Part shown: positions 1 through 47,550 of the stretch, piece by piece
How positions within the stretch are numbered: the stretch's first letter is position 1
Layout: each line of letters opens with the position of its first letter
Assembly: GCA_007988785.1 (NCBI GenBank)
Contig: BJUU01000019.1
Span: 1-47,550 of the forward strand
Direction: 5' to 3'
Origin: Agrococcus baldri
GTDB lineage: Bacteria > Actinomycetota > Actinomycetes > Actinomycetales > Microbacteriaceae
DNA: 47,550 nt
Translations under genes and position numbers: made by a program
Notes under the pieces: generated by a model
What the model was told of the DNA's origin: nothing
Databases searched by the model: none
What the model saw: only the letters and a program-made list of their open reading frames with translations

Positions 1-11
1 CGGGTGATCGA

Positions 12-941
12 TCAGTAGCGGTCGGGCGTCGGGAACTCGGGCGTCGGCAGCACGGTGCCTGCCGTCTGCTCCCACAGCGAGGCCATGCGGCCATCCTCGT
101 ACGCTGCCTCGAGCGTGTCGTTGATGAACGTGCGGAACTCGTCGTCACCCTTCTCGATGCCGATGCCGTAGGGCTCGGCCGTGAACGTCTCGCCCTCGGC
201 GACCAGCTCGAACTCGCCGGCGTTCTGGTCGACGAAGCCCGCCAGGATGACATTGTCGGTCGTCACCGCGACGACCTGGCCGTTGCGCAGCGGGTCGAGG
301 CAGTTGGAGTAGGCGTCGGTCGGCACGAGCGTGGCGTCGTACTCGTCGACGATGTGCGCCGCCGGGGTCGAGCCCTCGACGGAGCAGACAGGCTGGCCCG
401 CGAGGTCCTCGGGGCCCGTGATGCCCTCGGGGTTGCCCGCTGCCACCATCAGCGCCTGGCCGGCCTCGTAGTACGGCCCGGCGAAGTCGACGGCCTCCTT
501 GCGCGCATCGTTGATCGTGTAGGTCGCGACGACCATGTCGACGTTGCCGTTCTGGATGAAGGTCTCGCGGTTCGCCGAGACCGTCTCCTCCCACTCGATG
601 CCGTCGAACGGGATGCCCAGCTCTGCGGCGATGAGCGACCCGACCGCGACGTCGAAGCCCTCGGGGGCGCCGTCGGGCCCGACGAGGCCGAACAGCGGCT
701 GGTCGAACTTCGTGCCGATCGTGATCGAGCCCGCCTCGGCGAAGGCGGCCATCGTGGTGCCCTCCTCGAACTCCGGCGACTCGACGACCTCGAGGCCGTA
801 GGGGTGCTCGCCGCTGGCCGTGCCGCCGCCGTCGCCGGACTCCTCGGGTGCCTCGGACGAGGTCGTGCCGGCCGGTCCGCCGCACGCGGTGAGGGCGAGG
901 ACCGCGAATGCGGCCACGCCGAGCGTCAGCTTGCTGCGCAT
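12..941 (-). CDS. gluB: Glutamate ABC transporter substrate-binding lipoprotein (GluB-like)
   Basis: Extracellular solute-binding protein that delivers glutamate (or a related amino acid) to an ABC importer; expected to be anchored to the outer face of the membrane. The 309-residue product starts with a lipoprotein signal peptide ending in the lipobox LTAC, with the lipidated cysteine at residue 20. An acidic Gly/Ser-rich linker follows, then a family-3 solute-binding domain (from about residue 70), including the stretches GTKFDQPLFG and DMVVATYTIND. Length is normal for the family. It lies 39 bases downstream of the gluA ATPase on the same strand; the permease genes gluC and gluD would follow beyond the left edge. 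Glutamate is inferred from similarity to GluB; another polar amino acid is possible. Confidence 0.9.
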   Translation of the reverse strand: MRSKLTLGVAAFAVLALTACGGPAGTTSSEAPEESGDGGGTASGEHPYGLEVVESPEFEEGTTMAAFAEAGSITIGTKFDQPLFGLVGPDGAPEGFDVAVGSLIAAELGIPFDGIEWEETVSANRETFIQNGNVDMVVATYTINDARKEAVDFAGPYYEAGQALMVAAGNPEGITGPEDLAGQPVCSVEGSTPAAHIVDEYDATLVPTDAYSNCLDPLRNGQVVAVTTDNVILAGFVDQNAGEFELVAEGETFTAEPYGIGIEKGDDEFRTFINDTLEAAYEDGRMASLWEQTAGTVLPTPEFPTPDRY

Positions 942-980
942 GGTGATTCTCCTTCGAATGATGATGGTGTGGGACGAAAG

Positions 981-1718
981 TCAGTGCGTGAGGATCTTCG
1001 AGAGGAAGTCCTTCGCGCGCGGAGTCTTCGGGTTGGAGAAGAACTCCTCGGGCGTGGAGTCCTCCATCACCTTGCCGTCGGCCATGAAGAGCACGCGCTC
1101 GGCCGCCTTGCGCGCGAAGCCCATCTCGTGGGTCACGACGACCATCGTCATGCCACCGTGCGCGAGCTCGACCATGACGTCGAGCACCTCCGTGATCATC
1201 TCCGGGTCGAGCGCGCTGGTCGGCTCGTCGAAGAGCATGAGCTTCGGCTCCATCGCGAGCGAGCGGGCGATCGCGACGCGCTGCTGCTGTCCGCCGGAGA
1301 GCTGGGCGGGCATCTTGTGGGCCTGGTTGCCGATGCCGACGCGATCGAGCAGCGTCATCGCCTGCTCCTCGGCCTCCTTGCGCTTCTTGCCGCGCACCTT
1401 GATGGGGCCGAGCGTGACGTTCTCGAGGATCGACTTGTGCGAGAAGAGGTTGAACGACTGGAAGACCATGCCGACGTCGGCCCGCAGCTGGGCGAGCTCC
1501 TTGCCCTCCTTCGGCAGGGGCGTGCCGTCGATGCGGATCTCGCCGGAATCGATGGTCTCGAGGCGGTTGATCGCGCGGCAGAAGGTCGACTTGCCGGACC
1601 CGGAGGGCCCGATGACGACGACGACCTGGCCCTTGGGGATGGTGATGTCGATGTCGTTGAGGACGTGGAGTTCGCCGTAGTGCTTGTTGACGTGGTCGAG
1701 CTCGACGAGGGGCTGCAT
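981..1718 (-). CDS. gluA: Amino-acid ABC transporter ATP-binding protein (GluA-like)
   Basis: ATPase that powers uptake of the amino acid captured by the neighbouring binding protein. The 245-residue protein has a Walker A motif GPSGSGKS (residues 37-44), the ABC signature LSGGQQQR (about 140), Walker B LMLFDEP and the switch histidine in VVVTHEMG, the standard polar-amino-acid ATPase pattern. I chose the ATG at 1718 ([10 protein letters not shown]) over an in-frame start 14 codons upstream because the upstream residues do not resemble the family. There is no convincing Shine-Dalgarno sequence. A TTTGAT hexamer lies exactly 6 nt before the ATG, so a leaderless start is possible but weak. It is first in the visible glu operon, followed by gluB. 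Confidence 0.92.
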
Positions 1719-1796
1719 GCGCTCATCAAAGCACGACCTGTGAAGCGCCCGTGCACGCATCGCGCGGATCGCAATGAAACGGTTACACGAGGACCG

Positions 1797-2609
1797 TTAC
1801 ACCCGGCGCTGGGCGAAGGCGCTCTGGTACAGGCAGACGGATGCGGCGGTGGCGAGGTTGAGCGACTCCGCTGCCCCGTAGACCGGCAGTCGAGCCGCCC
1901 GGTCGGCGAGCGCGAGGGTCGTCTCGTCGAGGCCCCTGGCCTCGTTGCCGAACAGCCAGGCGGTGCCGCGCGCGAGCGTGCCGTCGGCCTGCAGCGCGGT
2001 GAGCTCCTCCCCCGACACGTCGGCGGCGAGCACCTGCAGGCCCGACGCGCTCGCGGCGACCACCGCATCCGTCGTCGAAGCACCGACCGAGACGTCGACG
2101 TGGAAGAGCGAGCCCGTGGTCGAGCGCACGACCTTCGGGCTGTAGGGGTCGACGGAGTTGGCCGTGACGATCACGGCGGATGCGCCGGCCGCGTCTGCGG
2201 CGCGCAGGATCGTGCCGAGGTTGCCCGGGTCGCGCACCTCGTGGAGGATCGCGACGAGCGGATGCTCGGCGGCCGCGGCGCGCGCGACGGCCTCCTCGAG
2301 GCGCACGGGAGCCTGCTTCGCGACGGCGACGATACCCTGCGGGTGCACGGTGTCGGCGATCGCGGCGAGCGCCCGCTCGGAGGCAGCGGTGACGGGGGCG
2401 TGCTGCTCGGCAGCGGCGATCAGCGCACCGTGGCGCTCGCGCGCGGCGTCGGTGGCGAACACCTCGACCAGCAGCGCCGGCTGCCAGCGCACGATCTCGT
2501 CGAGAGCTGCCGGGCCCTCCAACAGGAACAGCCCGGTCTGGGACCGGGCTGTTCGCTGCTGGAGCTTGGCAGCCTCACGCACGCGGGGCGCGCGGGGGCT
2601 GTCGAGCAC
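1797..2609 (-). CDS. TrmH/SpoU-family RNA 2'-O-methyltransferase
   Basis: SPOUT-class methyltransferase expected to methylate a ribose in rRNA or tRNA using S-adenosylmethionine. The 270-residue protein has an N-terminal substrate-binding domain (conserved TGLFLLEG about residues 25-32) and a C-terminal SPOUT knot with motif 1 EVRDPGNLG (124-132), motif 2 LFGNEARGL and motif 3 SLNLATAAS near the C-terminus. The start is a GTG only one base after the rplT stop (TGA-C-GTG), so it is probably translationally coupled to rplT. A gene of this type after infC-rpmI-rplT is common in actinobacteria and suggests 23S rRNA as target; the exact nucleotide cannot be read from sequence. A strong hairpin lies within codons 19-28. 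The TAA stop overlaps a small inverted repeat (1778-1798). Confidence 0.88.
   Translation of the reverse strand: MLDSPRAPRVREAAKLQQRTARSQTGLFLLEGPAALDEIVRWQPALLVEVFATDAARERHGALIAAAEQHAPVTAASERALAAIADTVHPQGIVAVAKQAPVRLEEAVARAAAAEHPLVAILHEVRDPGNLGTILRAADAAGASAVIVTANSVDPYSPKVVRSTTGSLFHVDVSVGASTTDAVVAASASGLQVLAADVSGEELTALQADGTLARGTAWLFGNEARGLDETTLALADRAARLPVYGAAESLNLATAASVCLYQSAFAQRRV
2526..2554 (-). terminator. Strong hairpin inside the 5' end of the TrmH-type gene
   Basis: Perfect 13-bp stem (GAACAGCCCGGTC and its complement) with a 3-nt loop, 57-85 nt downstream of the rplT stop on the transcribed minus strand, followed by the moderately U-rich TTCCTGTTGG. Stem and spacing suggest an intrinsic terminator or attenuator for infC-rpmI-rplT that happens to lie in coding sequence (codons 19-28 of the next gene). 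Function is inferred. Confidence 0.5.
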
Positions 2610-2610
2610 G

Positions 2611-2994
2611 TCAGGCGCTCTTGGGTGCCGAGGTGTCAGCCGGCAGGGCGGCCTTCGCCGACTCCACGAGCGCAGCGAAGGTGGCGGGCTCGTTGACCGC
2701 GAGCTCTGCGAGCATGCGGCGGTCGACCTCGATGCCAGCCAGGCCGAGGCCCTGGATGAGGCGGTTGTAGGTCAGGCCGTTCTGGCGCGACGCGGCGTTG
2801 ATGCGCTGGATCCACAGGCGGCGGAAGTCGCCCTTCTTGGCCTTGCGGTCGCGGAACGCGTAGACGTGCGAGTGGAGCAGCTGCTCCTTCGCCTTGCGGT
2901 AGAGGCGCGAACGCTGGCCGCGGTAGCCCGAGGCCTGCTCGAGGATGACGCGACGCTTCTTGTGGGCGTTGACTGCCCGCTTGACACGTGCCAT
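2611..2994 (-). CDS. rplT: 50S ribosomal protein L20
   Basis: Primary 23S rRNA-binding protein needed early in assembly of the large ribosomal subunit. The 127-residue product begins [15 protein letters not shown], the typical basic L20 N-terminal extension, and continues through the conserved [16 protein letters not shown] and [14 protein letters not shown] stretches. The C-terminus has a short extra tail ([13 protein letters not shown]). It is third in infC-rpmI-rplT, 37 bases after rpmI, and is followed after one base by the TrmH-type methylase. In many bacteria L20 represses its own operon by binding the mRNA; I could not identify an L20 binding site here. Confidence 0.98.
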
Positions 2995-3031
2995 GAGTCT
3001 GTTCTCTCTATCTCTTCTATCGTCGCGCGCG

Positions 3032-3226
3032 TCAGCGGGCGAGCAGCTTCTTGATGTTCTTGGCGTCGGCCGGGGCCAGCACCTTGTCCTTGTTCAGGCG
3101 GCGCGTCTGGACCGACGACTTCACCTCGAGGTTGTGGCGCATGCCGGCCTGCTGCTTGCGGATCTTGCCGCTGCCGGTGACCTTGAAGCGCTTCTTCGCA
3201 CCGGAGTGCGTCTTCTGCTTGGGCAT
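3032..3226 (-). CDS. rpmI: 50S ribosomal protein L35
   Basis: Small basic protein of the large ribosomal subunit. The 64-residue product starts [21 protein letters not shown] and ends in the conserved KNIKKLLAR, a full-length L35. A clear Shine-Dalgarno GGAGAG lies just before the ATG and overlaps the end of infC, whose TAG stop is 9 bases upstream, so the two are tightly linked. It is followed by rplT in the standard translation-factor/ribosomal-protein operon. Confidence 0.98.
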
Positions 3227-3235
3227 TCTTCTCTC

Positions 3236-4339
<1,104 letters not shown>

Positions 4340-4345
4340 CGCGGG

Positions 4346-4351
4346 CTCCTT
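4346..4351 (-). promoter_or_regulatory. infC Shine-Dalgarno fixing the ATC start
   Basis: Minus-strand AAGGAG, inside the longer GAGAAGGAG, sits 6 nt before ATC at 4339. This spacing is ideal and is the main reason for choosing the non-canonical start over upstream in-frame ATG codons (for example at 4453), whose translation shows no family similarity. Confidence 0.8.
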
Positions 4352-4515
4352 CTCGATGTGTGCTGTGTGCGGGTGCACGGCGAGAAGAGGAGCCAGGACG
4401 CGCGCGATGCCACGTGGCTCAGCACCTGTTCCTGCGGGTCTCACGACGCGCATCCGGTGCTGCTGACCCGGTAGCCTTGAAGCGGCTGCGGGTGGGATTG
4501 CTCCTCTTTCACCTC

Positions 4516-4529
4516 CGGGCAAGAGCCCG
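4516..4529 (-). promoter_or_regulatory. Hairpin in the infC 5' leader, with candidate upstream -10
   Basis: A perfect 5-bp stem CGGGC-loop-GCCCG lies just downstream of a TAGGCT -10-like hexamer (4541-4546, minus strand). If that hexamer is used, transcription starts near 4534 and infC has a leader of about 195 nt containing this hairpin. The leader could carry autoregulation by IF-3 or L20; this is inference. Confidence 0.35.
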
Positions 4530-4574
4530 AAACCTGCACAAGCCTACCAGAGACCTACCTTCGGGAGAAGAGCG

Positions 4575-4934
4575 ATGACCGACGCTGCCCAGCACTCGCA
4601 TGACGACGACGGCCTCGAGCAGGCCCGCGACATCGCGGAGGTGCCGGCGGTCGAGCTCATCAACACGGTCGCCATCCATCTGCTGAGCGCGGCGGCCGTC
4701 AAGGTCGGCCTCGCCGACGATCCCGAGCAGCAGCTCGACCTCGACGAGGCGCGCAAGCTCATCAACGCGCTCGCCGGGCTCGTGACCGCAGCGGCGCCCG
4801 AGGTGGGCAGCATGCACGCGGCCCCGCTGCGCGACGGGCTGCGGTCGGTGCAGCTCGCGTTCCGCGAGGCGAGCACGATCGCCGACGCGCCCGGCAAGGG
4901 GCCCGGCGAGAAGTTCACCGGCTCGGTCGTCTGA
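4575..4934 (+). CDS. DUF1844 family protein
   Basis: Conserved actinobacterial protein of unknown function, 119 residues. The DUF1844 core is recognisable as EVPAVELINTVAIHLLSAAAVKVGL followed by LDEARKLINALAGLV (about residues 22-75); the N-terminus is acidic and the protein looks soluble and mostly helical. The ATG is preceded by GGGAGAAGAG. It is divergent from infC, with both promoters between about 4541 and 4561 (candidate -10 TACCTT at 4556-4561). The gene commonly sits beside infC in this phylum, but no function can be deduced. A 7-bp inverted repeat overlapping its stop (4919-4940) may end transcription from both sides towards the convergent SseB gene. Confidence 0.88.
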   Translation: MTDAAQHSHDDDGLEQARDIAEVPAVELINTVAIHLLSAAAVKVGLADDPEQQLDLDEARKLINALAGLVTAAAPEVGSMHAAPLRDGLRSVQLAFREASTIADAPGKGPGEKFTGSVV

Positions 4935-4946
4935 GCCGGCTCCCGG

Positions 4947-5786
4947 CTACGCCCTGCCGCTCCGCCGGGCCTGCCATTCGGTGCGGGTGAGGGCGAGCGC
5001 CGCAGGCGCGACGAGCGGCAGCCGCGCGGATCCGCCGTCCCAGAGGTGCGCGCGCACCGCGAGGCCCGTGACGCGCTCGCGCACCACCTCGGAGCCGCTG
5101 AGCAGCCGCGCCGCCCGCTGCACCTGCTCGGTCGCGTCCTGCGCGCCGTCGACGAGCGCGTGCACCTCGAGCTCCGCCCCGGCGAGCCGGCTCCGCGGGT
5201 CGCCGGTCGCCAGCACCACCGCCTGCACCGCGGGCTGGGCGAACAGGGCCTCGGCGACGGCCGTGTGCACGGCCGCGTCCTCGGCACCCCACTGCCACGA
5301 GGCATCCGTCAGCAGCGCCTCGAGCATGGTGCGCGTGAGCACGAACTCGCTCTCGCTGCCGGGGTCGATGACGACGCGGGCGGGACCGTCGAGCGCTGCC
5401 GCGGCGGCGCGCTGCACGCTCGTCGGCACCGGCCGGGCCTTCGCGTTCCACGACTGCATCGCCGCGACGTGCGAGAACATCGGCAGGATGCCGCCGCCGT
5501 CGGGACCGGCCACGGTGACGATCGAGAGCTCCTGCGTCTTGTCGATCGTGCGACCGCGCTCATCGACGCCCGTCTCCCCCGCGGCGGCCAGCAGCGGCAC
5601 CAGCAGGCGCTGCCCGCGCAGCGCGTCGACCACGAGGGCCTGGCCCCCGGTGCCGGCGGCCAGCGCGCGCACGGCGTCGACGTAGCCTGCCGGCGCCGAG
5701 CCGTCGTCGCCCGCGTAGGCGGTGTCGTGATGGGTGAACGAGCGCCCCTCCCAGGGGCGGCCCGCCGAGTCGGCCGCGTGGCTCAC
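4947..5786 (-). CDS. SseB family protein
   Basis: The 279-residue product matches the SseB N-terminal domain family, whose biochemical role is unclear. Recognisable parts are the opening GRPWEGRSF, the central VPLLAAAGET ... TQELSIVTVAGPDG and PVPTSVQRAAAAALDGPARVVIDPGS, with a C-terminal half predicted to be alpha/beta. The GTG start at 5786 is 10 bases after the hisA stop; an in-frame start further upstream would lie inside hisA and reads as Arg/Ser-rich nonsense. It is the last gene of the hisC-hisB-hisH-hisA operon by position and orientation. That position is common in actinobacteria but does not prove a role in histidine synthesis. Confidence 0.82.
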   Translation of the reverse strand: MSHAADSAGRPWEGRSFTHHDTAYAGDDGSAPAGYVDAVRALAAGTGGQALVVDALRGQRLLVPLLAAAGETGVDERGRTIDKTQELSIVTVAGPDGGGILPMFSHVAAMQSWNAKARPVPTSVQRAAAAALDGPARVVIDPGSESEFVLTRTMLEALLTDASWQWGAEDAAVHTAVAEALFAQPAVQAVVLATGDPRSRLAGAELEVHALVDGAQDATEQVQRAARLLSGSEVVRERVTGLAVRAHLWDGGSARLPLVAPAALALTRTEWQARRSGRA

Positions 5787-5796
5787 GCCCGCGGCC

Positions 5797-6546
5797 CTAC
5801 GCGCCGGCGACGTCCAGCGCCGCGACGAGGGTGAAGGCGCCCGCGTAGAGCGCCTTGCCGACGATCGCGCCCTCGACGCCGTGCGGCACGAGCTCGCGGA
5901 GCGCGGCGATGTCGTCGAGGCTCGAGACACCGCCGGAGGCGACGACCGGCTTCTCGGTGCGCTCGGCGACCTGCTTGAGCAGCTCGAGGTTCGGGCCCCG
6001 CAGCGTGCCGTCCTTGGTGACGTCGGTGACGACGTAGCGGCTGCAGCCGGCGGCCTCGAGCCGGTCGAGCACGTGCCAGAGGTCGCCGCCGTCCTGCGTC
6101 CAGCCGCGCGCGGCGAGCGTCGTGCCGCGCACGTCGAGGCCGACCGCGATCTGGTCGCCGTACTCGGCGATGACGGCGGCGGTCCACTCGGGGTTCTCGA
6201 GCGCCGCGGTGCCGAGGTTGATGCGCTTCACGCCCGTGGCGAGGGCAGCCTCGAGCGAGGCCTCGTCGCGGATGCCGCCCGAGAGCTCGACCTGCACGCG
6301 GCCCTTGACGGCCTTGATGACCCGCTTGATGACGGCACGGTTGTCGCCGCGGCCGAAGGCTGCGTCGAGGTCGACGAGGTGCAGCCACTCCGCGCCCTGC
6401 CGCACCCAGTCCTCCGCGGCGTCGACCGGGCTGCCGAAGGAGGTCTCGGTGCCCGCCTTGCCCTGCGTCAGCCGCACGGCCTTGCCGTCGGCGACGTCGA
6501 TGGCGGGCAGCAGCTGCAGCCTGGGCGACTGGTTGAAATCGGTCAT
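5797..6546 (-). CDS. hisA: Phosphoribosyl isomerase (PriA-type HisA)
   Basis: Converts ProFAR to PRFAR in histidine biosynthesis; in actinobacteria the PriA form also isomerises phosphoribosylanthranilate for tryptophan synthesis. The 249-residue (beta-alpha)8 barrel begins [22 protein letters not shown], with D17 on strand 1 as general base candidate and D138 in VGLDVRG. The loop [11 protein letters not shown] is characteristic of PriA, supporting dual specificity. The C-terminal phosphate site [11 protein letters not shown] is intact. It lies between hisH (87 bases upstream) and the SseB gene (10 bases downstream). That it also acts as TrpF is inferred from PriA features; no trpF is visible in this window. 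Confidence 0.95.
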
Positions 6547-6633
6547 GGGGAACGATGCCTTCTTCGGATGCGGTGGGTGATCGGCGCGGCGATCGGGCGT
6601 GCGATCAGCCCCAGCGATGGTACTCGCGGGGGG

Positions 6634-7266
6634 TCAGAGACCGCGAACCCAGTTCGACAGCAGGCGGATGCCCGCCTCGCCCGACTTCTCGGGGTGGAAC
6701 TGGGTCGCGCTCAGCGGGCCGTTCTCGACCGCGGCGATGAACCGCTCGCCGTGCTCGGCCCACGTGACGCGGGGCTGGCGGATGCGCGGGTGCGGGTCGA
6801 TGTGCCACTCGGTGGCCGCGTAGGAGTGCACGAAGTAGAAGCGCTCATCCCGCAGCCCGGCGAACAGCTCGGAGTCCTCCGGCGCGTCGACCTCGGCCCA
6901 GCCCATGTGGGGCAGGATGTCTGCCCGCAGGCGGCGCACCGTGCCGGGCCACTCGTCGAGCGCGTCGGTGTGGACGCCGCCCTCCTCGCCGGCGGAGAAG
7001 AGCACCTGCATGCCGACGCAGATGCCGAGCACCGGTCGCGTGCCCGCGAGGCGGCGGCCGATGAGCTCGCCGCCGCGGATGGCCTGGATGCCGGCCATGC
7101 AGGCGGCGATCGAGCCGACCCCCGGCACCACGAGGCCGTCGGCGGCCATCACGGCGCCGCGGTCGGCCGTCAGGGTGACGCTCGCGCCGGCGGCCTCGAG
7201 GGCCTTCGCCGCCGAGTGCACGTTGCCGAGCCCGTAGTCGAGCAGGGCGACGGTGGGCCGGGTCAC
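6634..7266 (-). CDS. hisH: Imidazole glycerol phosphate synthase glutaminase subunit
   Basis: Glutamine amidotransferase that releases ammonia from glutamine and channels it to HisF for making imidazole glycerol phosphate and AICAR. The 210-residue class-I amidotransferase has its full triad: nucleophile C83 in [11 protein letters not shown]191 and E193 in TQFHPEKSG. The N-terminal [14 protein letters not shown] is typical of HisH. The start is GTG at 7266. It sits between hisB and hisA on the same strand. The partner hisF is not in this window and must be elsewhere or further along the chromosome. Confidence 0.96.
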
Positions 7267-7294
7267 GGCGCAGCCTCGATGGTGGGACGCAGCA

Positions 7295-7894
7295 CTACAG
7301 CGCGCCCTTGGTGGAGGGCACGCCGCTCACGCGCGGGTCGGGCTCGACGGCGACGCGCAGCGCGCGCGCGAAGGCCTTGAACTCGGCCTCGGCGACGTGG
7401 TGCGGGTCGCGCCCGGCGAGCACCTCGACGTGCGCGGTGATGCGCGCGTTCAGCGTGATCGCCTCGAAGACGTGACGCACGAGCGAGCCGGTGAAGTGGC
7501 CGCCGATCCGGTGCAGCTCGAAGCCGGCGGGCTCGCCGCCGTGCACGAGGAAGGGGCGGCCGGAGAGGTCGACGACGGCGCGCGCGAGCGCCTCGTCGAG
7601 CGGCACCGTCGCATCGCCGTAGCGACGCACGCCCGCCTTGTCGCCGAGCGCGTCGCGGAGCGCGAGGCCGAGCGCGATCGCGGTGTCCTCGACGGTGTGG
7701 TGCGCGTCGATGTCGGTGTCGCCGGAGGCCTGCACCTCGAGGTCGATGAGCGAGTGCTTCGACAGCGCGGTGAGCATGTGGTCGAAGAAGGGCACGGTCG
7801 TCGAGATCGACGAGGTGCCGGTGCCGTCGAGGTCGAGCGAGAGGCGGATGCTCGACTCGCTCGTCGTGCGCTCGATGGTTGCGGTGCGGGCCAT
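7295..7894 (-). CDS. hisB: Imidazoleglycerol-phosphate dehydratase
   Basis: Manganese enzyme that dehydrates imidazoleglycerol phosphate to imidazole acetol phosphate. The 199-residue, single-function protein contains the metal motifs [13 protein letters not shown] and [14 protein letters not shown] near the N-terminus and a second pair in the C-terminal half ([17 protein letters not shown] ... [12 protein letters not shown]). The start is ATG at 7894, nine bases after the hisC stop codon. The minus strand reads TAGGAT-6 nt-ATG, the leaderless promoter signature seen elsewhere in the window, and the TAG of that hexamer is the hisC stop. It may therefore have its own leaderless transcript in addition to read-through from hisC. 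Confidence 0.97.
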
Positions 7895-7900
7895 GGCTCG

Positions 7901-7906
7901 ATCCTA
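7901..7906 (-). promoter_or_regulatory. Candidate -10 for a leaderless hisB transcript
   Basis: TAGGAT on the minus strand lies exactly 6 nt before the hisB ATG and includes the hisC TAG stop codon. Because hisB is inside an operon, this could also be chance. Confidence 0.35.
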
Positions 7907-8983
7907 TTCTGCGAGCAGCTCGGCCATGGCGGCCAGCAGCGCCGTGGTCTCCCCCGGCGTCCCGGCGGTGATGCGCAGGGTGCCGGGGAGCCCCACGTCG
8001 CGCACCAGGATGCCGCGGTCGAGCAGCGACCGGAAGGTGCGCGCGGGGTCGGCGATGCCGCCGACGAGCACGAAGTTGGCGTCGGACGGGTGGGGCTGCA
8101 GGCCGAGCGCGGCAAGCTCGTCGACGATGCGGTCGCGCTGCTCGCGCAGCGCGTCGACGCGCGCGAGCATCTCGTCGCTGTGGCGGAGCGCGGCGATCGC
8201 GGCGGCCTGGGTGATGGCCGAGAGGTGGTACGGGAGCCGCACGAGCCGCAGCGCATCGATCACGGCCGGATCCGCGGCGAGGTAGCCGACGCGGATGCCG
8301 GCGAACGCGAAGGCCTTGCTCATGGTGCGCGAGACCAGCAGGCGCGGGAAGCGCTCGAGCAGCGTCAGCGCCGTCTGGCTGCGGTCGTGCGCGAACTCGG
8401 CATAGGCCTCGTCGACGAGCACGATCCCGCGCGCCGCCTCGGCGGCCGCCTCGACGACGTCGAGGCCGATGGCGGTGCCGGTGGGGTTGTTGGGCGAGCA
8501 CAGGAACACCACGTCGGGGTCGTGCTCGGCGATGGCCGCGCGCACGGCCTCGGGCGTCAGCGTGAAGTCGGCCGCGCGCGGCACCGGCACCCACTCCATG
8601 CCCACGCCCTGCGCGAGCAGCGGGTACATCGAGTACGTGGGCGTGAACGACAGCAGCGATCGGCCGGGGCCGCCGAAGGCCTGCAGCACGTGCTGCAGCA
8701 CCTCGTTCGAGCCGTTGCCCGCCCAGATCTGCGCCGGCTCGAGGCCGTGGCCGAGGTAGTCGGCGAAGGCGCCACGGAGCGTGTCGAAGTCGCGATCCGG
8801 GTAGCGGTTCGCCTCGGGCAGCGCCCGCGCGATCTCCTGCACGATGTCGAGCGCGACGGCCTCCGGCACGCGGTAGGCGTTCTCGTTGACGTTCAGCCGC
8901 ACGGGGACCTCGAGCTGCGGGGCGCCGTACGGCGTCAGACCGCGCAGGTCGTCGCGGATGGGCAGGTCGTCGAGGCTCGTCAC
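7904..8983 (-). CDS. hisC: Histidinol-phosphate aminotransferase
   Basis: PLP-dependent enzyme that transaminates imidazole acetol phosphate to histidinol phosphate with glutamate. The 359-residue fold-type-I aminotransferase has the N-terminal RLNVNENAYRVP, the PLP-contact CSPNNPTGT (about 162-170), the aspartate/tyrosine region VLVDEAYAEF (188-197) and the Schiff-base lysine K223 in SRTMSKAFAFAG. The start is GTG at 8983, preceded by TAGGCT-6 nt, suggesting a leaderless operon promoter. It is the first visible gene of hisC-hisB-hisH-hisA-sseB; hisD, which often precedes it, is absent here and is replaced by the SOS gene pair. Confidence 0.96.
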   Translation of the reverse strand: MTSLDDLPIRDDLRGLTPYGAPQLEVPVRLNVNENAYRVPEAVALDIVQEIARALPEANRYPDRDFDTLRGAFADYLGHGLEPAQIWAGNGSNEVLQHVLQAFGGPGRSLLSFTPTYSMYPLLAQGVGMEWVPVPRAADFTLTPEAVRAAIAEHDPDVVFLCSPNNPTGTAIGLDVVEAAAEAARGIVLVDEAYAEFAHDRSQTALTLLERFPRLLVSRTMSKAFAFAGIRVGYLAADPAVIDALRLVRLPYHLSAITQAAAIAALRHSDEMLARVDALREQRDRIVDELAALGLQPHPSDANFVLVGGIADPARTFRSLLDRGILVRDVGLPGTLRITAGTPGETTALLAAMAELLAE

Positions 8984-8989
8984 CGAACC

Positions 8990-8995
8990 AGCCTA
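8990..8995 (-). promoter_or_regulatory. Candidate -10 of the his operon (leaderless)
   Basis: TAGGCT followed by 6 nt and the GTG start of hisC. There is no Shine-Dalgarno sequence, consistent with a leaderless mRNA. It lies in the short gap between the LysM gene and hisC. Confidence 0.6.
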
Positions 8996-9043
8996 GGTGC
9001 TCGGATCCCCGTTGTCAGATGCCGTGCGCGGTGCGGGGCGCGG

Positions 9044-9400
9044 TCAGCGCGTGTACTGCGCGGGGATGGCGAGCTGCTCGCCGGGCTGGATCGCACCGGC
9101 GATGCCGTTCAGCAGCTCGATCTCGGCGATCACGTCGCGCGGGTCGGCCTCGGGAGCGACCGACTGCGCGATCTGCCAGAGCGACTGACCGGGCAGGACC
9201 GTGACCTGCTCGAACTCTGCGGTCATCGCCGAGTTCGAGGCGACGGCGCCGGAGAGCGCGTCACCGAGCACGCCCGCACCGGCGAGCGCGCCGGCGGCGA
9301 TCACGGGGGCGGCGACGAGCAGGGCGAGCGCACGGCGACCCCGCGCGGTCATCCGCACGCGGATCGTCGGCGTGGTGGCGGGAAGGGCGATCGTGGTCAT
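9044..9400 (-). CDS. SOS-induced LysM membrane protein, likely cell-division inhibitor (YneA/DivS/ChiZ-like)
   Basis: The 118-residue protein has a short basic cytoplasmic N-terminus, one membrane segment (about residues 24-46) and an extracytoplasmic LysM domain (about 64-113: VLPGQSLWQIAQSV ... LLNGIAGAIQPGEQLAIP). A LysM protein divergent from lexA is the arrangement of Bacillus yneA, Corynebacterium divS and Mycobacterium Rv2719c/ChiZ, which block division after DNA damage. The ATG at 9400 has a good AAGGAG; a longer frame upstream would run through the promoter. A promoter TTGACG-18 nt-TAGGTT lies upstream (9472-9501), and a LexA-box-like site covers its -10. The division-inhibitor role is inferred from architecture and position. 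Confidence 0.85.
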   Translation of the reverse strand: MTTIALPATTPTIRVRMTARGRRALALLVAAPVIAAGALAGAGVLGDALSGAVASNSAMTAEFEQVTVLPGQSLWQIAQSVAPEADPRDVIAEIELLNGIAGAIQPGEQLAIPAQYTR

Positions 9401-9468
9401 CGGTGCTCCTTGCGGTCTGGGATCCGCAGGCGATGCTCGGCCGGGAGCACCGCCTGCGAATCTCTGTT

Positions 9469-9484
9469 TCGAACCTATCTTCGA
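9469..9484. promoter_or_regulatory. LexA-box-like operator over the LysM gene promoter
   Basis: TCGAACCTATCTTCGA matches the actinobacterial SOS box TCGAAC-N4-GTTCGA with one deviation. It contains the minus-strand -10 hexamer TAGGTT (9472-9477), paired with TTGACG (9496-9501) at 18-nt spacing, so LexA binding would block the LysM promoter. The same 16 bases occur upstream of recA at 18134-18149. Confidence 0.75.
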
Positions 9485-9531
9485 TTCACCGGATGCGTCA
9501 AGACCTGTCGCGGAGATTCTCCACGACACGC

Positions 9532-9547
9532 TCGAACACCCGTTTGA
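9532..9547. promoter_or_regulatory. LexA box at the lexA promoter
   Basis: TCGAACACCCGTTTGA fits TCGAAC-N4-GTTYGA. It overlaps a plus-strand -35-like TTGATT (9544-9549) that is 16 nt before TACGCT (9566-9571), the likely lexA promoter. This indicates autoregulation of lexA. Confidence 0.85.
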
Positions 9548-9638
9548 TTCCAGCGTCCTGTCGGATACGCTTTCGAACCACATGGAGTCAATCGCAGGCC
9601 ACTGACACGGCCCGCGAGCGAGAGCGGAGCGGGCGACG

Positions 9639-10262
9639 ATGACACGGCAGCTGACCGAGAAGCAGCAGGCGATCCTGCAGGTGATCCAACGGGCCGTGCG
9701 CCAGCGCGGGTATCCGCCGAGCTACCGCGAGATCGGCGACGCGGTCGGGCTCTCGTCGCTCTCGAGCGTCACCCACCAGCTCGGGCAGCTCGAGCTCGCG
9801 GGCATGATCCGGCGCGACCCCGCACGGCCGCGCGCCATCGAGGTGCTGGTCGCCGATGAGGCCGACGAGAGCGCCGGCAGCCTCGAGCAGGCCGCCTTCG
9901 TGCCGCTCGTGGGCCGCATCGCCGCCGGCATCCCCATCACCGCCGAGCAGCAGGTCGAGGACGTCTTCCCGCTGCCGAAGCGGCTGGTCGGCAACGGCGA
10001 CCTGTTCATGCTCAACGTGGTCGGCGACTCGATGATCGACGCGGCCATCTGCGACGGCGACTGGGTGGTCGTGCGGCAGCAGGGCGATGCCGAGAACGGC
10101 GACATCGTCGCCGCCATGCTCGACGGCGAGGCGACGGTGAAGGTCTTCAAGCAGCGCGACGGCCACACCTGGCTGCTGCCTCGGAACTCGGCCTTCGAGC
10201 CGATCCTCGGCGACGAGTCCGAGGTGCTCGGCAAGGTCGTGGCGGTGCTGCGGGCGGTCTGA
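9639..10262 (+). CDS. lexA: SOS repressor LexA
   Basis: Repressor of the DNA-damage response that self-cleaves when RecA filaments form on single-stranded DNA. The 207-residue protein has an N-terminal winged helix (about residues 4-68, [19 protein letters not shown]) and a C-terminal S24 peptidase domain. The cleavage site A96-G97, the nucleophile S131 in VVGDSMIDA and the general-base K168 in EATVKVFK are all present, so it should be cleavable. A purine-rich GAGAGCGGAGCG precedes the ATG. It is divergent from the LysM cell-division gene, and a near-perfect LexA box sits over its -35 region. It converges with hflX 23 bases downstream. Confidence 0.97.
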
Positions 10263-10285
10263 GCCGCCCGCTCACCGTCCGGGCC

Positions 10286-11815
10286 TCAGCGGACCGATTC
10301 GACCCGGAACTGAGCCAGCTGGCCCGCCGCGGCCTCCGAGACCTTGGCGTCGATGCGCGTGCCGGCCTCGTCGTACGACTGGCGCAGCACCTCGAAGTGG
10401 TCGTGCAGCATCGCGACGACATCGCCGCGGTCGAACGGCACGAGCAGCGAGACCGGCACCTCCGGCCGCGGCAGCAGCTCGGCGATGCGCGCCAGGATCG
10501 CGTCGACGCCCTCGCCGGTGCGGGCAGAGGCGAAGATGGCGTCGGGCTGCAGCCCGCGCAGCACGAGCCGGTCGTCGTCGCCGATCAGGTCGGCCTTGTT
10601 GAACACCACGATCTCGGGGATCGACCGGGCGCCGGTCTCCCCCAGCACGTCGCGCACCGTCGCGATCTGCGACGCGGGGTCGGGGTGGCTCGCGTCGACG
10701 ACGTGCACGATCAGCTCGGACTCTGAGACCTCCTCCAGCGTCGAGCGGAAGGCCTCGACGAGCTGGTGCGGCAGATGCCGCACGAAGCCGACCGTGTCGG
10801 CGATCGTGAAGTCGCGCCCGTCCGGCGTCGTCGCCCGCCGCACCGTGGCGTCGAGGGTTGCGAACAGGGCGTTCTCGACCAGCACGCCCGCTCCGGTGAT
10901 GCGGTTGAGCAGCGAGGACTTGCCGGCGTTCGTGTAGCCCGCGATCGCGACGCCCGGCACCTCGAAGCGGTCGCGGTTCGCCCGCTTCGCCTGCCGTGCG
11001 GGCGCGAAGCCCTTGATCTGCCTGCGCAGCTTGGCCATGCGGGTGTGGATGCGACGGCGGTCGAGCTCGATCTTCGTCTCACCCGGTCCGCGCGAGCCCA
11101 TGCCCGCGCCCTGGCCGCCGACCTGTCCACCGGCCTGCCGCGACATCGACTCGCCCCAGCCGCGCAGGCGCGGCAGCAGGTACTCGAGCTGCGCGAGCTC
11201 GACCTGCGCCTTGCCCTCGCGGCTCTTCGCGTGCTGGCTGAAGATGTCGAGGATGACCGCGGTGCGGTCGATGACCTTGACCTTGACGCGATCCTCGAGC
11301 GCGCGGCGCTGGCTGGGCGAGAGCTCGCTGTCGGCCACCACGGTGTCGGCGCCGAGCTCCTGCACGATCGCGGCGAGCTCGTCGGCCTTGCCCCGGCCCA
11401 CGTAGGTGGCGGGATCCGGGTTCGGCCTGCGCTGCAGGATGCCGTCGAGCACCTGCGCGCCGGCCGTCTCCGCCAGGGCGGCGAGCTCGCGCATCGAGTT
11501 CTCGGCGTCCTCGGCGCCGCCGGAGTAGACGCCGACGAGCACGACGTTCTCGAGCCGCAGCTGGCGGTACTCGACCTCGGTGACGTCCTCGAGCTCGGTG
11601 CGCAGCCCGTCGACGCGGCGCAGCGCAGCGCGCTCGTCGCGATCGAGCTGCTCGCCGTCGCTGTCCCCGAGCGCGTCGTCGGCCTGCAGCGCCTGCGCCC
11701 GATCGGCGAGCACCTCGCTCTCGCTCGGCTGCGCCCACGCGAGGATGCGCTCCGTCGCGCGGCTCCGCTCGTCGGTGCCGCGCTCGCCGTCGCCGGCGCT
11801 CTGCGGTTCTGCCAT
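10286..11815 (-). CDS. hflX: Ribosome-associated GTPase HflX
   Basis: GTPase that binds the 50S subunit and, in studied bacteria, splits or rescues stalled ribosomes under stress. The 509-residue protein has the HflX N-terminal nucleotide-binding domain (VGVYSGGAEDAENSMRELAALAE ... YVGRGKADELA), the glycine-rich QAGGQVGGQGAGMGSRGPGE linker and a G domain with G1 GYTNAGKSSLLN, G3 DTVGF and G4 FNKADL. I chose ATG at 11815, preceded by GAAGGACGAACC, over an in-frame start 13 codons upstream. Acidic N- and C-terminal extensions make it longer than the E. coli protein. It is convergent with lexA and divergent from the small methyltransferase gene, from which it is separated by 27 bases. Confidence 0.95.
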   Translation of the reverse strand: MAEPQSAGDGERGTDERSRATERILAWAQPSESEVLADRAQALQADDALGDSDGEQLDRDERAALRRVDGLRTELEDVTEVEYRQLRLENVVLVGVYSGGAEDAENSMRELAALAETAGAQVLDGILQRRPNPDPATYVGRGKADELAAIVQELGADTVVADSELSPSQRRALEDRVKVKVIDRTAVILDIFSQHAKSREGKAQVELAQLEYLLPRLRGWGESMSRQAGGQVGGQGAGMGSRGPGETKIELDRRRIHTRMAKLRRQIKGFAPARQAKRANRDRFEVPGVAIAGYTNAGKSSLLNRITGAGVLVENALFATLDATVRRATTPDGRDFTIADTVGFVRHLPHQLVEAFRSTLEEVSESELIVHVVDASHPDPASQIATVRDVLGETGARSIPEIVVFNKADLIGDDDRLVLRGLQPDAIFASARTGEGVDAILARIAELLPRPEVPVSLLVPFDRGDVVAMLHDHFEVLRQSYDEAGTRIDAKVSEAAAGQLAQFRVESVR

Positions 11816-11842
11816 GGTTCGTCCTTCGCTACTGTCGTGTCC

Positions 11843-12448
11843 GTGCCGGACCACTACTTCTCACCCGATCCCGCGGCTCCCGAGGCGGTCCGGACCATCC
11901 GGGTGCCGATCGCGGGCGTCGAGCGCGAGCTCGTGACCGCGACCGGGGTGTTCTCCGGCGACCGCCTCGACGCCGGCACCGCGGTGCTGCTGGATGCGGT
12001 TCCCGCACCGCCCGAGACCGGCGAGCTGCTCGATCTCGGCTGCGGCTGGGGGCCCATCGCCGCGACCCTCGCGACCCGCTCCCCCGGCGCGCGCGTCTGG
12101 GCCGTGGATGTCAATGCCCGCGCGCTCTCGCTCGTGGAGCGGAATGCCGAGCTGCTCAGCCTATCGAACATCACCCCTGCGACGCCAGAGCTGGTGCCGG
12201 AGCACGTGCGGTTCGCGACCATCTGGTCGAACCCGCCGATCCGCATCGGCAAGCCGCAGCTGCACGCGCTGCTGGAGGCCTGGATCCCGCGGCTCGAGCC
12301 CGGCGGCACCGCATGGCTCGTGGTGCAGAAGCACCTGGGCGCCGACTCGCTGCTGCGCTGGCTCGCCGAGCGCTTCGAGGGCTTCGAGGTCGAGCGGGCC
12401 GACTCGAAGCGCACGTACCGGATCATCGCCGTCACCGCACCGGACTGA
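11843..12448 (+). CDS. Class I SAM-dependent methyltransferase (RsmC-like)
   Basis: The 201-residue protein opens with DHYFSPDPAAPE, continues VFSGDRLDAGTAVLLDAVP, then has SAM motif I LLDLGCGWGPIA, the acidic WAVDVNARAL and the NPP-type catalytic motif SNPPIRIGKPQLHALLE, which indicates base N-methylation as in RsmC 16S rRNA guanine-N2 methyltransferase. It corresponds to the C-terminal half of RsmC only. The GTG at 11843 is preceded by TACTGT with 7 nt between, fitting a leaderless start; GTG at 11837 is an alternative. It is divergent from hflX, and its last 17 bases overlap the end of dapF on the other strand. Confidence 0.85.
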   Translation: MPDHYFSPDPAAPEAVRTIRVPIAGVERELVTATGVFSGDRLDAGTAVLLDAVPAPPETGELLDLGCGWGPIAATLATRSPGARVWAVDVNARALSLVERNAELLSLSNITPATPELVPEHVRFATIWSNPPIRIGKPQLHALLEAWIPRLEPGGTAWLVVQKHLGADSLLRWLAERFEGFEVERADSKRTYRIIAVTAPD

Positions 12449-13298
12449 TCCCCTCGCCGCGGAACACGAGCGTCGCCGGGCCCGTCAGCCAGGCGTGGCC
12501 GCGCTCGTCGACCTCGACCTCGAGACGGCCGCCGGGGACATCCACGATCCACCGGTCTGCCGCATCCCCCGACCAGTGCCGCGTCGCCATGGCCGCCGCG
12601 ACGGCGCCCGTGCCGCACGAGAGGGTCTCGCCCGAGCCTCGCTCGTGCACGCGCATGCGGATCGAGCCGACACCGTCGGCGATGGTGCCGGGCACCACGA
12701 ACTCGACGTTGGCGCCGGCGTCGCTCACCGGGTCGAGGGCCGGGGCCGCGTGCAGCTCGAGCGCCTCGAGCTCTGCCGCGCTCGCGAGCGCGACCACCAC
12801 GTGCGGGTTGCCGGTGGAGACGTCGAGGCCGGGGCGGGCGATGTCGAGGCCGTGCGCGGCGACCAGGCGGTCGCCGCCGAGCTCGAAGGGGCCGAGGTCG
12901 GCGGCGAACAGCTCGCCGCGGCGCTCGACGCGCTTGAGGCCCGCACGGGTGGCGATGTCGATGCCCTCGCCGTCGGCGAGCCGCACGAGCTGCGACTCGA
13001 GCAGGAAGCGCACGAAGACGCGAACCCCGTTGCCGCACATCTCGCTCACGCTGCCGTCGGCGTTCCAGTAGTCCATCGCCCAGGTGCCGGCCGGCGCGGC
13101 ATCGAGCACGGCGTCGCCGCTCGAGCCCGAGCGCACGGCGCGGATGACGCCGTCGCCGCCGATGCCGAAGCGTCGATCGGCGAGCGCCACCACGCGCCCG
13201 GCGCTGAGCGGCGATGCGCCGTCGGGGTCGGCGAGCAGCACGAAGTCGTTGCCCGTGCCGTGGCCCTTCGAGAAGCCGTCGATGCGCAGCGCCGTCAT
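12432..13298 (-). CDS. dapF: Diaminopimelate epimerase
   Basis: Interconverts LL- and meso-diaminopimelate, supplying meso-DAP for peptidoglycan and lysine. The 288-residue cofactor-independent epimerase has both catalytic cysteines, C88 in SEMCGNGVRVF and C228 in TLSCGTGAV, and the N-terminal KGHGTGNDFVLL. The start codon overlaps the miaA stop (ATGA), so it is translated as the last member of miaB-miaA-dapF. The minus strand also reads TAGCCT-6 nt-ATG within the miaA tail, so an additional leaderless transcript is possible. The same GATAGCCTGGAGCC start context recurs at dapA. Confidence 0.97.
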   Translation of the reverse strand: MTALRIDGFSKGHGTGNDFVLLADPDGASPLSAGRVVALADRRFGIGGDGVIRAVRSGSSGDAVLDAAPAGTWAMDYWNADGSVSEMCGNGVRVFVRFLLESQLVRLADGEGIDIATRAGLKRVERRGELFAADLGPFELGGDRLVAAHGLDIARPGLDVSTGNPHVVVALASAAELEALELHAAPALDPVSDAGANVEFVVPGTIADGVGSIRMRVHERGSGETLSCGTGAVAAAMATRHWSGDAADRWIVDVPGGRLEVEVDERGHAWLTGPATLVFRGEGISPVR

Positions 13299-14236
13299 GG
13301 CTCCAGGCTATCGAGCGCGTGCCGGGCGAGGGCAGCCGCGTCCGCTGCGGGCGCAGCCGGATACCGCTGGAACCAGGAGACCTGCCGGCGCGCGTAGCGG
13401 CGGGTCAGGGCCCGGGTGCGCTCGATCGCCTCGGCCTCGGTCACGCTCCCGTCGAGCTGGTCGAGGGCCTGCCGGTAGCCGATCGCCTGCTGCGCGGTCG
13501 TGCCGCGCTCGATGTCGTGCTCCCGCAGCCGCCGTGCCTCGTCGACGATCCCCAGCGCCCACATCCGCTCGACCCGCGCATCCAGGCGCTCGACGAGCTC
13601 GGCGCGCTCGACGCGCAGGTGCTGGATGACGGTCGGGCGCAGGAGCGACTCCTCCGGGGGCAGGCCGACGCGGAAGGGCTCGCCGGTGAGCGTGACCGCC
13701 TCGAGGGCGCGCACGAGCCGGCGCCCGTTGTGCGGGCCGATCGCCGCGGCGGCGGCGGCGTCGACGCGCTGCAGCCGCGCGTGCATGGCCGCGGCCCCCT
13801 CGCGCTCGAGCTCGGTCTCGAGCTCGGCGCGCAGCTGCTCGTCGGTCGCCGGGAACGCGAAGTCGTAGAGCACGCTCGAGGCGTACAGGCCGCTGCCGCC
13901 CACCAGGATGGGCACTGCGCCGCGGGACTCGATGTCGACCAGGGCGGCGAGCGCGGCATCGCGGTAGGCGGCGACCGCGGCATCCTGCCACGGCTCGAGC
14001 ACGTCGAGCAGGTGGTGCGGGTGCCCGCGGCGCTCCTCGACGCTCGCCTTCGCCGTGCCGATGTCCATGCCGCGGTAGAGCTGCATGGCATCGCAGTTGA
14101 CGAGCTCGGCGGTGCCGCCCTGGCGCACGACCTCGTCGGCGATGTCGAGCGAGAAGCCGGTCTTGCCGGTGCCGGTCGCGCCGACGACGGCGATCAGCGT
14201 CACGTGCGGGCTCGGCTCACCCGGATCTCGGCTCAC
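13295..14236 (-). CDS. miaA: tRNA dimethylallyltransferase
   Basis: Adds a dimethylallyl group to adenosine 37 of tRNAs reading UNN codons, the substrate then used by MiaB. The 313-residue protein has the P-loop GATGTGKT (19-26), the substrate motif VNCDAMQLYRGMDIGTAK, VGGSGLY and the C-terminal RRYARRQVSWFQR. Length is normal. The start is taken as GTG at 14236; GTG at 14203 (VTLIAVVG) is an alternative because neither has a strong Shine-Dalgarno sequence. The two possible starts lie in a small tandem duplication (14222-14251). It overlaps dapF by 4 bases and follows miaB by 11 bases. Confidence 0.96.
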   Translation of the reverse strand: MSRDPGEPSPHVTLIAVVGATGTGKTGFSLDIADEVVRQGGTAELVNCDAMQLYRGMDIGTAKASVEERRGHPHHLLDVLEPWQDAAVAAYRDAALAALVDIESRGAVPILVGGSGLYASSVLYDFAFPATDEQLRAELETELEREGAAAMHARLQRVDAAAAAAIGPHNGRRLVRALEAVTLTGEPFRVGLPPEESLLRPTVIQHLRVERAELVERLDARVERMWALGIVDEARRLREHDIERGTTAQQAIGYRQALDQLDGSVTEAEAIERTRALTRRYARRQVSWFQRYPAAPAADAAALARHALDSLEP

Positions 14237-14251
14237 CGGATCTCAGCTCAC
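14222..14251. repeat. 15-bp tandem duplication at the miaB/miaA junction
   Basis: CGGATCTCGGCTCAC is followed directly by CGGATCTCAGCTCAC (one mismatch), with a third degenerate copy just to the left. The duplication contains the miaB stop and duplicates the miaA GTG start context. Confidence 0.7.
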
Positions 14252-15738
14252 ACCGGGCGCAGCGTCGGCAGCCCGAGCGAGACGGGTCCGCCCGTGGCCG
14301 CGCCCGGAGCGGGCGAGGGCACGGCGCAGGTCTCGGCCTGCGCGCAATCCCACGCGTCGCCCGCGCGAGTGCGGCGCATCGCGATCGGCTCGCGGTCGGC
14401 GATCAGGTGGAAGGGCGCGGCGTGCGAGATCTCGACGGTGACGACGTCTCCGGGCCTCGGCGCCTCGGCGCCGACCAGCCGGCCGGGGGCGAAGTGCACG
14501 AGCCGGTTGTCCTCGGCACGACCGGTGAGCCGGTGCGTCTCGGCATCCTTCTTGCCCTCGCCGACCGAGACGAGCACCTCGGCGGTGCGGCCGACCTGGC
14601 GGCGGTTCTCCTCGTGGGCGATGTGGTCCTGCAGCGCGGTCAGGCGCTCGAAGCGCTCCTGCACGACCGCCTTCGGCACCTGGTCGGGCATGGTCGCGGC
14701 GGGCGTGCCGGGCCGGATGGAGTACTGGAAGGTGAAGGCGGAGGCGAAGCGGGACGCCTCGACGACCCGCATGGTCTCGGCGAAGTCCTCCTCGGTCTCC
14801 CCGGGGAAGCCGACGATGATGTCGGTGGTGATCGCGGCGTGCGGGATCGACGCGCGCACCCTGTCGAGGATGCCGAGGAACTTCGCCGAGCGGTAGGAGC
14901 GGCGCATGGCGCGCAGGATGCGGTCGGAGCCCGACTGCAGCGGCATGTGCAGCTGCGGCATCACCGCATCCGTCTCGGCCATGGCGTCGATCACGTCGTC
15001 GGTGAACGCGGCCGGGTGCGGGCTCGTGAAGCGGATGCGCTCGAGGCCGTCGATCTCGCCCGCGGCGCGCAGCAGCTTGCCGAACGCGAGCCGGTCGCCG
15101 AACTCGACGCCGTAGGAGTTGACGTTCTGGCCCAGCAGGGTGACCTCGATCGCCCCGTCGTCGACGAGCGCCTGCACCTCGGCGAGGATCTCGCCCGGAC
15201 GGCGATCGCGCTCCTTGCCGCGCAGGCTCGGCACGATGCAGAACGTGCAGGTGTTGTTGCAGCCGACCGAGATCGAGACCCAGCCGGCGTAGCTCGACTC
15301 GCGCTTGGTGGGCAGCGTCGAGGGGAAGACCTCGAGCGACTCGAGGATCTCGATCTCGGCCTCGCCGTTGTGGCGGCTGCGCTCGAGCAGCGTCGGCAGC
15401 GCGCCGAGGTTGTGGGTGCCGAAGACGACGTCGACCCAGGGTGCGCGCTCGACGATGGTCGAGCGGTCCTTCTGCGCCAGGCAGCCGCCGACCGCGATCT
15501 GGAATCCCTCGCGCTCGCGCTTGGTCTTCGCCAGCGAGCCGAGCTGGCCGTAGAGCTTGTTGTCGGCGTTCTCGCGCACGGCGCAGGTGTTGATCACGAC
15601 CACGTCGGGGGCCCCGTCGAGGGCCTCGACGTAGCCGGCCTGCTCGAGCGAGCCGCGCAGCCGCTCGGAGTCGTGCACGTTCATCTGGCAGCCGAAGGTC
15701 TTCACCTCGTAGGTGCGCGGCGCGAGCGTGGTGGGCAT
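14248..15738 (-). CDS. miaB: tRNA-2-methylthio-N6-dimethylallyladenosine synthase
   Basis: Radical-SAM methylthiotransferase that converts i6A37 of tRNA to ms2i6A. The 496-residue protein has the N-terminal [4Fe-4S] cysteines C17 (TFGCQMN), C52 (NTCAVRE) and C86 (VGGCLAQ), the radical SAM motif CNNTCTFC (C160, C164, C167) and a TRAM domain near residues 375-445. About 50 residues follow the TRAM domain ([17 protein letters not shown]), which is longer than usual. The ATG is preceded by TATCCT-7 nt and there is no Shine-Dalgarno sequence, suggesting a leaderless or nearly leaderless mRNA. It heads miaB-miaA-dapF. Confidence 0.97.
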
Positions 15739-15759
15739 GGAGCCCAGGATATCGACGAA

Positions 15760-15792
15760 GCGGAGGGCGGGCCGCTGTGGCCCGCCCTCCGC
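15760..15792 (-). terminator. Terminator hairpin after the lipoprotein gene
   Basis: A perfect 14-bp G/C-rich stem (GCGGAGGGCGGGCC and complement) with a 5-nt loop, starting 23 bases after the lipoprotein stop and ending before miaB. No U-tract follows, as is common for actinobacterial terminators. Confidence 0.8.
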
Positions 15793-15814
15793 GTCGATCG
15801 GTCGCGCGCCCGGA

Positions 15815-16264
15815 TCAGCCCTGGGTCGCGGTGAGCTCGTAGGTGTTGCCGTCGGTGCCCTCGCCCGTCAACGACATCGTGCCGTCTGCCGCGGTGCCCG
15901 ACATGGTCACGTCGAAGGTCTCGGGGCTGGTCTCGTCGACGCGGATCTGCGTGACGGTGAGCTCGACGGTGTCGCCGCTCTGCGTCCAGACGTCGCCGGG
16001 CGAGTCGAAGGAGTCGCCGGCCCAGTCGTCGAAGTCGACCGTGCCGTCCTCGTTGAGGGTGAAGGCGACACCGGTGACCTGGCCGTTGAAGTCGCCCGTC
16101 CAGCTGGTGCCGGCGATGTCCTCGGACGTCGTGCCGCCGCTCGGCTCTTCGGTGGTCGTGGTGCCGCCGTTGCCACCGACCGGCGGCAGCTGGAAGCAGC
16201 CCGTGAGGGCGAGCAGCGAGGCGGCCGCGATAGCCGGGAGAGCGAGGATCCTGGTCTTCTTCAT
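15815..16264 (-). CDS. Putative secreted lipoprotein of unknown function
   Basis: The 149-residue product has a basic start MKKTR, a hydrophobic segment and the lipobox LTGC with lipidated C23, then a Gly/Thr/Glu linker and an acidic beta-rich domain ([28 protein letters not shown]), resembling small beta-sandwich or lipocalin-like domains. No catalytic motif is evident and I cannot assign a function. The ATG is preceded by TAGGTT-6 nt, a leaderless signature, and the gene is followed by a strong hairpin. It appears to be a single-gene transcription unit between recX and miaB. Confidence 0.82.
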
Positions 16265-16346
16265 GCCTCGAACCTAGCCGCAGCACAGGGTGCGAATCTG
16301 AACGGAGGCTGGAAGAACGCCGACCGCGGTGCGCGCAGCGGGCAGA

Positions 16347-16933
16347 TCAGCGGAACCGGGGGCCGCGTGCACGCGTGCGCTCGATGGCGGTGCGCACGGT
16401 CGAGCCGCCGAAGCCGCGCCGCTGCAGCCAGCCCGCGAGCCGGCGCTCTGCGGTCTCGTCGTCGAGGCTGCCGAGCCTGCGGCGCCGCTCGGCCGCGGCG
16501 TCGATGGCGCGCTGCAGCTCGTCGTCGGCCTCGCTGCGCTCGATCGCGTCAGGGTCGAGCCCCCGCTTGCGCAGCTCGGCCGCGATGCCCCGCTCGCCGA
16601 GGTGCTTGCGCTCCCGCAGCCGCTCCGCGAGATCCTGCGCGAGCTGCGCGTCGTCGACGAGCCCCTCGTCGGCGAGCCGGTCGAGCACCGCCTCGCGCAC
16701 CTCCGGCTCGACCTCGCGGCGCTCGAGCGTGCGATCGAGCTCCTGCCTGCTCGCGGCGCGGCGGCCGAGGGCGCGCAGGGCGATGGAGCGCGCCGACTCC
16801 TCGTCGACCGGCTCCGGGGGCTGCTCGTGCCGGACCCCGCCGGCGGGCGTCACCGGCACCTCGCCCGGTTCGTCCTCGCGAGAGGCGATCCAGGCGGAGA
16901 GCTCGGTGACGCCGGCCAGCCGGTCGCGCTCGC

Positions 16934-16937
<4 letters not shown>
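16347..16937 (-). CDS. recX: Regulatory protein RecX
   Basis: Binds RecA filaments and tunes or inhibits their activity. The 196-residue protein is rich in Arg/Glu helices arranged as the RecX three-helix repeats, including [32 protein letters not shown] and [14 protein letters not shown]. An N-terminal segment of about 50 residues precedes the conserved part. Its start overlaps the recA stop by 4 bases (ATGA), so it is translationally coupled and SOS-induced together with recA. Confidence 0.93.
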
Positions 16938-18004
<1,067 letters not shown>

Positions 18005-18119
18005 TGCTGGCCTTCCGTTCGCAGTGCTTGGCTGATGATGCGCTCACGGTACGTCGAGCCGCTGACATGCGTGCGGCTCGCACGGCCGCCTGTGGATGAC
18101 GGTCCTCTCGTGCGGTCTC

Positions 18120-18125
18120 AGCCTA
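18120..18125 (-). promoter_or_regulatory. Candidate -10 of recA
   Basis: TAGGCT on the minus strand, just downstream of the LexA-box-like site. An alternative -10 is the TAGGTT inside that site (18137-18142). Confidence 0.5.
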
Positions 18126-18133
18126 CGCGCGGA

Positions 18134-18149
18134 TCGAACCTATCTTCGA
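18134..18149. promoter_or_regulatory. LexA-box-like operator upstream of recA
   Basis: TCGAACCTATCTTCGA, identical over all 16 bases to the site upstream of the LysM gene (9469-9484), extended here to TCGAAC on the right. It lies 8 bases upstream of the candidate recA -10 and would allow LexA repression. Confidence 0.75.
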
Positions 18150-18185
18150 ACGCGGCGGCGGCGTGTCGCGGCGCGATCCCGGCGC

Positions 18186-18407
18186 TCAGCGCTGCGGCTC
18201 GCGCAGCCCCCTGCCGTGCCGGCGATCGGCCGGCACGTCCTTCGCATCGCACAGCGCGCGCCAGACCTGCCGCGCGGGCACGCCGGCGGCGAGCGCCTCG
18301 GCGCCCGTGCGGCCGCCGAGGCTGCCGAGCGTCAGGTCGGTCATCAGCACCGACCCCAGCGCCCCGAACTCCTCGAAGAGCGCGATCTGCAGCTCGCTCG
18401 TGCGCAT
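18186..18407 (-). CDS. DUF3046 family protein
   Basis: Small conserved actinobacterial protein, 73 residues, with the DUF3046 features: an N-terminal helix (ELQIALFEEFG), then TDLTLGSLGGRTGAEALAAGVPARQVWRALCDAKDVP. No biochemical function is known. It lies between clgR (8 bases upstream) and recA, which is its usual position in actinobacteria. The ATG is preceded by GGGCGGCGG. Confidence 0.85.
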   Translation of the reverse strand: MRTSELQIALFEEFGALGSVLMTDLTLGSLGGRTGAEALAAGVPARQVWRALCDAKDVPADRRHGRGLREPQR

Positions 18408-18415
18408 CCGCCGCC

Positions 18416-18745
18416 CTAGTGGACGGCCGAGTCGAACTCCGCCACCATGTCGGCCGGCAGCGTGTCGGGCACGGGCGAGGCGAGCGAGTCGAGATCGCTG
18501 TAGCTGAGGCCCTCGAGCACTGCGAGACGGTCCCCCACCTCTCGCAGCACGCTCGACAGCGGCACCTCGAGCGCGTCCGCGACCGACGCGAGGATCTCGC
18601 TCGAGGCCTCCTTCTGCCCGCGCTCCACCTCGCTCAGGTAGCCGAGCGCCACCGAGGCGCGCGATGCGACCTGGCGCAGCGTCCTGCCCTGCCGCAGCCG
18701 CGTGTCGCGCAGCACGTCACCGATCTCCTGTCGAACCAGCACCAT
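18416..18745 (-). CDS. clgR: XRE-family transcriptional regulator (ClgR-like)
   Basis: The 109-residue protein consists of a helix-turn-helix domain ([27 protein letters not shown], about residues 15-45) and a short C-terminal tail. In actinobacteria ClgR in this position (next to recA and cinA-pgsA) activates clp protease and stress genes and is itself degraded by Clp. The ATG at 18745 has a strong GGGGGAG; an upstream in-frame ATG is less likely. A -10-like TAGGCT (18777-18782) and a 15-bp palindrome just upstream (18785-18799) suggest autoregulation. The name rests on sequence and position. Confidence 0.85.
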
Positions 18746-18776
18746 GGTCTCCCCCTTCACCGTGGTCGGATGCATC

Positions 18777-18799
18777 AGCCTAGTCGCAGCTCTCCTGCG
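18777..18799 (-). promoter_or_regulatory. clgR promoter with adjacent palindrome
   Basis: TAGGCT (18777-18782) is the likely -10. Immediately upstream CGCAG-CTCTC-CTGCG (18785-18799) is a perfect 5-bp-arm palindrome, a candidate dimer-binding operator. Its spacing differs from the published ClgR motif as I remember it, so the binder is uncertain. Confidence 0.4.
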
Positions 18800-18865
18800 T
18801 TCTGCCGAGATGTCCACGAAGTTGACAACACCACTGTCACATCTCGCATTCCAGGCCGGCCCTGG

Positions 18866-19435
18866 TCAGGGTGTGGATTCGCTGTGGATCCGCAGATCCG
18901 TGCGGTCCAGCGCCGCATCGAGCAGCCGCAGGGCGGCCAGCAGCGCCTCGCGCCGGACCGCCTCGCGGTCGCCCGTCACCAGGTGCGAGGTCGACTCGGC
19001 GACCCGCCCGTGCACGGTGTCGACCTCCACGCCGATGTGGAACTCGCCCGGCGGGTGGCCGTCCTGCGCCGCGGGGCCCGCGACGCCGGTGGTCGCGACG
19101 CCGAGCGTGCAGGTCGAGCGGTCGAGGGCCGCCAGCTGCCGGACGCCGCGCGCCATCGCGATCGCGACCTCCGGGTCGACCGGGCCGCGCGCCGCCAGCA
19201 GCGGCGCCGGCACCCGCAGCACCTCGTGCTTCATCTCGGTCGCGTAGGCGACCACGCCGAGGCGCAGCACCGTCGAGGCGCCGGGCGTGCGCACGATCGT
19301 CTCTGCGACGAGCCCGCCGGTGAGCGACTCGGCGACCGCGATCGTCGCGCCCCGCGCTGCCGCCCGCGCGACGATGCGCGCGGAGAGCTCGAGCGCGGGA
19401 TCCTGCGCGCCCGCGCGACCGGCCGCATCCGTCAT
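18866..19435 (-). CDS. cinA: CinA C-terminal domain protein (PncC-type nicotinamide nucleotide amidase)
   Basis: The 189-residue protein is only the C-terminal CinA domain: ATIAVAESLTGGLVAETIVRTPGAS near the start and the conserved GVATTGVAGPAAQDGHPPGEFHIG. Stand-alone domains of this type can deamidate nicotinamide mononucleotide (PncC activity), and in actinobacteria the gene is usually located between pgsA and clgR/recA. The N-terminal MoaB-like domain of full CinA is absent. The start overlaps the pgsA stop by 4 bases (ATGA). Enzymatic activity is inferred from the family. Confidence 0.92.
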   Translation of the reverse strand: MTDAAGRAGAQDPALELSARIVARAAARGATIAVAESLTGGLVAETIVRTPGASTVLRLGVVAYATEMKHEVLRVPAPLLAARGPVDPEVAIAMARGVRQLAALDRSTCTLGVATTGVAGPAAQDGHPPGEFHIGVEVDTVHGRVAESTSHLVTGDREAVRREALLAALRLLDAALDRTDLRIHSESTP

Positions 19436-20031
19436 CGCGACCTCACGGCGTGCCAGACGAACTCGAGGCCCGAGTAGATCGTGAGGGCCACGGCGACCGT
19501 CATGGTGATGACGCAGATCCACACGCCGGGCTCGCCCAGCCACGCCTGCAGCGGCACGAGCGCGAATGGCAGGGCGATCGCCTGCGCCATGGTCTTGGCC
19601 TTGCCCGCCCAGTCGGCGGCGATCACCGTGCGGCTCGAGACCAGCAGCCGGTAGGCGGTGATGCCCCACTCGCGCAGCAGCACCACGGCGGTGATCCACC
19701 AGTCGAGCTCGCCCAGGATCGACAGCACCACGAAGGCGCTGCCGGTGATGGCCTTGTCGGCGATCGGGTCGATGAGCTTGCCGAAGTCGGTCACCAGTCC
19801 CCGCCCGCGGGCGATCTGGCCGTCGACGAAGTCGGTCGCGATGAGCACCGCGAACAGCAGCGCGCCGAGCGTGCGGGCGAGGCCCGGCTCCGGGTTCGTG
19901 AGCGCGACGACGATGAAGACGGGCGTCAGCAGGATGCGCGCGACCGAGATGAGGTTCGGCACGCTCGCGACGCTCGCGGGCTCGTCGCCGCGACGCCAGA
20001 CGCGGCCGCGCCACGGGCTCAGGATCCCCAT
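19432..20031 (-). CDS. pgsA: CDP-diacylglycerol-glycerol-3-phosphate 3-phosphatidyltransferase
   Basis: Membrane enzyme that makes phosphatidylglycerol phosphate, the precursor of phosphatidylglycerol and cardiolipin. The 199-residue protein has several membrane helices and the complete CDP-alcohol phosphotransferase motif D67-x2-DG-x2-AR-x8-G84-x3-D88-x3-D92. The ATG is preceded by TAGCCT-6 nt, the leaderless signature, placed just after the ftsK stop. It overlaps cinA by 4 bases. A related phosphatidyltransferase (for example a phosphatidylinositol phosphate synthase) is less likely given the position. Confidence 0.95.
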   Translation of the reverse strand: MGILSPWRGRVWRRGDEPASVASVPNLISVARILLTPVFIVVALTNPEPGLARTLGALLFAVLIATDFVDGQIARGRGLVTDFGKLIDPIADKAITGSAFVVLSILGELDWWITAVVLLREWGITAYRLLVSSRTVIAADWAGKAKTMAQAIALPFALVPLQAWLGEPGVWICVITMTVAVALTIYSGLEFVWHAVRSR

Positions 20032-20044
20032 GGGAGCAGGCTAC

Positions 20045-22918
20045 TCAGTCGCGGCCGGTCAGCGACCAGGCGTCGTCGTCGCCGTCTGCCTCCACCACCT
20101 CGAGCCCGTCGCGATTCGCCTCGTCGAAGGGGTCGGCGTACCGGTCGTCCGAGTCGGTCCAGGCGCCCTCGCCGTCGTCGTCGGATGCCTCGGATGCCTC
20201 GGGCGCCGCGGGCGCGGATGCGGGCGCCGCGGCGGCCGGTGCCGGCCCCGCGGGTGCGACGGTCGCGGGACCCTCGCCGCGCAGCGACGCGAGCACCGCG
20301 GCGAGGCCGTCCGGCGGCACGAGCACGTCGCGCGCCTTCGAGCCCTCCGAGGGGCCGACGATCTCGCGCGACTCCATGAGATCCATGAGGCGGCCCGCCT
20401 TCGCGAACCCGACGCGCAGCTTGCGCTGCAGCATCGACGTGGATCCGAACTGGCTCGAGATGACGAGCTCTGCCGCCGCGCACAGGTCTTCGAGGTCGTC
20501 CCCGATGTCGGCGTCGATCTCGCGCTTCTCGCCGACCTCCGCGACGTCGTCGCGGTACTCCGGCCGGGCCTGGCCCGTGACGTGCTGCACCACGCGCTGG
20601 ATCTCGGACTCCTCGACCCAGGCGCCCTGCACGCGCATCGCCTTGTTGGCGCCCATCGGCAGGAAGAGGCCGTCGCCCTGGCCGATGAGCTTGTCGGCGC
20701 CGGGCTGGTCGAGGATGACGCGCGAGTCGGTCACGCTCGAGACCGCGAAGGCGAAGCGGCTCGGCACGTTGGCCTTGATGAGGCCCGTGACGACGTCGAC
20801 CGAGGGCCGCTGGGTGGCGAGCACCAGGTGGATGCCGGCCGCGCGCGCGAGCTGCGTGATGCGCACGATCGAATCCTCGACATCGCGCGGGGCGACCATC
20901 ATGAGGTCGGCGAGCTCGTCGACCACCACCAGCAGGTAGGGGTAGGCCTTGAGCGTGCGCTGGCTGCCGGCGGGCAGCACGATCTCGTCGGCGCGCACGG
21001 CGGCGTTGAAGTCGTCGATGTGCTTGTAGCCGAACGACGCGAGGTCGTCGTACCGCATGTCCATCTCCTTCACGACCCACTGCAGCGCCTCCGCGGCCTT
21101 CTTGGGGTTCGTGATGATGGGCGTGATGAGGTGCGGCACGCCCTGGTAGGCGGTGAGCTCGACGCGCTTGGGGTCGACGAGCACCATGCGCACGTCGGCG
21201 GGCGTGGCGCGCATCAGCAGGCTCGTGATCATCGAGTTGACGAACGACGACTTGCCAGAGCCGGTGGAGCCGGCGACGAGCAGGTGCGGCATCTTCGCCA
21301 GGTTGGCGACGACGTAGCCGCCCTCGACGTCCTTGCCGATGCCGATGGTCATCGGGTGCTTCGAGTCGGCGGCCGCGCGCGAGCGCAGCACGTCGCCGAG
21401 CTTGACGGTCTCGCGGTCGGGGTTGGGGATCTCGATGCCGATCGCGCTCTTGCCCGGGATGGGCGAGAGGATGCGCACCTCGTTCGACGCCACGGCGTAC
21501 GAGAGGTTCTTGGAGAGCGCGGTGACGCGCTCGACCTTCACGCCCGGCGCGACCTCGATCTCGTAGCGCGTGACGGTCGGTCCGCGCGAGAAGCCCGTGA
21601 CCTTCGCGTCGACGTTGAACGACGAGAGCACCTGCGTGATCGCCGCGACGATGTCGTCGTTCGCCTGCGAGCGCGCCTTGGGCGGCTCGCCCTGCCCGAG
21701 CGACGCGATCGACGGCAGCCGGTAGGGGCGCTCCCGCACGGGCGCGGGCGCCGGCGCGTCGCTCGGCAGCGCGCCGTCGGGGATCTCACCCGTGTGCTTG
21801 CGCATCGCCTCCTCCGCGTGCTCGAGCGACGCCAGCACGGCGGTGGCGTACTCGTCGTGCTCGGCATCCGCAGCGGGGTCGGCCGGGGGCAGCGGCTCGA
21901 CGGGCGCCGCGGGCACCTCGCCGACGCGCGTGGTGGGCTGCTCGCGGTCGACGACCACGGGGCTGTCGTACGCCTGCTCGTGGTCGGCGCCGTCGAGGCC
22001 GAGCCCCTCGACGCCCTCGTAGGGCGGGTCGACCTCGCGGCCGGTCGCGTTGCGCCGCCAGAAGGGCAGCGATTCGGCGCCCTCGACCTGCTCCTCCTCG
22101 GCTGCCTCCGCGGCCTCGGCCTTGGCGAGCTCCTTCGCCTCCCTGCGGGCGCGGCGGGCCTCGTCGCGCTCCTCGGCGCTGCCGGTGTCGACGCCGAAGA
22201 GGTAGCCGTAGAGGTCGGCGAGGCGCTCGGGGATGCGGTTGGGGGCGGTGCGGGTGATCACGAGCACCGAGAGCGCCGCGATGATGCCCGCGACGATGCC
22301 CGCCCCGACCGGGGTGAGCAGGGCGGCGAGCGGCGCCGACGCGACCCAGCCCAGGATGCCGCCCGCGTCCGCCAGCGCAGGCATGCCCTGTGACGCATCC
22401 GGCATGCCGGCGATGACGTGGCACAGGCCCGCGACCGAGATGAGCAGCAGCGCGAGGCCGACGCCCACGCGGCCGTTGTCGCTCACCGATGCCGGGTGCC
22501 GGAACATCCACAGCGCGAGCAGCACGAACACGACAGGCAGCGCGATCGCCACCTGGCCGAACAGGCCGCCGAAGGTGTAGGCCGAGACCGCCTGCGCGAC
22601 CGGGTTGGCGGGCAGGATCCACTCCACGACCGCGCCCGCGATGGCCAGCAGGGTGAGGAAGAAGGGCACGCCGTCCCGGCGCTCCTCCTTCGCGAGCTCC
22701 TCGCGGCCGAACACGCGCGCGGCGCCGCCGGTGGCGTGCGCGAGGCCCATCCAGGCGCGCTGGCCGATGCCGGGGCCGTCGTCCTCGAACACCGGCTGCG
22801 CCTTGCTCGCTCGCGTCTGCCGCTGCACCTTGGTGGTGGTGCCGGTCGAGGCGGCCGAGCCCTTGCTCTTGGAAGGGCTCTTCGGCGTGACCGGGCGCGT
22901 CGGCTTCGTGGTGGACAT
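20045..22918 (-). CDS. ftsK: DNA translocase FtsK
   Basis: Septum-located hexameric motor that pumps chromosomal DNA during division and dimer resolution. The 957-residue protein has an N-terminal basic tail, four membrane helices (about residues 80-220), an acidic/Pro-rich linker, the RecA-like motor with Walker [10 protein letters not shown] (about 548-556) and Walker [12 protein letters not shown] (about 664), and a winged-helix gamma domain ([22 protein letters not shown], about 815-875) for recognising polarity sequences. An Ala/Pro/Asp-rich tail of about 80 residues follows. ATG at 22918 is chosen because TAGGGT lies exactly 6 nt upstream; GTG two codons earlier is an alternative. Confidence 0.97.
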
Positions 22919-22924
22919 GCGCAC

Positions 22925-22930
22925 ACCCTA
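22925..22930 (-). promoter_or_regulatory. Candidate -10 for leaderless ftsK
   Basis: TAGGGT, 6 nt, then ATG. No separate Shine-Dalgarno sequence is present, and the hexamer supports choosing ATG over the nearby GTG. Confidence 0.55.
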
Positions 22931-22991
22931 GATCGAGCCGGCCACGCGAGCGCGGAGGCACTCCGAACCGCGGGAATCCGGGGCCGGAGCC

Positions 22992-24230
22992 TCAGAACCG
23001 GATGGCCTCGATCACCTTCGAGCGCACGGCGATGGTCGCGGGGATGCTGCCGGCGATCGCACCGACCGCGGCGGCCACCAGCAGGCCGGTGATCGCCGCG
23101 CCCATCGGGAAGCCCGGCAGTTCGCCGCCCGAGAGGCCCTGCGTCAGCATCTCCTGCACGGCCGGCAGCCGGTAGGCGAAGATGCAGATGGCGATGCCGA
23201 TCGCACCTGCGACGACCGTGCCGACGACCGACTCGAGCATGACGGCGACGAAGATGCGACCGCGGCTGGCGCCGAAGGCTCTGCGGATGCCGAACTCTCG
23301 CACCCGCTGCCGGATCGAGACGACCGCGACGGTGACCAGGCCCAGCGCACCCAGCAGGAGGATGGCGCTCGCGGCACCGATCAGCGTGAGCTGCAGGGGC
23401 AGCAGCGGGTCGTAGTCGTCGCCCCAGGCCTGCCAGTCGGTGCGCTCGGTGTTGACCTGCCACCCGGGCAGCGCGCCCGCGATGTCCTGATTCAGCATCC
23501 GCTTGCCGTCATCGGCCAGCTCCTCGGGCACCCACGCCTCGAGGCTCGGCGGGTTCATGTACGCCATCGGGCTGTTCGCCTCCGGCAGGCGCAGCAGGTC
23601 GCGCGGCAGCATCCAGGCCTGCGGCCACTCGTCCTGCATGCCGCGGTCGATCACGCCGACGATGACGGCGGTCGAGCCGCCCAGCTCGACCGTGCGTGCG
23701 CTCGCGGGGCCCTGGCCGAGCGCGTCGAGCAGGCCGCGGTTCACGACCACGGCGGGGGCGAGCCTGGCGCGGTCGCTCTCGACCAGGAAGCGGCCGTCGG
23801 CGACGCCCAGGTGGCGCATGATCGCGAAGTCGGGCTCGGCGCCGGTGACCTGCACGCCCTGCGTACCGGAGGCACCCTGGAACATCACCTGCCCCTGCGT
23901 CGTCGCGCTCGCGAACTCGATGTCGTAGCGATCGACCGCGGCCTCCATCGCGTCGAGCACCGCGAGCGAGTCGGCGCCCGACGGTGCCCCGGCCGCGAAC
24001 GGGTCGCCGCCGGCCTGCTCGTTCCAGGCGCTGGTGGTCAGCGTCGCGGCGCGCCCGCTCTGCGACTCGAACGAGACCAGCAGCGTCGAGCGGGCGAGCT
24101 CGCCGATGGCGACGGATGCGGTCAGCGCGGCGATCGCGACCGTCACGCCGATGAGGCTCATGAGCACGCGGCCGCGGTGGATGCGCAGCTCGGTCCAGGC
24201 GTCCTGGATCGCTGCGACGACGTCGGTCAT
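22992..24230 (-). CDS. ABC exporter permease (MacB/FtsX family)
   Basis: Membrane subunit of a three-part exporter. The 412-residue protein has one N-terminal membrane helix (about residues 20-40), a large extracytoplasmic MacB_PCD domain of about 230 residues and an FtsX domain with three helices near the C-terminus (LIGAASAILLLGALGLVTVAVVS; VGTVVAGAIGIAI; AAITGLLVAAAVGAIAG), including the REFGIRRAFGASRG coupling segment. Its start overlaps the ATPase stop by 4 bases. Family members export macrolides, peptides or lipoproteins; the substrate cannot be read here. Confidence 0.92.
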   Translation of the reverse strand: MTDVVAAIQDAWTELRIHRGRVLMSLIGVTVAIAALTASVAIGELARSTLLVSFESQSGRAATLTTSAWNEQAGGDPFAAGAPSGADSLAVLDAMEAAVDRYDIEFASATTQGQVMFQGASGTQGVQVTGAEPDFAIMRHLGVADGRFLVESDRARLAPAVVVNRGLLDALGQGPASARTVELGGSTAVIVGVIDRGMQDEWPQAWMLPRDLLRLPEANSPMAYMNPPSLEAWVPEELADDGKRMLNQDIAGALPGWQVNTERTDWQAWGDDYDPLLPLQLTLIGAASAILLLGALGLVTVAVVSIRQRVREFGIRRAFGASRGRIFVAVMLESVVGTVVAGAIGIAICIFAYRLPAVQEMLTQGLSGGELPGFPMGAAITGLLVAAAVGAIAGSIPATIAVRSKVIEAIRF

Positions 24231-24922
24231 GCCGCCACCGCCGAGGTCTGCTCGAGCCGGCCGTCGACGATGCGCAGCATGCGGCTCGCCCGCGCGGCGA
24301 CGGCGACGTCGTGCGTGATCGTGACGAGCGCGGCGCCCGCATCCGCGGCGACCTCGTCGAGCAGATCCATGATGCGGCCGCCGGTCTCGATGTCGAGGGC
24401 ACCGGTGGGCTCGTCGGCGAGGATGAGCCGCGGACTGCGCACGAGCGCCCGCGCGATGGCGACGCGCTGCTGCTCGCCGCCGGAGAGGTTGGTCGCCTTC
24501 GTGTCGATGCGGTGGCTGAGGCCGACGCGCTCGAGCATCTCGCTCGCCAGCCGGTGGCGCTGCCAGTAGCGCCTGCCCGCGCCGTAGTGCAGCGGCACCG
24601 CGACGTTCTCGGCTGCGGTGAGGCCCTCGATGAGGTTGAACTGCTGGAAGACGAAGCCGACGGTCGCGCCGCGGAGCCGGTCGCGCATCCGCCCGCCCAT
24701 GAGCGCGACGGGCTCGCCGTCGAGCTCGACGATGCCGGTGGTGGGCTGGTCGATGAGGCCGAGGATGTTGAGCAGCGTCGACTTGCCGGAGCCCGAGCGG
24801 CCGACGATGGAGACCCGGTCGTGCGCCGCCACGTCGAGGTCGACGCCCTTGAGGATCTGCAGGGCGGGCCCGTCGATGGTGGCGAACTGCCGGGTGACGC
24901 CGCGCAGGTGCAGCAGCGGCAT
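24227..24922 (-). CDS. ABC exporter ATP-binding protein (MacB/LolD type)
   Basis: ATPase of the same exporter, 231 residues. Walker A is GRSGSGKS (41-48), the signature [16 protein letters not shown], Walker B LILADEPTGALD and the switch histidine TITHD; the GALD and QQFNLI motifs place it in the MacB/LolD/FtsE group. The ATG start overlaps the stop of the adaptor gene (ATGA), and its end overlaps the permease start in the same way, so the three genes are translated as a tightly coupled block in the order adaptor, ATPase, permease. Confidence 0.95.
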   Translation of the reverse strand: MPLLHLRGVTRQFATIDGPALQILKGVDLDVAAHDRVSIVGRSGSGKSTLLNILGLIDQPTTGIVELDGEPVALMGGRMRDRLRGATVGFVFQQFNLIEGLTAAENVAVPLHYGAGRRYWQRHRLASEMLERVGLSHRIDTKATNLSGGEQQRVAIARALVRSPRLILADEPTGALDIETGGRIMDLLDEVAADAGAALVTITHDVAVAARASRMLRIVDGRLEQTSAVAA

Positions 24923-26088
24923 CAGAACCCGCAGACGGCCGGGTCGGCGGTGGCCGGGTCGGCGCAGGGATCGACGGCGCCCGGCACGAACTGCAGCACC
25001 TCGTCGCCCTCCGTGAGGCCAGAGCGCACCTCGACCGAGGTGCCGTCGCTGATGCCCAGCTCGATGCGCACCTCCTCCGGCTCGCCCGGCGTGCCGTCGC
25101 TGCCGAGGGTCGGCCGGTAGACGATGCCCGCGTCGGCGCTGCCCAGCACGGCCGTCGTCGGCAGCACCAGCACGTCGGCAGCGGAGCCTGCGGCGAGCTC
25201 GACCTTCGTCGAGAGGCCCACGAACACGCGCACGTCGGCGGGCACCGCGCAGGTGAGGGTCGCGCTCGCGCCGCCCGCGGCCTCCTCCCCCGTCGGCTGG
25301 CGGATGTCGACGTCGGTGCACTCGAAGGGGGCGGGGCCGGAGTCGATCGTGACCTTGGCCGACTCGGGCAGGCTCGTCAGCCGGTACTGGTCGGCGGCGC
25401 CGACGGAGGCGCGCACGAGGTGCCGCGGCGGCTGCACGGCACCCGCCTCGCCGCCGAGGTCGATCATCTGCCCGGCGAGCAGGTCGAAGCCGACCAGCGT
25501 GCCCGCCGCGGGCGCGCGCATGTTCCAGATGGCGGCGCTCGGCTCGCCGAGGTTGCCCTCGGCGTCGGGCTCGGGCTCGGACTCGACCCGCACCGAGAAG
25601 AGCACGTCGCCCTCGGCGACCTCGAGGCCGTCGTCGTAGTAGACGCGGGAGACCGTGCCCGTCTGCGTCGAGCGGATCGGCACCGCCTCCACCGGCACGA
25701 CCGTGCCGTCGACCGAGACGGCGTTCTCGATCGAGCCCCGCTCGACGGCCACGACGGGCTCGTCGAACATGGCGCCCGCCATCGGATCCTCGGCGACCGC
25801 GGCCTCCTCCGAGGGGAAGAAGGCGAGCTTCACCAGCGCGATCGCGATCACCGCGGCGACCGCGATCTTCAGCATCGGCAGCACCCAGGTGCGCCAGGCG
25901 CCCGGGCCGCGGGCCGCCCTCTCGGCGCGGTGCAGCTGCTTGCGCTCGAGCGCCTCGAGCTGCTGCTGCCGCTTCGCCTGCCGGCGCGCCTCGCGCGGGC
26001 TCACGTCGGCGTGCTGCGGGGCCGCGAAGGCCTGCTCGACCGCGTCGTCGCGCGGCTCGTCGGGGGCAGGGGGGTGCTGGTCGGCCAC
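24922..26088 (-). CDS. HlyD/MacA-like adaptor protein of the ABC exporter
   Basis: The 388-residue protein has a charged cytoplasmic N-terminus with a coiled-coil-like Arg/Gln/Glu stretch, one membrane helix (about residues 66-88) and an extracytoplasmic part with two biotinyl-lipoyl halves (VDGTVVPVEAVPIRSTQTGTV ... MRAPAAGTLVG) and a C-terminal beta domain, the layout of MacA-type adaptors in Gram-positives. I chose GTG at 26088 because GAGAGG lies 8 nt upstream; a start 27 codons earlier lacks support. Four cysteines occur in the exported part (C270, C281, C373 and C385, counting from this start) and could form disulfides. Confidence 0.85.
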   Translation of the reverse strand: MADQHPPAPDEPRDDAVEQAFAAPQHADVSPREARRQAKRQQQLEALERKQLHRAERAARGPGAWRTWVLPMLKIAVAAVIAIALVKLAFFPSEEAAVAEDPMAGAMFDEPVVAVERGSIENAVSVDGTVVPVEAVPIRSTQTGTVSRVYYDDGLEVAEGDVLFSVRVESEPEPDAEGNLGEPSAAIWNMRAPAAGTLVGFDLLAGQMIDLGGEAGAVQPPRHLVRASVGAADQYRLTSLPESAKVTIDSGPAPFECTDVDIRQPTGEEAAGGASATLTCAVPADVRVFVGLSTKVELAAGSAADVLVLPTTAVLGSADAGIVYRPTLGSDGTPGEPEEVRIELGISDGTSVEVRSGLTEGDEVLQFVPGAVDPCADPATADPAVCGF

Positions 26089-26124
26089 GGCCACGTCCTC
26101 TCGGATGACGGGAGCCGTGGTGCA

Positions 26125-26157
26125 CCGGCGCCCCGGATCCAACCTAGAGGGCGCCGG
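26125..26157 (-). promoter_or_regulatory. Inverted repeat around the exporter -10
   Basis: CCGGCGCCC (26125-26133) and its complement GGGCGCCGG (26149-26157) flank a minus-strand -10-like TAGGTT (26141-26146). The position suggests an operator controlling the exporter operon. No regulator gene is adjacent. Confidence 0.4.
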
Positions 26158-26168
26158 CGCATCCGGCA

Positions 26169-26186
26169 CTCATCCGCGCGGATGAG
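26169..26186. terminator. 18-bp palindrome between rnj and the exporter operon
   Basis: Perfect palindrome CTCATCCGCGCGGATGAG, 30 bases after the rnj stop and about 80 bases before the adaptor start. It could end rnj transcription or be an operator. Confidence 0.35.
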
Positions 26187-26216
26187 ATGCGGTCCTTCGA
26201 CACGAGTGTGGGCTGA

Positions 26217-27890
26217 CTACGCCTCGATGACGACCGGCACGATCATCGGGCGGCGGCGGATGCGCGTGCCCACCCAGCGGCCGACCGTGCGGCGCACGAC
26301 CTGCTGGTACTGGTGCTGGTCGCGCACGCCCTGCTCGCCGGCCTCGGCGAGCGCCTTGACGATCTTGGGGCGGATGTCGTCGAAGACCTTGTCGTCCTCG
26401 GCGAAGCCGCGGGCGTGGATCTCGGGCCCGACGATGACCTTGCCGGTCTGCGGCTCGAGCGCGATGAAGATCGAGATGAAGCCCTCCTCGGCGAGGATGC
26501 GGCGATCCTTCAGGTCGGCCTCGTCGATGCGGCCGACGGACGAGCCGTCGACGTAGACGAAGCCGATCTCGAGCTGGCCGGCGACGGTGATCCGGTGATC
26601 CTTCAGATCCCACACCGTGCCGTTCTCGCCCACGTGCGCGCGCTCGCGCGGCACGCCCGTGTCGATCGCGAGCTGCGCGGCCGCGTGCAGGTGGCGGTAC
26701 TCGCCGTGCACCGGGATGACGTTGGCGGGGCCGAGGATGTTGTAGCAGTAGAGCAGCTCGCCCGCCGAGGCGTGGCCGGAGACGTGCACCTTGGCGCTGC
26801 CCTTGTGGACGACCTTCGCGCCCAGCTGCATGAGGCCGTTGATGATGCGGAACACGGCGTTCTCGTTGCCGGGGATGAGGCTCGAGGCGAGGATGACGGT
26901 GTCGTCCTCCCCCACCTCGATGCGGTGCTCGCCGTTGACGATGCGGCTGAGGACCGCCATCGGCTCTCCCTGCGAGCCGGTCGACATGAAGACCACCTCG
27001 TTGCGCGGCATCTGCTCGGCCTTCTTCTGGTCGACCACGACGCCGTCGGGCACGATCAGGTAGCCGAGCTCGGCTGCGATGCCCATGTTGCGCACCATCG
27101 ACCGGCCGACGAAGGCGACCTTCCTGCCGTTCTCGGCCGCCGCATCCAGCACCTGCTGCACGCGGTGCACGTGGCTCGAGAAGCTCGCCACCACGACCAG
27201 GCCGGTGGTCTTCGCGATCACCTGCGAGATGACGGGGCCGATCTCGCGCTCGGGGGCCGTGAAGCCGGGCACGTCGGCGTTCGTCGAGTCGACGAGGAAC
27301 GCATCCACCCCCTCCTCACCGAGCCGGGCGAAGGCCCGCAGGTCGGTGATGCGGTCGTCGAGCGGCAGCTGATCCATCTTGAAGTCGCCCGTGTGCAGCA
27401 CGAGGCCTGCGCTCGTGCGGATCGCGACCGCGAGCGCGTCGGGGATGGAGTGGTTGACGGCGATGAACTCGGTCTCGAACGGCCCGAGCTGCTCGATCTG
27501 GCCCTCGCGCACGGTGTGCGTGTAGGGCTTGATGCGGTGCTCCTTGAGCTTCGCCTCGACGAGCGCGAGCGTGAGCTTCGAGCCCAGCAGCGGGATGTCG
27601 GCCTTCAGGCGCAGCAGGTAGGGCACGGCGCCGATGTGGTCCTCGTGGCCGTGCGTGAGCACGACGCCGACGACGTCGTCGAGGCGATCGCGGATGGGCC
27701 CGAAGTCGGGCAGGATCAGGTCGACGCCCGGCTGGTGCTCCTCGGGGAAGAGCACGCCGCAGTCGACGATCAGCAGCTTGCCGTCGAGCTCGTAGACCGT
27801 CATGTTGCGGCCGACCTCGCCGAGGCCGCCGAGCGGGAACATGCGGAGCGTGCCTGCCTTCAGCGGGGCAGGTTGGATGATGGCCGTCAT
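26217..27890 (-). CDS. rnj: Ribonuclease J
   Basis: Metallo-beta-lactamase/beta-CASP ribonuclease with 5'-3' exonuclease and endonuclease activities, a main RNA-turnover enzyme in actinobacteria. The 557-residue protein has the metal motif THGHEDH (H80, H82, D84, H85), an upstream FPLGGLGEVGRNM loop, beta-CASP motifs around VVVASFSSHVHRVQQ and VSGHASAGEL, and a C-terminal domain. The ATG is preceded by AAGGAGGG. It follows dapA on the same strand, separated by a hairpin, an order common in this phylum. Confidence 0.97.
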   Translation of the reverse strand: MTAIIQPAPLKAGTLRMFPLGGLGEVGRNMTVYELDGKLLIVDCGVLFPEEHQPGVDLILPDFGPIRDRLDDVVGVVLTHGHEDHIGAVPYLLRLKADIPLLGSKLTLALVEAKLKEHRIKPYTHTVREGQIEQLGPFETEFIAVNHSIPDALAVAIRTSAGLVLHTGDFKMDQLPLDDRITDLRAFARLGEEGVDAFLVDSTNADVPGFTAPEREIGPVISQVIAKTTGLVVVASFSSHVHRVQQVLDAAAENGRKVAFVGRSMVRNMGIAAELGYLIVPDGVVVDQKKAEQMPRNEVVFMSTGSQGEPMAVLSRIVNGEHRIEVGEDDTVILASSLIPGNENAVFRIINGLMQLGAKVVHKGSAKVHVSGHASAGELLYCYNILGPANVIPVHGEYRHLHAAAQLAIDTGVPRERAHVGENGTVWDLKDHRITVAGQLEIGFVYVDGSSVGRIDEADLKDRRILAEEGFISIFIALEPQTGKVIVGPEIHARGFAEDDKVFDDIRPKIVKALAEAGEQGVRDQHQYQQVVRRTVGRWVGTRIRRRPMIVPVVIEA

Positions 27891-27910
27891 GGGGCCCTCC
27901 TTCGTATATG

Positions 27911-27941
27911 GCCCGCCCCGGTGATGCGTCGTGGGGCGGGC
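27911..27941 (-). terminator. Hairpin between dapA and rnj
   Basis: GCCCGCCCC (27911-27919) pairs with GGGGCGGGC (27933-27941) around a 13-nt loop, 60 nt after the dapA stop and 20 bases before the rnj ATG. Probably a terminator or attenuator. Confidence 0.55.
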
Positions 27942-28000
27942 GGATGTGGTGGGTTGCGCGCAGCTCGCGCGCGGAAGTCTGGTGTCGTGGCCGGGTGGGC

Positions 28001-28972
28001 CTATCGGGTGGTGCCGTGCACCTTGGGCAGCGCACCGCCGGCGGCCGCGTTGCGGTCGGGACGGAAGCCGCTCAGGTCGAGGCCGTCGACGCCCGTGACG
28101 AGCGCCAGCTCGTCCTCGATGAGCGCCGCCTCGGCGTCCTCGGGCCCGACGAGCGGCAGGCGCACGCGCGGGCTGCCGATGCGGCCCAGGCCGTGCAGGA
28201 TGTACTTCGCGGCGACGGTGCCCGGCACATGGGTCATGGTAGCGCGGACGAGCGGCTCGAGCGCCTTGTGCTGTTCCTGCGCCGCGTGCAGGTCGCCCGC
28301 GTTCACCGCGTCGATGATGGTGCGGTAGGGGCGGGCGGCGACGTTCGCGGTGACGCCGATGAGGCCGGAGGCGCCGATCGCCAGGTGCGGCAGCACGTTG
28401 GCGTCGTCGCCCGAGAAGTAGAGCAGGTCGGTCTGGTTGAGCACGCGGCTGACCTCGGCGAAGTCGCCCTTGGCGTCCTTCACTGCGAGGATGTTCGGGT
28501 GCTTGGCGGCGCGCAGGATCGTCTCGTAGCGGATCGGGATGCCGCTGCGGCCGGGGATGTCGTAGAGGATCACCGGCAGGTCGGTGGCGTCGGCGATCAT
28601 GCGGAAGTGCGTCAGCACGCCGGCCTGGGTGGGCTTGTTGTAGTACGGGGTGACGATCATCACGCCGTCGGCGCCGGCCTGCTCGGCCTGCTGGTTCAGG
28701 TCGATCGCGTGGGCGGTCTCATTCGAGCCGCCGCCCTGGATCACCTTGGCGCGGCCGCCCGCGACGGACTTCGCCACCTCGACGAGCCTGATCTTCTCGG
28801 GGTCGGTGAGCGTGGAGGTCTCGCCCGTGGTGCCGGAGACGACGATGCCGTCCGCGCCGTTGGTGACGCACGCGTCGATGAGGCGCTCGACGTCGTCCCA
28901 GTCGACCTCGCCGTCGGCGCGGAAAGGGGTCACGAGCGCGACGAGGACCTGGCCGAAGGGGTTGTCTGTCAC
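28001..28972 (-). CDS. dapA: 4-hydroxy-tetrahydrodipicolinate synthase
   Basis: Condenses pyruvate and aspartate semialdehyde, the first committed step to diaminopimelate and lysine. The 323-residue (beta-alpha)8 aldolase has the pyruvate-binding GTTGETSTL (47-55), Y137 in LYDIPGRSG and the Schiff-base lysine K165 in AVKDAKGD. It carries an extra tail of about 25 residues compared with E. coli DapA (GFRPDRNAAAGG). The GTG start is preceded by TAGCCT-6 nt, with the 14-base context GATAGCCTGGAGCC also found before dapF. It is divergent from a GNAT gene. Confidence 0.97.
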   Translation of the reverse strand: MTDNPFGQVLVALVTPFRADGEVDWDDVERLIDACVTNGADGIVVSGTTGETSTLTDPEKIRLVEVAKSVAGGRAKVIQGGGSNETAHAIDLNQQAEQAGADGVMIVTPYYNKPTQAGVLTHFRMIADATDLPVILYDIPGRSGIPIRYETILRAAKHPNILAVKDAKGDFAEVSRVLNQTDLLYFSGDDANVLPHLAIGASGLIGVTANVAARPYRTIIDAVNAGDLHAAQEQHKALEPLVRATMTHVPGTVAAKYILHGLGRIGSPRVRLPLVGPEDAEAALIEDELALVTGVDGLDLSGFRPDRNAAAGGALPKVHGTTR

Positions 28973-28978
28973 GGCTCC

Positions 28979-28984
28979 AGGCTA
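28979..28984 (-). promoter_or_regulatory. Candidate -10 for leaderless dapA
   Basis: TAGCCT, 6 nt, then GTG. A GGAG overlaps the spacer only 2 nt from the start, too close for normal use. Confidence 0.55.
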
Positions 28985-29020
28985 TCGCGCCCCGCGTGCG
29001 CTGCCACCGGGGGCGCTCGA

Positions 29021-29026
29021 TAGCGT
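29021..29026 (+). promoter_or_regulatory. Candidate -10 for leaderless GNAT gene
   Basis: TAGCGT, 6 nt, then GTG at 29033. Together with the dapA hexamer this divides a 60-bp divergent region. Confidence 0.55.
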
Positions 29027-29032
29027 GGGCGG

Positions 29033-29563
29033 GTGATCACGCTCGTCGAGCCCTCTGCGCCCCTGCACGACGCCTGGCTGGCGTCGATGCGCGAGTTCGA
29101 GGGCGCCGTGCTGCACGGCTACTCGACCTTCGGCTTCGAGGTCGACGAGCTCGCGGAGCCCGCGGGCTTCGAGCGCTGGCTCGAGCGCGAGCGGCTGCAG
29201 AATCGGCGAGCCCTCGACGGCTTCGTGCCGGCCACCGCGTGGTGGATCGTCGACGATGCGGAGCCCGGGCGCGTGCTCGGCTCCATCCACCTGCGGCACG
29301 AGCTCAACGACTGGCTGCTCGCCGAGGGCGGGCACATCGGGTACGGCGTGCGGCCCTCCGCCCGCGGCCGGGGCGTGGCCACCGCCGCGCTGCGGCTCGT
29401 GCTCGACCGGGCTCGTGCCATGGGGATCGAGCGCGTGCTGATCTGCTGCGAGGACAACGCGGCCTCGCGCGCCACCAACCTCGGCGCCGGCGGCGAGCTC
29501 GAGGACGTGCGCGTCGGCGAGGACGGCGGCCGTGTCGAGCGCTACTGGATCGACCTGCGCTGA
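29033..29563 (+). CDS. GNAT family N-acetyltransferase
   Basis: Acyl-CoA-dependent N-acyltransferase of unknown substrate, 176 residues. The acetyl-CoA binding motif is VRPSARGRGVATAALRLVLD (about residues 103-122), and the N-terminal part includes EFEGAVLHGYSTFGFEVDEL. The C-terminal strand DGGRVERYWIDL resembles acetyltransferases of the YjdJ/YkkB-type group acting on small molecules. The GTG start is set by TAGCGT exactly 6 nt upstream. It is the only plus-strand gene in this stretch and converges on folA, which ends 7 bases further on. Confidence 0.87.
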   Translation: MITLVEPSAPLHDAWLASMREFEGAVLHGYSTFGFEVDELAEPAGFERWLERERLQNRRALDGFVPATAWWIVDDAEPGRVLGSIHLRHELNDWLLAEGGHIGYGVRPSARGRGVATAALRLVLDRARAMGIERVLICCEDNAASRATNLGAGGELEDVRVGEDGGRVERYWIDLR

Positions 29564-29570
29564 GGCCGCG

Positions 29571-30092
29571 TCAGCGGGCGCGCTCGAGGGTGCGGTAGGC
29601 GTACCGCAGGCCCGAGGTGCTCTCGTGCCACCCCCGGGCCGGATCGCGCGCGACCTCGCGCCAGACCGCATCCGCACCCGTGCTCGGCTCGGGCGCCGTC
29701 GTGTCTCCGGATGCGTCGAGGTCGATGTCGGTGATCTCGAGCCGGTCGGCGCGGTCGAGCGCGTCGCGGTAGACGCGGCCGCCGCCGATGATCCAGACCT
29801 CGGCGCCGGGGCCGGCGATGGAGCCCGCGGCCGCGAGCGCCTCGTCGAGCGTCGCGGCCACGCGCGCGCCGGGGGCGACGTAGTCGGGGTTCGAGGTGAT
29901 GACGATGTTGTCGCGGCCGGGCAGCGGGCGGAACGCTTGCGGGAACGACTCCCAGGTGCGGCGGCCCATCACCACCGGGTGCCCCGTGGTGATCGCCTTG
30001 AAGCGGGCCATGTCCTCAGGCAGGCGCCAGGGCATGTCACCGGCCTCGCCGATGACGCCGCCGCGCGCCTGCGCCCAGATCATGCCGAGCAT
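29571..30092 (-). CDS. folA: Dihydrofolate reductase
   Basis: NADPH-dependent reduction of dihydrofolate to tetrahydrofolate, needed to recycle the folate consumed by the thymidylate synthase encoded just upstream. The 173-residue protein has the DHFR features MIWAQARGGVIG, the acidic catalytic region MPWRLPEDMARFKAIT, VVMGRRTWES and the NADPH-binding IIGGGRVYRDAL. A GGGGAGG precedes the ATG. It follows thyA by 28 bases in dapB-(membrane protein)-thyA-folA. Confidence 0.97.
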   Translation of the reverse strand: MLGMIWAQARGGVIGEAGDMPWRLPEDMARFKAITTGHPVVMGRRTWESFPQAFRPLPGRDNIVITSNPDYVAPGARVAATLDEALAAAGSIAGPGAEVWIIGGGRVYRDALDRADRLEITDIDLDASGDTTAPEPSTGADAVWREVARDPARGWHESTSGLRYAYRTLERAR

Positions 30093-30120
30093 CCGTCTGC
30101 CTCCCCTGCCGGCTCGCGGC

Positions 30121-30930
30121 TCAGACCGCGACCGGCGCCTTGATGCCGGGGTGGTGCTCGTAGCCGACCACCTCGAAGTCGTCGAGCGTGTAGTCGAGGA
30201 TCGAGTCGGGCGTGCGGCCGATGCGCAGCTGCGGCAGCGCGTAGGGCTCGCGGGCGAGCTGCCGCTCGACCTGCTCGACGTGGTTGTCGTAGATGTGGCA
30301 GTCGCCGCCCGTCCAGATGAAGTCGCCCACCGTCAGGCCCGTCTGCTGCGCGACCATGTGCGTCAGCAGCGCGTAGCTCGCGATGTTGAAGGGCACCCCG
30401 AGGAACATGTCGGCGCTGCGCTGGTAGAGCTGGCAGCTGAGGCGCCCGTCGGTGACGTCGAACTGGAAGAAGGCGTGGCAGGGCGCGAGCGCCATCTCGG
30501 GGATGTCGGCCGGGTTCCAGGCCGAGACGATGTGGCGGCGGCTGTCGGGGTTCGTGCGGATCGACTCGACGACCTGCGCGATCTGGTCGATCGTGCCGCC
30601 GTCGCGGGCCGGCCACGAGCGCCACTGCACGCCGTAGACGGGGCCGAGCTCGCCATCCGCGTCTGCCCACTCGTCCCAGATCGTGACGCCCTGCTCCTGC
30701 AGCCAGCGCACGTTGGAGTCGCCGCGCAGGAACCACAGCAGCTCGAGCGCGATCGACTTGAAGTGCACGCGCTTCGTGGTGATGAGGGGGAAGCCCTGCG
30801 ACAGGTCGTAGCGCAGCTGCCGGCCGAAGACGCTGCGGGTGCCGGTGCCGGTGCGGTCGCCCTTGTGCTCGCCGTTGGCGAAGACGTCGGCGAGCAGCGC
30901 CTCGTAGGGGTGGGTGGTGAGCTCGGTCAT
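30121..30930 (-). CDS. thyA: Thymidylate synthase (ThyA)
   Basis: Methylates dUMP to dTMP with methylenetetrahydrofolate, producing dihydrofolate. The 269-residue protein has the phosphate-binding [12 protein letters not shown] (25-36), the nucleophile C151 in [11 protein letters not shown] and the dUMP-contact HIYDNHVEQ. The ATG at 30930 overlaps the stop of the upstream membrane-protein gene (ATGA) with GGAGGC just before it; longer in-frame starts lie within that gene. It is followed by folA, its functional partner. Confidence 0.98.
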
Positions 30931-31415
30931 CGTGCCTCCTGCGCTCCAGTCTCGCGCATCCTGCGCAGCCCGAGCGCCTTGCGCGCGGCCATTCGCGCAC
31001 GCTTGCGATCGCGTGCGGCGTCGTAGGCCATCGACAGCCGCAGCCACGACTGCCAGGCATCGGGATTCGCCTCGACGTCGGCCTTCGCGACCGGGAAGGC
31101 CCGCTCGGCGGCGTCGCGGTCGGCGCGGCCGGAGGGAGTGGCCGGCAGCGGCTGCGGCATGCCGCCCGCCGCGTCGAGCTCGCGCACGGCGCGGTCGAGC
31201 CCGATGCCGAAGACGAGCTCGCGCGCGAGCGCCCACGCGCCCACGAGCGTGAAGACGACCAGCGCGAGGCCCACCGCGGTGCCGAGCGGCGTGCCGCTCA
31301 GCAGGAAGCCGACGGCGAGGCCGCCCGCGACGACGACGTAGAGCGCGAGCGCCGCGGCCATGACGAGCGCGAGCGTCCTGGCGGTGCCGCTGCGCGCAGC
31401 GGAGCGCTCGGTCAC
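30927..31415 (-). CDS. Putative membrane protein with TPR-like tail
   Basis: The 162-residue protein has two membrane helices (about residues 14-38 and 45-65) and a soluble C-terminal part, [30 protein letters not shown], resembling a single tetratricopeptide-type helix pair. I recognise no enzymatic motif. It overlaps dapB upstream and thyA downstream, each by 4 bases, so it is translated as part of the dapB-thyA-folA operon. Its role is unknown; the location may simply be conserved synteny. Confidence 0.78.
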
Positions 31416-32116
31416 GCGAGGTCCAGCAGGTCGCCGATGCCGACGGTCACGCCCGACTGCGGCTCGGCCCGCAGGGCCAGCAGGATGCCCGCCGAGTAGC
31501 TCTCGCTCGAGCTCGTGTCATGGCGGATCGTGAGCGTCTCCCCCGTGCCGCCGAAGACGACCTCCTGCCTGGCGACGACACCGGGCAGGCGCAGCGCGTG
31601 CACGGGCACGCCGGAGATGATCGTGCCGCGGCCCGGCTCGTCGGGGGTCGCCGGGCGGAAGCCGCGCACGGCGCCGATCGCCTCGGCGGTGCGGGTGGCG
31701 GTGCCGCTCGGCGCGTCGCGCTTGCGGTCGTGGTGCGCCTCCACCACCTCGACGGCCTCGAAGTGCTGCGCCGCGATCGTCGCCAGGTGCGTCTCGAGCA
31801 CCGAGCCGAGCGAGAAGTTCGGGACGATGCGGATGCGGTCGGCACCGCGGTCGCGCAGGGCGCTGATGCGCTCGTCGGTCCATCCGCTCGTGGCGACCAC
31901 GAGCGGCACGCCCGCCTCGGACGCCGCCTCGACGAGCCTGGCGCTGGCGGCCAGCACGGTGGCGTCGAAGATGACGTCCAGCCCGTCGAGCTCGAGGCCA
32001 TCGCGCACGTCGATCTCGACCGGCTCGAGGTCGTCGGCCTCCCGCACCAGCCGCAGCGCGAGCGAGCCCAGCCGCCCGGTGGAGCCTGCGATGCCGACGC
32101 GCCTGGTTCCTGCCAT
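31412..32116 (-). CDS. dapB: 4-hydroxy-tetrahydrodipicolinate reductase
   Basis: Reduces the DapA product with NAD(P)H in lysine/DAP synthesis. The 234-residue protein has the dinucleotide-binding [10 protein letters not shown] (8-17), the catalytic H128-H129 and K132 in [15 protein letters not shown], and the C-terminal substrate domain. The ATG is preceded by TAGGCT-6 nt, a leaderless signature. It heads the operon with the membrane protein, thyA and folA. Its divergent neighbour is a GNAT gene 55 bases away. Confidence 0.96.
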
Positions 32117-32122
32117 GGAACC

Positions 32123-32128
32123 AGCCTA
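32123..32128 (-). promoter_or_regulatory. Candidate -10 for leaderless dapB
   Basis: TAGGCT, 6 nt, then ATG; no Shine-Dalgarno sequence. Confidence 0.55.
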
Positions 32129-32159
32129 CGGCGTCGGCAGGTGGCGGCCGAGGCGGCCG

Positions 32160-32165
32160 TACAGT
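32160..32165 (+). promoter_or_regulatory. Candidate -10 for leaderless GNAT gene
   Basis: TACAGT, 6 nt, then GTG at 32172; this decides the start of the GNAT gene. Confidence 0.55.
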
Positions 32166-32171
32166 GGATCC

Positions 32172-32630
32172 GTGCCCATCACGATCGCACCCGAGGACCC
32201 GGCGACCGAGGTCGCGCAGTCGCTGCTGCAGGCCTACTTCGCCGACCGCGCCATCAGCTTCATCGGCGGCGAGTACCGCCCGAAGCCCGCCGATCCCGCC
32301 ACCCTGCGCGAGCCCCACGGCGCGTTCCTCGTGGCGCGGAGCGACGGCGAGGCGGTCGGCTGCGGCGCGCTCCGCCGGCTCGGGGCCGAGCGGTTCGAGG
32401 TCAAGCACCTCTACGTGGCGCCCGCCGGCCGCGGTCGCGGCACGGGAGCGGCGCTGCTGCAGGCGCTCGAGGACCGCGCCGTCGCGCTGGGCGCGAGCGA
32501 GGTGGTGCTCGACACGAACAGCTCGCTCGCGGCGGCCAACGGGCTCTACACGAGCCGCGGCTACGCATCCGTGCCCGCCTACAACGACAACCCGAACGCG
32601 ACGAGCTGGTTCGCCAAGCCCGTGCGTTGA
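32172..32630 (+). CDS. GNAT family N-acetyltransferase
   Basis: The 152-residue protein is a compact GNAT enzyme with EVKHLYVAPAGRGRGTGAALL (acetyl-CoA motif, about residues 76-96) and a C-terminal VVLDTNSSLAAANGLYTSRGY typical of small-molecule N-acetyltransferases; the substrate is unknown. The GTG start is set by the leaderless signature TACAGT-6 nt. Its TGA stop is formed by the first GTTGAGGG unit of the repeat array at 32626, so the gene ends inside a repeat. It is the left border of the accessory island between dapB and the M16 peptidase gene. Confidence 0.87.
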   Translation: MPITIAPEDPATEVAQSLLQAYFADRAISFIGGEYRPKPADPATLREPHGAFLVARSDGEAVGCGALRRLGAERFEVKHLYVAPAGRGRGTGAALLQALEDRAVALGASEVVLDTNSSLAAANGLYTSRGYASVPAYNDNPNATSWFAKPVR

Positions 32631-32696
32631 GGGTCTGCGTCTGAGTTGAGGGTTTGCGTCCGAGTTGAGGGCCGTGAGGACGCAGAACCTCAACTG
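32626..32696. repeat. Left repeat array of the DUF559 cassette (tandem 19-mers plus nested palindrome)
   Basis: Three direct units start at 32626, 32645 and 32664: GTTGAGGGTCTGCGTCTGA, GTTGAGGGTTTGCGTCCGA and a diverged third. The region 32644-32695 is also a nested palindrome: AGTTGAGG (32644-32651) pairs with CCTCAACT (32688-32695), and TGCGTCC (32655-32661) pairs with GGACGCA (32678-32684). The GNAT stop and, on the other strand, the DUF559 stop both lie inside repeat units. It could act as a bidirectional terminator and/or an element end. Confidence 0.85.
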
Positions 32697-33613
32697 GAGG
32701 CAGCGGCGAGCGCCGCCCGCACGCGCTCGACCACCTTCCAGGGCTGCGCGAGCATCGACGCGCTGAGCCGGATCACCCGCCAGCCGAGGCTGCGCAGCCG
32801 CTCATCGCGCTCGAGGTCGTGCGCCCGCTGCCGCGGATCGAGGAAGTGCTGCTCGCCGTCGTACTCGATCGCGACCTTCGCATCGCGGTAGAGCAGGTCG
32901 GGCTGCGCGATCAGCACTCCTTCATCGAAGATCTCGCCGTTCACCTCCGGCTCCGGCAGCCCCGCACGCACCAGCATGCAGCGCGTCGGCGTCTCCATGG
33001 GCGAGTCGACACCGGGGCGAGCCTCCTCGAGCGCGGCACGCAGGCGCGCGGAACCGGGTGCGGTGCCCCATGCCGTGAGCGCTGCCGCAAGCCGCTCCGG
33101 CGTCGCTGCCGGCCTCGCGAACCGCAGCAGCGGGTAGCGGTCGCGCGGCGCCATCAAGGCGTCGGCGACGACGATGAGGGCATCGAGATCGAGCGTGCGC
33201 GCGAGCAGGCACAGCGTGAGCACCGGCGAGGTGACAGGCAGCGAGTCGACCCGCCACGTCACGAGCCGCTCGGGCAGGACGGAGACGCTCTCGACGCCTG
33301 CGGTGCGCGGACGATAGGCGCCCCGCGGTACGACGATCGTCACCGGAGCGTCATCGACGGTCGTCGGCAGCGGCAGTCCGAGCAGCGCGGCAGCCGCCGG
33401 GCCGCCGATCAACTGCCCGGGCTTCAGCCGCGGCCCGTACTGCCGTGCTCGGCCGGCGAGGTCGTCTGCCAGGCCCTCGGCTCGGATGCCCCAGAAGGGC
33501 CGAGCGAGCTGCTTGGCGCGCAGGCGCTTCTCACTGGATCCGCGCGCGCGCAGGGTGGCGACGCCGAGCGAAGCGACGCCGGCGAGCTCGGGGATGTCGA
33601 TGTGCCCAGCCAT
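32690..33613 (-). CDS. DUF559 endonuclease-like protein (Vsr/PD-(D/E)XK type)
   Basis: The predicted 307-residue protein ends in a DUF559 domain related to very-short-patch-repair nucleases, with candidate catalytic residues E207 (METPTR), D239 (QPDLLY) and E250/D252 (IEYDGEQHF), then ERDERLRSLGWRVIRL. The N-terminal 190 residues resemble the helix-rich region that often precedes DUF559 in actinobacteria and has been compared with AbiEi-like antitoxins; I cannot prove that link. ATG at 33613 is preferred; ATG at 33706 would add 31 Arg-rich residues, and neither has a good Shine-Dalgarno sequence. The TGA stop lies within the left palindrome, and a mirrored repeat lies upstream at 33717-33770. 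Confidence 0.75.
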   Translation of the reverse strand: MAGHIDIPELAGVASLGVATLRARGSSEKRLRAKQLARPFWGIRAEGLADDLAGRARQYGPRLKPGQLIGGPAAAALLGLPLPTTVDDAPVTIVVPRGAYRPRTAGVESVSVLPERLVTWRVDSLPVTSPVLTLCLLARTLDLDALIVVADALMAPRDRYPLLRFARPAATPERLAAALTAWGTAPGSARLRAALEEARPGVDSPMETPTRCMLVRAGLPEPEVNGEIFDEGVLIAQPDLLYRDAKVAIEYDGEQHFLDPRQRAHDLERDERLRSLGWRVIRLSASMLAQPWKVVERVRAALAAASS

Positions 33614-33716
33614 GCCGCGCAGGATGCCCGGTCGGCGCGCCGTCGTGCGCCGCGCATCCGCCCGCCTGTGAATGACAGGCTGCTCGAGCCGCCTTGGCGT
33701 CGGCATGGGCGCGGCT

Positions 33717-33770
33717 CAGTTGAGGTTCTTTGCCCTCTGCGCCGTCAACTCGGACGCAAACCCTCAACTG
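33717..33770. repeat. Right, mirrored repeat of the DUF559 cassette
   Basis: Inverted copy of the left repeat: TCAACTCGGACGCAAACC (33745-33762) is the reverse complement of the left 32645-32669 segment, and GTTGAGGTTC matches the left GAACCTCAAC in mirror. It is itself a palindrome, with CAGTTGAGG (33717-33725) pairing with CCTCAACTG (33762-33770). It lies upstream of the DUF559 gene, between it and the histidine phosphatase gene. Confidence 0.85.
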
Positions 33771-33795
33771 GGCGAGGCGGGAGCGGGGTGGCGGG

Positions 33796-34398
33796 TCAGT
33801 AGGGCTGCGGGAGGGGGAGGCCGGTGCGGTCCTCGACGGGCAGGTGGCCGAGGTCGTTGTGGACGACGAGCTGCGGGGGCTTGCCGGTGCGGCGGCGGAT
33901 GATCGTGAGGCCGCAGTTGGCCTGATTGAGGCTCATCCACTGCCACTCGGGCGACTGCATGACCTCGCGCACGAACCAGCCGATGACGAAGTTGTGGGTC
34001 ACGAGCAGCTCGTTGACGTCGCCGCGCGAGGGGCGCAGCCACTGCTCCCCCGCGTCGTGCATCTGCGCAGCGCCCGCCTCGGCCTCCTCGGGTCGCACGC
34101 TCGCCAGGAAGCGGTGGAAGCCGACCGGCGTGTGCTCGGTCCTGCCGGAGGGGATGCAGTCGAGCAGCAGCGACGACTTCTCGAACTCGACCGCCGGCAG
34201 CCGCTGCTGCATGATCGACGCCGTCTCGGTCGCGCGCTGCAGCGGCGAGGTCCAGGCGTGATCGAAGTGCACGCCCGAGAGCCGCTGCGCGATCGCCTGC
34301 GCCTGCCGCACGCCGCGTGCGGAGAGTCGCCCGTCGTCGACGCCGTGCTCTGCATCGAGCTGCTCCCCGTGCCGGACGAGGTAGAGCAGGTGAGCCAT
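33796..34398 (-). CDS. Histidine phosphatase family protein
   Basis: Phosphoglycerate-mutase-like phosphatase of unknown substrate, 200 residues. The catalytic motif YLVRHGE places the phospho-accepting H10, followed by LSARGVRQAQAIAQRL and WTSPLQRATETA; the second histidine is in LLVTHNFVIGWF. The ATG at 34398 has GGAGG five bases upstream; the longer reading extends through the gap towards the M16 gene. It lies in the accessory island next to the right-hand repeat. Small-molecule phosphatases of this group are hard to assign by sequence alone. Confidence 0.88.
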   Translation of the reverse strand: MAHLLYLVRHGEQLDAEHGVDDGRLSARGVRQAQAIAQRLSGVHFDHAWTSPLQRATETASIMQQRLPAVEFEKSSLLLDCIPSGRTEHTPVGFHRFLASVRPEEAEAGAAQMHDAGEQWLRPSRGDVNELLVTHNFVIGWFVREVMQSPEWQWMSLNQANCGLTIIRRRTGKPPQLVVHNDLGHLPVEDRTGLPLPQPY

Positions 34399-34412
34399 CG
34401 CATCCTCCGCGT

Positions 34413-34430
34413 GGGCGCGCCGCTGCGCCC
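34413..34430 (-). terminator. Possible hairpin after the M16 peptidase gene
   Basis: GGGCGC-6 nt-GCGCCC in the 67-bp gap between the M16 stop and the histidine phosphatase start. Short stem, no U-tract. Confidence 0.3.
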
Positions 34431-34465
34431 GGTTCGTGACCATCGGGGCGCGCGAGCGTGCCCTG

Positions 34466-35839
34466 CTAGTGAGCGGCTGGGACCGCTGACTCCACCGTAC
34501 CCCGCGCGCCTGAGTCGACGAGCCGGTCGAGGCCGTCCGGCACCTGCCCGACCGCCGCGATCGAGCGCGCGCCGCCCGCGAGCGCTGCCGCGAGCTCGCG
34601 CACATCGGCGTCGGTGACACGGTCGATGCGCTCGAGCGTGGCGTCGATGTCGAGGAACTCCCCCAGCGTCAGCTCGGCTCGGCCGAGCCGCGCCATGCGC
34701 GTGTCGCTCTCCTCCAGCGCGAGCGCCGAGCCGCCCGCGAGCTGCCCCTTCGCGCGGCCCAGCTCCTCGTCGCTCGCGCCCTCCGCGAGGCGCTCGAGCT
34801 CGCCCAGCATGAGGCCGGCGACCTCGAGCGTCTTGTGCGGCTGGCAGGCCGCGGCCATGCCCATGAGCCCCGCGTCGGCGTAGCCGGAGGCGAAGGAGTA
34901 GACGGAGTAGGCGAGGCCGCGGCGCTCGCGGATCTCCTGGAACAGCCGCGACGACATGCCGGCGCCCAGCACCGCGTTGAGCACGGCCATGGTGCTGCGG
35001 CGCGGGTCGCCCGCCGTCAGCCCCGGCGTGCCGATCATGAGGCTGACCTGCTCGAGCGGGCGCCGCACGACCGTGAGGCCGCCGGCCGTGTACGGCTGCA
35101 GCGCTGCGTCGCGGCGGGCCTTCGGGGCGGCGTCCTCGAGCGACCAGCCGTAGCGCCCGAGGGCCTCCTGCAGCTGCTCGACGACCGTGTCGTGGTCGAC
35201 GGCGCCGGCGACGGTCACCACCAGATCGCTCGCGTCGTAGTGCTCGCGGTAGTGCTCGGCGACGCGCTCGCGCGAGACGGCCCGGATCGACTCGTTCGTG
35301 CCGCCGATGGGCCTGCCCAGCGGCGCGTCGAGCCCGTGCACGAGCTCGCTCAGCCGCTCACCCGCGACGTCGCCGGGATCGTCGTCGGCCATCGCGAGCT
35401 CCTCCAGGATGACCTCGCGCTCGTGGTCGAACTCGGCCGGGTCGAGCAGCGAGGAGGTCACCATGTCCGCGAGCACGTCGACGGCCATGCCGAGGTCGCG
35501 GTCGCGCACCTTGGCGTAGTAGCAGGTGTGCTCCTTCGCGGTGAGCGCGTTGTGCTCGCCCCCGACCTCGTCGAACGCGACCGCGATGTCGAAGGCGCTG
35601 CGGGTGGGGGTGCCCTTGAACAGCAGGTGCTCGAGGAAGTGCGTCGCGCCGCGCGCATCCTCCCGCTCGTCGCGCGAGCCGACCGGCACCCAGAAGCCCA
35701 CGGAGGCGCTCGCGGCGCCCGGCACCTGCTCGGTGAGCACGCGCACGCCGCTCGGCAGCACGCTCCTGCGCACCACCGCACCGCCGGCGGCGTTGATGAC
35801 GATCTCGGGGGTCTCGAGCGGCAGGGCGACAGCAGGCAT
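34466..35839 (-). CDS. M16 family zinc peptidase (PepR-like)
   Basis: The 457-residue protein resembles mitochondrial-processing-peptidase-like M16B enzymes. The inverted zinc motif is H67-x2-E70-H71 (THFLEHLLF), with the third ligand E147 in EVILEELAMADDDPGD; the C-terminal non-catalytic half includes FQEIRERRGLAYSVYSF. The gene normally follows pnp in actinobacteria, as here. The ATG is preceded by TAGGAT-6 nt, a leaderless signature, after the pnp terminator hairpin. Physiological substrates are unknown. Confidence 0.93.
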   Translation of the reverse strand: MPAVALPLETPEIVINAAGGAVVRRSVLPSGVRVLTEQVPGAASASVGFWVPVGSRDEREDARGATHFLEHLLFKGTPTRSAFDIAVAFDEVGGEHNALTAKEHTCYYAKVRDRDLGMAVDVLADMVTSSLLDPAEFDHEREVILEELAMADDDPGDVAGERLSELVHGLDAPLGRPIGGTNESIRAVSRERVAEHYREHYDASDLVVTVAGAVDHDTVVEQLQEALGRYGWSLEDAAPKARRDAALQPYTAGGLTVVRRPLEQVSLMIGTPGLTAGDPRRSTMAVLNAVLGAGMSSRLFQEIRERRGLAYSVYSFASGYADAGLMGMAAACQPHKTLEVAGLMLGELERLAEGASDEELGRAKGQLAGGSALALEESDTRMARLGRAELTLGEFLDIDATLERIDRVTDADVRELAAALAGGARSIAAVGQVPDGLDRLVDSGARGTVESAVPAAH

Positions 35840-35845
35840 CCGACG

Positions 35846-35851
35846 ATCCTA
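35846..35851 (-). promoter_or_regulatory. Candidate -10 for leaderless M16 gene
   Basis: TAGGAT, 6 nt, then ATG; no Shine-Dalgarno sequence. Confidence 0.55.
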
Positions 35852-35867
35852 CGCCGCGGAGCGCGAA

Positions 35868-35911
35868 GACGACGGATGCCCCCACCCGGCCGAGTGAGGG
35901 CATCCGTCGTC
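35868..35911 (-). terminator. pnp terminator hairpin
   Basis: Perfect 14-bp stem (GACGACGGATGCCC and complement) around a 16-nt loop, 15 bases after the pnp stop and just upstream of the M16 promoter. Confidence 0.75.
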
Positions 35912-35925
35912 GTGCGCGGTGCGGG

Positions 35926-38190
35926 TTACTCCGCCGCGTCGGCCGTTGCCTCGGCCTTGCCCTCCGCAGCAGCGGGTGCGTTCTCGTCGACGACCTCGAG
36001 CGAGAGCTTGCCGCGGTCGTCGATCTTCGTGATCTCGACCTGGATCTTCTGGCCGACGGAGACGACGTCCTCGACGGCCTCGATGCGCTTGCCGCCGTTG
36101 AGGGCGCGCATGGCCGTCACGTGCAGCAGGCCGTCGCGGCCCGGCATGAGCGAGACGAAGGCGCCGAAGGACGCGATCTTCACGACCGTGCCGAGGAACC
36201 GCTCGCCGATCTCGGGGTTCGAGGGGTTGGCGATGGCGTTGACTGCGGCACGGGCGGCCTCGGCCGAGGGTCCGTCGACCGCGCCGATGTAGACGACGCC
36301 GGAGTCCTCGATCGAGATCTGGGCGCCCGTGTCGTCCTGGATCTGGTTGATCGTCTTGCCCTTCGGGCCGATCAGCTCGCCGATCTTGTCGACCGGGATC
36401 TGCACGCTGATGACGCGCGGCGCCGTGGGCGCCATCTCGTCGGGGGCGTCGATGGCGGCGTTCAGGACCTCGAGGATCTTCGTGCGCGCCTCCTTCGCCT
36501 GCGTCAGCGCACCCGTCAGCACCGAGGCCGGCAGGCCGGAGAGCTTCGTGTCGAGCTGGATGGCGGTGACGAACTCGGGCGTGCCGGCGACCTTGAAGTC
36601 CATGTCGCCCAGCGCGTCCTCGGCGCCCAGGATGTCGGTGAGCGCCGCGTAGCGGGTCTCGCCGTCGACCGTGTCGCTGACGAGGCCCATCGCGATGCCC
36701 GCGACCGGCGCCTTGAGCGGCACGCCGGCGTTCAGCAGCGCGAGCGTCGAGGCGCAGACCGAGCCCATCGACGTCGAGCCGTTCGAGCCCAGCGCCTCAG
36801 AGACCTGGCGGATCGCGTAGGGGAACTCCTCGCGGCTCGGCAGCACGGGCATGAGCGCACGCTCCGCCAGGGCTCCGTGGCCGATCTCGCGGCGCTTCGG
36901 GCTGCCGACGCGGCCCGTCTCACCGGTCGAGTAGGGCGGGAAGTTGTAGTTGTGCATGTAGCGCTTCGTGGTGACAGGGCTGAGCGAGTCGATCTGCTGC
37001 TCGAGCTTGAGCATGTTGAGCGTCGTGATGCCCATGATCTGCGTCTCGCCGCGCTGGAAGATCGCCGAGCCGTGCACGCGCGGCACGACGGCGACCTCTG
37101 CGTCGAGCGGGCGGATGTCGGCGAGGCCGCGTCCGTCCATGCGCACGCCGTCGGCGAGGATGCGGCCGCGCACGACCTCCTTCGTCACCGCCTTGTAGGC
37201 GCCCGAGACGTCGGTCGCGACGCTCGCGGCGAGCTCGCCGCGCTCGATGCGCTCGTTGATCTCCTGCTTGACCTGCTCCTTGAGCCTGTCGTCGGCGTCC
37301 TGGCGCTCGAGCTTGCCGGCGATCTGGTAGACCTCGGCGAGGCGCTCCTTGGCGATGCCGCGGACGGCCTCCAGCGCCTCCTCGGTGTACGGCGGGAAGA
37401 GCGGGTACTCCTGCGTCTCCTTGGCGGCGGTCTTCGCGACCTCCGCCTGCGCGGCGACGAGCTGCTTGATGAAGGGCTTCGAGGCCTCGAGGCCCTGCGC
37501 GACGATCTCCTCGGTCGGCTTGACGGCGCCGCCCTGGATGAGCTCCCACGCGTTGTCGGTGGCCTCGGCCTCGACCATCATGATCGCGACGTCGTCGGCA
37601 CCCGAGGCATCCGTCACCACACGGCCAGCGACGACCATGTTGAACACGGCCTGCTCGAGCTGCGAGTGCTTCGGGAAGGCGACCCACTGGCCGTCGATGA
37701 GCGCGACGCGCACACCGCCGATGGGGCCGTCGAAGGGCAGGCCCGAGAGCTGCGTCGACATGGACGCGGCGTTGATGGCGAGCACGTCGTACAGCTCGTC
37801 GGGCTCGATCGCGAGCACGGTGACGACGACCTGCACCTCGTTGCGGATGCCCTCCACGAACGACGGGCGCAGCGGCCGGTCAATGAGGCGGCAGGTGAGG
37901 ATGGCGTCGGTCGAGGGACGGCCCTCGCGACGGAAGAAGGAGCCGGGGATGCGGCCGGCGGCGTACATGCGCTCCTCGACGTCCACCGTGAGGGGGAAGA
38001 AGTCGAAGTGGTCCTTCGGGTGCTTCGAGACGCTCGTGGCGCTCAGCAGCATGGTCTCGTCGTCGATGTAGGCGACGGCCGCGCCCTGCGCCTGCTGCGC
38101 GAGGCGGCCCGTCTCGAAGCGGACGGTGCGGGTGCCGAAGCGGCCGTTGTCGATGACGGCCTCGGCGAATGTGATCTCAGGACCTTCCAT
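35926..38190 (-). CDS. pnp: Polyribonucleotide nucleotidyltransferase (PNPase)
   Basis: Phosphorolytic 3'-5' exoribonuclease and RNA-tailing enzyme. The 754-residue protein has two RNase PH domains separated by a helical region, with the conserved [14 protein letters not shown] and [12 protein letters not shown] motifs, a KH domain around [13 protein letters not shown] (about residue 610) and an S1 domain (about 667-733, [19 protein letters not shown]). A GGAGAGGAGAG precedes the ATG. A leader of about 170 nt begins after TAGCCT (38367-38372) and contains a hairpin. It follows rpsO, the usual rpsO-pnp pairing, here separated by a strong terminator. Confidence 0.98.
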
Positions 38191-38208
38191 GAAGGTCTCT
38201 CCTCTCCT

Positions 38209-38225
38209 GTGCCCGGGGAGGGCAC
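38209..38225 (-). promoter_or_regulatory. Hairpin in the pnp leader
   Basis: GTGCCC-5 nt-GGGCAC just upstream of the pnp Shine-Dalgarno. The candidate promoter TAGCCT lies at 38367-38372. PNPase autoregulates through leader structures in other bacteria; such a role here is inference. Confidence 0.35.
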
Positions 38226-38420
38226 GACATGGCGGTCGTGCGCCTGTCGCTGCTAGGAGTGGTCATCAGTGGGGAGCGTCGAAGCGAGTTCGGCACCCTC
38301 CACCAACGACCAGCTCTCGAGCGGGTGCGAGTGGGGCGCACGACGGCCGCAGACGCGGCCTCGCACAGGCTACCAGCACCCTGCCCGGAACAGCAGGAAG
38401 GGCGGTGTCCCGAGCATGAC

Positions 38421-38450
38421 GAAGGGCCGACCCCGCGGGGTCGGCCCTTC
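38421..38450 (-). terminator. rpsO terminator, perfect 30-bp palindrome
   Basis: The stretch from GAAGGGCCGACCCC at 38421-38434 onward is self-complementary over 30 bases, centred at CGCG. It starts 21 bases after the rpsO stop. There is no U-tract, typical of GC-rich actinobacteria. Confidence 0.85.
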
Positions 38451-38470
38451 CGGAACGCGTGGGAAGGCGC

Positions 38471-38740
38471 TCAGCGACGGAGGCCGAGGCGCTCGATCAG
38501 CGAGCGGTAGCGCTCGATGTCGACGTCCGACAGGTAGCCGAGCAGACGGCGACGCTGACCGACGAGCAGCAGCAGGCCACGACGCGAGTGGTGGTCGTGC
38601 TTGTGCTCCTTCAGGTGCTCCGTGAGGTCCGTGATGCGGCGCGACAGCATCGCGACCTGCACCTCGGGGCTCCCGGTGTCGCCCTCGTGGGTGGCGAACT
38701 CCTCGATGATGGCCTTCTTGATCTCTGCGTTCAGGCTCAT
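38471..38740 (-). CDS. rpsO: 30S ribosomal protein S15
   Basis: Binds the central domain of 16S rRNA and helps assemble the small subunit. The 89-residue protein contains the invariant [14 protein letters not shown] and [21 protein letters not shown] stretches. The ATG at 38740 has GGAGAGAGGGG upstream; a longer frame to 38827 lies in the leader. A -10-like TAGTCT lies at 38827-38832. It is followed by a strong terminator and then pnp. Confidence 0.98.
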
Positions 38741-38909
38741 GTGGGGCCCCTCTCTCCTCGCAGCGCGGTGCTCGTGCCGGATGCACGAGCGCTCTTTCTC
38801 CGCGGCCGATTCACGGCAACCGGCCAAGACTACCAGGTTTGCGGGGTCAGCGGCGGGCCTTCGACACGGTGTGCGCCTGCGGCGCGCACCGGCTCAGGCA
38901 GCAAGGGGG

Positions 38910-40157
38910 TCAGCGCCGCTGCGGCCAGGCCGGGTCGAGGTCGCCGAAGCGCTGCACGCGCGCGCCGGCCTGCGCCGCGACCGGCATGCCCTGCTGCACC
39001 GGCACCGGCTGCCCGATCGCGACCGTCGCCATCGAGCGACGCAGGTGCGTGAGCTTCGCCAGCAGCGAGGTCTCGCCCGCGACGTGCCGGGCGCGGTCGC
39101 GGCCGACGAGCGCATGCTGTCGGTGGTTGGCGAGCCGCGTGGCGGTCTGGATGTACTGCTGCATGGGCCTGCGCAGCCCGCGCGAGCGCGCCCAGTCCAT
39201 CAGCCGCGCCCGCCCGTCGCCGGACGAGAGCCGCTCGACCTCCTCGTGGCTGAACCAGCCGGCCCGGCCGTAGTCGTGCAGCCGCACGCGCGTGATCTTG
39301 CGCTCCTGCCGCAGCAGCAGCCAGACGAGCGCTGCCGCGAGCAGGCACAGCGGCACCTGCACCAGCAGGTAGTAGACGAAGAAGCCCAGCGTGCCGCCCG
39401 GCACCCAGAAGCTCGAGGAGTTCCAGAGCGCGTGCAGGAGCGCCGAGACCAGGTGCCCGGCGGGGAACGCCAGCAGGATCCACCAGCGACTGCGCAGCCG
39501 CGCGGCGAAGCCGAGCGCCAGCCCGACGCCGACTGCCGTGAAGATCGCGTGCGTCAGCGGACTCATGATGCCGCGCAGGAAGAAGATGAACGAGCCGTCG
39601 CCGCTCTCGCTGATCGAGGTGCCGAAGTAGAGGATGTTCTCGGTGAACGCGAAGCCGGCCGCCGACAGCGCGCCGAAGACGATGCCGTCGACCGGCCCGT
39701 CGAAGGCCTTGCGGAAGAACAGGAACATGATCGCCACGGGGATCGCCTTCCACAGCTCCTCCGTGAACGGCGCCTGGATCACGGTGGCGTAGAACTCGAA
39801 CTCCTCCTGCGAGCCGAGCCACGGCACCACGAGGGGCTGCAGCACCGCCTCGTTGAGCCACAGCGTCAGGAGCACGGCGGCGATGCCGCCCCACAGCGCC
39901 GCGAACCACATCGCGATGCGCGGCTCGGGCTCCCAGCGGTCGATGGCGAGCACCGCCCACACCACGAACGCGAGCGGGAACAGCGCCATCACGCCGGAGC
40001 CGGCCACGAGGCCGGCGTTGCCGATCGCGCCCGCGAGGATGAAGATGACGCCGAACGACGCGATGCCCAGCACCGCGATGCCGACGATGCCGAGGATGAG
40101 CCCGACGTTCGGGCCGGAGCTGCGCGCGAAGGGCGACGGCTGGGCGGGGACACTCAC
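38910..40157 (-). CDS. prsW: PrsW family intramembrane metalloprotease
   Basis: The 415-residue membrane protein has about eight hydrophobic segments and the PrsW motifs E133-E134-x2-K137 (FTEELWK), F169-x3-E173 (FAFTEN) and H203 in SPLTHAIFT, with further histidines H235 and H242. PrsW cleaves the anti-sigma factor RsiW in Bacillus; the substrate here is unknown and no sigma/anti-sigma pair is in the window. A hydrophilic basic tail of about 110 residues follows the last helix. The GTG start is preceded by TACGAT-6 nt, a leaderless signature. Confidence 0.9.
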   Translation of the reverse strand: MSVPAQPSPFARSSGPNVGLILGIVGIAVLGIASFGVIFILAGAIGNAGLVAGSGVMALFPLAFVVWAVLAIDRWEPEPRIAMWFAALWGGIAAVLLTLWLNEAVLQPLVVPWLGSQEEFEFYATVIQAPFTEELWKAIPVAIMFLFFRKAFDGPVDGIVFGALSAAGFAFTENILYFGTSISESGDGSFIFFLRGIMSPLTHAIFTAVGVGLALGFAARLRSRWWILLAFPAGHLVSALLHALWNSSSFWVPGGTLGFFVYYLLVQVPLCLLAAALVWLLLRQERKITRVRLHDYGRAGWFSHEEVERLSSGDGRARLMDWARSRGLRRPMQQYIQTATRLANHRQHALVGRDRARHVAGETSLLAKLTHLRRSMATVAIGQPVPVQQGMPVAAQAGARVQRFGDLDPAWPQRR

Positions 40158-40163
40158 CCGGGG

Positions 40164-40169
40164 ATCGTA
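40164..40169 (-). promoter_or_regulatory. Candidate -10 for leaderless prsW
   Basis: TACGAT, 6 nt, then GTG at 40157; it lies in the 34-bp gap after aspA. Confidence 0.5.
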
Positions 40170-40191
40170 TCGGGGAGCGCCCCGCCGCGCC

Positions 40192-41703
40192 TCAGGAGCG
40201 CTCGTCGTCGGGCAGCTGCTGCGGCGTGATGACCGGGATCGCCTGCGTCACCGGCTGCAGACCCGACAGACGGGCCGGCGCGAGCAGCCGCTCGACCCGC
40301 TCGCGCTCCATCAGGCCGCTCTCGACCACCAGGTCGGCGATCGACTTGTGGCCCGTGAGCGCCTGGCGCGCGAGCTTCGCCGAGTCGGAGTAGCCGAGGT
40401 AGGGAGTGAGCGCGGTCACGACGCCCACCGAGGTGCCGACCATCAGGTCGAGCCGCTCGCGGTTCGCCTCGATGCCGTCGATGCAGTTGACGCGCAGCGT
40501 CATGCACGCCTGCGTCATCCAGTGCAGCGACTGGAGGATCTGGTGGGTGATGACGGGCTCGAAGGCGTTGAGCTGCAGCTGCCCGGCCTCGGACGCGGCG
40601 GTGACCGTCGCATCCGATCCGATGACCGCGAACGCCACCTGGTTGACGACCTCGGGGATGACGGGGTTGACCTTGCCGGGCATGATCGACGAGCCGGCGG
40701 CCTTGGCCGGCAGCGAGATCTCGCCCAGGCCCGCCTGCGGGCCGGAGGAGAGCAGGCGCAGGTCGTTGCAGATCTTCGACAGCTTCACGGCGCAGCGCTT
40801 GAGCGCGCCGGAGACGGTCATGAACACGCCCGTGTCGCTCGTCGCCTCCACCAGGTCGCTCGCGGTCACGATCGGCAGCCCGGTGAGCTCGGCCAGGTGG
40901 CGGCTGGCCGCCTCGGCGTAGCGCGGGTCGGCGGTGATGCCGGTGCCGATCGCGGTCGCGCCCAGGTTGACCTCGGAGAGCCACTTGATGGTCTCCTCGA
41001 GCCGGTCGTAGTCCTCGCGCAGCGTGACCGCGAAGCCGCGGAACTCCTGCCCGAGCGTCATCGGCACGGCGTCCTGCAGCTGCGTGCGACCGACCTTGAG
41101 CACGTCGTGGAACTCGCGCGCCTTCGCGTCCAGCGCATCCGTCAGCCTCGACAGCTCGTCGAGCAGGCGCCGCAGGGTGAAGGCCATCGCGACCTTGATC
41201 GAGGTGGGGTAGGTGTCGTTCGTCGACTGCGAGCGGTTGACGTCGTCGATGGGGCTGAAGTGCTCGTAGGCGCCCTTGGGGTGGCCGAGCTCGACGAGGG
41301 CCGCGTTGGCGATCACCTCGTTGGTGTTCATGTTCGTCGAGGTGCCGGCGCCGCCCTGGATGACGCCGACCTTGAACTGGTCGTGCAGCTCGCCTGCCTG
41401 GATGCGGCGGCAGATGTGGTCGATCAGGTCGGCCTTCTCGGGCGCGAGCGAGCCGATCTCCTTGTTGGCGCGCGCGCAGGCCTGCTTGACGACCGCGAGC
41501 GCGTTCACGAGGTCGGAGTAGACCGAGATGGAGCGGCCGGTGATGGGGAAGTTGATGAGCGCGCGCTCGGTGTGGATCCCCCAGTAGGCGTCGGCCGGCA
41601 CGGGCAGCTCGCCGAGCGAGTCGCGCTCGATGCGGGTGGGGCCGGAGTAGCTGCGCTCCCCCTGCGGTGCGGGCTCGAGCTTGTATGCGGGCGTGTCGGT
41701 CAT
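40192..41703 (-). CDS. aspA: Aspartate ammonia-lyase
   Basis: Converts aspartate to fumarate and ammonia. The 503-residue protein carries the fumarase/aspartase signature GSSIMPGKVN (about 333-342), the AspA-type NMNTNEVIAN and DDVNRSQSTNDTYPTS stretches, and full length. Class II fumarase is the alternative, but these motifs favour aspartase. ATG at 41703 has GGAGCC six bases upstream (the ATG four codons earlier is less likely). A -10-like TAGGCT (41775-41780) gives it its own promoter with a hairpin in the leader. It follows the kynurenine operon on the same strand. Confidence 0.93.
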   Translation of the reverse strand: MTDTPAYKLEPAPQGERSYSGPTRIERDSLGELPVPADAYWGIHTERALINFPITGRSISVYSDLVNALAVVKQACARANKEIGSLAPEKADLIDHICRRIQAGELHDQFKVGVIQGGAGTSTNMNTNEVIANAALVELGHPKGAYEHFSPIDDVNRSQSTNDTYPTSIKVAMAFTLRRLLDELSRLTDALDAKAREFHDVLKVGRTQLQDAVPMTLGQEFRGFAVTLREDYDRLEETIKWLSEVNLGATAIGTGITADPRYAEAASRHLAELTGLPIVTASDLVEATSDTGVFMTVSGALKRCAVKLSKICNDLRLLSSGPQAGLGEISLPAKAAGSSIMPGKVNPVIPEVVNQVAFAVIGSDATVTAASEAGQLQLNAFEPVITHQILQSLHWMTQACMTLRVNCIDGIEANRERLDLMVGTSVGVVTALTPYLGYSDSAKLARQALTGHKSIADLVVESGLMERERVERLLAPARLSGLQPVTQAIPVITPQQLPDDERS

Positions 41704-41740
41704 TGCTGGCTCCATTGCCGGGGACGGCGCTTCGTGGGCG

Positions 41741-41780
41741 GCGGGCGATCGGTGCGGGGTTCGCCCGCGCCTCGAGCCTA
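41741..41780 (-). promoter_or_regulatory. aspA promoter and leader hairpin
   Basis: TAGGCT (41775-41780) is a candidate -10. Downstream, GCGGGCGA (41741-41748) pairs with TCGCCCGC (41761-41768), which may end kynU transcription or structure the aspA leader. Confidence 0.4.
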
Positions 41781-41792
41781 GCCGGGCGCGCA

Positions 41793-43040
41793 TCACCCTG
41801 CCCGGCGCAGCTCCTCCCCGAGCGCGGCGATGCCGCCCTCGACCTCGGCGAAGGTGGTCGACAGCGGCGAGAGGCCGATGCGGATGCCGTCGGGCGCGCG
41901 GAAGTCGGGGATGACGCCGCGCTGCCAGAGGCGCTCGGTGACGGCGCGGAACGACGGATGCGTCAGCGTCAGGTGGCTGCCCCGGTGCGGCCCGGCGGGT
42001 GGGCTGGCCAGGCGCGGGCGCTGCCCGCCGACCTCGTGCGGCAGCACGTGCTCGGCGAGCGCCGCCTCGGCGAAGTCGGTGAGCGCGACCGACTTCTCGC
42101 GGATGGCGGCGATGCCGACCTGCTCGACGAGCTCGAGCATCGCCTCGAGCGCGACGGTGGCGAGCACGGGCGGCGTGCCACTGAGGAAGCGGCGCAGATC
42201 GGGGGCCGCGCGGTAGTGGCGCTCCATGAGGAAGACGTCGGCCGCGCCCATCCAGCCCTGGATGGGCTGCTCGAGCTCGCCCTGCAGGTGCTCGGCGACG
42301 TAGCCGAAGGCGGGCGAGCCGGGCCCGCCGTTCAGGTACTTGTAGGTGCAGCCGACCGCCAGGTCGACGCCGCACGCGTCGAGCTCGGTGGGGATGACGC
42401 CGACCGAGTGGCACAGATCCCACAGCATGAGCGCGCCCGCCTCGTGCGCGGCCTCGGTGATGCCGGCCATGTCGGCGAGGAAGCCCGAGCGGTAGGCCAC
42501 GTGGCTCAGCAGCACGAGCGCCGTGCGCTCGCCCACCGCCTCCCGCACCTGCTCGAGCGACACTCCGCTCGCCGGGTCGGCCTCGATCCAGCGGATCGTC
42601 AGCCCGCGCTCGGCCGCGACGCCCTCGACGACGAAGCGGTCGGTCGGGAAGCTGTCGTCGTCGATCACGATCTCCCGGCGCTCTGGATCGGCCGCGAGCC
42701 GCGCGTCGACGGCTGCGCGCGCGAGCTTGTAGAGCAGCACGGTGGTCGAGTCGCCCACGAAGGCCTGGCCGGGCGCCGCGCCGACGAGCGCGCCGATGCG
42801 GTCGCCGAGGCCGAAGGGGCGCTCCATCCACTGCTCGTCCCACGAGCGGATGAGCCGCTCGCCCCAGTCGCGCTCGACGAAGCCGGCGAAGCGCTCGGGC
42901 AGGTCGGCGAGCGGGCGGCCGAGCGAGTTGCCGTCGAGGTACGAGACGACGTCGCCGCCGCGCACGAAGCGCCGCGCGTGGGCAGCGAGCGGGTCGGCGG
43001 CGTCGAGCTCGGCGGCGCGGCCGGCGAGTGCGGTGGTCAT
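41793..43040 (-). CDS. kynU: Kynureninase
   Basis: PLP enzyme that cleaves kynurenine to anthranilate and alanine. The 415-residue protein has the N-terminal SYLDGNSLGRPL, the PLP-contact VGDSTTVLLYKL, D208 and H211 in LWDLCHSVG, and the Schiff-base lysine K234 in CTYKYLNGGPGSPAF. The ATG start overlaps the stop of the amidohydrolase gene (ATGA). It is third in kynA-amidohydrolase-kynU. A role in catabolism of tryptophan to anthranilate is the simplest reading; genes for the 3-hydroxykynurenine branch to NAD are not present here. Confidence 0.96.
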   Translation of the reverse strand: MTTALAGRAAELDAADPLAAHARRFVRGGDVVSYLDGNSLGRPLADLPERFAGFVERDWGERLIRSWDEQWMERPFGLGDRIGALVGAAPGQAFVGDSTTVLLYKLARAAVDARLAADPERREIVIDDDSFPTDRFVVEGVAAERGLTIRWIEADPASGVSLEQVREAVGERTALVLLSHVAYRSGFLADMAGITEAAHEAGALMLWDLCHSVGVIPTELDACGVDLAVGCTYKYLNGGPGSPAFGYVAEHLQGELEQPIQGWMGAADVFLMERHYRAAPDLRRFLSGTPPVLATVALEAMLELVEQVGIAAIREKSVALTDFAEAALAEHVLPHEVGGQRPRLASPPAGPHRGSHLTLTHPSFRAVTERLWQRGVIPDFRAPDGIRIGLSPLSTTFAEVEGGIAALGEELRRAG

Positions 43041-44107
43041 GCGGATGCCTCCAGGTCGGTGATGCGCATCGGTCGCGCGTGGTGCAGGGCGGCGATGACG
43101 GCATCGTCGCCGTCGACCTCCGCCGGGAGGGCGCTGATGGTCGGCCCGCCGGGCCGCAGCGCCACGGGATGCGGCGCGCCGCGCGGCGGGGCGAGCAGCG
43201 CGTCGACGAGCGCCGTGCCCTCGACGCCCGCCTGCCGCAGCGCGGCGAGCTCGTGCGCGTCGAGGTCGAGGCGGGTGATGCCGTTGCCGAGGTCGGAGCC
43301 GTAGAGGACCGCTCCCCCGGCGGCGGCGAACCGCGCGAGGTTGTCGGTCGCGCGCGCGAACGCGGTCTCGTCGCCGTCGCGGCCGTGCATCGCGAGCGTC
43401 GAGATCCACGTCTGCCGGCCGGCGGCGGCGCGCACGAGCTCGTCGCTCAGCCGCTCGGTCCACGGCGTGTGGGCGAGGATGTCGACGCCCGCGGTCAGCG
43501 CCCGCTCGGCCTGGCCGGCGCCCTGCACGTGCGCGGCGAGCGGCAGACCCGCCCCGTGCGTCTCGGCGACGATCGCGGCGAGCAGCGCGTCGTCGGGCAC
43601 CGGCCCGTCGTCGCTGTTCAGCATGACCTTGATGACGGATGCGCCTGCCGCGGCCTGCGCGCGGATCGAACGCGCCGCGCCGGCCGCGTCGGCGAGCTCG
43701 GCGACAGTACCCGGCGCCGCCCAGGGGCGATCGGAGGGGTAGCCGCCGGGTGCGGCGTGGAAGGGGCCGGCGAAGCGGATCTCGAGCGCGGGATGCGCGG
43801 CGGCGACCGCCTCGATGAGGCCCGGCAGCGCAGCGGGCGTCCAGCCGAGGTCGAGCACGCGCGCGAACGCGGTCGGCGTCGGCTCGGCGGCATCGCTGAG
43901 CCCCAGGTGCACGTGGGCGTCGGTGATGGGCGGCAGCAGCGTGAGCTCGTGGCGCGGCAGCTGCCGCTCCGCGCCCGTCGCCGCGGCGGCGGAGCCGGGG
44001 CGCACCGGGGTGACGCCCGTGCGTGTGAGCTGCAGCACCGCATCCGCCACCCACGTCCCGCCGATGCGGGCCCGTGCGACGCGGGCGAGCCGCGGTGGGG
44101 CGCTCAC
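43037..44107 (-). CDS. Amidohydrolase-superfamily protein, candidate kynurenine formamidase
   Basis: The 356-residue metal-dependent hydrolase has a complete amidohydrolase ligand set: H65 and H67 (TDAHVHLG), K160 (ASVIKVML), H193 (LAAHVQG), H213 (DILAHTP) and D272 (LYGSDLGN), so it should be an active mono- or binuclear enzyme. It is wedged between kynA and kynU with 4-base overlaps on both sides (GTG start at 44107 in the kynA stop). No KynB or alpha/beta-hydrolase formamidase is visible, so hydrolysis of N-formylkynurenine is a reasonable guess. That function is inferred from context; imidazolonepropionase-like or other ring-opening activities remain possible. Confidence 0.85.
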
Positions 44108-44979
44108 CCCTCGATCCGGGTGCGCACGACGTACAGCTCGGGGAAGAACGTCAGCTCGAGGGCGCGCTTGAGGAAGTCGACGCCGCTCGAGCCGCCGGTG
44201 CCGCGCTTCATGCCGATCGTGCGAGTGACGGTGCGGAGGTGGCGGAAGCGCCAGAACTGGAAGTTGTCCTCGAGGTCGACGAGCTCCTCGCAGGCCTCGT
44301 AGGCGCGCCAGTCCTCGCCGCCCTGCGGCCGCCCGGCATCCTCGTAGATCGCCTGGAAGACCGGCACGAGCGCCTCGGTGTAGACGTGCGCCTGCGTGAC
44401 GTCGCGCTCGAGCAGCTCGGCCGGCACCGCGTGGCCGCGGCGGGCGAGGTGCCGCAGGAACTCGTCGTAGAGGCTCGGCCGGCGCAGCTCGGCCTCGAGC
44501 GCGGCGTGGTCGGCCGGGTTCGACTCGAAGACCTGCAGCATCTTGGCGTGCTTGTTGCCGAGCGCGAACTCCACCTGCCGGTACTGCGCGCTCTGGAAGC
44601 CGGACGCGCTCGCGAGCGAGCCGCGGAACTGCGCGTACTCGGTGGGCGTGAGCGTCGCGAGCACCGACCACTGCTGCGTCAGCACCTCCTGGATGTGCTT
44701 GACGCGGGCGATGCGCTTGAGCGCCGCGCCCAGGTCGTCGGCCGCGAGCAGCGCGCGCGCGTCGTCGAGCTCGTGGATGACGAGCTTGAGCCACAGCTCG
44801 GTCGTCTGGTGCTGGATGATGAACAGCAGCTCGTCGTGGTGCTCGGGGTCGCTCTTGGGGTGCTGCGAGTCGAGCAGCGTGTCGAGGCCCAGGTAGCCCC
44901 CGTACGTCATGCGGTCGCTGAGATCGGTGACGACGCCGTCCTCGATCTCGCGGGTGTTGTGCTCGACGGGCACGGGCAT
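44104..44979 (-). CDS. kynA: Tryptophan 2,3-dioxygenase
   Basis: Haem enzyme that oxidises tryptophan to N-formylkynurenine. The 291-residue protein has the active-site helix [35 protein letters not shown], the conserved [17 protein letters not shown] and the [10 protein letters not shown] loop, all typical of TDO. ATG at 44979 directly abuts GAGGAGG; GTG at 44973, two codons later, would have normal spacing and may be the true start (289 residues). A -10-like TACCGT lies at 45013-45018. It is the first gene of kynA-amidohydrolase-kynU. Confidence 0.97.
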
Positions 44980-45012
44980 CCTCCTCGACGCTGGGGGCGG
45001 GGCTGGAACTCC

Positions 45013-45018
45013 ACGGTA
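45013..45018 (-). promoter_or_regulatory. Candidate -10 of the kynurenine operon
   Basis: TACCGT on the minus strand, predicting a leader of about 30 nt before kynA. A CTGACG (45038-45043) upstream could be a weak -35. Confidence 0.4.
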
Positions 45019-45065
45019 ACGCGCCGGGCGGGTGCCGCGTCAGGTGTGCACGGCGACGGGCTCGG

Positions 45066-46052
45066 TCAGCGCCACCCGAGCAGCACGGTCGCGTCGAGCG
45101 CCTCGTCGCTGCGCACCTCGATGCCCCGGAAGCCGGCGAGCTCGAGGATCTCGGTGCCGAGCTCGGCCTGGTGCGGCGCGATCTCGGTGATGAGCATGCC
45201 GCCGTCGCGCAGCAGCGCACCCAGCGCGAGCGCGTGCTCGCCGAGCGGGTCGAGGCCGTCGTGGCCGCCGTCGAGCGCGGTGCGCGGCTCCGACTCGAGG
45301 ATCCCGTGCGGCAGCAGCTGCAGCTGCGAGGTGGGCACGTAGGGCAGGTTGGCCGCGATCACGTCGAAGGGCGCGGATGCGCTGATGCGGCCCTGGCCGG
45401 CGGCTCCGGCCTCGCCGGTCGCGAGCGCGAGCGCGCTGCCGGCCAGCACGACGCGGGCGCCCGGCAGGTTGCGCTCGGCGCACGCGACGGCGAAGCGGTC
45501 GCTGTCGACCGCGACCGCCTCGATGCCCGGCACCCGGTGGATCGCGAGCGCCGCGATGGCGCCGGTGCCGCAGCCGAAGTCGAGCAGGCGGGGCGGCGCG
45601 GCCGCGGCGCCCCGCTCGTCGCGCAGCTCGCGCAGCCGGTCGGCGACGAGGCTCGCGAGCAGCACCGTGCGGCTGCGCGGCACGAACACGCCGAAGTCCA
45701 CCTGCACGCGCAGCTCGGCGAACTGCGCGTGCTCGACGATGTGCTCGATGCGCTCGCCGTGCACGCGGCGGTCGACGAGCAGCTCGAGGATCTCCTCCGC
45801 GTCGCCGCGCCCGTCGGGGCCGACGCGCTCCGCGTGCTCGCGCAGCACCTCGTACTCGTCCTCGGCGAACACGCTGCCGCCCGCTCGCAGCAGGACGATC
45901 AGCGCATCGCGGTCATGGCTGGGAGCTGGGTCGCCGGGCACCGGGTCGTCGTGCACCGGGCCGTCGGGCACCGGGCCGTCGGGCACCGGGCCGTCGGGCA
46001 CCGGGCCGTCGGGCACCGGGCCGTCGGCTCGCCCGTCGTCACGCGCATCCAT
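45066..46052 (-). CDS. PrmC-like protein N5-glutamine methyltransferase with 5-residue repeats
   Basis: The predicted 328-residue class I methyltransferase has SAM motif I LLDFGCGTGAIA (about 152-163) and the ANLPYVPTSQL motif, an NPPY variant, as in PrmC/HemK enzymes that methylate release factors; an LPY form is common in the putative N5-glutamine MTase subgroup. About 49 residues precede the family start (DRDALIVLLRAGGSVFAEDEY) and include tandem DGPVP repeats encoded by 15-bp DNA repeats. ATG at 46052 is supported by TATCGT 8 nt upstream; GTG codons inside the repeats are alternatives. It is divergent from the M20 gene with only 24 bp between starts. Confidence 0.83.
   Translation of the reverse strand: MDARDDGRADGPVPDGPVPDGPVPDGPVPDGPVHDDPVPGDPAPSHDRDALIVLLRAGGSVFAEDEYEVLREHAERVGPDGRGDAEEILELLVDRRVHGERIEHIVEHAQFAELRVQVDFGVFVPRSRTVLLASLVADRLRELRDERGAAAAPPRLLDFGCGTGAIAALAIHRVPGIEAVAVDSDRFAVACAERNLPGARVVLAGSALALATGEAGAAGQGRISASAPFDVIAANLPYVPTSQLQLLPHGILESEPRTALDGGHDGLDPLGEHALALGALLRDGGMLITEIAPHQAELGTEILELAGFRGIEVRSDEALDATVLLGWR
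45930..46034. repeat. 15-bp in-frame tandem repeat (minisatellite)
   Basis: Four perfect copies of GCCGTCGGGCACCGG (45960-46019) flanked by degenerate copies on both sides. On the minus strand they encode repeats of Gly-Pro-Val-Pro-Asp in the PrmC-like protein. The 15-bp unit keeps the frame whatever the copy number. Confidence 0.9.
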
Positions 46053-46076
46053 CGCTCGCGACGATAGCCTGCGCCC
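46053..46076. promoter_or_regulatory. 24-bp divergent promoter with overlapping -10 elements
   Basis: TAGCCT (46065-46070, plus) lies 6 nt before the M20 GTG, while the minus-strand TATCGT (46061-46066) lies 8 nt before the PrmC-like ATG. The two hexamers overlap, so both genes appear leaderless and the promoters should exclude each other. Confidence 0.55.
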
Positions 46077-47375
46077 GTGCAGATCGCCGACGACGCCATC
46101 GACCACCTGATCGCGCTCGTGCGCGTGCCGACCGAGACCGCCGAGCAACTTCCGGCCTTCGGCGCCGCCCTGCGCGAGCGCTTCCCGCTGCTGTTCGCCG
46201 AGCTCGAGGTCGAGCAGGTCGGCGCCACGCTCCTGACCCGCTGGCCGGGCCGCGACGCGAGCGGCGCGCCCGCGCTGCTCATGGCGCACCAGGATGTCGT
46301 GCCGGCCCCGCCTGCCGGGTGGACGCATCCGCCGTACTCCGGGCACCGCGACGAGACCCACATCTGGGGCCGCGGAACCCTCGACGACAAGGGCTCGCTG
46401 GTCGGCATCTGCGTGGCGGTCGAGGCGCTGCTGGCGGCCGGCTTCGTGCCGGCGCGCGACGTGTGGCTGCTGTTCGGGCACGACGAGGAGACGATGGGCA
46501 CGGGCGCCGAGTCGGCGATCGCCGAGCTCGAGCGGCGCGGCGTGCGGCCGGCGTGGGCGCTCGACGAGGGCGGCGCGATCATCGAGCCGCCGATCCCGGG
46601 CGTGGAGCGCGACGTGGCCGTGGTGGGCGTGGCCGAGAAGGGCTTCGCGAACGTGCGGATGCGCGTGGCGCAGGAGGGCGGGCACGCGTCGACCCCACCG
46701 GCGCTGCCGGCGACGTCGCGGCTGGCGCGCGCGATCCGGCGGCTCGACTTCGCGACGTGGCCGCGGTCGCTGCCCGAGCCGGCGCTGCGGATGCTCGAGC
46801 TGCTGGGTGCGGAGGCCGGCGGTGCGCAGGGGGCCGTGCTGCGCCGGGTGCGGCGGGCGCGGCCGCTCGTGGAGCGGATCCTGGCGCGGCAGGACGAGAC
46901 GCGGGCGATGCTCGCGACCACCGCCGTCGTGACGCAGCTCTCGGGCGCGGCGGCGGCGAATGCGCTCGCGGAGGAGGCGGTCGCCGTGGTGAACGCGCGC
47001 ATCGCGCTCGACTCGTCGGTCGACGAGACGCTCGCGTTCATGCGGCGCGCGATCGCGGACGATGCGGTCGAGCTGACGGTGCTGCACGGGCACGGGCCGA
47101 GCCCGGAGAGCCCCGTCGGCGGCGCCGGATGGGATGACGTCGAGGCCGCGATCGCGCGCCTGCGGCCCGATGTCCTGCCGGTGCCCTACGTGATGCTCGG
47201 CGGCACCGACGGCCGGCACGCGCACCGCATCACCGACCGCGTCTACCGCTTCGCGCCGTTCGAGATGACCCGCGCGGAACGGCTGACGCTGCACGCGCGC
47301 GACGAGCGCATCCGCACCGACACCTGGCTGGCGGGGTGCCGCTGGTACGTCGACCTGATCGAGACGAGCTGCTGA
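46077..47375 (+). CDS. M20 family metallopeptidase (carboxypeptidase S-like)
   Basis: Zinc exopeptidase or amidase of 432 residues. Metal ligands and catalytic residues are H71 and D73 in MAHQDVVP, D103 in GRGTLDDKGS, E137-E138 in HDEETMGTGAE and the C-terminal GGTDGRHAHRI. The length and PPAGWTHPPYSGH motif resemble carboxypeptidase S. There is no signal peptide, so it is cytoplasmic. The GTG start is set by TAGCCT-6 nt. Substrate is unknown; acyl-amino acids or dipeptides are likely. A short-repeat array starts 4 bases after its stop. Confidence 0.92.
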   Translation: MQIADDAIDHLIALVRVPTETAEQLPAFGAALRERFPLLFAELEVEQVGATLLTRWPGRDASGAPALLMAHQDVVPAPPAGWTHPPYSGHRDETHIWGRGTLDDKGSLVGICVAVEALLAAGFVPARDVWLLFGHDEETMGTGAESAIAELERRGVRPAWALDEGGAIIEPPIPGVERDVAVVGVAEKGFANVRMRVAQEGGHASTPPALPATSRLARAIRRLDFATWPRSLPEPALRMLELLGAEAGGAQGAVLRRVRRARPLVERILARQDETRAMLATTAVVTQLSGAAAANALAEEAVAVVNARIALDSSVDETLAFMRRAIADDAVELTVLHGHGPSPESPVGGAGWDDVEAAIARLRPDVLPVPYVMLGGTDGRHAHRITDRVYRFAPFEMTRAERLTLHARDERIRTDTWLAGCRWYVDLIETSC

Positions 47376-47378
47376 GCC

Positions 47379-47539
47379 GAGTGGCCGGCTCTCGCACCGA
47401 AGAGTGGTCACTACGGGGAACGAGTGGCCGCTCCGGGAAATGAGTGGCCGCTCCGGGGAATGAGTGGCCGCCCGGGGGATGACTGGTCACTTTGGCGATC
47501 GTCCCTGGCAGATCGCTCGGGCGGGGAAGTGACCACTCA
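47379..47539. repeat. Tandem 19-23-mers plus nested palindrome at the right edge
   Basis: Six direct units start at 47379, 47402, 47422, 47442, 47462 and 47481, with consensus GAGTGGCCGCTCCGGGGAAT. The last unit, GACTGGTCACTT (47481-47492), pairs with an inverted AAGTGACCACTC (47528-47539), and inside it GCGATC (47495-47500) pairs with GATCGC (47511-47516). The design matches the left repeat of the DUF559 cassette but the sequence differs. No gene is visible in the remaining bases to 47550. Confidence 0.85.
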
Positions 47540-47550
47540 CACGCGGAAGG

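Follow-up and report, generated by a model that had tools for sequence, protein, structure and literature searches.

The locus described here raises the question of why a single nuclease gene should lie between two mirrored palindromes. The window analysed is the whole 47,550-nucleotide stretch of contig BJUU01000019.1 of Agrococcus baldri. It corresponds to contig 19 in a genome of 3.16 Mb (designated G000). The gap between an acetyltransferase gene and a histidine phosphatase gene holds the nuclease cassette, and the features of this region are listed below.

32172..32630, plus strand: GNAT-like acetyltransferase gene, neighbour (name read from the translation, without a profile match in the frame)
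32626..32643, plus strand: extra partial repeat copy (GTTGAGGGTCTGCGTC...) (direct repeat, sequence, gene-tail comparison across genomes)
32644..32696, no strand assigned: left palindrome, REP-like, 53 nt, hairpin-folding (sequence, repeat search, folding)
32690..33706, minus strand: DUF559 (Vsr/EDxHD-like) nuclease gene, 338 codons (ORF list, profile match, homologues, structure model)
33717..33769, no strand assigned: right palindrome, 53 nt (sequence, repeat search, folding)
33796..34620, minus strand: histidine phosphatase gene, neighbour (found in 22 of the 24 genus genomes)

The two imperfect inverted repeats of about 50 bp reported in an earlier note on this DNA are present as arms 32644-32696 and 33717-33769, 53 nt long and 87% complementary, so that the right palindrome is an 87% inverted copy of the left. 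Each repeat is itself palindromic, as had been noted, with DNA self-folding z scores of -4.1 to -4.7 and none of 200 shuffles folding as well. The window contains two exact copies of the shared 17-mer core and a third with two mismatches, against an expectation of 0.09. The left repeat had been delimited as 32626-32696; the palindrome proper occupies 32644-32696, whereas the first ~18 bases (32626-32643) form an extra partial copy, in which the acetyltransferase gene has its TGA stop codon (32628-32630). The stop codon of the nuclease gene (TCA, 32690-32692) is located within the left palindrome, and the right palindrome lies 10 nt upstream of the listed start of the nuclease ORF. The closest named homologue of the nuclease, also from A. 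baldri, is 79% identical; its match to the window nuclease starts at residue 32, and the ATG at 33613 (minus strand) encoding this residue is a possible true start. The same palindromes with the same spacing occur in the A. baldri homologue record and in the congeneric genome G001. The further idea that the palindromes are nested applies to some families but not as a general rule, the outer motif recurring in the centre at p ≤ 0.05 in 11 of 69 palindromes. A scan of 32500-33900 revealed no T-run terminator and no promoter. The Rfam scan of 31000-35500 yielded one match, an ASdes sRNA at 35184-35257 on the plus strand, which at 24 bits is below the gathering threshold of 40 and probably due to chance.

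The enclosed 338-residue ORF is the one DUF559 gene that had been recognised at this position. It matches DUF559 (PF04480) over residues 270-332 with 29.8 bits, above the cut-off of 20.6; its match to PF18741 is below the curated cut-off, and NCBIfam gave no match above cut-off. A weak AbiEi match covers residues 96-229 (E 1.2e-4), the genes alongside being the acetyltransferase and the histidine phosphatase. The AlphaFold2 model, computed with 18 homologues, has a mean pLDDT of 73.7; the C-terminal part scores high, and the N-terminal part is poorly modelled, with the first 38 residues below 50. Foldseek returned no structure match at E 0.001 or better, and the best solved-structure match, a weak one, is the catalytic domain of I-Bth0305I (3r3p; TMt 0.76, probability 1.00, E 0.036). 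Conservation across 83 homologues is nearly complete at S235, E238, D270, E281, H287 and D297, each retained in 81-83 of them (E238 in 83, D270 in 81, H287 in 82 and D297 in 82). E238, D270, H287 and D297 would map onto the EDxHD motif, and the two-fold symmetric palindromes of 50-60 bp may fit a dimer of the I-Bth0305I kind. The earlier note had also seen neither transposase nor integrase, which is borne out for the IS200/RAYT family PF01797 in this genome, the scope of the search being PF01797 plus Pfam on five window proteins. The PF01797 profile (Y1/HUH transposase) matched in none of the 24 genus genomes at E ≤ 0.01 (completeness 65-100%) and in 6 of 14 named genomes used as control. Thus, the known kind of RAYT is an unlikely engine. 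No clear mobile carrier appeared among plasmids (four weak records) or phages (one weak record).

A first palindrome scan showed many other DUF559 genes flanked on both sides by palindromes of ~50-60 bp, the sequence differing each time. A flank score was defined as the highest ungapped match between left and right flanks, taken up to 250 bp from the gene, with a threshold of 16. The 94 loci considered were reduced to 86 with a tblastn match and then to 82 with full flanks, from 24 genomes of the genus (4 of the 86 were without full flanks). The eight loci without a tblastn match are L175, L177-L179, L029-L031 and L033, of which L029, L030, L031 and L033 score 14, 18, 13 and 17, respectively, in a separate flank list. 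A match of at least 16 was found in 57 of the 82 DUF559 loci and of at least 25 in 42; L035 and L113 are one gene counted twice, both below threshold, so the 57 are drawn from at most 81 distinct genes. Of 400 cross-locus pairs, 16 reached the threshold, as did 2 of 161 distant windows. Among 154 non-DUF559 genes, called in the window and the fetched loci after removal of 49 DUF559-like genes, four reach 16 and none 25. The repeat sequence varies from gene to gene among the DUF559 loci. The expectation that repeats flank the homologues therefore holds for the 57 loci and not for the other 25, which fall below the threshold and show no clear matching pair. Grouping by chromosomal location gave 21 groups, 18 of which have at least one locus at 16 or above and 14 a median of at least 16. 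Because DUF559 loci, like palindrome copies, share ancestry, these counts are not independent.

Beyond this set, 10 of 22 rows with an ORF from distant DUF559 genes, found by HMM in seven genomes, reach 16 (two rows are one gene, one had been counted before, and 7 of the 29 loci gave no ORF). The Mycobacteriaceae homologues match at 16 or more in 8 of 12 loci. Two Leucobacter homologues, one from an Agrococcus MAG (near the contig end) and one from Nitrincola remain below 16 within 250 bp; one Leucobacter homologue reaches 16 within 900 bp. The earlier proposal to search related genomes for the core itself proved of limited use: an 18-mer core (one mismatch) was found in 4 of 398 genomes across the family, namely in 3 of the 10 genus genomes in this draw and as one stray match in another genus, so that the breadth of the system is not demonstrable in that way.

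Several loci show arrangements of their own. In the location group of L032 and L142-L172 (19 loci, e.g. L156 and L162), many members carry mirrored tandem arrays rather than single palindromes, with units of ~20 bp such as GAGTGGCGCCTCCCGCACCT and an array sequence that varies between genomes. The Mycolicibacterium locus L044 contains three palindromes (4700-4760, 5670-5730 and 6621-6672); two flank the DUF559 gene, one of them encoding its C-terminal residues and stop, and the third follows the next gene. The distant DUF559 genes of L309, L313, L317, L276 and L323 have palindromes ending in CTCAACG or TTCAACC, and share a GTTGAG-like end with the window family. L323 carries GCACAACGCAAGCCC, which is present also in the G008 gap (L194).

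The chromosomal site of the cassette is common to most of the genus. The phosphatase gene is found in 22 of 24 genomes and the acetyltransferase gene adjoins it in 20 of these loci, which contain the cassette in two cases (G000 and G001) and lack it in 18. The stop-to-stop gap at the 18 loci without the cassette measures -7 to 269 bp. By eye, the repeats in the G002, G012 and G023 gaps resemble the flanks of the same genome's DUF559 gene elsewhere, and the palindrome in the G008 gap matches the flanks of a G002 DUF559 gene. A hot spot open to any repeat could account for palindromes at shared gaps. Many nuclease genes occupy locations common to several genomes, thus the cassette seems to move little.

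Scattered solitary copies of the palindromes, which the earlier note had suggested looking for, do exist in G000 and its relatives. A 63-base query identified four long places of the repeat in G000, two at the cassette and the others at C7:20238-20289 and C1:224198-224259; this genome has nine DUF559 matches, seven above the cut-off. The solitary palindrome at C7:20238-20289 (L026) lies directly 3' of a tRNA gene reading as tRNA-Lys. The TGAGGTTTTCGGCCC arm (one mismatch) has 50 matches in G006, 18 in G007 and 24 in G013, with two stray matches in the other 21 genomes, and these three are exactly the genomes of the 24 with a TGAGGTTTTCGGCCC-flanked nuclease; the reversed pattern, used as a control, has no match in the 24 genomes. 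Likewise, the GATGGAAAAGTCCCGAC arm (two mismatches) has 19 matches in its own genome, G004, and none in the 23 others. The Mycobacteriaceae palindrome GCACGGTTGTTGNC, searched exactly, is present in 6 of the 12 genomes behind the related loci; it flanks the fetched homologue in G415, G418 and G419 and is not at both ends of the fetched homologue in G414 (1 match), G416 (3) and G420 (7). Abundance that follows the cognate gene is thus seen for the TGAGGTTTTCGGCCC and GATGGAAAAGTCCCGAC families, and the picture is mixed for the window family and Mycobacteriaceae. The window's palindrome family occurs in 6 of 24 genomes. In G008, G010, G014 and G019 none of the DUF559 matches examined is flanked by window-family palindromes. 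The palindromes of these four genomes may have been left by a nuclease since lost; alternatively, they may weaken the proposed tie between the repeats and DUF559 genes. Some of them, at L180-L183 in G008 and at the G010, G014 and G019 loci, are near-perfect.

The dispersed palindromes are predominantly intergenic. Among 47 from G006, G013 and a portion of G007, convergent genes flank 23, one lies inside a called gene, and in nine the palindrome's own TGA is the stop codon of a flanking gene according to a simple gene caller. Their variable positions pair above the independent-column expectation (e.g. 46 of 47 versus 22 expected), an excess to which the mixture of two subtypes adds.

The palindromes fall into two main subtypes, A and B, distinguished in both arms. 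G006 contains 22 of type A, 6 of type B and 4 others, and G013 contains 1 of type A and 10 of type B (Fisher p = 1.1e-4, the copies not being independent); the four palindromes read in G007 are one A, two B and one other. The nuclease is flanked by type A in G006 and by type B in G007 and G013. An orthologous locus was available, among the loci fetched, for 11 of the 27 G006 loci. Five of the 11 (L244, L248, L249, L257 and L261) have type A in G006 and type B in G013 or G007, where some of the flanking bases differ as well, and one (L256/L266) has B followed by A in G006 versus B alone in G013. The remaining five have like subtypes in G006 and G013, or a minor third type. Such swaps are hard to reach by point mutation and point to copying within the genome towards the palindrome of the resident nuclease. 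The orthologous-gap alignments showed no recognisable target-site duplication and no defined junction.

The palindromes also change together with the protein. Comparison of 57 loci (1596 pairs; Spearman 0.29) showed that palindromes are shared by 62% of the pairs at 70% protein identity or more, 8% at 50-70%, 1-2% at 25-50% and 2 of 20 pairs below 25%. Twenty-five pairs at the same location were picked and classed by eye, with 18 classed and 7 left out. In nine pairs the palindrome is kept, the nucleases are 79-99% identical and the flanking proteins 88-99%; in nine the palindrome is switched, the nucleases are 57-76% identical and the flanking proteins 74-98%. The pairs left out, in which a palindrome or an aligned flank is missing or the relation is unclear, are L149/L163 (70%), L158/L171 (53%), L097/L134 (45%), L097/L093 (67%), L097/L102 (66%), L173/L174 (80%) and L162/L167 (90%). 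The clearest switch is that between G006 and G007, where the nucleases share 59% identity and the neighbouring proteins 98% and 92%. Residues 49-101 diverge most in switched pairs (53% versus 91% identity; nine switched and eight kept pairs), and this segment is therefore likely to be the palindrome reader.

Taken together, the window is best read as one member of a REP/RAYT-like replicator system driven by a Vsr/EDxHD-type nuclease with its own palindrome of ~50-60 bp, a reading to which a probability of roughly two in three (0.68) is assigned. It draws on the association with the gene, gene specificity, dispersal, subtype differences at orthologous sites, co-divergence and the retention of catalytic-type residues, all of them read from sequence comparison. 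The likeness to REP/RAYT with a different enzyme that had been put forward for this locus accords well with the gene-specific flanks at 57 of 82 loci, the scattered solitary copies, the co-change with the nuclease and the empty RAYT profile. The resident nuclease, consisting of an N-terminal winged-helix-like part and a C-terminal Vsr/EDxHD-type domain, would recognise its own palindrome, presumably as a dimer bound through the N-terminal part. The bound nuclease would then cut or nick the palindrome, and repair or replication of the break would copy the palindrome into intergenic sites, whether new or already occupied. The result would be a REP/RAYT-like replicator with homing-endonuclease chemistry.

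Other explanations are partly compatible with each other and with this reading. The nearest is a strict homing endonuclease gene, in which solitary palindromes are cut and the whole gene is copied in to yield a palindrome-gene-palindrome structure. The I-Bth0305I fold match speaks for it, as do, among the matches listed, cassettes located where relatives have a solitary palindrome (L099 versus L236/L271, and L173, L174 and L176 versus L257/L267). However, the solitary palindromes at these sites belong to another family, the same-site overlap is small and by a rough estimate near the expectation for a shared-gap hot spot, and the two other full palindrome copies of G000 adjoin none of its nine DUF559 matches; this explanation is judged unlikely. 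Whole-cassette homing into solitary palindromes was accordingly rejected as the main route, the few same-site cases listed not being clearly beyond chance by the same rough estimate. A little less likely still is a role of the palindromes as host transcription terminators, or as insulators separating convergent genes, with the DUF559 gene using them as any other gene would. The position of 23 of 47 dispersed palindromes between convergent genes, with 1 of 47 inside a called gene, would suit such a role, and so would the nine of 47 that supply a flanking gene's TGA stop (simple gene caller). Against this, matching flanks occur in just 4 of 154 other genes, the families vary between genomes and track the resident nuclease in the two families so tested, and 32500-33900 contains no T-run terminator.

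The weak AbiEi match (residues 96-229, E 1.2e-4) and the N-terminal peak of divergence in switched pairs would equally be expected if the palindromes were operators, bound by the winged-helix-like part for control of its own gene and a host regulon, with the nuclease taking no part in their spread. The chance of this is considered slim, since 81-83 of 83 homologues retain the catalytic-type residues, a palindrome is present at the gene's 3' end as well, and the near-identical copies within a genome and the orthologous subtype swaps point to copying. Least probable is hitchhiking as the basis of the link to DUF559, with some other transposase mobilising passive palindromes in trans. Window-family palindromes do occur in genomes without a detected cognate gene, and the transposase search covered the PF01797 family alone; but none of the 24 genomes has a PF01797 match, in a search whose controls worked, and the gene-specific pairing and co-switching with the nuclease would be left unexplained.

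A broader proposition extends the replicator reading of the window. DUF559 nucleases may constitute a second, unrelated engine class for REP-like replicators, in which a dimer breaks the palindrome and host repair swaps in the nuclease's own for older ones at intergenic sites, a palindrome-for-palindrome homing, such that palindrome populations track the resident specificity in Actinobacteria and perhaps beyond. This is put forward tentatively, at somewhat less than even odds. If true, it would represent an independent invention of the REP-like lifestyle, tied to a hydrolytic nuclease, and would assign a function to a family that still goes by the name DUF559. It would also offer a prediction of what the orphan palindromes and mirrored repeat arrays of actinobacterial genomes are. 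The nine nuclease-palindrome pairs with switched specificity at one location make recognition directly testable. The earlier impression that no system of this kind has been described agrees with the literature searched, in which, among the papers listed, no description linking DUF559 genes to palindromic repeats was found (subscription papers and bioRxiv being mostly outside its coverage).

Three known systems bear comparison with the cassette. The window nuclease resembles DUF559/REase_MTES_1575 in that it matches PF04480 above and PF18741 below the cut-off. MTES_1575 is described as a domain of Vsr type that is joined to HEPN and further domains, and the part of its description that was available contains no palindrome link (PMC3710099). 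The second system is the homing endonuclease I-Bth0305I, which is reported to dimerise on a target of nearly 60 bp (PMC3943268). It is the best, though weak, fold match of the nuclease domain, and its dimer target is close in length to the palindromes described here. In contrast to EDxHD homing endonucleases, the DUF559 gene lies between two palindromes, outside an intron or intein, and its putative targets are many and dispersed. The third is REP/RAYT, in whose published accounts, in the text available, the gene lies between two copies of a dispersed, extragenic palindrome and each gene has its own (PMC2817692, PMC3116915). The same text credits REP dispersal to one enzyme class, the RAYTs (PMC2817692, PMC3116915), and Nunvar et al. 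describe RAYTs as evolving faster than their neighbours, with REP numbers that follow the gene and usually exceed 100 per genome (PMC2817692). The enzyme here differs, being a Vsr/PD-(D/E)XK-like nuclease rather than an HUH/Y1 tyrosine transposase, and the copy number is lower, with four full-length places in G000 and ~30 in G006. Many DUF559 genes too are flanked by their own dispersed palindromes, the abundance of which follows the cognate gene in two families and gives a mixed picture in the window family and Mycobacteriaceae, and the co-change of nuclease and palindrome resembles the pattern reported for RAYTs in the available text (PMC2817692).
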